Source: a virus
Length of the DNA: 24,210 bases
IMG/VR virus record: IMGVR_UViG_3300016457_001310
Coordinates: 1-24,210 of that record
Strand: one strand, 5' to 3'
Position numbers and translations under genes: made by a program. Below, one piece after another: positions 1 through 24,210 of this stretch (positions within the stretch are counted from its first letter, which is position 1; the number at the start of each line of letters is the position of its first letter). The notes under the pieces are model-generated. The model was given only the letters and a program-made list of their open reading frames with translations, did not search any database and had not been told where the DNA came from.

Positions 1-166
1 ATGCTTTCCCCTCATACACTTCCATCGGAACAGCCTTATCTATAGCAGCAAGCATTGCGAAGGTAACGTCTTCAGTGGGGTACTCTAGGTGCTCTCTAGT
101 GACGCTCCTGAGTGGGTGGTCTATCGGAACCTTAAGCCTGTGGTAATCGAGCACTAGGTCGGGCAC
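1..166 (-). CDS. Hypothetical protein, partial at left edge
   Basis: This is an open frame of 55 codons reading leftward that is still open at base 1, so only the N-terminus is present. The start is a GTG at 166-164, chosen because a GAGGTG ribosome-binding site lies 7 bases upstream. The visible part begins MPDLVLDYHRLKVPIDHPLR and continues as a mixed helix/strand sequence without a membrane segment. It follows the 122-residue gene at 191-559 by 24 bases and is probably in the same operon. I do not recognise the family, and nothing visible gives a function. The frame is believable because of the ribosome-binding site, the spacing and the shared strand. Confidence 0.6.
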   Translation of the reverse strand, partial: MPDLVLDYHRLKVPIDHPLRSVTREHLEYPTEDVTFAMLAAIDKAVPMEVYEGKA

Positions 167-190
167 TGCTCAGCACCTCTGTGTAGTGGT

Positions 191-559
191 TTAGACGCTG
201 CCCATTATCTCCTCTATGAATCCGTAGGGGAAGCTTCTGAGTGTGCCCTGTGTCTGGGTTATCGTAACCCTGTACTTCATCGAGGCTAGCAGGGTCTTTG
301 TATGGAACCTGATGACTGGGTTGCCCAGCGGGCCAGAGAAGTCTGTGCAGATGAACTTCTGGTAGTTCTGACCATCAACAGCGATGTACTCGCACACCGT
401 CACAGCATCACCCTCAGCAAGCTGGGAGAGATCTATGTATCCCTCCACCAGGTAGTCATCGTCGTTGGGCCCGAGCTCGACAACCGTTGTCTCGGTGTTG
501 AGATCCGATGGGGATACGGTTCCGCTGTACCTGTTCTTGGTCTGGATAACTATAGGCAT
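191..559 (-). CDS. Beta-rich small protein, paralogue A of 5085-5453
   Basis: This 122-residue protein is predicted to be nearly all beta strand (alternating patterns such as YLVEGYIDLSQL and AVTVCEYIAVDG), with no signal peptide or membrane helix. It is a clear paralogue of the 122-residue protein at 5085-5453. Both have SGTV/RGTV-(S/T)PSDLN near the N-terminus, an EGY(I/V)DLSQL block, an IAVDG block and an identical RVTITQTQGTLRSFPY block near the C-terminus. Its ATG follows directly on the stop of the 33-residue mini-gene (TAGATG), so translation is probably coupled. A small beta-sandwich in a region of fibre-like genes suggests a minor virion or fibre-associated protein, but this is inference. 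The two copies share an exact 49-bp DNA repeat (224-272). Confidence 0.85.
   Translation of the reverse strand: MPIVIQTKNRYSGTVSPSDLNTETTVVELGPNDDDYLVEGYIDLSQLAEGDAVTVCEYIAVDGQNYQKFICTDFSGPLGNPVIRFHTKTLLASMKYRVTITQTQGTLRSFPYGFIEEIMGSV
224..272. repeat. 49-bp direct repeat, copy 1
   Basis: This stretch is identical, base for base, to 5118-5166 and lies in the same orientation. It encodes the shared RVTITQTQGTLRSFPY segment of the two 122-residue paralogues. Flanking parts of the two genes differ strongly at protein and DNA level, so full identity at synonymous positions here points to recent recombination or gene conversion. Confidence 0.9.
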
Positions 560-661
560 CTAGGGATCACCGTGCTGGCTGGGGTCGTCGAGCAGTATCT
601 CAAGCCCGCAGATCACGATAATAAGAAAAATGATTGCGTATACGAGGAGCAGCGGATTCAT
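560..661 (-). CDS. 33-residue single-pass membrane mini-protein
   Basis: This very short gene encodes 33 residues. It starts MNPLLLVYAIIFLIIVICGL, a continuous hydrophobic helix from about residue 3 to 20, followed by a short acidic tail ending SQHGDP. The ATG at 661-659 is preceded by GGTGG eight bases upstream, just after the stop of the 66-residue gene. Its own stop codon touches the ATG of the 122-residue gene. The perfect fit between two genes, the ribosome-binding site and the clean membrane helix make it likely to be real. Function is unknown. Small membrane proteins of archaeal filamentous viruses can be envelope components or act in egress, but nothing here decides that. Confidence 0.65.
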   Translation of the reverse strand: MNPLLLVYAIIFLIIVICGLEILLDDPSQHGDP

Positions 662-675
662 ATATATATCCACCG

Positions 676-876
676 CTAGCGCTGGGGTGGCTCCGACCTC
701 TCGTCGGATGGACGCTTCCTGAAGTAGAAGAAGACCACTGTCTGCGCCAACACGATGAGCGCGCCTATAACCTGGTCGGGTAGCCTTATCAGCCCAGCTC
801 CGTGAGCTATGAAGCTACCGATGATCGAGCCCCATATCATCACGGCGAACACGTTCCTGAAGCTCGTCCTCACCAC
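676..876 (-). CDS. Small two-helix membrane protein
   Basis: This 66-residue protein has two hydrophobic segments, roughly residues 9-27 (VFAVMIWGSIIGSFIAHGAG) and 35-53 (QVIGALIVLAQTVVFFYF), joined by a short loop. A charged C-terminal tail (RKRPSDERSEPPQR) follows. Two short helices plus a polar tail is a holin-like layout, but many small viral membrane proteins look the same. The start is a GTG at 876 that overlaps the end of the upstream gene, with GGTGGTG five bases before it. It lies between the papain/transglutaminase-like protein and the 33-residue mini-gene in one tight operon. No family was recognised. Confidence 0.75.
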   Translation of the reverse strand: MVRTSFRNVFAVMIWGSIIGSFIAHGAGLIRLPDQVIGALIVLAQTVVFFYFRKRPSDERSEPPQR

Positions 877-1418
877 GGTTTCACCACCCTCGTTACATAC
901 CTAACCCAGCCCAGTCCATATATATAGAAGTGCCTGTCCCAAGTTGGTATTGCTACTTCCTGGGTCTGAGGCTCGAAGAGGATCGGTATTATCCTAGACT
1001 GCCAGTAGTCCATGCACTCCGCTGGATCCTCAGAGATGCAGTACAGAGCCACGTTATAGGCGTGGTACCCCAGGAACTCGCCCCTCTCATCAACTATCTT
1101 CCCACCAGTTTCAAACATGCAGTTGAAGCCCAGCAGAGACGCCACGACCTTTGCGAGGGCACTGAAATCATCGCAATCAATCAATCCTCTGTAGGTAAAG
1201 CCGTACTCCTCCTTTATCCTCCTAAACACCCTCAGGAACTCGACGAACGCGCTGGGGGTGAAGAAGTTGAACCAGTTGTCGACACCTATGGCAACACCAT
1301 CGTCGTAGAAAGCAACGTTCTGCCACACACCCCTACCGTAGTATTGCTCTATCAGTTGTTTCACCACGCTATCGTGGAGATAGTACTGGAACTGATAGGA
1401 TCCCATACGGAGAGACAT
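870..1418 (-). CDS. Papain/transglutaminase-like Cys-His domain protein
   Basis: This 182-residue protein carries a DCDDFSALAK motif at about residues 81-90, GYHAYN at 117-122 and LFEPQT at 147-152. The order Cys82 in DCDDF, then His119 in HAYN, then an EPQT block is seen in phage-encoded transglutaminase-like or papain-like proteins of unknown substrate. Cys82 and His119 would be the catalytic pair. N- and C-terminal parts are rich in aromatic residues. It could be an active peptidase or cross-linking enzyme, or a structural domain that keeps the fold. It follows the 463-residue fibre-like gene by 49 bases and overlaps the next gene by 7. A TATA-like stretch lies at about 1429-1440. The start is an ATG with GGCGGGA just upstream. 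Confidence 0.75.
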   Translation of the reverse strand: MSLRMGSYQFQYYLHDSVVKQLIEQYYGRGVWQNVAFYDDGVAIGVDNWFNFFTPSAFVEFLRVFRRIKEEYGFTYRGLIDCDDFSALAKVVASLLGFNCMFETGGKIVDERGEFLGYHAYNVALYCISEDPAECMDYWQSRIIPILFEPQTQEVAIPTWDRHFYIYGLGWVRYVTRVVKPW

Positions 1419-1467
1419 GATCCCGCCATAAAAGTGTATAGATTGCGAGGCTATAACACTAACGCCA

Positions 1468-2859
1468 TTACCACCCCAACTTCAGCACCTTACGAAGTTT
1501 ATCGATGTGCTTATCTCTTTCCTCAGTAAGCACAGACACTCTCTCCAGCCTCTTAATCCACATGCTTATAGTTTCACGCAACACGTTGTCTGACACATTC
1601 TTCAATTGTGATCTCTGTGGCTCAATCTTATGATCTATAAGGAATCCATAATAGAAATCCGCTACCTGAAATGCCTCAAGTTCAGGTACACCCAACACAT
1701 GATACGCATAATTATCCTTGCCAGCTATCCAATAGGAGAACCTCTTCCTAAATAGACGGTATTGTTCAACAGCTTCCCTATAATCTCTCGGTGGTCTAAT
1801 AGCCATTAGACCCCTTGCTTTAGCATACTCAACCTGTCTAAGTACTGCTCCCTGGCGATACGGATTATCCCTAGTAATAACTATCAGCATGTTAGTCTCT
1901 CCCTCCCTGTAGTCAAAGGCTCCCCACGATACTGATGCAATATCTATCTGATGCTTTGGTATGCGACCAAGTAGATACTCTATCTCCTCATCGGTGAAGC
2001 CCTTAGATCGAAGCATTCTGTACCTCTTAGCCTCTACAGCCACATGCGGAGGAACGCTGTGCAGTGTTGGGTCAACCTCTCTCAGATCGCTAACTAGGAG
2101 CGGTCTAAATGGCTCGTTCACACCGTCACCAGCAACCTCAGCCTCTATCACAGCTACTGCGTTGGGTAGTTGCGAGGCAACGTCTCTGATCATACCGAAG
2201 TCTATTGCGTAGCTATCGCCCGAATAGTAGTAGTTACCGAAACGACCAGAGGAGATGCTAGTATCTGTTGCGGATATGGAGCTCCAGGCACATGGATCTA
2301 TGGTGTCGACATCACGAACCTGGCCTGGAGATGATCTACATGACTTCAATGCAGATCCAGATACCTGTAGAGACGCGTGGATAATTCCAGACAAGTCAAC
2401 TGCTTCACTAGCTAACTCGGTTTCTGTGCCATTCACAACCTTATACAGCTTGTGATCCGCTGTAGCTAGCGAAGCATCAAAGTAGTTGTAGTACAGTGTG
2501 TTTACACCGTACCACCTATTGACATTGCATATAAAGTTCGTTGATAGCTTAAATAGCTGAACAACCTTCTTATCCGTTAGAACTGTTTCGTATAATGTAC
2601 CTAGACCAGATCCTCGCTTAGTCCAGATCATCCTTGCATAGGCTTTTCCTAGGGCTCTGAGATACGCTAGTTGCGAAGTAGATGGAACCTCTAGATCAAC
2701 CCTACCCACACCACCATCCTTTATCTTCGCGCTGTCTACCGAGTTGTCACATATCGTTAGCCTCCCATAGGCATCGACACAGATGTACACCTTATCTGCT
2801 ATCATCTTCGCTAGGATCTCCCTGTTCCAGAACCCCACCCGATACTCACCCCGATCCAT
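1468..2859 (-). CDS. Fibre/adhesin-like virion protein, lower GC
   Basis: This 463-residue protein appears to have two parts. The N-terminal ~60 residues contain NSVDSAKIKDGGVGRVDLE, the short linker repeat common in phage tail fibres, and the region up to about residue 215 is beta-rich with many Ser/Thr/Tyr. The C-terminal half (about 255-463) is helical and charged, includes a GFTDEEIEYLLGR segment, and ends in a basic coiled stretch. GFTDEEI-type helices also occur in the C-terminal repeats of the giant protein at 10910-17140. The ATG is preceded by GAGGGGATAG. A sampled line inside the gene (2521-2580) has 21 G/C in 60, against 32 in 60 in the neighbour at 3601-3660, so this gene may have a separate origin. 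A role in host attachment is inference. Confidence 0.8.
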   Translation of the reverse strand: MDRGEYRVGFWNREILAKMIADKVYICVDAYGRLTICDNSVDSAKIKDGGVGRVDLEVPSTSQLAYLRALGKAYARMIWTKRGSGLGTLYETVLTDKKVVQLFKLSTNFICNVNRWYGVNTLYYNYFDASLATADHKLYKVVNGTETELASEAVDLSGIIHASLQVSGSALKSCRSSPGQVRDVDTIDPCAWSSISATDTSISSGRFGNYYYSGDSYAIDFGMIRDVASQLPNAVAVIEAEVAGDGVNEPFRPLLVSDLREVDPTLHSVPPHVAVEAKRYRMLRSKGFTDEEIEYLLGRIPKHQIDIASVSWGAFDYREGETNMLIVITRDNPYRQGAVLRQVEYAKARGLMAIRPPRDYREAVEQYRLFRKRFSYWIAGKDNYAYHVLGVPELEAFQVADFYYGFLIDHKIEPQRSQLKNVSDNVLRETISMWIKRLERVSVLTEERDKHIDKLRKVLKLGW

Positions 2860-2875
2860 CTATCCCCTCGGTGCT

Positions 2876-4624
2876 TTATATTCGCTTCCTCAGCTCCTCG
2901 TAGGTTGCCCTTATGTATATGAGCGCTAGGTGGAACTGGAGGAAGTGCTCGGGCATTATCAGGTCGCCCGTCATCACAAGCATCGGGTTGCTGACGATGT
3001 CGTAGGCCTCCGAGAGGAGGCTCTCAACCTCTGGTATGCTCTCTCCCGTAGCATCCCTGTACTTGTGGTAGGTATCCCTAACGAACCTGTACAGATGTGC
3101 GCACGCCTCCATCATGTAGTTGACATGCATAGCCCTAACCTCGTCACCGCTCGAAACTGGGCTCAGCTTGGAGAGCACGCTCTCTAGGTCGCTTAGGGAG
3201 CTGGGGTAGGGCTCCGAGGTTATGGAGCTCCACAGCTCCTTGGTACCCTCCTTAACCCTGTGGATCAGGTTCAGCGGATCGTTGAAGTGGCTAGCCCTGA
3301 TAACCTCACCGAGGAGGGGCTTCTCAAGCCTATAGCCGTACACCTCCACGATCCACTTAAGGATCTCGTCTATAGCCCTACCAGCCTCGCGAAGCACCTT
3401 CAGAGGCTCCTTCCTGGTTAGGTACTCTGGAACCACATAGTCCCTCAGGATGGTCACTACCAGCCGCACAATCGATACGCTGTCGAGAGCCGTAGAAGCG
3501 TCTAGAAGGCTCTTCAGAGCGCTACGAGCAACCCTATCAAGAGCCTTAACAGCGTCCGCTACCGTGGAAGCAACAAGCTTGGCTACCCTATCCAGCGACA
3601 GAACCACATCGCTTACCGCTCTCCTAGGCTCCTTCGAGGCTAGGTACTCAGGTACAACAACGTCGAGAACGCTCCTAAGAGTAGACCTAGATACGTAGTC
3701 GCTAGCCACAGTCGCGTCATAAACCCTGAGAGGAATGCCACGACCAACCCAGTCGGTTGCCAACACAGTATCGGGTAACCTAATGGAGGGTTCCTTCGTA
3801 GCCCTATCCAGAGCCCTAGCAACATCGCTCAGGACCTTGCCCCTAACCGTCGATAGCACGTACTCGGGTACAACAGCGTCGTACACGTTCTTAACCAGCG
3901 CCCTAAAGACGCTGTCCCTAGGTATCAACGACTCGCGCCACGCCTTGGTGCTGTGCCTAACCAGGCTATCTATGCCCCTACACGCATCGAGAACCACCAC
4001 CATAGAGGTCTTCGAGAGCGCATCCGTAGCCCTACCGATGTCCCTAACCAGCTTCGCACCCTCCTTCGATAGCCTATCAAGCAACACCCCCGCATCCACC
4101 AGCGTGCGGACGAAGAAGGCTGAAACCCTAGCGAGATCTGTTAGCTTCAGAGAATCCGCCACCACCTTAGCGCTCAGCCTGCTCAGAGCATCCACAGCCC
4201 TGCCACTATCCGCTAGGGATCTCCTGAAGTGAACAGCCCTCGACACGGAGTCTACAACACTCGTCGCCTCCCTACCCACCTTCAGGGGCGCCTTGACGAG
4301 CATATCGGCTACCGCACCAGAATCCACAAACGCGCGCACGAAGTGTGCAGACACGGAGAATCCGTCTCTGCTGGTCACCGACTCGCGTACCGAGCCAGCA
4401 ACCAGCTTCGACAACGCATCGAGAATCTTAACGCCATCGAAGAGCACCTTGGATCTGTATGCTATTAAAGCATACTCGGGGATTGCATAGTCGTAGACAG
4501 CTACTGACCCCACCTTCGCAACAACGTCGCTCGCTAGAACAGTATCCGATACCTCCACGCAATAAGTAACCCCTACTAACGTGAATAGAGGTCTCTGAGC
4601 TGGTAACGCGCTGGTGAAGCTCAT
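2876..4624 (-). CDS. Protein with about 22 tandem 17-20 residue repeats
   Basis: This 582-residue protein has residues ~22-405 made of roughly 22 short degenerate repeats. The unit is about (R/K)-x-(L/V)-x-D-x5-(L)D-x-(V/L)-(S/A)-(R/K), for example LADSGRAVDALSR, LVDAGVLLDRLSK and VSDVVLSLDRVAK. A second repeat type ends in VPEY (YDAVVPEYV, LDVVVPEYL, LRDYVVPEYL) and recurs every four to eight units. Residues ~410-582 form a helical C-terminal domain without repeats. There is no signal peptide. Such regular repeats suggest an elongated fibre or scaffold, and its place among fibre-like genes fits a surface appendage, but I do not recognise the family. The ATG start has only a weak ribosome-binding site. 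Confidence 0.85.
   Translation of the reverse strand: MSFTSALPAQRPLFTLVGVTYCVEVSDTVLASDVVAKVGSVAVYDYAIPEYALIAYRSKVLFDGVKILDALSKLVAGSVRESVTSRDGFSVSAHFVRAFVDSGAVADMLVKAPLKVGREATSVVDSVSRAVHFRRSLADSGRAVDALSRLSAKVVADSLKLTDLARVSAFFVRTLVDAGVLLDRLSKEGAKLVRDIGRATDALSKTSMVVVLDACRGIDSLVRHSTKAWRESLIPRDSVFRALVKNVYDAVVPEYVLSTVRGKVLSDVARALDRATKEPSIRLPDTVLATDWVGRGIPLRVYDATVASDYVSRSTLRSVLDVVVPEYLASKEPRRAVSDVVLSLDRVAKLVASTVADAVKALDRVARSALKSLLDASTALDSVSIVRLVVTILRDYVVPEYLTRKEPLKVLREAGRAIDEILKWIVEVYGYRLEKPLLGEVIRASHFNDPLNLIHRVKEGTKELWSSITSEPYPSSLSDLESVLSKLSPVSSGDEVRAMHVNYMMEACAHLYRFVRDTYHKYRDATGESIPEVESLLSEAYDIVSNPMLVMTGDLIMPEHFLQFHLALIYIRATYEELRKRI
3405..4560 (-). repeat. Degenerate ~55-bp coding tandem repeats
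   Basis: This is the DNA behind the ~22 protein repeats of the 582-residue gene. Units are 51-60 bp and diverged, with recurring blocks reading DALSR/DRVAK and VPEYL when translated on the minus strand. Boundaries are approximate. Confidence 0.7.
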
Positions 4625-4690
4625 CGCCGATCACTTCTACCCGCTCCCACTCATCCAGAAAAAACATGTAGTGGACTCGGAGAGATAGCT

Positions 4691-5083
4691 CTACCTCCTT
4701 CCCAGCCTCTTCCTGAGCTCGGAGAGCGGCATACCGTCAGGGCACTTGACCGCACCGTAGAACTTCTCCTTCCATGTATAGGGGATCCACCTATAGCCTC
4801 CACACCGCTTCCAGTCGTGTAGAAGCGTGTAGAAGATCACCGTTATCAGGACGGCTATGCCCCACATACCGAAGAGCACAGCTATGAGAAAAAGGAAATC
4901 AGCGTATACCCTACCCCTAAGAGGGTAGTGCCTCCCATACGGGCTCCTAGACATGACGTGGTCGGCGAGAGCCCTCTTCACCCTCCGCTTGAACTCCCTC
5001 GGGCAGAGGATAGACGTTAGCCTACCGAAGGTGTAGAGCATGTACTGCTCAAGAGTCATCCCCTTGCCCAGCTTCCAACCCAT
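4691..5083 (-). CDS. Membrane protein, 130 residues
   Basis: The protein has a basic N-terminal region (LCPREFKRRVKRALADHV), a long hydrophobic stretch at about residues 62-88 (FLFLIAVLFGMWGIAVLITV) that could form one long or two short membrane helices, and a polar C-terminal region with two cysteines (KRCGG, VKCPDG) ending RKRLGRR. The ATG at 5083-5081 is preferred over the TTG at 5098 because GAGGAG lies seven bases before it. It starts directly after the stop of the 122-residue paralogue, so translation is probably coupled. Function is unknown. A virion membrane or envelope role is possible if the virus is enveloped like lipothrixviruses. Confidence 0.75.
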   Translation of the reverse strand: MGWKLGKGMTLEQYMLYTFGRLTSILCPREFKRRVKRALADHVMSRSPYGRHYPLRGRVYADFLFLIAVLFGMWGIAVLITVIFYTLLHDWKRCGGYRWIPYTWKEKFYGAVKCPDGMPLSELRKRLGRR

Positions 5084-5084
5084 G

Positions 5085-5453
5085 CTAGATCTCCTCAAGC
5101 ACTTGAACGACGAACCAGTAGGGGAAGCTTCTGAGTGTGCCCTGTGTCTGGGTTATCGTAACCCTGGGCTGGGCATCCTTTGGAAGCGTCATCGAGAGCA
5201 GGTGCACAACGGGGTTATCGAGAGGCCCGTCAACCGCTATGGTATCCAGCTTCCTCCTGTTAGACCCGTCGACAGCTATGTAGATAACCAGCTTCACCGA
5301 GTCACCGCTCTGGAGCTGCGATAGATCTACGTAGCCCTCCAGGATTATCGCGTTCTCGTATGTCCCGAGGTTGATCAGATCGGTCTCCACGTTCAGATCG
5401 CTGGGCGTTACGGTGCCTCGGTACTCCTCCTTACGCTTTATCCTGACTACCAT
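5085..5453 (-). CDS. Beta-rich small protein, paralogue B of 191-559
   Basis: This 122-residue protein has the same length and layout as 191-559: a basic N-terminus, (S/T)PSDLN, EGYVDLSQL, IAVDG and the identical RVTITQTQGTLRSFPY block. Outside these blocks many positions differ, so the duplication is old except for the 49-bp identical segment. It lies 12 bases after the tail-fibre-like gene 5466-6017 and is followed at once by a membrane protein, whereas paralogue A sits next to small membrane genes at the other end of the cassette. A beta-sandwich virion component is the best guess. Any role as an interchangeable fibre cap or adaptor is speculation. Confidence 0.85.
   Translation of the reverse strand: MVVRIKRKEEYRGTVTPSDLNVETDLINLGTYENAIILEGYVDLSQLQSGDSVKLVIYIAVDGSNRRKLDTIAVDGPLDNPVVHLLSMTLPKDAQPRVTITQTQGTLRSFPYWFVVQVLEEI
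5118..5166. repeat. 49-bp direct repeat, copy 2
   Basis: Identical to 224-272 in the same orientation. The two copies bracket about 4.9 kb of fibre-like and small membrane genes, so recombination between them would delete or exchange that block while leaving an intact hybrid 122-residue gene. Confidence 0.9.
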
Positions 5454-5465
5454 TGCTAGGCTACC

Positions 5466-6017
5466 TCACCTGCTCATCTGTATGTAGTACCTAATCGTGA
5501 TGGCGTCCCCAGCGTCGAAGTTCACTGGGACTGGGTTGAACGTCTTCCTAGCCAGCAACACACCACCAGAGGACGCGTTGAAGACCCCAGCCTCGGAGAT
5601 CTCCATACTCCCGCTAAGCCCGTCCTCGCTTGAGAACGTAGCTTCCAGGAGCGCGGTATCGCCCTCAACATCGGTCGTTGTCTGGCTAACCGAAGCCTGC
5701 TTCCTAGCGACCTCGGCTTCGAGAGCCGTATCAGTAACGGATTCGGATGTAGTGCCAGTACCGATAGCAACATACGTGAACGGCGTGCCACCGAGGTTGA
5801 ACACCAGCTTAATGATCTCCGCGAGCCCAGCGTTCGTCACAACGTTCTTCCTGAAGTAGAAGAGTACCTGGGTCTCTGGCAGAACACCCTTGGGGATGAC
5901 AGGCACTGGGTTACCGCGAGCAAGCGTAACCAGGTACTTCGGTCTACCCCTCCTGTCCCAGACTATGACCTCTACCCAGCCAGCGATAACCACCCTAGAG
6001 CTGTCTCCCCTCCACAT
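5466..6017 (-). CDS. Phage tail-fibre/structural-type beta protein
   Basis: This 183-residue protein resembles a structural domain widespread in tailed phages. It has a short helix (VVTNAGLAEIIKLVF, about 58-72), then TPFTYVAIGTGT (~78-89), a paired-strand region with DTALEAEVAR, EISEAGVFNASSGGVLLARK (~138-157) and a closing strand DAITIRYYIQMSR. This order is typical of small fibre or baseplate-associated proteins. The first ~45 residues (WVEVIVWDRRGRPKYLV) resemble the C-terminal half of the separate 42-residue gene at 6069-6197. An ATG with GGGGGA eight bases upstream and a TATA box 37 bases upstream set the start. A virion attachment component is likely. Confidence 0.8.
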   Translation of the reverse strand: MWRGDSSRVVIAGWVEVIVWDRRGRPKYLVTLARGNPVPVIPKGVLPETQVLFYFRKNVVTNAGLAEIIKLVFNLGGTPFTYVAIGTGTTSESVTDTALEAEVARKQASVSQTTTDVEGDTALLEATFSSEDGLSGSMEISEAGVFNASSGGVLLARKTFNPVPVNFDAGDAITIRYYIQMSR

Positions 6018-6053
6018 AGCTGGCTTCCCCCATCAAAGCCCTTCTCCTACCAC

Positions 6054-6064
6054 CTTATAAATAC
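6054..6064 (-). promoter_or_regulatory. TATA box for the tail-fibre-like gene
   Basis: Reads GTATTTATAAG on the minus strand, about 37 bases before the ATG at 6017. The spacing leaves a short leader that contains the ribosome-binding site. Confidence 0.55.
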
Positions 6065-6068
6065 GCTT

Positions 6069-6197
6069 CTATCCCTGCACAACGTACTTGACCCTGCCCT
6101 CCCTGTCCCTAACAATGATCTCAAGCCTAACGGATGTCCTAGCCGAGTCGAGCCTATGCGGTCTATAGCTCCGCCTAGCAACGGTCTCCCGCTTCAC
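6069..6197 (-). CDS. 42-residue mini-gene resembling a fibre N-terminus
   Basis: A GTG-initiated frame encodes 42 residues: a basic N-terminal half (MKRETVARRSYRPHRL) and a beta-like C-terminal half ending RLEIIVRDREGRVKYVVQG. That end matches the N-terminal part of the next gene (WVEVIVWDRRGRPKYLV), so it is either a partial duplication or a small separate protein sharing one motif. A TATA-like sequence lies 34-42 bases upstream, and a GAGAAG-type ribosome-binding site is weak. It fills an otherwise empty 230-base gap between a glycosyltransferase and the fibre-like gene. It could also be a decayed fragment. Confidence 0.5.
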   Translation of the reverse strand: MKRETVARRSYRPHRLDSARTSVRLEIIVRDREGRVKYVVQG

Positions 6198-6230
6198 CTT
6201 CTCTACCCCAACCCTCTACGCGCTAGGAAA

Positions 6231-6239
6231 GTATATACC
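6231..6239 (-). promoter_or_regulatory. Candidate TATA box before the 42-residue gene
   Basis: GGTATATAC on the minus strand, just past the stop of the glycosyltransferase gene and ~37 bases before the GTG at 6197. Only position and sequence support it. Confidence 0.4.
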
Positions 6240-6247
6240 TCTATACA

Positions 6248-7369
6248 CTAGTCGGATACTATCTCCACCAGCCTCAGAGCTATGATATCCCATCTATACT
6301 CCTTCGAGAGCACCTTCTCTCTCCATTCCCGTACCCTCGCCTTGTACTCGTCTAGGTTATCCAGGATTACGTGCAACTTGTTGAGAGCGTCCTCGACATC
6401 GACAGCGTAGCCGTAGCCACCGTGAAAGGCGTTTCCTGGTAGGGGCTGAACCCTCCTACCCTTCTTGACCCACAGGAACGGGGGTACGTACTCAGACCAC
6501 GAACCGTACTCGCATGCGAGCACTGGCACACCCCTAGCAAGCGATTCTAGAGCAACCATCTCGAAGCCACCGCCTCGGCTGAACATCAGGGTTACGTCAG
6601 CCATATCGAAGAGCGCCATCTTCTCGTAGTCGCTCAGCCACTCGTATACCTGAAGTGCGCCGTACTGCATGACCTGCTGGTACTCGGGTATGTTGGGGAA
6701 CACCGTCTTCAGGACCAGAGCAACATCCTTCCTCTCCCTAGCAAGCCTGGTATACACCTCGTACACCTCTGGCCAGCCCTTCCTCTCACCGCTGTGGACA
6801 AGGAAGAACAGTATGAACTTCTTGTTCCTCCTCATCTTATAGAGGTAGAGCTGCACAAGCGATGAGCTGAGCCTCTGCCTCGGCGCGATCTCCCATACAT
6901 TGGGTGTTGTATACCACTCAGGGTCGACACCGTGCGGAAGCCTGTAGACCCTAGCCCTCACCCCAGACCTCCTAGCCACCTCCACACAGAAGCTGGAGGG
7001 CACGACGAACTTGTCGAACCTGTTAGCTATGGAGACCGCGTAGTCGGTATACGCATCGGAGTCGCAGACATCTATACCTATGAGCTGGTCGTAGAAGCCC
7101 CTCCACCACTGGTAGTAGTCCTCCCTAAACCTACCCCATATATCCTTCCTGCTCTCAAGAACCCTAAACATGATGAAGAAGCCTGGGTGTAGAATCAGGG
7201 AGTACTTGGTCGATGGCGTGAACGCTGGTACCATAAGCTCGTCGAGCTCGTACACCGACACATACCCAAGCCTCCTCATATACTCCAGATGCTTCCTCGC
7301 CACCAGCGTGAAGCTGACGGTGTGCCACTGAGGATAGGCATAGAGTATCGGCTTCAAGACTAGCCCCAC
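6248..7369 (-). CDS. GT4-type glycosyltransferase
   Basis: This 373-residue protein has a GT-B layout. The N-terminal Rossmann-like half includes a VVPSSFCVEVARRSGV segment (~122-137) and LPHGVDPEWY (~144-153), typical of GT4 enzymes just before the linker. The C-terminal half includes FLVHSGERKGWPEV (~189-202) and FSRGGGFEMVALESLARGVP (263-282), the nucleotide-sugar binding block. The usual first Glu of the E-x7-E motif is replaced by Gly (G267), while the second (E275) remains; such GGGF variants occur in some GT4 proteins. It would transfer a sugar from an activated donor to a virion protein, lipid or host glycan. The GTG at 7369 is the annotated start; a TTG four codons later with a better ribosome-binding site is an alternative. 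Confidence 0.85.
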   Translation of the reverse strand: MGLVLKPILYAYPQWHTVSFTLVARKHLEYMRRLGYVSVYELDELMVPAFTPSTKYSLILHPGFFIMFRVLESRKDIWGRFREDYYQWWRGFYDQLIGIDVCDSDAYTDYAVSIANRFDKFVVPSSFCVEVARRSGVRARVYRLPHGVDPEWYTTPNVWEIAPRQRLSSSLVQLYLYKMRRNKKFILFFLVHSGERKGWPEVYEVYTRLARERKDVALVLKTVFPNIPEYQQVMQYGALQVYEWLSDYEKMALFDMADVTLMFSRGGGFEMVALESLARGVPVLACEYGSWSEYVPPFLWVKKGRRVQPLPGNAFHGGYGYAVDVEDALNKLHVILDNLDEYKARVREWREKVLSKEYRWDIIALRLVEIVSD

Positions 7370-7413
7370 CCCACTCCATGTAGATGGGTAACCGTGGAGA
7401 AGCTGAAAAACGT

Positions 7414-8127
7414 CTAATGCTGTACCAAGCCAAGCGCCTTCACTACCCAGTAAACGACCTCAGATGCCCCCCTAGGCGGCTCGTCAAAGTTGGTGATAGC
7501 CGTGGCGTCCCTAATGTGGTAGAGCGCGGGTATAGGAGTGTCCCTAACATCGCTCGTAAAGCCGTGGTCTGACACCACCAGCCACCGCCTAGGCTTGAAC
7601 GTCTCTATCAGGTCGAGAGCCAGCTTGCATGCCAGGTCGTACCACTCTATCGCTGTTCTAAGCGCGTCTATGCTTGGTATGGTGGAGAAGAAGTGGTGAT
7701 GAGGCTGATCGGGTACGGGGTACCAAACGAAGAGGATATCCGCATCCCCGTTAGCCTTTACGTAGCTGTGGTACTTCATCAACACCTCCCTAAACCGCTC
7801 CTTAGGCGGCGAGAAGAAGTCCACCCAGTTAGCAGGCCTCGGAACGCCGTGGTATATCGGTGGCATGCATGCTGGTATATTGATAGCCTTTACCCTCCTA
7901 CCCGTAACGAGATCCCATACCCAGGTCGTTATGGTTCCAGGAACGAACTTCCTTAGCTGGAAGAAGGTTGCCATAACCGTGGGGGTCTCTGGAATCACAT
8001 CGACGTACATCATGCAGCGCTTAGCCCCTGGATAGCTCCAGAGCCTACGTATACTCTCTCCCCACCAACAAAACACATTTGCAAAGACGTAGCTGAGACC
8101 GTCTAGCACCACCACCAGGACATCCAT
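7414..8127 (-). CDS. Alkaline-phosphatase-superfamily phosphodiesterase-like
   Basis: This 237-residue protein begins with VLVVVLDGL (metal-binding Asp9), followed by PETPTVMATFF (candidate nucleophile Thr48 or Thr50). It then has PDQPHHHFF (Asp140 with His143-145) and VVSDHGF (Asp187, His188), with a later His204. This order is that of the type I phosphodiesterase/nucleotide pyrophosphatase branch of the superfamily, which uses two metals to cut phosphate esters. It is shorter than many cellular members, so it is probably a compact catalytic core. It sits between a membrane coiled-coil protein and a glycosyltransferase, which suggests glycan or lipid-headgroup processing. The substrate cannot be read from sequence. 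No signal peptide is seen, so it probably works in the cytoplasm. Confidence 0.75.
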   Translation of the reverse strand: MDVLVVVLDGLSYVFANVFCWWGESIRRLWSYPGAKRCMMYVDVIPETPTVMATFFQLRKFVPGTITTWVWDLVTGRRVKAINIPACMPPIYHGVPRPANWVDFFSPPKERFREVLMKYHSYVKANGDADILFVWYPVPDQPHHHFFSTIPSIDALRTAIEWYDLACKLALDLIETFKPRRWLVVSDHGFTSDVRDTPIPALYHIRDATAITNFDEPPRGASEVVYWVVKALGLVQH

Positions 8128-8131
8128 GGTA

Positions 8132-8425
8132 TCACGTCGGAGGCGCCCAGTGCACGCCTAGAATAGCCGCCACGAAGCTGAGGACTATGACCATAACCGT
8201 TATCATCGCGCCGACAAGAAACTTTATCAAGCCGTTGCGTCTCTCGACAAGCTTGTTTATGAGCCGCTTTATCTCGCTGACATCGTTCTCGATGTTATCG
8301 ACTCGTTGCTCTACCCGTGCTAATCTCTCGCGCATATCCATTACCATGAGCATCAGCTCCCTTATTTCCTGGTTGGGTACGGGATCATTTGAAGCCCCAT
8401 ACTGCGAAGTTCCCTCCCTCGACAT
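8132..8425 (-). CDS. XhlA/holin-like coiled coil with C-terminal membrane helix
   Basis: This 97-residue protein has a polar N-terminus, a heptad-rich coiled coil at about 27-62 (MRERLARVEQRVDNIENDVS), a basic stretch (KLVERRNGLIKF) and one membrane helix at about 70-91 (VGAMITVMVIVLSFVAAILG). This matches the layout of haemolysin XhlA-type phage proteins, where the helix anchors in the membrane and the coil oligomerises. In an archaeal virus it may act at the cell membrane during release or anchor virion parts. The ATG at 8425 lies inside the 3' end of the methyltransferase gene (41-base overlap), with GGGGTGG upstream. A later Met (near 8350) would give a shorter protein that keeps the coil and helix. 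Confidence 0.8.
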   Translation of the reverse strand: MSREGTSQYGASNDPVPNQEIRELMLMVMDMRERLARVEQRVDNIENDVSEIKRLINKLVERRNGLIKFLVGAMITVMVIVLSFVAAILGVHWAPPT

Positions 8426-8945
8426 AGCCCACCCCCCGAAAACCTATCCACTCAAGCAAGCGCTTTAGGGTTTTCGGATGAAGTACATGGAAATGCGTCT
8501 CGTCGCTGAGAGCCGTGGGGTCTGAGCACGTAACAGATTGTATCCACACAGCGCCCCCAGGCTTCAGAACGCGGTACACCTCGGTAAGCGCCTTCACGTA
8601 GTCAACGATGTGCTCAAGAACCTCTATCATGATAACGACATCGAAGCGGTTCGCAGGGAACTCCAGAGCCTCGGCATTCATGATCAGGTGCGGGTAGTCC
8701 TTCCTCCGATCTGGGGGCTCCACGATGTCTATACCCCAGTAGTTCCAAGAGTACTGGGGTCTCGGAAAGTTCTCGTGTAGCCAACCCACGAGAAAGCCCT
8801 TGAAGCAACCCACCTCCAGGATATCGAGGTGCCCGCGCTCCTTGAAGAGCCTCTCTAGGAACTCCTTAAGCTCCTTGCGCCTAACCAGTAGGAAGCCCCA
8901 GTAGTGCTTCTTGCCAGCCTCGATCATCGCGCTCTTCAGCTCCAT
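8385..8945 (-). CDS. SAM-dependent class I methyltransferase
   Basis: This Rossmann-fold methyltransferase of about 186 residues has motif I LDILEVGCFKGFL (~40-52), an acidic end of strand 2 in YWGIDIVEPP (~69-78), FDVVIMIEVLEHI (~101-113) and RVLKPGG (~125-131), plus DETHFHVLHPKTL (~148-160). These are the hallmarks of the Methyltransf_11 type small-molecule or glycan methyltransferases. The ATG at 8945 is preferred over the GTG at 8951 because of the AGGGTG ribosome-binding site. It lies next to the XhlA-like and phosphodiesterase genes and near a glycosyltransferase, so it may methylate a sugar or other virion modification. Rudiviruses and lipothrixviruses also carry methyltransferases. 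The target is unknown. Confidence 0.88.
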   Translation of the reverse strand: MELKSAMIEAGKKHYWGFLLVRRKELKEFLERLFKERGHLDILEVGCFKGFLVGWLHENFPRPQYSWNYWGIDIVEPPDRRKDYPHLIMNAEALEFPANRFDVVIMIEVLEHIVDYVKALTEVYRVLKPGGAVWIQSVTCSDPTALSDETHFHVLHPKTLKRLLEWIGFRGVGYVEGGNFAVWGFK

Positions 8946-8947
8946 GG

Positions 8948-9349
8948 TCACACCCTAGCAATGATCCACCAGTTGCCGTCCCGATCCGCTACCAGGATAA
9001 CCGCCTCACCGAACGATGCTAGCTCTATAGACGACGAGTTCTCGACGTACTTGCCGCTGGGCGGCGCTATCGTTACGGTGTTCGTCGAGGTATCGATCTT
9101 CTTAACTATGACCGTCACACCGTTGGCTACGGATGGTAACGTGATCGTTACTGACCCCCCAGACGCATCTACGAGGACAAGCTCGTAGGGGTTGGCGGTG
9201 TAGTTAGCCGTAACCTTAACTATCTTGGATATCCTGACCGCTACCGAAGCCATGTCGTAGAGCTCGTTGAGAGCATCAACAACCGAGTTAGCCCATGTTG
9301 ACGATGCTCTCTGGAGCGGCTTCACGTATAGATTATCGTACTTACCCAT
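8948..9349 (-). CDS. Tail-fibre-type beta-repeat structural protein
   Basis: This 133-residue protein has an N-terminal helical segment (QRASSTWANSVVDALNELYD, ~13-32). A compact beta domain follows with VTANYTANPYELVLVDASGG, VTITLP, VTVIVKKIDTSTNTVTIAPP and AVILVADRDGNWWII. This pattern (a strand-rich unit with GGxVTITLP, IKKID and a closing NWWII) is common in the fibres and structural proteins of tailed phages. It is therefore likely a virion surface protein. It overlaps the methyltransferase start region and follows the 448-residue gene by seven bases, with GAGGCG before the ATG. Confidence 0.82.
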   Translation of the reverse strand: MGKYDNLYVKPLQRASSTWANSVVDALNELYDMASVAVRISKIVKVTANYTANPYELVLVDASGGSVTITLPSVANGVTVIVKKIDTSTNTVTIAPPSGKYVENSSSIELASFGEAVILVADRDGNWWIIARV

Positions 9350-9356
9350 AGACGCC

Positions 9357-10703
9357 TCACCCCAGACCCCTCTTCCTCAGGAACCTGGTTCTCTCTCTGA
9401 ACCTAAGAGAGGAGAAGGTTCTTAGATGGGTTCTGACAGCGTTGTACAGCTTCTCAAGCACGCTCCTATCCAAGCCGCTTGAGCTCCACTTGTCTAGCCA
9501 CCAGCTCTTCAGCTCGTCCTCGGACATGGTTCTGAGAGCGCCGTCTCCCCATCTATGCGGAGACGCCATGATCGCGAAGAGCTGTAGAACAGCGGACTTG
9601 TACATCCTCATGGTTACTGGGTCTACCGAGCCAAGCATGTTCCTAACCGTGTTGTAAACAACCCTCTCAAGGAACATCCTCTGCGATACTGGCAGAGCAA
9701 AGGTCTCGACACGCTCGCTAGCCGTCCACTGAGTCCTCTCCTCGTATGTCTGGTAGTTAGCCACAGCAAGGGCTGTAGCATGTATCCTGTTAACGAAGTT
9801 GCGCCACACAGCATCCACCAGCATCGTGACGATCGGTGGCGTGAGCTTGTACGGATGCACAACATCGCACCAGTGGAAGTAGTCCCATGGATACTCGTCC
9901 CAGTAGCCACACGCCTGGAAGTCTATCAGGTCCTCGTACTCGACCTCAACCTCCTGCAAGTCGTAGTTTATGTACGTAACCCTACCCGCGCTACCCTCCT
10001 TAGCCCACAGAGAGAAGTCCCACCATCCGTAGTCCCATGTAAGGGCCTGCTCCTTGACCGAGAAGATCGCTACCAGCCTATTGAAGAGGTTCCTAGCGAG
10101 CTCTGGGTTCATATTCAGGTTCCTAGCGATAGCTTCTACCCTATCCCTAGCCGTCCTCACGTCACCCCTCTTCTTTAGGAAGGCGAACAGCGTCGATTTG
10201 AAGAACTCCCTAACGGCTATCGGGTCGTAGTAGGAGTACCCATACCTAGAGATATCGTAGTAACCCTTCTCGGTTACGGAGGGCTTAAGGGCCTCCGCGA
10301 ACGGCGACTCCATGAACGCCTCCATGAAGTCGACCACGCTGTAGACCGACTTGATCATAATGTCCTCGAACTGCGGGTAGAGCTCCGCTATAACGTCGTC
10401 GATGCTTACCCTCTCAAGCTTTATCAGGACTCCCTTAGCGAACTCCTCGGGTGACGGAAGTTCGACACTCCATAACAGGTTCCATGGCTCTACCTCGCTT
10501 ATCGGTATACCCAGAAGAAAGAGGGATACAAGGGTAGAGAGAAGGGTGTCGCTCACTACCTGATCCGAGTAGTCCCTAAGCCAGTCAAAAATATTGAAAG
10601 ACTGGCTATAGACAGACCACGCTGCATCGTCCGACAGCGCCTTGTACCAGTACTTGCGCTTCTGATCCAGTAGCTTCCACGCCTCCCTGCTCAGAGCACC
10701 CAC
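9357..10703 (-). CDS. Unknown 448-residue protein, probable virion component
   Basis: This is a long soluble, helix-rich protein with unusually many aromatic residues, especially in the middle (WDYGWWDFSLW ~226-236, GYWDEYPWDYFHW ~268-280). The C-terminus is strongly basic (RTHLRTFSSLRFRERTRF and RKRGLG). No signal peptide or convincing membrane helix is seen. I do not recognise the family. Its place directly after the giant repeat protein and the coiled-coil protein, and before a fibre-like gene, suggests a minor structural protein. In rudiviruses several large minor virion proteins follow the largest one. The start is a GTG two bases after the upstream stop, with GGTAG upstream. Confidence 0.8.
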   Translation of the reverse strand: MGALSREAWKLLDQKRKYWYKALSDDAAWSVYSQSFNIFDWLRDYSDQVVSDTLLSTLVSLFLLGIPISEVEPWNLLWSVELPSPEEFAKGVLIKLERVSIDDVIAELYPQFEDIMIKSVYSVVDFMEAFMESPFAEALKPSVTEKGYYDISRYGYSYYDPIAVREFFKSTLFAFLKKRGDVRTARDRVEAIARNLNMNPELARNLFNRLVAIFSVKEQALTWDYGWWDFSLWAKEGSAGRVTYINYDLQEVEVEYEDLIDFQACGYWDEYPWDYFHWCDVVHPYKLTPPIVTMLVDAVWRNFVNRIHATALAVANYQTYEERTQWTASERVETFALPVSQRMFLERVVYNTVRNMLGSVDPVTMRMYKSAVLQLFAIMASPHRWGDGALRTMSEDELKSWWLDKWSSSGLDRSVLEKLYNAVRTHLRTFSSLRFRERTRFLRKRGLG

Positions 10704-10705
10704 AG

Positions 10706-10885
10706 CTACCTACCCCTTCGACCACCACGAATGGTCTCCTCAATGCGCTTCCTAACCTCCTCGAACTCCTTCCTAGCCTTCTCTATCCTCTCGTTCAGCT
10801 CCCTAACGCTCTTAGCCAGCTCCTCTATCCTCTTCCTGAGCTCGGGATCCACCTCGAAGCCCAGGTCGGTGCTGGGGCTAGACAT
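10706..10885 (-). CDS. Small coiled-coil protein
   Basis: About 59 residues. After a short polar N-terminus (MSSPSTDLGFEVDPELRKR) almost the whole chain is a charged helix with heptads (LAKSVRELNERIEKARKEFE), ending in a basic GGRRGR tail. It probably forms a dimeric or trimeric coiled coil. The ATG at 10885 is chosen because GGGGAGGG precedes it; a further ATG at 10900 is possible. It lies between the giant protein and the 448-residue protein with a few bases on each side, so it may be an assembly partner or chaperone for one of them. That is inference. Confidence 0.75.
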   Translation of the reverse strand: MSSPSTDLGFEVDPELRKRIEELAKSVRELNERIEKARKEFEEVRKRIEETIRGGRRGR

Positions 10886-10909
10886 GCGCCCTCCCCGCAT
10901 TACCTATCT

Positions 10910-13900
10910 CTACCTACCGTATATTGTCTGTATGCGTTTCTTCTCAAGCTCCGCACCGTCAACTATCAGCGCTATCTCATCATCGGTGAGACCGTACTTC
11001 TTGAGAGCCTGTAGCTTCTGTATCAGGGTGTTCCTATCTATGATACCGTTGGCGTAGGCGTAGACCAGCCTGTTGCGGTACCACGCTATCTGCCTCCACA
11101 CGATGCGGTTCCTAGCCAGCTTCTTGTAGTACTCTATCTGCTTCTGGTACCTCGCTACGTCTATACCCCTAGCTCTGAGCACATCGCTGAGGATCTGCTC
11201 CCACTCTGGTATGTACCTGGCATCGGCTACGAGCTGGCGGATGGTCGGTACCAGCCAGCTAAGCACCCTGTACTCCTTGCGTAGCTGGAGAGCGAGGCTG
11301 AACACCTCAAGCTCCTTCCCGACCCAGCCGCCCTTCCTCATCCACTCAGCTACCTTGCTAGCGACCTCGCGAGACACCGTGAAGTACTCGTAGAGCCTCC
11401 TGTACTCAGCAACGAGCTGGTTCACCTCGCCCGCTATAGACCTAGCCTCTATGTACCTCAGCCACAGATCGGCAAAGTCCTTGGGAACCCTCCTAAGCTG
11501 TAGCACCCTATCGATTATGGTTCTGGGCACCTCGATGTACTCGACCATGGACGCTATGGTTCCTAGGCTAGGTACGTACTCCCTAGCGGACTCTATGAGT
11601 AGCTCGTAGTATACGCGCTTCTCGATCAGCTCTATCTCCTTCGGGGTGAAGCCGTAGCTCTTAGCGTCGTCGAGGAGCTTCTTCCACTCATCCTCAGAGA
11701 TAACACCGTACCTGAGAGCCCTAGCAGCAACGCTTAGAACCGCCTTGTAGTCGCTCTTAACTGGCCTCACCTGTATGTATTTCAGCCATATATCTATCCA
11801 CTCCTGTGGAACCCTCCTAGCCTCAAGCACCTTCCTAATCAGATCCTCCTTGAGCACGAGATACTCAGCCAGCGTTGCGAGCATCGTCGGTGTCGGTAGG
11901 TAGGCTCTCCTAAGCTCCATAGCCTCGGCAATCTCCTCCTCCAGATCCACGCGCTCCTTGATGAACTCGATCTCCTTGGATGTGAAGCCGTACTGACCGA
12001 GCTTATCTATGAACTCCTCCAGCTCCTTCTTGGTGATAACACCGTACCTGAGAGCCCTTATCTTGACCGAGAGCAACGACTTGACATCGCTCTTAATAGG
12101 CTTAGCCTCTATGTACTTCTTCCAGTAGTCTATCCACTCATCGGCTACCCTATGGTACTTCAGAGCGCTCAGAACCTTGTCCTCGGGCAAGACAATGTAC
12201 TCAGCAAGTGTTGCGAGCTGCGACGGTGTTGGAATCCTAACCTTAGCCTCCTCCAGCTTCTCCTCCAAGTCTATCCTATCCCTAAGTATCTTGATCTCCT
12301 CGTCGGTGAAGCCGTACTCCTTAGCCTTATCGATTATCTCGTCAAGCCTCTTCTTCTCTATGACGTTACGTAGGTAGGCACGGATAGCCACAGATATGTA
12401 CGCCTTGTAGTCGCTCTTCAGCGGCTTTACCTCTATATACTTCTCCCATATCTCCCTCCACTTCTCGGATACGCCATACCTCTTCAGAGCCTCCTCAACG
12501 AGATCCTTGGGTAGCGCTAGGTACTCGGCTAGAACCGCCAGCGTCGATGGAGACGGAATCCTCTCCCTAGCCGCCTGCCTAAGCTCGTCTATCCTCCTCT
12601 CGAAGGCGGCTATAACGTTGTACATCACCCACTCATGAGGCGCTATACCGAACGCCTGGAACACGTCCCTGTTAGCGTCGTAGAACGCAAGCAGCTTCTT
12701 AGCCTCGTCAGCACCCTCGATAACCAGCTCACCGCCCCTCACGGTGAACTTCATAGAGTACTTACTGAGTATATCCACGACCTCGTCGATGCCCATACCC
12801 AGAGCAAGCGCGTTGTATATCCTGGTCCTGAGAAGCGTCAGCTCGTCCTGTATCGGCTTCCTAGCAACGTAGAGCCTCCAGTACTGAAGCTCGTCGCTCG
12901 GCATGTTGAAGTGCTCCAAAGCCTTCAGGCTCGTGCTGATGGCTTCGGGCACGATCTCTAGGAGGGTCGCGTAGGTTGTTAGACCAGGCGTGTACCAGAC
13001 CACGTTGGCGTCTATATACTTCTTGGCGAGATCCTCGGAGAAGCCCAGCTTCTTGAGTTGCTCGATAGCCTCCGAGACGGCTATCCTCCTCGATCTGAGC
13101 AGGTTGATGATCGCCTTAGCCTTGACCTCCCTCTCGAACCTATAGACCATGAACTCCACGGAGAGCTCTATCGCCTCCCTAACGATGGGGTGCTCATGCA
13201 TCTTCTCCACTAGCTTGGATACCCAGCCCTTGGCCTCGTCAATCGTTACATAGCCGTAGCGCAGAGCCCATAACACCGACCACAGCAGGTACCTAGCGTA
13301 GAACCTCGTGCGCTCCCTAGCCTCAAGCTCTATGATCGCCTCGGCATACTTGCTCCAGGCCTCCCAGTAGCCAGTATCTAGCACTAGGGACAGCTCCTTG
13401 CCAGTGAGGCTCTTTACCGTCTGCTTGAAGAACTTCTCGTTTATCGCGCTGACAATATCGGCAATGATCTCCCTAGCCTTGGCTGGATCCACCACGTAGT
13501 AGGCTACGCTGCGTATGATGTACCTATACGCCTCTCTGTAGATATCGAGAGCCCTATCCATAGTTGCCCTGATCTCCAGGAGCTTGGACTCGGCTGGTAG
13601 GAACGCTATCGGGTACTCAACGGTTGCCGATACCCAGTCCCTCTTCTCTAGGTCGAAGTAGCCTACCTCGAACTTAACCGTGAAGAAACCCGAGAGTAGC
13701 TGGTGTAGGTGGTCTAGGCTCCATATACCCTCCTTGTATAGGTTGATGAAGCCAGTTCTGAGCAGTGTGCGCTCCTCGGTTAGGGCGTTTATTGTCTCGG
13801 CTATCGCTACCCACGGTATCCAGTACGGGTGTATACCCGTAGCCTGCAACACCCTACAGAACTGCTTGAGGTCGAAGACTATCTCACCCTTCTTCAGGTA

Positions 13901-16900
13901 CTGGAGGTAGAGATCCGCCATCGGTCTAGCCGACGCAGTGGTGCCCTCGGGTATGAGACTCTTGGTTATCTCGTGGATAGCCTTCTTCAGACCGATGCCG
14001 TATGCAGACCAGTAGTCGAAGAGGCCCCACCTTGTCATCCATCTCAGGTCTATCTTGGTGGGTATGTCAGCCATAAGCTCGATCATTATGGCGTTATCGG
14101 TTGGCCACCCAGGTTGCCACGGAAACCTGGCATAGTCATGCCACTTCATGTAGGTGCTGATCATCTTTTGCAACAAATCATATCTGAAGTTCAGCTCCTT
14201 GGGAGCCACAGCCTTCACAACCGTTGGGTCTAGACCGAAGGTCTTCATTATGTTCTCGTCGACTGGTGCCTCAGGGTTCCACAGCTCACCAGCGATACCC
14301 CTCCAGAAGAACTCTGCTAGCTTCTCTGGCGGTGGGTACCTGTAGTGCAGTAAGTAGAACATGAACGCCACGTCTGGCGTGAAGCCGTGCATAGCCATAA
14401 CTGCCGCAAAGTGCCTTGGATCCTGTATGATGTCCCTCACCATCATCCTAGCTAGCTCGCTCGGGCTCGGTATTGCCCACACCATCGATACTGGGAAGAG
14501 CCTCTCCTTCCTGGTGTATGACGTAAACCTATCCCATATCCTCAGAGCCCCCAGCTCCCTATCGTAGAGCTCGGATACATTGCCGAGTTGCTTAGCGACC
14601 TCCTCAGCGAGCTTGGTATTGAGACCATAGATCCTCTCTATAAAGCCCTTGTAGATACCACCCATCCTGAGCTGGTCTACAAACATCTTGTAGTTGTCCA
14701 TGAGTATCGGTGTCGGTATAGACCTCCTAACCAAGTTGAGAGTGTGCTCCATTGGTGGAAGCTCGACGGTTACGTACTCGGTCAGGTTGTACCTAGTGAT
14801 TGCCCTGGTTGGCTCGGCCCACCATATCATGTGGCCTATGATCATGTACCTCGCTACGTCTGGCATGAACTTCTCGAACTGCGAAACAGCCTTCTCAAGA
14901 ACGTCCTTCAGCTTCAGTCTTATCCTAGCACCGACACCGAGTGGCTCACCACTTATCTCGGTATCTGGTAACGCAGATACCAAGGGCTTCAGTATGAGGC
15001 CAACACCGTAGATGGCGGCCGATATCAGCACGCCAACGTTGAGCAGGTTGTATATGAACCTCACGGGGTTCTTCTTGGCCTCCTCTATCACCTCGCCGAG
15101 CTTCTCGACCATTATCGGTGTGAGCGGTAGTAGTATAGCCTCGATTATGGGGAACCATGGAGACGCAAGTATCTCGTAGAGCGCTGGGCTAGACCTAGCC
15201 ACTATCAGGTTGGTTATAGCCTTCATAGCGTTGCCGATAGCTGTAGCGATATCCTTACCGACCTCTCCAATAACCGAGATAACAGTCATTACAGCTCTGC
15301 CTACCCACGAAGCAAGCGTCTTAAATGCCGAGACAAACCAGTTACCGAGTCCCGTCAGGATGTTCCATAGCCACTGCGCACCCTCGACGATCTTCTGTCC
15401 GATCCACTGTAGAGAGTTCCAAACTGTCGTTACTAGCCTCTCTGGTAGCTGCATAACCGCGTTCACGAAGCCAGTGAGGTAGACACCCACCAGCTTCAGG
15501 TTCTCAGACACCTTGGTAAGAGCCTCGCCTAGCTTCGCGAAGCCCTCGCTTACCAGCGTTCCGAGCTTGGTCAGGTAGTCCCACAGTGATATGCCTACCT
15601 CTCTAAGCGTCCCGAAGACGATCTGCGGAATCCTCTGGATCTCCTCAACAACACCGCTTACCAGCGACGGGAACTGCTCGGTGAAGAACCTAGCCACCGT
15701 CTCCAGTCCGCTCCTAACCATGTCTAGGAACTGGGTGAACGCCTCGGTAATGGGCTTCACAACGTTCTCGCTGATCCACGTGCCTAGACCAGCTACCGCC
15801 TCCTTTACCTGGTCTACGAGGCTCGGAAGCGTCTCGGCTATGAAGCTCCTAACGGTCTCGAACCCCTCGGAGATGAAGCCGATCAGGTTCTCAAGAGCGC
15901 CCCTAAGCGGGGCGAGCACGTTGCTCTGGATGAAGCTCCATATACCCGCTAGGGCGCTCTGGATCTGGCTAACCATGCTAGCGATAGCCGACGATACGCT
16001 TCCGAGACCCTGCTGAACCGCTGATAGGATGCTCTGCACAGCCGATGTTAGAGGCGCGATAACGTTCTGCTGGATCCACGAAGCGATCCCCGCAACAGCA
16101 TCGCGGAGCTGAGCAACGAAACTATTGATGTAGCTCGGCAACTCCTCGGTGAAGAACCTAGATACGGTCTGTAGACCGCTGTTGATGAAGTCTATGAAGC
16201 TCTGGAAAGCCGCTGTTAGGGGTGCTACAACGTTCTCCTGTACCCAGGTAGCTATTCCAGATAGCGTCTGCTGTATAGACGCAATAGCCTGGCTTACGAA
16301 TGCTGGTAGCTCCTCGGTGAAGAACCTGGAGACCGTCTCCAGACCGCTACTAATTAGCTGTATCAACTGGCTAAACGCGTTGCTCAGCGGTGCAACAACG
16401 TTCTCCTGGATCCAGGTGGCTAGCTCACCAACAGCTTGCTGAACCATCGCTGGTATCTGCGACACAAAGCTCGTCACGGTGTCGAGACCGCGTGTAATCG
16501 TCTCTATCAGGTTATTTACAGCGGTTAGCAGGGGTGTGACCACATAGTCGTTTATCAGCGTGCTGATGTCGCTTATCCATTTCTGGAGCTCCGCAAACAT
16601 CTGCGGAACGGTCTCGGTGAAGAACGTCGTTAGCGTCGATATGCCCTGGCTGATCCAGCTCATCAGGTTGTTAATAGCGCTGAACAGCGGGTCGATTATG
16701 TCCTCCTGTATCCAGCTCCATACACCGCTTATCTGGCGACTTAGCCAATCCAGAGCGTTCTCAACCGTGCCTGGTATCTGCTGTAGGAAGCTCCACACCT
16801 GCTCAACGAGGTTCTTGATCGTGTCGAGGAACGGCTTAGCTACCGTGTCCCAGAGCCTGCGACCTATCTCCTCGACCGTCTGAGCAAACCAGGAGGCGAG

Positions 16901-17140
16901 CTCGCTCATACGGTCGTAGAGCCACTGCTGTAGCTGTCCAATCGGGTCGGTGATGCCGTGCTCCGAGGTAACGAGAGCCTCTAGATCGAGCTCCTCTAGA
17001 TCCCTGATAACCGTTACGGTGAAGACCTCCTCGATACCCTTGCTCCACCTAAGCTCCCATAGACCAGCCGCGCTGAGAGTAGCCGCTAGGTACTTAGCGT
17101 CCTCGGCGGTGAAGAGCTCCAGCCTCTGATGGCTGGTCAC
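10910..17140 (-). CDS. Giant tape-measure-like repeat virion protein
   Basis: This is by far the largest gene, about 2,076 residues. Residues ~140-500 carry seven amphipathic repeats of 47-57 residues centred on W(I/V)QENVVAPL and SGLETVSRFFTEELP. Residues ~660-760 contain two hydrophobic stretches (WFPIIEAILLPLTPIM and VLISAAIYGVGLILKPL). The middle holds helical segments such as PSELARMMVRDII and GFTPDVAFMFYLLHYRYPPP. From about residue 1530 to the end run five ~108-residue repeats starting (I/L)P(T/S)P..LA.LAEY and ending in YGFT..EI. The layout recalls tape-measure or large minor virion proteins, and rudiviruses encode a ~1,070-residue structural protein. The start is GTG 17140 with GGGTG upstream; an upstream TTG at 17158 would precede the likely transcript start. 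Confidence 0.85.
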   Translation of the reverse strand: MTSHQRLELFTAEDAKYLAATLSAAGLWELRWSKGIEEVFTVTVIRDLEELDLEALVTSEHGITDPIGQLQQWLYDRMSELASWFAQTVEEIGRRLWDTVAKPFLDTIKNLVEQVWSFLQQIPGTVENALDWLSRQISGVWSWIQEDIIDPLFSAINNLMSWISQGISTLTTFFTETVPQMFAELQKWISDISTLINDYVVTPLLTAVNNLIETITRGLDTVTSFVSQIPAMVQQAVGELATWIQENVVAPLSNAFSQLIQLISSGLETVSRFFTEELPAFVSQAIASIQQTLSGIATWVQENVVAPLTAAFQSFIDFINSGLQTVSRFFTEELPSYINSFVAQLRDAVAGIASWIQQNVIAPLTSAVQSILSAVQQGLGSVSSAIASMVSQIQSALAGIWSFIQSNVLAPLRGALENLIGFISEGFETVRSFIAETLPSLVDQVKEAVAGLGTWISENVVKPITEAFTQFLDMVRSGLETVARFFTEQFPSLVSGVVEEIQRIPQIVFGTLREVGISLWDYLTKLGTLVSEGFAKLGEALTKVSENLKLVGVYLTGFVNAVMQLPERLVTTVWNSLQWIGQKIVEGAQWLWNILTGLGNWFVSAFKTLASWVGRAVMTVISVIGEVGKDIATAIGNAMKAITNLIVARSSPALYEILASPWFPIIEAILLPLTPIMVEKLGEVIEEAKKNPVRFIYNLLNVGVLISAAIYGVGLILKPLVSALPDTEISGEPLGVGARIRLKLKDVLEKAVSQFEKFMPDVARYMIIGHMIWWAEPTRAITRYNLTEYVTVELPPMEHTLNLVRRSIPTPILMDNYKMFVDQLRMGGIYKGFIERIYGLNTKLAEEVAKQLGNVSELYDRELGALRIWDRFTSYTRKERLFPVSMVWAIPSPSELARMMVRDIIQDPRHFAAVMAMHGFTPDVAFMFYLLHYRYPPPEKLAEFFWRGIAGELWNPEAPVDENIMKTFGLDPTVVKAVAPKELNFRYDLLQKMISTYMKWHDYARFPWQPGWPTDNAIMIELMADIPTKIDLRWMTRWGLFDYWSAYGIGLKKAIHEITKSLIPEGTTASARPMADLYLQYLKKGEIVFDLKQFCRVLQATGIHPYWIPWVAIAETINALTEERTLLRTGFINLYKEGIWSLDHLHQLLSGFFTVKFEVGYFDLEKRDWVSATVEYPIAFLPAESKLLEIRATMDRALDIYREAYRYIIRSVAYYVVDPAKAREIIADIVSAINEKFFKQTVKSLTGKELSLVLDTGYWEAWSKYAEAIIELEARERTRFYARYLLWSVLWALRYGYVTIDEAKGWVSKLVEKMHEHPIVREAIELSVEFMVYRFEREVKAKAIINLLRSRRIAVSEAIEQLKKLGFSEDLAKKYIDANVVWYTPGLTTYATLLEIVPEAISTSLKALEHFNMPSDELQYWRLYVARKPIQDELTLLRTRIYNALALGMGIDEVVDILSKYSMKFTVRGGELVIEGADEAKKLLAFYDANRDVFQAFGIAPHEWVMYNVIAAFERRIDELRQAARERIPSPSTLAVLAEYLALPKDLVEEALKRYGVSEKWREIWEKYIEVKPLKSDYKAYISVAIRAYLRNVIEKKRLDEIIDKAKEYGFTDEEIKILRDRIDLEEKLEEAKVRIPTPSQLATLAEYIVLPEDKVLSALKYHRVADEWIDYWKKYIEAKPIKSDVKSLLSVKIRALRYGVITKKELEEFIDKLGQYGFTSKEIEFIKERVDLEEEIAEAMELRRAYLPTPTMLATLAEYLVLKEDLIRKVLEARRVPQEWIDIWLKYIQVRPVKSDYKAVLSVAARALRYGVISEDEWKKLLDDAKSYGFTPKEIELIEKRVYYELLIESAREYVPSLGTIASMVEYIEVPRTIIDRVLQLRRVPKDFADLWLRYIEARSIAGEVNQLVAEYRRLYEYFTVSREVASKVAEWMRKGGWVGKELEVFSLALQLRKEYRVLSWLVPTIRQLVADARYIPEWEQILSDVLRARGIDVARYQKQIEYYKKLARNRIVWRQIAWYRNRLVYAYANGIIDRNTLIQKLQALKKYGLTDDEIALIVDGAELEKKRIQTIYGR
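10920..12570 (-). repeat. Five ~325-bp coding repeats, C-terminal part of giant gene
   Basis: Repeat starts lie near 12560, 12235, 11905, 11578 and 11255, a spacing of about 325 bp (~108 residues). Each unit begins with a P(T/S)(P/L).TLA.LAEY-like block, has a D.W..YI.(A/V)(K/R)P block, and in all but the fourth unit ends in a YG(F/L)T..EI helix. The first three are closest; the last two are more diverged. Confidence 0.8.
15620..16745 (-). repeat. Seven ~140-170-bp coding repeats, N-terminal part of giant gene
   Basis: Successive units carry W(I/V)(Q/S)(E/Q)NV(V/I)(A/K)P near 16712, 16550, 16412, 16247, 16076, 15938 and 15776. The third, fourth and seventh are most alike, including the SRFFTEELP/ARFFTEQFP block. 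Long amphipathic helices of this kind suggest a coiled or lipid-facing rod. Confidence 0.75.
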
Positions 17141-17173
17141 AGCTACACCCGAGAACAAGTTGATAATATGGAA

Positions 17174-17184
17174 GCTTAAAAACG
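17174..17184 (-). promoter_or_regulatory. Candidate TATA box for the giant gene
   Basis: CGTTTTTAAGC on the minus strand lies about 35 bases before the preferred GTG at 17140. A second TATA-like stretch (ATACATATAC) lies slightly upstream near 17186-17196. Confidence 0.4.
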
Positions 17185-17203
17185 TGGTATATGTATCTAC
17201 ACG

Positions 17204-17470
17204 TCACTCTATCCGCTTGTATATATCGTGCTTCCCGCTCATGATAATGAACTTCATCTTCGCTATCTCGGCACGGAGCTTGGCCTTCAGCTCAGCGTTG
17301 CTCTCAACATCAAGCGTAAAGATTGGGGATCTAAAACCGTTCCACTCAACGAAAACCGTTACCAAAAAACGCTTCTGCTTGTTGACCCACTCATGCTTGG
17401 TTATCTCAAGTATATAGACCTTCGCACCATCGAGCTCGACCAGGACAGGGGGAACGACTACCCTTGTCAT
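17204..17470 (-). CDS. Unknown 88-residue protein
   Basis: This small soluble protein has beta-like segments in its first two thirds (TRVVVPPVLVELDGAKVYIL, RFLVTVFVEWNGF) and a basic helix (AELKAKLRAEIAKMKFIIM). It overlaps the upstream gene by four bases (ATGA), so translation is coupled. It immediately precedes the giant structural gene. No family was recognised; in phage-like gene orders, small proteins before a tape measure are often assembly chaperones, but that comparison is only positional. Confidence 0.75.
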   Translation of the reverse strand: MTRVVVPPVLVELDGAKVYILEITKHEWVNKQKRFLVTVFVEWNGFRSPIFTLDVESNAELKAKLRAEIAKMKFIIMSGKHDIYKRIE

Positions 17471-17742
17471 CTCCTAGCCCTTCTCTTTATGATCTTGTAG
17501 AAGTGCCACGTCGCTCTAACCACGCTCCTAGCCGCATCCACGAGCTCCTTGAGCTCTGGGTACCTATCCACGAGCTCGTTGGGTAACAGCGCTACGACGT
17601 AGCTCAGCTCCTGAGCCGACATTATGAGGTTGTTCATCGCATCTAGAAGCTCCTTCTGCTCGGGTGTCAGCTCCACGTCTTGCGCTGGTAGCTGGGTCTG
17701 AGCCTGAACCTGGGGAGCGCTAGGTGCGCGGGTCTCGGACAC
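17467..17742 (-). CDS. Unknown 91-residue helical protein
   Basis: The N-terminal ~25 residues are Ala/Pro/Gln-rich and probably disordered (APSAPQVQAQTQLPAQ). The rest is predicted helical (TPEQKELLDAMNNLIMSAQE, ELKELVDAARSVVRATWHF) and ends in a strongly basic tail (KIIKRRARR). The start is a GTG four bases after the stop of the glycosyltransferase gene, and the stop overlaps the next ATG. It is a soluble protein of unknown function. The basic tail could bind nucleic acid or an acidic partner. It lies in the capsid-to-giant-protein interval, which favours a structural or assembly role. Confidence 0.75.
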   Translation of the reverse strand: MSETRAPSAPQVQAQTQLPAQDVELTPEQKELLDAMNNLIMSAQELSYVVALLPNELVDRYPELKELVDAARSVVRATWHFYKIIKRRARR

Positions 17743-17746
17743 GTTC

Positions 17747-18793
17747 TCAACCCCCGTATGAGAACATTGCTAGGAACTCCCTATAAGTCTTCCGCATATC
17801 GAACTCGCGAGCTCTTTCCAGACACCTAGCCCTAACCTCGTCGCGGTTCTTAAGCACGTAGTCCTTTGCATATATAATCATCTCCGCGAAGTCCTTGGGG
17901 TCGTAGTAGTGCAACTCGTAGTCTATGGCACCTATCTCCGACCTGTATACAACGCTCCTCACCCTAACCCTGAAGCTGGTATCCTTCGTCGTTACCTCGC
18001 TCAGGGGCTCGTAATCAGCGTGCACAACTGGCTTGCCAGCCGCAAGAGCTTCTAGAACGGGATATCCGAAGCCCTCGGCTAGGGATGGCTGTGCATAGAG
18101 ATCGAAGCTGTGTAGAAGACCGTAGTACTCGTCCTCGCTCAGCTTGCCGAACTGGTCGATCAGTATAACGTTGTCAACACCGCTGTACTTCTCAACACCC
18201 TTGGAATCCGTTAGAACCACGAACTTTATCGACGGATCCCTATCGTGTACAAGCCTTATCACCTCAGCAAAGACATCGTGACCCTTACGCATGTAGCCAC
18301 CAGCTATGTACCCAACAACGAAGTCATCGTCTTTGAGACCCAGCTCCCTCCTAACGTACCTAGCCCTCCACCCGAACGCGCCAACAGCATCGATATCTAT
18401 ACCGTGGTAGACCACCTTGGTAACCGTTGCCCCAGCCTCCCTCAGCTTACTCATCGTGTACCGAGAGTTAGCGACAAAGCTGAGATCCCTATAGATCCAG
18501 GCATCGCCGTGAACGCGCCTAGCCCTCCCCTCTATAGTTGTGTAGAACACGCACTTCTTTCCGTACACAAGCATCTCCCTGCACACGAAAGCGAATGGAG
18601 ATACCCACGCTGGGTCGAAGGTCATCACAACGAGCACGCCGTCGACATCCTTGTAGACCTCTGGATCGGCATTGGGGTAGCCGAGGATATCCTTGACATT
18701 GACACCGCCCTCCCTGAGAACCGTAGCAACGTCGTTCGCTACGCGCTTAAGCGATGCGGATCTATGAGAAGTTAACACGATTACGCTAACCAT
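17747..18793 (-). CDS. GT4-type glycosyltransferase next to the capsid genes
   Basis: This 348-residue GT-B enzyme has VANSRYTMSKLREAGA (~107-122) and VVYHGIDIDAVG (~127-138) before the linker, then GYIAGGYMRKGHDVFAEVI (~161-179), which holds the conserved Lys. The donor-site block PSLAEGFGYPVLEALAAGKP follows, with an intact E-x7-E pair (E240, E248). It is thus a more canonical enzyme than the one at 6248-7369, and the two are not close paralogues. It is the first gene after the capsid pair. It may glycosylate the capsid proteins or other virion parts, in line with glycosyltransferases found in lipothrixviruses and rudiviruses. The ATG follows AGGGGATC. Confidence 0.88.
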   Translation of the reverse strand: MVSVIVLTSHRSASLKRVANDVATVLREGGVNVKDILGYPNADPEVYKDVDGVLVVMTFDPAWVSPFAFVCREMLVYGKKCVFYTTIEGRARRVHGDAWIYRDLSFVANSRYTMSKLREAGATVTKVVYHGIDIDAVGAFGWRARYVRRELGLKDDDFVVGYIAGGYMRKGHDVFAEVIRLVHDRDPSIKFVVLTDSKGVEKYSGVDNVILIDQFGKLSEDEYYGLLHSFDLYAQPSLAEGFGYPVLEALAAGKPVVHADYEPLSEVTTKDTSFRVRVRSVVYRSEIGAIDYELHYYDPKDFAEMIIYAKDYVLKNRDEVRARCLERAREFDMRKTYREFLAMFSYGG

Positions 18794-18825
18794 GATCCCC
18801 TAGCGAGAAGCTCAGCGAGAGGTGT

Positions 18826-18839
18826 AAAAAATGGTTTTT
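18826..18839 (-). terminator. Candidate terminator after the capsid genes
   Basis: The minus strand reads AAAAACCATTTTTT, a small inverted A/T block ending in a T run, 30-45 bases after the stop of the second capsid gene and before the glycosyltransferase. T-rich stretches commonly end archaeal transcripts. It could lower read-through so that capsid mRNA is in excess. Confidence 0.4.
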
Positions 18840-18869
18840 GGCTCTTAGGGGAGGTTATCGATAGGCTGG

Positions 18870-19244
18870 TTAGTACGGTGGTACGGCTCCTATGAGTGCC
18901 TCTATGATCCTGTCGAGCACTGCTGGATCGCACTTGTAGGCCGTTACGAAGTAGCTCTTGATGCCGCTAACCTCCTTCTGGAGTGTTAGACCGCTGTGGC
19001 TGAACATTGTCTTAGCTACTATCTGCGCGAAGGCTAGATAGGGAGCCCATAGACCAGTTGGCACACCCTCTTCGCTCAGGATGTTCCTAGCTACCTCCAC
19101 AGCGTTGTATATGGCGGCAGTAGCGCTCTCGAACCTAGCCTCCATAATGGGCTTGACAGCCGTCAGCCTGTTGGTCACGTTGGTACCGTCGTACTTAGCC
19201 TCGTACTTGGCTCTCATATCACCTAATCTCTTAACGATGGGCAT
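18870..19244 (-). CDS. Major capsid protein paralogue (SIRV-type fold)
   Basis: This 124-residue helical protein resembles rod-shaped virus capsid proteins. It has a basic, aromatic N-terminal arm (RLGDMRAKYEAKY), then ARNILSEEGVPTGLWAPYLA (like the ...YGI.GPSRAIYQGYG block of SIRV2) and KEVSGIKSYFVTAYKCDPAV (like AGLKAYYVSAYGANPE). A final helix ends in ALIG. It shares the MPIVK start and the same block order with the 118-residue protein just upstream, so the two are paralogues and may form a heterodimer that wraps A-form DNA, as in lipothrixviruses. A GGGGTGAGATCCC leader precedes the ATG, 26 bases after the other gene. The family call is by motif comparison from memory. Confidence 0.8.
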   Translation of the reverse strand: MPIVKRLGDMRAKYEAKYDGTNVTNRLTAVKPIMEARFESATAAIYNAVEVARNILSEEGVPTGLWAPYLAFAQIVAKTMFSHSGLTLQKEVSGIKSYFVTAYKCDPAVLDRIIEALIGAVPPY

Positions 19245-19270
19245 GGGATCTCACCCCCCACCCATCACCT

Positions 19271-19627
19271 TTATCCAACTATCAGGTTCGCGATCTTGTC
19301 TAGTATAGCGGGGTCGGCACCCTTAGCAACGAACCACTGCTTGAGACCGCTGGCAATCGCTTGCAGGTCAGCACCCTCGTGGCTCAGAGCCTTGCTTGCT
19401 AGCTTCATCGCGAACGCGTAGTAGACACCGTGGAACCCTGCTGGAACACCCTCGCTCTCAAGTATGTTCCTAACGCGCTCCCTGACAGCCGCCATCACGC
19501 CGCTGCCCTCGATGTACCTAGTCACAGCGATGTCCTTTACCGCACCGTATCTAGTACCTGTCTGATCTGGTGGTGTCTTTGCCTTGAACTTCTCTACTCG
19601 GTCTGCAAGGGTCTTGACTATGGGCAT
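19271..19627 (-). CDS. Major capsid protein paralogue (SIRV-type fold)
   Basis: 118 residues and first gene of the leftward operon. After MPIVKTLADRVEKFKAK it has VRNILESEGVPAGFHGVYYA and IASGLKQWFVAKGADPAILD, ending NLIVG. The order and spacing match the C-terminal helical core of SIRV-like capsid proteins (VAGLKAYYVSAYG, then NPEILD and NIILG). It also pairs with the 124-residue paralogue downstream. The N-terminal part is rich in Lys/Arg, suitable for DNA contact. It has a strong setup for high expression: a TATA box ~40 bases upstream, GAGGTAG before the ATG, and its position as first gene. In lipothrixviruses two such proteins alternate along the filament; the same here is inference. Confidence 0.82.
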   Translation of the reverse strand: MPIVKTLADRVEKFKAKTPPDQTGTRYGAVKDIAVTRYIEGSGVMAAVRERVRNILESEGVPAGFHGVYYAFAMKLASKALSHEGADLQAIASGLKQWFVAKGADPAILDKIANLIVG

Positions 19628-19663
19628 AGGTACCTACCTCGATGCTCAATTCGGGCACGAAGC

Positions 19664-19673
19664 GTTAATATAC
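19664..19673. promoter_or_regulatory. Shared TATA element of the divergent promoter region
   Basis: GTTAATATAC (TATATTAAC on the other strand) lies in the 100-base gap between the divergent capsid operon and the plus-strand operon. It is 37-46 bases from the capsid ATG and 55-64 bases from the ATG at 19728. It reads as a TATA box in both directions. A second plus-strand candidate, TATGTAATA, lies at about 19679-19687. Confidence 0.55.
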
Positions 19674-19727
19674 GTAGTATGTAATAGAGAGCGTCTGGAG
19701 CTGTATCGCAGTGCTGGTGGTTCGGGT

Positions 19728-20264
19728 ATGACCAAGAACGAGATGAATATACTGCCCGATAAAGCCGAGGAAGCCGAGTCCCATCTCTTCGAGGTGTCTC
19801 AGGATGGAACGGTCTGGATATGGAACATCAAGGAGCCCGTCATAATCGAGGTCATCAAGCTGTTCGTGCGGAAGTGGGTCGATACCATAGAGAACTTCGC
19901 TCAGTACGTAGCTCGTAGGCTCCAGCGCAACGGTGTCATCACCGAGGTCAACTCGACTATTTCGCCAACGAGCGACGGCTACGCGCTTAACATCACTATC
20001 AGGGTGAGGGGCGTGAAGTACGATCTGCTGAAGAAGCAGTGGCGGCTGATCAAGAGGCATGCTCAGGATAGGACGACTGTTAGCTATAGGTATAAGAGGA
20101 TGCTAGACCTTCTAGAGAGGTTAGAGAAGGCGGGTGACAGGCTTGGCAGAGCGATTAGAGATCCTCTTACCGCGGAGTATATACGAGCGGATAAAGAGGA
20201 AGGCGGAGCAAAAGAAGATGCGTCTCCAGGACCTCGTGCTCAGAGCCATAATGAAGGTTCTTGA
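19728..20264 (+). CDS. Unknown 178-residue protein, first gene of plus operon
   Basis: Begins MTKNEMNILPDKAEEAESHL, followed by a beta/helix region (GTVWIWNIKEPVIIEVIKLF) and a long helix. A strand pair comes next (EVNSTISPTSDGYALNITIR, VRGVKYDL), then a basic helical C-terminus (SYRYKRMLDLLERLEKAGDR) and a disordered polar tail. There is no membrane helix. The ATG at 19728 is chosen rather than upstream in-frame codons because it lies downstream of the divergent TATA element and has GGTGGTT upstream; the longer frame would run through the capsid promoter and coding start. The basic C-terminal part might bind nucleic acid. The family is not recognised. Confidence 0.72.
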   Translation: MTKNEMNILPDKAEEAESHLFEVSQDGTVWIWNIKEPVIIEVIKLFVRKWVDTIENFAQYVARRLQRNGVITEVNSTISPTSDGYALNITIRVRGVKYDLLKKQWRLIKRHAQDRTTVSYRYKRMLDLLERLEKAGDRLGRAIRDPLTAEYIRADKEEGGAKEDASPGPRAQSHNEGS

Positions 20265-20277
20265 GGAGGACTGAGCC

Positions 20278-20616
20278 ATGGACGTGAACAGGCTGGTCAA
20301 CTGGCTCCTAGGTGGCTGCGGTAAGGAGAGGGAGAAGATAGAGCTACAGTCGATACTGTTCCAGCTCGCGGAGGAGCTCCACAGAGGCAACGCAACCGAG
20401 GACGAGGTTACCAACACCGTTGCGGAGCTCTGCGAAGCCATAGTCGTGCTCGCACAGCAATGCGGAAAGACCATATCTCAGGATCAGTGCGTAGACATGG
20501 TTACGAGAGCCGTTAAGAACACCGTCCCCTTCGGAGCGATGAGCATGAAGCTCAGGTCGCTCATAAGGTCTAGAAGGGGCTCTAGGGCCACATCCTCAGA
20601 GTCCTCCATACTCTGA
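20278..20616 (+). CDS. Unknown 112-residue helical protein
   Basis: This mostly helical protein (MDVNRLVNWLLGGCGKEREK, TVAELCEAIVVLAQQCGKTI) has four cysteines at about 14, 51, 61 and 70 and a basic Ser/Arg-rich tail (LRSLIRSRRGSRATSSESS). The cysteines are not in CxxC pairs, so a zinc site is not evident, though disulphides are possible as in other hyperthermophile viral proteins. The ATG follows GGAGGA by seven bases and lies 13 bases after the preceding stop, so the two genes form one operon. Function is unknown. Confidence 0.75.
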   Translation: MDVNRLVNWLLGGCGKEREKIELQSILFQLAEELHRGNATEDEVTNTVAELCEAIVVLAQQCGKTISQDQCVDMVTRAVKNTVPFGAMSMKLRSLIRSRRGSRATSSESSIL

Positions 20617-20663
20617 CAAACACCGTTTTTCACCTCCCTATTCTCTCCCCTAGGGGCTGTGAC

Positions 20664-20677
20664 CGAAAGGCTTATTA
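20664..20677 (+). promoter_or_regulatory. BRE/TATA promoter for the RHH-like gene
   Basis: CGAAAGGCTTATTA: a purine-rich BRE-like element followed by a TATA-like CTTATTA, about 40-45 bases before the GTG at 20715. This fits a transcript start near 20695-20700. Confidence 0.55.
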
Positions 20678-20680
20678 GTG

Positions 20681-20719
20681 TACACCCCCTAGTGGGTATC
20701 TGGGATGGCACACCGTGCC
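20681..20719 (+). promoter_or_regulatory. Candidate operator region at the RHH-like gene start
   Basis: A perfect inverted repeat GGCAC-ACC-GTGCC (20707-20719) spans the GTG start codon. Just upstream, ACCCCCTAGTGGGT (20683-20696) is an imperfect palindrome around CTAG at the likely transcript start. Ribbon-helix-helix proteins commonly bind short palindromes in their own promoters, so autoregulation is plausible. The arms are only 4-5 bp and chance occurrence is possible. Confidence 0.35.
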
Positions 20720-21245
20720 CTACAAGAACATCAAGATCCACCTCGACACCTACAACAGGCTGAACGCGCTTAAGGAACCGAGCGAGACGTTCGACACCCT
20801 AATCAATCGGCTTATCGATAGGGTTAGGGAGCTGGAGGAAAAGGTCGCTGAGCTTGAGCAACGGGTTCCGATAGAGGTTGAGCAGAGGGTTCGGGAGAGG
20901 GTTGCTTCGCTAGCCGAGGAGAAGGTTAGGAAGGAGGTGGACAGCATACAGCTAGACAAGGCGGCTTGGTACATAACGAAGCTGGTGTTCTCGGTTCAGA
21001 GCCTAAAGGATCTGGTACAGATCAACGCTCCTCCCTACGAGATCGATAAGCAGTTGAAGAGAGTGGAGAAGGTGTTGATGCAGATCTGGGAGAGGTACAG
21101 GGTGGAGACCAGGACGCTCTACGAGGTCGCGAAGCAATACAGGGTGGAGCCCACGAGGGAGAACCTCATCCTCCTGAACGAGGCGACGAAGGAGGTGGTG
21201 AAGAGCATCTTCGTGAAGATGCTCTCAATTGAGGTAATCAGGTAG
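20715..21245 (+). CDS. Ribbon-helix-helix-like regulator with coiled coil
   Basis: This 176-residue protein opens with KNIKIHLDTYNRLNALKEPS and TFDTLINRLID, the strand-helix-helix pattern of antitoxin/CopG-like DNA-binding proteins. A long charged coiled coil follows (RVRELEEKVAELEQRVPIEV to about residue 75), then a helical C-terminal domain (YITKLVFSVQSLKDLVQI and onwards). The extension is far longer than in simple ~50-residue ribbon-helix-helix regulators and may drive oligomerisation or bind a partner. The GTG start is preferred because the DNA-binding strand begins four residues later. It has its own promoter and possible operator. Filamentous archaeal viruses usually carry at least one such regulator. 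No toxin gene lies next to it. Confidence 0.75.
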   Translation: MPYKNIKIHLDTYNRLNALKEPSETFDTLINRLIDRVRELEEKVAELEQRVPIEVEQRVRERVASLAEEKVRKEVDSIQLDKAAWYITKLVFSVQSLKDLVQINAPPYEIDKQLKRVEKVLMQIWERYRVETRTLYEVAKQYRVEPTRENLILLNEATKEVVKSIFVKMLSIEVIR

Positions 21246-21310
21246 ATTCTCGATTGCTTCGCTATCCCAGAGCGGGGGATATCCATGCGCTCTTAAACAC
21301 TCAAGAAAAA

Positions 21311-21380
21311 TCGAAACTCAGTTACGATATTTGTAACATATTGAATATGTTATATAGAGAGATACTAGACTGAGTTTCGA
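21311..21380. repeat. Nested inverted repeat
   Basis: Outer arms TCGAAACTCAGT (21311-21322) and ACTGAGTTTCGA (21369-21380) are perfect reverse complements. Between them TAACATATT-G-AATATGTTA (21334-21352) is a perfect 19-base palindrome with one central base. A partial third copy of the arm context (CACTC at 21298-21302, GAGTG at 21379-21383) extends the symmetry. It could extrude as a cruciform, bind dimeric proteins or act as an origin. Confidence 0.85.
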
Positions 21381-21400
21381 GTGCCATTGCTTTCTTAACC

Positions 21401-21524
21401 TCCCCCTACGTCCGTGGGGAGTGCGCTGGACTTTTCTCTATGGAGAGAAGGGTATATCCCCCGAAAGTGTTGCATAGGAATTGAGGGGTCTGATTTGCGT
21501 GACCCCCTAACAGGTTTAGAACCT
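21401..21524. repeat. Cluster of short hairpins
   Basis: Successive short inverted repeats are TCCCC/GGGGA (21401-21405, 21416-21420), TTCTCT/AGAGAA (21434-21439, 21444-21449), GGGGTC/GACCCC (21485-21490, 21501-21506) and AGGTT/AACCT (21512-21516, 21520-21524). Each is weak alone; four within 124 gene-free bases is notable. They may form a structured RNA, protein sites or part of an origin. Confidence 0.5.
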
Positions 21525-21570
21525 TATTTAGTAACCAGCTAGTGAGATTGAAAGGTTTGAGGAGAGGTAT

Positions 21571-21580
21571 ACTTATATAA
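21571..21580 (+). promoter_or_regulatory. TATA box for the 240-residue gene
   Basis: ACTTATATAA, about 41 bases before the GTG at 21617. The implied transcript start near 21600 lies after the TTG at 21587, which argues against that longer start. Confidence 0.6.
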
Positions 21581-21616
21581 TCTTCCTTGTCATATATAAG
21601 AAGAGGGATCAGAACA

Positions 21617-22339
21617 GTGCTCACTCATCACATGCAACAAAACATCGTCTCAGTATACGGTCTCATCACCAAGTTGTTCTTACAGTATCTTAGAAAGTAT
21701 ATAAAAGTTGTTGGTAAACAAGTGGTTGTCCATCAGATGCCTAGGCATAAGACCACCTTTATCCTGGTGCCACTATCGTTTGATGAGGAGCGCTACTGGT
21801 TCTTCGTTCTGATAGCCTCGGATTCTAAAGATCCTTGGAGCCCCAAGGAGGTGTGGCAAAGGATACTGAGAACGTACTTCTCAAGGTTCTATCCATGGAT
21901 AAGGCAGATCATGGGAAGCAGTGCGTTTAGATACATCGAGGGAGGTACAGTCCTCTACATAGGTGCGATCTCTCGCGGGTGCTATAGCTTCGGTGGAAAG
22001 GAGATAGAGCCTAACGTGATGCTGTTCACGAGGGATATAAGGAACTTGATACGGTGGCTACGGACGTGGAACCCAACAAAGATAAAGGAGTTCTTCGGGG
22101 ACTTCGTCTCCGCGTTTGAGGAGTTTTCTTTCCGCCTTGCACAGCAGGTGAAACACGTTTTCTCTGCTCTTCGTAAGCTCTTCGCTGATAAGGCTGAGCT
22201 CATCGAGCGCAAATCGAGGATGAAAGACGTTGAGCCATATGGCCCAGTGAAGCAGAAGATAGTGATGCTGAAGACCCTGAGCGAGGTGTTCGAAGAGCTA
22301 GTTAGGTACGCATGTGGAAAGCCAGTTGTTGTAATGTGA
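21617..22339 (+). CDS. Unknown 240-residue protein after the AT-rich island
   Basis: This soluble basic protein has hydrophobic strands (TTFILVPLSFDEERYWFFVL), an aromatic middle (TYFSRFYPWIRQIMGSSAFR), a Gly/Tyr-rich turn (GTVLYIGAISRGCYSFGG) and a long charged helical C-terminal part (FSFRLAQQVKHVFSALRKLF). The first part of the coding region is A/T-rich like the island before it. The start is uncertain: GTG 21617 with GAGGG nine bases upstream is used, while ATG 21632 would remove five residues. A nucleic-acid-related role would suit the basic charge and the nearby repeats, but no motif supports a specific one. Family not recognised. Confidence 0.7.
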   Translation: MLTHHMQQNIVSVYGLITKLFLQYLRKYIKVVGKQVVVHQMPRHKTTFILVPLSFDEERYWFFVLIASDSKDPWSPKEVWQRILRTYFSRFYPWIRQIMGSSAFRYIEGGTVLYIGAISRGCYSFGGKEIEPNVMLFTRDIRNLIRWLRTWNPTKIKEFFGDFVSAFEEFSFRLAQQVKHVFSALRKLFADKAELIERKSRMKDVEPYGPVKQKIVMLKTLSEVFEELVRYACGKPVVVM

Positions 22340-22358
22340 CATATGGTGGTGCGTGAGC

Positions 22359-22883
22359 ATGTCTGGGTTGGAACACCTTAGGAACCTGATCTCTAGGCTT
22401 GAGGAGCTGGAGAAGCGTAGGTGTAGAGCGGTGTACATGAAGGGATTCAGCGCGGGGATAGTCATCAGGACGCTGCTGGAGAGGTTTAGGGCTGTTGAGG
22501 CGGCTCTCAGCGGTGAGGATACATCGGAGGGTGTCTGCACGGAGCTGGCGAACTTCATCAGGTTCCTAGGCAACGCGCACTGGCGTAACGGGGTTCTCGA
22601 AACCGACTGCTTCGTCACCGTGACCATGGACGTGCCCCTGTTGATGAAGGAGGTGTTCGTGCGCTACGTAACGCTGTGCGGCTACAGGGATAGGGAGGCT
22701 CTGGAGGTGGCTAGGAGGGTTCTGGGCATAGAGAGCGTCTCGGAGCTACGTAGGAAGGTAAAGAAGAAGAAGCGTAGAAAGATAAGGGAGGAGGAGGTAG
22801 AGGCTAGCTCGGAGGTTGATACCGAAGAAGTGGTTGAAAGCGATGTAGAGTATGCTTCAGAGGATGTCGAGGTAGTTAGCTGA
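22359..22883 (+). CDS. Unknown helical protein with acidic tail
   Basis: This protein has about 174 residues. The N-terminal coiled-coil-like helix (LEHLRNLISRLEELEKRRCR) is followed by a mixed helical domain with three further cysteines, then a very basic patch (RRKVKKKKRRKIREEE). It ends in a long acidic Ser/Glu/Val tail (ASSEVDTEEVVESDVEYASE). A basic patch next to an acidic disordered tail is seen in many DNA- or RNA-associated proteins, but this is only a composition argument. The ATG at 22359 is preferred over the GTG at 22353 because GGTGGT lies eight bases before it. It is the last gene of the plus-strand group and converges on the resolvase gene with a gap of nine bases. Confidence 0.75.
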   Translation: MSGLEHLRNLISRLEELEKRRCRAVYMKGFSAGIVIRTLLERFRAVEAALSGEDTSEGVCTELANFIRFLGNAHWRNGVLETDCFVTVTMDVPLLMKEVFVRYVTLCGYRDREALEVARRVLGIESVSELRRKVKKKKRRKIREEEVEASSEVDTEEVVESDVEYASEDVEVVS

Positions 22884-22892
22884 AAACGTTTC

Positions 22893-23309
22893 TCAGATGA
22901 TCTCGGATAGCTTTTTGGCTCGGTCGAACATCTGTTTTGTGATTACGTACCTAACGCCTTTCTCCCACTGTTGCTTCTCAAGAACCTCAAGTGGGAATAC
23001 GTACCACTGCTTCTCTTCCGAGACCCTGACCGCTATGTATGCCTCTCCCCCTGCTCTCCTAGCGAAGTTCTCCAGCATCCACACCTTGGGCGCGGCGAGG
23101 TATATCGCGTCTCTATGTTTCCTGAGCTTAACCTCGAAGACCAGAACCCTGTACCTAGAACCATCGAACTTAACAGCGAAGACATCTGGATAGAAAACCC
23201 TTCTTGTCTTAGCACCAGAGGCGGGGGCTCTCATTACTGCATACCCTGCTCTTCTAAGCTTCTTAACCAGCTCCAGCTCAGCTTGCTTACCCCTTCGATA
23301 GAAGCTCAT
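22893..23309 (-). CDS. hjc: Archaeal Holliday junction resolvase (Hjc-type)
   Basis: This nuclease of about 138 residues has the Hjc layout: MSFYRRGKQAELELVKKL with the conserved RG and Glu, then an APASG loop containing the conserved Ser. VFYPDVFAVK follows with the catalytic Asp, and LVFEVKLRKH with the Glu-x-Lys pair. The length fits the family (about 120-145). It would cut four-way DNA junctions during replication or recombination, acting as a dimer. Rudiviruses encode such an enzyme, thought to resolve linked replication intermediates. The ATG at 23309 is used because the family normally starts just before the RG motif; a GTG at 23318 directly after the upstream stop is possible. It is transcribed with the small genes to its right. 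Confidence 0.88.
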   Translation of the reverse strand: MSFYRRGKQAELELVKKLRRAGYAVMRAPASGAKTRRVFYPDVFAVKFDGSRYRVLVFEVKLRKHRDAIYLAAPKVWMLENFARRAGGEAYIAVRVSEEKQWYVFPLEVLEKQQWEKGVRYVITKQMFDRAKKLSEII

Positions 23310-23318
23310 TTCCAGCAC

Positions 23319-23537
23319 CTACTCTATGTAGTCGTCGTACAGAATTAGATACACGTATTCCTCGCATCTCCCTAGGTTCTCCTCTATCCTCTTCCTGAAA
23401 TCCTCGTGGGGGCTGAAGATGATGACCCATCGAGGGTACCGCCTCTTCATGTACTCCAACAGCTCCTCCCAGCTCCCGAACCTGAGGTATATAGTTTCAT
23501 CCGTCGACGCTATATCTATACGTGCACAGAGCACCAT
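23319..23537 (-). CDS. Unknown 72-residue protein upstream of the resolvase
   Basis: This small acidic protein (MVLCARIDIASTDETIYLRF, WEELLEYMKRRYPRWVIIFS, EEYVYLILYDDYIE) has an alternating strand-helix pattern, which suggests a compact alpha/beta fold. There is no membrane helix. ATG 23537 with AGGTAGGTG upstream is chosen; a GTG at 23543 would add two residues. It lies directly before the resolvase with only a few bases between, so it may be a partner or simply a co-transcribed gene. Family unknown. Confidence 0.7.
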   Translation of the reverse strand: MVLCARIDIASTDETIYLRFGSWEELLEYMKRRYPRWVIIFSPHEDFRKRIEENLGRCEEYVYLILYDDYIE

Positions 23538-23552
23538 AAACACCTACCTACT

Positions 23553-23633
23553 CTACCTATCGCAACACTCCTTGGCTAGGTGCCTGAGGACGCGTCTGAG
23601 AACCATGGTCATCAACCTGAGCGCTCTATTCAC
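23553..23633 (-). CDS. Possible 26-residue basic peptide
   Basis: A GTG frame overlapping the end of the coiled-coil gene encodes MNRALRLMTMVLRRVLRHLA and ends KECCDR. It has an AGAGGG sequence just upstream and fills most of the gap between two genes. The amphipathic basic composition is interesting, but such a short frame may be chance. Confidence 0.3.
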   Translation of the reverse strand: MNRALRLMTMVLRRVLRHLAKECCDR

Positions 23634-23802
23634 ATACCCTCTCTAGATCGGCTATTCTTCTTCTAATCCTATTGATCTCGCTCTTCAGCCTATACTTCCT
23701 CTGCTTCAACATCCTGATCTCCCGCTCCACCTCGCGTAGCTGGTTCTCCAGCATCTCCAGCTTCCTTTTGAGGATATCGTAGTCCATACATGTGCTCATC
23801 AT
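23626..23802 (-). CDS. 58-residue coiled-coil protein
   Basis: This short gene starts MMSTCMDYDILKRKLEMLEN and continues as one long heptad-patterned, very basic helix (REVEREIRMLKQRKYRLKSE, INRIRRRIADLERVCE). The first ATG follows directly on the stop of the partial CxxC gene (TAGATG), with GAGGCGAG upstream, which indicates coupled translation. It probably forms a parallel coiled coil and could bind DNA through its basic face, or serve as an assembly adaptor. Function is unknown. The tight fit and composition make it likely to be real. Confidence 0.65.
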   Translation of the reverse strand: MMSTCMDYDILKRKLEMLENQLREVEREIRMLKQRKYRLKSEINRIRRRIADLERVCE

Positions 23803-24210
23803 CTAGCTCGCCTCCCGCACCTCGCGTATTATGTCGGTTATCGGTATGTAGAGCCTGAGGACGGGGTACGTAGGCTTCTTGCTGGTTTCGTCGCTTGGTG
23901 TGGGGAGCTTCTTCGGCACCATGTGAAGCACGAGACCGTAGACCGATCTCCGCGGCTCTTCGAGCTCTACCCAGTCCAGCCTCGGCACAGTTATGAACAG
24001 CGCGTGGTTCTCAACGAACCTCTCCAGCTCCCTTAGGCTGGAGAACCTGAGGACAGCGTCTGCAACCCTATCCATCCGCGCGCTGTAGCTCTCCACCTTC
24101 TTGGTCAGCTCGTTGACGAACTCGCTTACGTAGCTCTGGAGCCTCTCGTAGCACTCCTTGCATAGGTAGAGATGGTAGTAGTCGGGTGGGTAGGCACCTG
24201 GTTTGTACGC
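23803..24210 (-). CDS. CxxC protein, partial at right edge
   Basis: The frame is open to the right edge, so the N-terminus is missing; 135 residues are visible. They begin AYKPGAYPPDYYHLYLCKEC, with one CxxC near the edge that looks like half of a zinc ribbon whose other half would lie beyond 24210. A coiled helical region follows (YERLQSYVSEFVNELTKKVE), and then an alpha/beta domain (ELERFVENHALFITVPRLDW, PVLRLYIPITDIIREV). An internal GTG at 24096 would give a 97-residue version, but the continuous coding pattern upstream favours the longer gene. A zinc-binding regulator or nuclease accessory role is possible but not shown. Confidence 0.65.
   Translation of the reverse strand, partial: AYKPGAYPPDYYHLYLCKECYERLQSYVSEFVNELTKKVESYSARMDRVADAVLRFSSLRELERFVENHALFITVPRLDWVELEEPRRSVYGLVLHMVPKKLPTPSDETSKKPTYPVLRLYIPITDIIREVREAS

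Follow-up and report, generated by a model that had tools for sequence, protein, structure and literature searches.

A 49-bp direct repeat, probably a gene conversion scar, between old jelly-roll paralogues in the fibre region of a rudivirus-like genome

The window analyzed here is the whole record IMGVR_UViG_3300016457_001310, a stretch of 24,210 bases from an uncultivated virus. Its left part carries a fibre-like gene region with two paralogous genes, B (191..559) and A (5085..5453), which share a perfect 49-bp direct repeat. At its left end, and probably also at its right end, the record ends inside a gene; no inverted terminal repeat was detected in it, its genome termini being missing. 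Two tandem coat proteins match the family Sulf_coat_C (PF12193; 1e-12 and 9e-12) and lead by tblastn to rudivirus coat proteins. Their genes (18870-19244 and 19271-19627) have diverged to 42% identity, and the pair is kept in three other genomes (G001, G002 and G005); two coat protein genes are a known trait of part of the Ligamenvirales (PMC10848311). A protein of 2082 aa matches PHROG 7334 at 8e-58 as well as a rudivirus "putative minor structural protein", and P1070-type proteins of this kind have a described role in rudiviruses, where P1070 belongs to the terminal filaments (PMC10848311). In addition, the record encodes two glycosyltransferases and, on the minus strand, a viral Holliday-junction resolvase Hjc (22893..23318), the sole recombination protein recognized in it. 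Between a glycosyltransferase and a methyltransferase gene lies a 237-residue protein (7414-8127) matching type I phosphodiesterase/nucleotide pyrophosphatase (Pfam PF01663, 4e-6). Altogether, the Sulf_coat_C coat proteins, the rudivirus-type minor structural protein, Hjc and the glycosyltransferases argue that the record, judged by its genes, is a 24.2-kb piece of the genome of a rudivirus-like member of the Ligamenvirales, a rod-shaped virus of heat-loving archaea.

The two paralogues, each of 122 aa and encoded on the minus strand like all genes of the region listed below, enclose an interval of five genes. From B towards A, these are an ORF for a small probable membrane protein of 66 aa (676..876), a 182-aa protein with the motif DCDDFS...GYHAYNV (870..1418), a 463-aa fibre-like protein whose family shows variable N-termini and a shared body (1468..2859), a 582-aa repetitive fibre-like protein with relatives in L033 (inverted) and L035 according to sequence comparison (2876..4624), and an ORF that overlaps the 3' end of A and encodes a probable membrane protein of 135 aa (4691..5098). 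The 182-aa protein is without a family hit of its own; by eye, its motif resembles a protein of 221 aa that occupies the corresponding position in L033, and it possibly adopts a cysteine-peptidase-like fold. Members of the 463-aa family are also present in G001 and G004 and in four MAG contigs, of which three bear an archaeal label and one a bacterial label; the model of the 463-aa protein itself (pLDDT 58) was too poor for a fold search. On the far side of B, the contig end cuts a second gene of this family, of which about 55 codons of the 5' part are left (1..166); in G001 (where B is degraded), G004 and L035, this family is the conserved neighbour immediately after B. On the far side of A lies a 183-aa tail-fibre-like protein (5466..6017; PHROG tail fibre, Pfam Gp80 below the cut-off), which L033 and L035 have also conserved immediately before A. 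The initial annotation had spoken of a fibre cassette, and the interval does sit in a fibre-like region; the term "fibre-like" reflects folds, repeats and position, and on the same grounds the region may serve in host recognition.

Structure prediction for B (AlphaFold2, seven sequences aligned) gave an eight-strand jelly roll with a pLDDT of 94. Among solved structures, subunits of Bacillus endospore appendages come closest in fold, and domains of virus capsids, C1q-like domains and domains of phage spikes or baseplates match as well, so that the predicted fold fits a structural or decoration role. Neither Pfam nor PHROG holds a family for A or B, and a sequence profile search of the PDB returned weak hits only. 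No relatives emerged from scans with A or B as the single query, from a first search of genome contigs with the A/B alignment, from a DNA search of window positions 1-8000 in a phage collection, or from a tblastn search of the isolate phage collection with the B-type protein of G003. Relatives of the two proteins were recovered only through alignment searches. For the locus as a whole, relatives were gathered with alignments of A/B, the coat proteins and the 463-residue fibre-like protein; they are G001 (L008), G002 (L009/L010), G003 (L027/L028), G004 (L025/L026), L033 (G007), L034 and L035, the last a MAG contig labelled Thermofilales, plus more distant ones. In a tree, an A lineage (window, L033 and L035) stands apart from the remaining sequences with a support of 100/99, which identifies A and B as old paralogues and not as a recent duplication. 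Both lineages coexist also in L033 and L035.

Against this background of old divergence, the 49-bp tract stands out. Its copies at 224..272 in B and 5118..5166 in A, both on the minus strand and encoding RVTITQTQGTLRSFPY, are identical at 49/49 positions and in the same orientation, as had been claimed for them; extended to 218-272 and 5112-5166, identity is 53/55. Their start-to-start spacing is 4894 bp. The tract occurs at only these two places in the record, even when up to 3 mismatches are allowed, and no other exact repeat of the window comes near it in length, the other direct repeats not containing any exact 25-bp word. The two copies share nucleotide offset 287 in genes of 369 nt each (122 codons and a stop) and are read in the same frame. 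The genes carrying them are otherwise diverged, also as previously stated, with 49% amino-acid and 52% nucleotide identity outside the tract. The edges are sharp: the 60 nt next to the tract on one side are about 43% identical, and the 33 nt on the other side about 42%. At the outside identity, about 3e-12 runs of 49 bases would be expected per gene. Synonymous codons of A and B agree at 16/16 positions in the tract vs 21/43 outside.

In the relatives, this tract has no counterpart at the DNA level. As a word it is absent from all relatives read, the longest match being 12 bp, and the A/B pairs of L033 and L035 are not homogenized in the corresponding stretch, with 5/11 and 2/9 silent matches. 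The tract identity is thus recent and specific to the lineage of the window.

We then compared the gene content between and around A and B across the relatives. The initial annotation had suggested looking for different content between the two genes, and content indeed differs. In L035, A and B are adjacent with zero genes between them, compared to five in the window; the order there is a tail-fibre-like protein of the 5466-6017 type, A/B, and then the fibre-like family that also follows B in the window. L033 shows a reversed order, in which B has moved upstream beside an inverted relative of the 582-residue protein and other genes lie between A and the fibre-like gene. In G001, the intact B-type gene is inverted and adjoins an 821-residue repeat protein, which resembles the 582-residue protein near the C-terminus only. 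About 270 bp away from this gene, which carries a different tail, an orphan B-type C-terminal end lies on the minus strand (L008:1765-1808). This orphan, located immediately ahead of the fibre-like gene, represents the final ten codons of the native B, and 26/30 of its bases match the window (compared by eye). In G001, homology with the B locus ends at most about 2 bp from the 3' edge of the tract; in this one case, the agreement could be a coincidence or a hint of a recurrent breakpoint. There is little similarity upstream of the break (p 0.02 over 90 nt, 0.24 overall). No further orphan B tail rose above noise in a search that had little power, as it failed to recover even the G001 tail. Together with the arrangement in G003, the inconstant gene content across the window, L035, L033 and G001 indicates that the region turns over quickly. 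On comparison of these sequences, the locus is best described as a mosaic, fast-changing fibre region.

Several further features were observed in the relatives. G003 has three consecutive jelly-roll-domain genes, two of them with N-terminal extensions (L027:1328-3050). Tandem fibre-region genes of 266 and 268 codons (L009:2427-4037) are 69% identical over the first 145 residues and have different ends. G004 is represented by a 104-kb contig (L025/L026) with a perfect inverted terminal repeat of at least 14 kb, which contains a B-type gene and may be a mirrored assembly; within this repeat, a fibre-like and a glycosyltransferase gene carry intein-like insertions, as judged against an uninterrupted relative of the former. 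In the fibre region of the rudivirus-like contig L035 (L035:5061-6888), a pair of ORFs with cysteine repeats precedes a gene for a radical SAM protein (Pfam PF04055, 6e-17). The N-terminus of this protein bears the same cysteine repeat, and the cluster looks RiPP-like (modified-peptide).

How did two old paralogues come to share a perfect tract? One explanation without any recombination would be purifying selection on a conserved structural hairpin of the jelly roll. Indeed, the tract maps to the last two strands of the B model, and its C-terminal motif is conserved across the family, its protein stretch being among the more conserved ones. With the tract lying at homologous positions of the two genes, selection does account for part of the protein identity, but not for the silent sites. 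Judged by codon usage, 16 independent codon matches would arise by chance with a probability of about 1e-7, and where relatives keep these residues, only about a third to half of the silent codons agree. Even B and its nearest relative in G001 agree at only 7/12 silent sites in this stretch, which are therefore not frozen by selection. Already contradicted by the silent sites, selection is a highly improbable explanation of the repeat. An assembly or amplification chimera, in which a shared stretch led to the joining of B reads into A or to the merging of two strains, has in its favour that we are dealing with a single metagenomic contig truncated at both ends and with a repeat shorter than a typical read. 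However, such an artefact would need two clean borders inside one gene, in frame and in register. Moreover, both genes are consistent with their lineages on either side of the tract, and L033, L035, G001 and G004 support the flanking order, in which A is preceded by the 5466-6017 gene and B is followed by the truncated fibre gene. We therefore regard a chimera as unlikely.

A similarly low probability is assigned to a Campbell-type event, in which an excised or foreign circle entered one jelly-roll gene by a single crossover and the repeats mark the ends of the insertion. The adjacent A and B of L035 speak for it insofar as a block must have been gained or lost between them in some lineage. 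However, the N-terminal parts of A and B come from two old lineages, so the genes are not halves of one interrupted gene; hybrids with swapped ends would also be predicted, whereas both genes of the window are consistently A or B, a comparison in which the few codons after the tract give little power. A target-site duplication was rejected on the grounds that both genes are full length and their N-terminal parts differ. A diversity-generating retroelement is unlikely as well, given that the copies are identical and no reverse transcriptase was found among the proteins scanned. The initial annotation had suggested that excision or swapping of the block, with an intact hybrid left behind, could be a natural exchange system for host-recognition genes. 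In such a system, the repeats would be maintained crossover sites at which the 4.9-kb fibre block is excised, swapped or re-acquired. The geometry permits this: the copies lie in the same orientation and frame, and a crossover, possible in principle, is predicted to excise 4894 bp and to leave an in-frame hybrid of 122 residues. This prediction is, however, a property of any in-register repeat between paralogues, and no such product was found; every A/B gene is of pure A or B type in the tree. The variable gene content and the broken B locus of G001 at the tract edge, with an intact inverted B nearby, would also suit an exchange system. Against it stand the relatives' A and B genes, which have neither a long shared tract nor the 49-bp word, and the finding that no tyrosine or serine recombinase (PF00589, PF00239; integrase/resolvase), as expected for a fibre switch of the Phi-Ch1, Mu or shufflon type, was detected in the record (G000) and four relatives, all of them fragments, in searches with positive controls. 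An invertible switch in G001, which would have inverted B and left its native tail behind, was rejected in view of the weak upstream similarity and of the finding that no significant inverted repeat explains the inversion; in the window itself, the repeat is direct and does not consist of inverted sites flanking an invertible segment. With no repeat, hybrid, detectable site-specific recombinase or flanking sites in the relatives, the variation in gene content is not attributable to the repeat. The original proposal is thus only partly supported: the repeat, the divergence of the genes around it, the predicted hybrid and the variable content stand, while a dedicated system is unsupported and, in our estimate, very unlikely. 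Equally doubtful is the broader idea that the A/B pair is a recombination platform changing which fibre genes are carried or expressed, in which C-terminal crossovers would excise or replace the block and the G001 break may have moved B between fibre genes.

We consider it likely that the repeat was left by a single non-reciprocal event between A and B, recent and short, either a gene conversion or a template-switch patch, and that it is not a maintained recombination site. This reading builds on the homologous position and frame of the copies, the identity of every silent site, the sharp edges, the unconserved DNA in relatives and the old age of the two lineages; selection would contribute to part of the identity. 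Since the tract is present in one virus record only, the event is reconstructed from one case. B was probably the donor and A the recipient. In the tract, A is closer to B relatives than to A relatives, and lower values occur in only 2/108 nucleotide and 7/108 residue windows, a comparison of small power; the direction derives from 16 codons and few relatives. The patch might have been made by the host RadA pathway together with a viral or host resolvase, and the Hjc encoded by the record counts in favour of a conversion. The recombination machinery of the likely hosts is inferred here by analogy to Sulfolobus only; short-patch gene conversion with multiple short tracts has been described in Sulfolobus acidocaldarius (PMC4471258). 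A literature search on gene conversion in rudiviruses returned nothing relevant. The A and B proteins themselves could be adaptor or decoration domains of the terminal fibres, and the variable genes between them would reflect general mosaic turnover and not a programmed use of the repeat.

If this reading is right, the locus illustrates clearly how a short patch is converted in nature between old paralogues of an archaeal virus. It also draws attention to a fibre region that is hypervariable and in which a jelly-roll pair recurs, across a poorly known rudivirus-like group. Should the repeat be used repeatedly, it would provide an exchange route for host recognition in this virus group, for which we know of no such route, our search not having been exhaustive.

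Among known viruses, the isolates of the Rudiviridae and Chiyouviridae (Ligamenvirales) share with the record the Sulf_coat_C capsid proteins, a large P1070-like minor structural protein, Hjc and glycosyltransferases (PMC10848311). However, the capsid protein encoded at 18870-19244 is only about 25-30% identical to theirs and, unlike in the record, no A/B jelly-roll gene was recovered from the searched isolate collection, for which a B-type query only was used. The conversion patches of S. acidocaldarius are likewise short and non-reciprocal, arising between similar sequences in a hyperthermophilic archaeon (PMC4471258); they were observed upon transformation of chromosomal markers, whereas the present case concerns paralogous virus genes and a mechanism inferred from one sequence. 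The invertible tail-fibre genes ORF34/ORF36 of Phi-Ch1 (PMC4284463) are a further instance of an archaeal virus whose fibre genes recombine, with alternative ends as the outcome. There, a recombinase gene lies within the invertible segment, whereas here the repeat is direct and neither a recombinase nor inverted sites were found. Besides that, the tail-fibre mosaicism of temperate phages, driven by relaxed homologous recombination, shows how diverged fibre genes exchange via short identity, and the longest perfect stretch in the lambda/Rac fibre region also measures 49 bp (PMC3945230). Those exchanges take place between phages and prophages and involve Rad52-like recombinases, whereas the patch described here probably arose between two genes of one archaeal virus.

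Follow-up and report, generated by a model that had tools for sequence, protein, structure and literature searches.

An enlarged P1070-family protein in a filamentous adnavirus, a probable component of its terminal fibres

The giant gene of the window (the whole 24,210-nucleotide stretch analysed, IMG/VR virus record IMGVR_UViG_3300016457_001310) encodes what is, by sequence profile, a member of the rudivirus P1070 family, described here as enlarged because of its size. We consider it most likely that the protein builds the terminal attachment fibres, or the tip complex, of a rod-shaped adnavirus, a virion location that is inferred. The original prediction had drawn attention to a tape-measure-like protein of about 2,080 residues in a presumed filamentous virus. 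The reading frame is real; the end given for it, 17140, is an in-frame GTG at codon 7 that would yield 2,076 residues.

10910..17158, minus strand: giant P1070-family gene, 2,082 codons from a TTG start; alternative GTG start at 17140

The kinship with P1070 that had been suggested, with a profile comparison as the way to check it, is borne out. The protein is matched by the phrog_7334 profile (8.3e-58) and by our own rudivirus P1070 HMM (1.4e-62), the latter in collinear stretches that comprise the N-terminal array, the anchor and the C-terminus, and a profile-profile comparison of the giant protein with the rudivirus family returned 99.8% and 1.3e-28 over 872 columns. Homology runs along the length: the C-terminus matches strongly, the beta-hairpin anchor clearly (4.7e-8 for residues 700-800 read forward, nothing when reversed) and the part between them weakly (8.7e-7 for the middle region). 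Reversed and shuffled versions of the C-terminal, middle and anchor segments gave no P1070 match. The N-terminal array gives matches whether read forward or backward, so homology of this part to the P1070 N-terminus cannot be told apart from a common physical pattern. Weak P1070-HMM matches in proteins of AFV2, SIFV and AFV9 (1.5e-8 to 0.006) are recorded with no claim of homology.

The gene setting is also that of P1070:

6248..7369, minus strand: second glycosyltransferase (ARV1 1.2e-49, SSRV1 1.8e-49)
8385..8951, minus strand: methyltransferase, downstream of the giant gene (PF13489 1.2e-19)
9357..10703, minus strand: 448-residue neighbour, a homolog of the rudivirus P488 family
17204..17470, minus strand: conserved 88-residue gene directly upstream of the giant gene
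17467..17742, minus strand: 91-residue gene, upstream, conserved in the close relatives L044, L046 and L048
17747..18793, minus strand: GT4-like glycosyltransferase (PF00534 1.4e-14; SSRV1 1.5e-36)
18870..19244, minus strand: major coat protein paralog (Sulf_coat_C 1.1e-12)
19271..19627, minus strand: major coat protein paralog (Sulf_coat_C 9.1e-12)

The filament that had been deduced from the capsid genes was correctly called, as both small upstream reading frames match Sulf_coat_C; on this coat assignment, the virus is a filament with a SIRV-type coat and belongs to Adnaviria. The same type of coat protein is present in all six related viral records. Genes for a portal, an HK97 capsid and a terminase (PF04860, PF05065, PF03237), which were to have marked the virus as a tailed one, were looked for and none was found in the window record, itself possibly incomplete, and PF03237 and PF05065 are likewise absent from the six related records. 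A tblastn search of the phage collection with the coat protein at 19271-19627 returned nothing at E <= 0.01. The coat-protein tree, with 2 of its 16 inner branches well supported, was not used for placement. Next to the giant gene, a 7-member HMM of the P488-like protein recovers proteins of SSRV1 (1.7e-11), SMR1 (3.8e-10), SBRV1 (7.2e-8), SIRV2 (1.3e-7) and SRV (3e-5), and the rudivirus P488 family is annotated as structural in SRV and SMR1. The glycosyltransferase at 17747..18793 is the counterpart of the one adjoining the coat gene in SSRV1, the methyltransferase occupies the same relative position as in SSRV1, MRV1 and ARV3, and the second glycosyltransferase is close to the rudivirus enzyme encoded downstream of the methyltransferase. 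The arrangement of coat, glycosyltransferase, 88-residue and giant genes, with the P488-like and methyltransferase genes, thus reproduces a P1070-type neighbourhood.

Named rudivirus members of the family (SIRV2 ORF1070, SSRV1 ORF23-1115 and SRV ORF1059, all in phrog_7334) usually have ∼1,060-1,150 residues, a range that is not a functional criterion and that the 2,082 codons found here far exceed. Across 33 full-length reading frames from rudiviruses and close relatives, a set in which some viruses are counted twice, the stop-to-stop length is 1,023-1,152 codons. The view that a protein of this size has no precedent therefore holds for these rudivirus-type genes and fails more widely, since we found eight uncharacterised giant relatives (L044-L051), the shortest of 1,226 residues and the longest of at least 2,033. 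Two come from deep-sea hydrothermal archaeal MAGs from Guaymas (L044, Thermoprotei; L045, Archaeoglobales) and L046-L051 from IMG/VR. All eight carry the same giant protein, a coat gene and the 88-residue gene, which adjoins the giant gene in every case; seven have the P488-like gene, the exception, L044, ending inside the giant gene, and gene order is partly rearranged relative to the window. A literature search of the main texts of papers found no published report of P1070-type proteins of such size. A large P1070 homolog is reported from Chiyouvirus_18, an adnavirus of Bathyarchaeia (PMC10848311).

Along the protein, the elements follow one another in a P1070-like order:

14969..16981, minus strand: N-terminal amphipathic hendecad array, residues ∼60-730, with repeats of 48, 52 and 56 residues
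14972..15046, minus strand: hydrophobic helix, residues ∼705-729, ahead of the beta hairpin and helical in the model
14879..14971, minus strand: anchor motif LPDTEISGEPLGVGARIRLKL..., residues 730-760, a predicted beta hairpin
13229..14488, minus strand: most conserved domain, residues ∼891-1310
14126..14152, minus strand: motif YMKWHDYAR, residues 1003-1011, the intein insertion site in relative L051
11579..12568, minus strand: three clear C-terminal helical repeats of 108/112 residues, residues ∼1531-1860
10913..11578, minus strand: diverged and partial repeats to the C-terminus, ending KKYGLTDDEIALI, residues ∼1861-2082, the strongest P1070 match

With rudivirus P1070 the protein shares an N-terminal hendecad array, a hairpin, helical repeats, a KKYGLTDEEI-type end and the gene setting. 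It differs in being about twice as long, in an array of ∼660 rather than 170-180 residues, and in having both extra near-identical 108/112-residue C-terminal repeats and the YMKWHDYAR middle domain. The ∼50-residue repeats first noticed in the N-terminal region are genuine (best 50-residue self-match 173; 20 shuffles reached no more than 39), with 48, 52, 56, 104 and 156 as the commonest self-match offsets. The array has helix-like autocorrelation peaks at 7, 11, 22 and 33, is about 50% hydrophobic and reads as a hendecad amphipathic helix of period 3.64-3.70; the hendecad period recurs in 9 of 9 giants and in all three rudivirus proteins tested. The window protein also has a modest match to an HMM built from the 48-residue repeat of P1070 (1.2e-7 for the whole protein), suggesting that the two repeats may be of the same type. 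A Pfam Baculo_PEP_C match in the array (1.6e-12, over the cut-off) was taken to reflect this amphipathic pattern and set aside; SSRV1 P1115 also matches this family, below the cut-off (1.2e-5).

Beyond the array, the hydrophobic stretch is likewise real, its top 19-mer lying at residue 705 (mean KD 2.21) just before the conserved beta-hairpin motif, which is the counterpart of P1070 LPEIEIDLAPVGLGGK. The domain at ∼891-1310 is 36-78% identical to the eight relatives, compared with 17-37% in the array; relative to the nearest of them, the middle is 78% identical with no gaps, whereas the array is 37% identical with 120 gapped columns. In L051 a 368-residue intein interrupts the most conserved motif, leaving an extein of 1,678 residues. 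With the L049 segment as query, tblastn found no match to this middle domain in the phage collection. The C-terminal repeats stand out clearly (best 60-residue self-match 193, compared with no more than 35 in 20 shuffled sequences; the autocorrelation peaks lie at 108, z 14, and 112, z 10), although a count of five copies of ∼108 residues was generous: three are clear and consecutive (∼1531-1640, 1641-1752 and 1753-1860), one, from ∼1854, is diverged, and one, ∼2018-2082, is partial, with an older relic near 1384-1490. Segment-wise structure prediction, which had also been proposed, was applied to ARV2 P1115 and to residues 700-1760 of the window protein, and both low-confidence models (mean pLDDT 58.7 and 52.9; pTM 0.26 and 0.40) predict the same order of helix, hairpin and long helix, with the C-terminal repeats modelled as helices in the folded part of the window protein. 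Foldseek against the PDB (E <= 0.001) found no solved fold for either model; against BFVD, the SMR1 P1070 homolog was the sole match to the ARV2 model at that threshold.

What the protein does is suggested by the family. In the literature, ORF1070 is called the most plausible tail-fibre candidate (PMC7911016), a P1070 homolog is thought to form terminal filaments (PMC10848311), and the three fibres at the SIRV2 virion end, which bind host pili, are described as anti-receptors (PMC4456609). P1070 itself is, according to this literature, likely to be a fibre protein. Of the roles initially offered, an internal or terminal structure or a large adhesin, P1070 kinship therefore favours a terminal structure or adhesin. 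The N-terminal array may form a long coiled shaft that is probably multimeric, or else an equivalent bundle of amphipathic helices, and the hydrophobic helix and hairpin could serve as a joint or a membrane-touching element. The domain at 891-1310 and the C-terminal helical repeats would then dock to the virion end, bind the receptor, or both. Array and repeat number probably change fast by duplication, which may alter reach or valency around a fixed middle domain.

One alternative is that the amphipathic array leaves the virion at entry and enters the membrane of the host, where it lets the DNA pass, with no measuring involved. Such a pilot or membrane-channel role has been proposed for tape measures, and it would suit a very long, half-hydrophobic amphipathic helix adjoining a hydrophobic one. 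SIRV2 virions come apart at the cell surface as they enter (PMC4456609). Nevertheless, the strength of the hydrophobic helix varies, the top 19-mer lying elsewhere in four of the nine giants (L047, L048, L049 and L051), and we regard this role as unlikely. A slim chance falls to a scaffold, inside the virion or capping its end, that would arrange the ends of the A-form DNA and not project outside as a fibre: strong conservation of the middle domain, whose top-conserved motif holds an intein in L051, suggests constraint by other virion parts, but the literature favours a fibre location for P1070 (PMC10848311, PMC7911016).

That the protein is a true tape measure, homologous to those of siphophages and spanning or setting the length of a tube or virion, is very improbable. 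Many tape-measure families do match it (best 5.9e-19), the N-terminus of rudivirus P1115 also matches phage tape measures (3e-5), and a P1070-plus-window profile matches solved ones (gp57 2e-8). However, the family matches are confined to residues ∼60-675, and the reversed array matches the same families equally well or better (1.1e-21), so directional homology is lacking; the shuffled array matches none. The matched segments have a helical period of 3.62-3.64, nearly that of the array. A fully helical chain of 2,082 residues would extend 312 nm in a virion of at least ∼615 nm, a length estimated by SIRV2 scaling, and the length of the protein shows no correlation with that of the genome or contig (Spearman -0.27, p 0.30, n 16). 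Thus, while the protein shares long amphipathic helices of period ∼3.6 with the tape measures of Caudoviricetes, it differs from them in the lack of directional homology, of a tail and of a length fit for a virion ruler; together with the absence of tailed-virus genes from the possibly incomplete window record, this largely refutes the tape-measure reading. The likeness resides in the N-terminal array and, as far as sequence comparison goes, carries no evidence of homology, a caution that helix periodicity alone can yield tape-measure annotations in profile searches. A cell-surface or secreted adhesin outside the virion, which a large, repetitive, fast-changing array of variable repeat number might suggest, is also highly unlikely given that P1070 homologs are annotated as structural in SRV and SMR1 and that the gene sits among coat, P488-like and glycosyltransferase genes.

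Returning to the terminal fibre, it is possible, and we propose it tentatively, that the hendecad array acts as a ruler for the fibres rather than for the virion, at ∼0.15 nm of shaft per residue. If so, rudivirus arrays of ∼170-180 residues would specify fibres of 25-27 nm, a value near the ∼28 nm of SIRV fibres, and in the window virus and its relatives the duplication of repeats would adjust the fibres to lengths of ∼50-110 nm.

A previously unexplained giant gene is now linked to the one virion protein of rod-shaped archaeal viruses that has been named as the candidate for binding to pili. The P1070 family is also seen to reach double its known size, in uncharacterised relatives that include two from deep-sea hydrothermal MAGs. 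The resulting series of array sizes, from ∼170 to ∼750 residues, offers a handle on the composition of terminal fibres and on how their length may be set.

The 2,082-codon ORF on the minus strand of the 24,210-base IMG/VR virus record (10910-17158) most likely encodes a terminal fibre or tip protein whose coiled shaft is lengthened and which carries additional repeats at its C-terminus. The original prediction had recognized this giant ORF but ended it at 17140, an in-frame GTG within a frame reaching 17158. A repeat array fills the N-terminal third of the protein and a set of 108/112-residue repeats lies at its C-terminus, both far above shuffled sequence; of the five C-terminal copies of about 108 residues first proposed, three are clear, one is diverged and one is partial.

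Several comparisons place the protein in the rudivirus P1070 family of minor structural or tail fibre proteins. PHROG 7334, to which the N-terminus of SSRV1 P1115 belongs (1.7e-63), matches it in nine stretches (8.3e-58), and our own profile, built on ten rudivirus P1070 sequences, reaches 1.4e-62. In segment-wise tests with this profile (E-values calculated for one sequence), residues 1380-2082 (1.1e-38), 700-800 (4.7e-8) and 760-1380 (8.7e-7) matched and their reversals did not, whereas residues 60-730 matched at 7.3e-27, yet the reversed segment still reached 3.4e-19. Directional homology is thus present in the C-terminus, the middle and the "anchor" (a motif at residues 730-760), while the array is inseparable from its own mirror image. 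Profile-profile comparison of eight giants, L051 being excluded because of its intein, with fourteen rudivirus-type proteins gave 99.8% (1.3e-28, 872 columns).

The inference that the virus is a filament survives the search for tailed-virus genes. Adjacent small ORFs match the SIRV-type coat family:
18870-19244: coat ORF (1.1e-12)
19271-19627: coat ORF (9.1e-12)
A profile of both and three rudivirus coat proteins finds solved rudivirus coat structures, a match that is partly by construction given the rudivirus rows. The record also encodes a Holliday-junction resolvase (2.2e-21), a methyltransferase and two glycosyltransferases with rudivirus kin (1.5e-36 and 1.2e-49). Searches of the whole record, which may be a fragment, found no match to portal, HK97 capsid or terminase families, and no tailed-virus hallmark was seen when 28 likely genes were compared with Pfam, the 64-residue ORF 10706-10900 lying outside that scan.

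The protein had been likened to a tape measure, and its matches to such families, among the best 25 of 56 listed, all fall within the array. The reversed array matches the same families at 1.1e-21 and the shuffled array none. The likeness is one of helix geometry: the hydrophobic period is 3.70 in the window array, 3.64-3.70 across nine giants and 3.64-3.66 in three rudivirus proteins (hendecad mark, 11/3 = 3.67), with spectral power several-fold over shuffles, and 3.62-3.64 in two segments of phage tape measures, each a tblastn match to P1115 or the window protein. A ruler for the virion was rejected on physical grounds: the whole chain as one helix would span 312 nm, against at least 615 nm for a virion scaled from SIRV2 (35,450 bases; about 900 nm, PMC7911016). 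Nor did protein length correlate with that of the genome or contig (Spearman -0.27, p 0.30, n=16; L044, L045 and L048 left out for a short contig or cut gene, six viral contigs giving lower bounds).

Peptide patterns from the window protein alone found no relatives among viral contigs. A profile including rudivirus proteins found 26 viral loci. Together with named rudiviruses these gave 39 rows, of which 33 are full-length ORFs measuring 1,023-1,152 codons between stops and six are fragments; some viruses are represented twice. Giants occurred in 2 of 192 candidate stretches of the genome collection: L044, from a Thermoprotei MAG, which is at least 2,033 residues long and 56% identical to the window protein, and L045, from an Archaeoglobales MAG, with 1,858 residues. 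Binning into a MAG does not prove the host: L045, an adnavirus-type contig from Guaymas, was either misbinned or belongs to a filamentous virus of Archaeoglobales. Searching with a profile of the window protein, L044 and L045 brought up six further giants among 22 stretches from viral contigs.

Giant genes of the six viral contigs (codons, stop to stop)
L046: 1,442
L047: 1,541
L048: at least 1,423
L049: 1,226
L050: 1,427
L051: 2,046, intein included

A coat gene and an 88-residue gene lie near the giant gene in all eight relatives, and a 448-residue neighbour in seven, the eighth contig stopping within the giant gene; most of these relatives had contributed to the search profiles, L050 having had no part in those for the 88- and 448-residue proteins. 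The coat family was matched in all six viral records, the terminase and HK97 families in none. By homology, the 448-residue neighbour is a member of the SIRV2 P488 family, whose SRV and SMR1 representatives carry a structural annotation. The window also retains the gene-order frame of SSRV1, MRV1 and ARV3 (coat, glycosyltransferase, ..., P1070, next gene, methyltransferase, ..., glycosyltransferase). Between its methyltransferase and glycosyltransferase genes sits a type I phosphodiesterase/nucleotide pyrophosphatase-like gene (7414-8127, minus strand; PF01663, 3.6e-6, over its cut-off).

Other ORFs of the window, all on the minus strand, include:
2876-4624: 582-residue repetitive ORF, possibly a second fibre-like protein, with homologs of strongly varying size (739 residues in L049, 1,201 in L047)
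191-559 and 5085-5453: paralogous 122-residue ORFs 4.9 kb apart that have a 55-base stretch in common (96% identity), with a homolog in L047
5466-6017: 183-residue ORF matching phage tail-fibre/virion families (phrog_5417, 2.4e-18; phrog_4176, 1.7e-14), here in a filamentous virus

Two low-confidence models, one of ARV2 P1115 (pLDDT 58.7, pTM 0.26) and one covering residues 700-1760 of the window protein (pLDDT 52.9, pTM 0.40), agree on the order of elements at the anchor: a helix is followed by a short beta hairpin and then a long helix. Beyond it, the P1115 model suggests a regular 48-residue repeat of long and short helices. Conservation across the giants peaks in the 891-1310 domain, where 36-78% of residues are identical to the window protein, and is lowest in the array (17-37%). 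Inteins tend toward strongly conserved sites, and a 368-residue intein in L051 (12253-13356; Intein_splicing 8.7e-11, LAGLIDADG_3 2.2e-15) interrupts the most conserved motif of the giant proteins, YMKWHDYxRx|S. The intein, with its LAGLIDADG endonuclease, sits in what is presumed to be a structural protein of an archaeal filamentous virus.

SIRV2 is described as binding host pili through three end fibres (PMC4456609), ORF1070 is put forward as the most plausible fibre protein (PMC7911016), and a P1070 homolog is thought to make terminal filaments (PMC10848311). The P1070 family is already known; what appears to be new, our literature searches having found no printed report of either, is a member this large and its group of relatives. 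Deep-sea adnaviruses are described in PMC9894754 and PMC12934983, and these relatives may fall within families already described. As a terminal fibre or tip protein, the giant would comprise parts for a shaft, a joint, docking and receptor binding. In the alignment of the nearest pair, the window and L044, the largest difference lies in the array, together with one C-terminal repeat unit, a pattern that fits rapid change of reach or valency.
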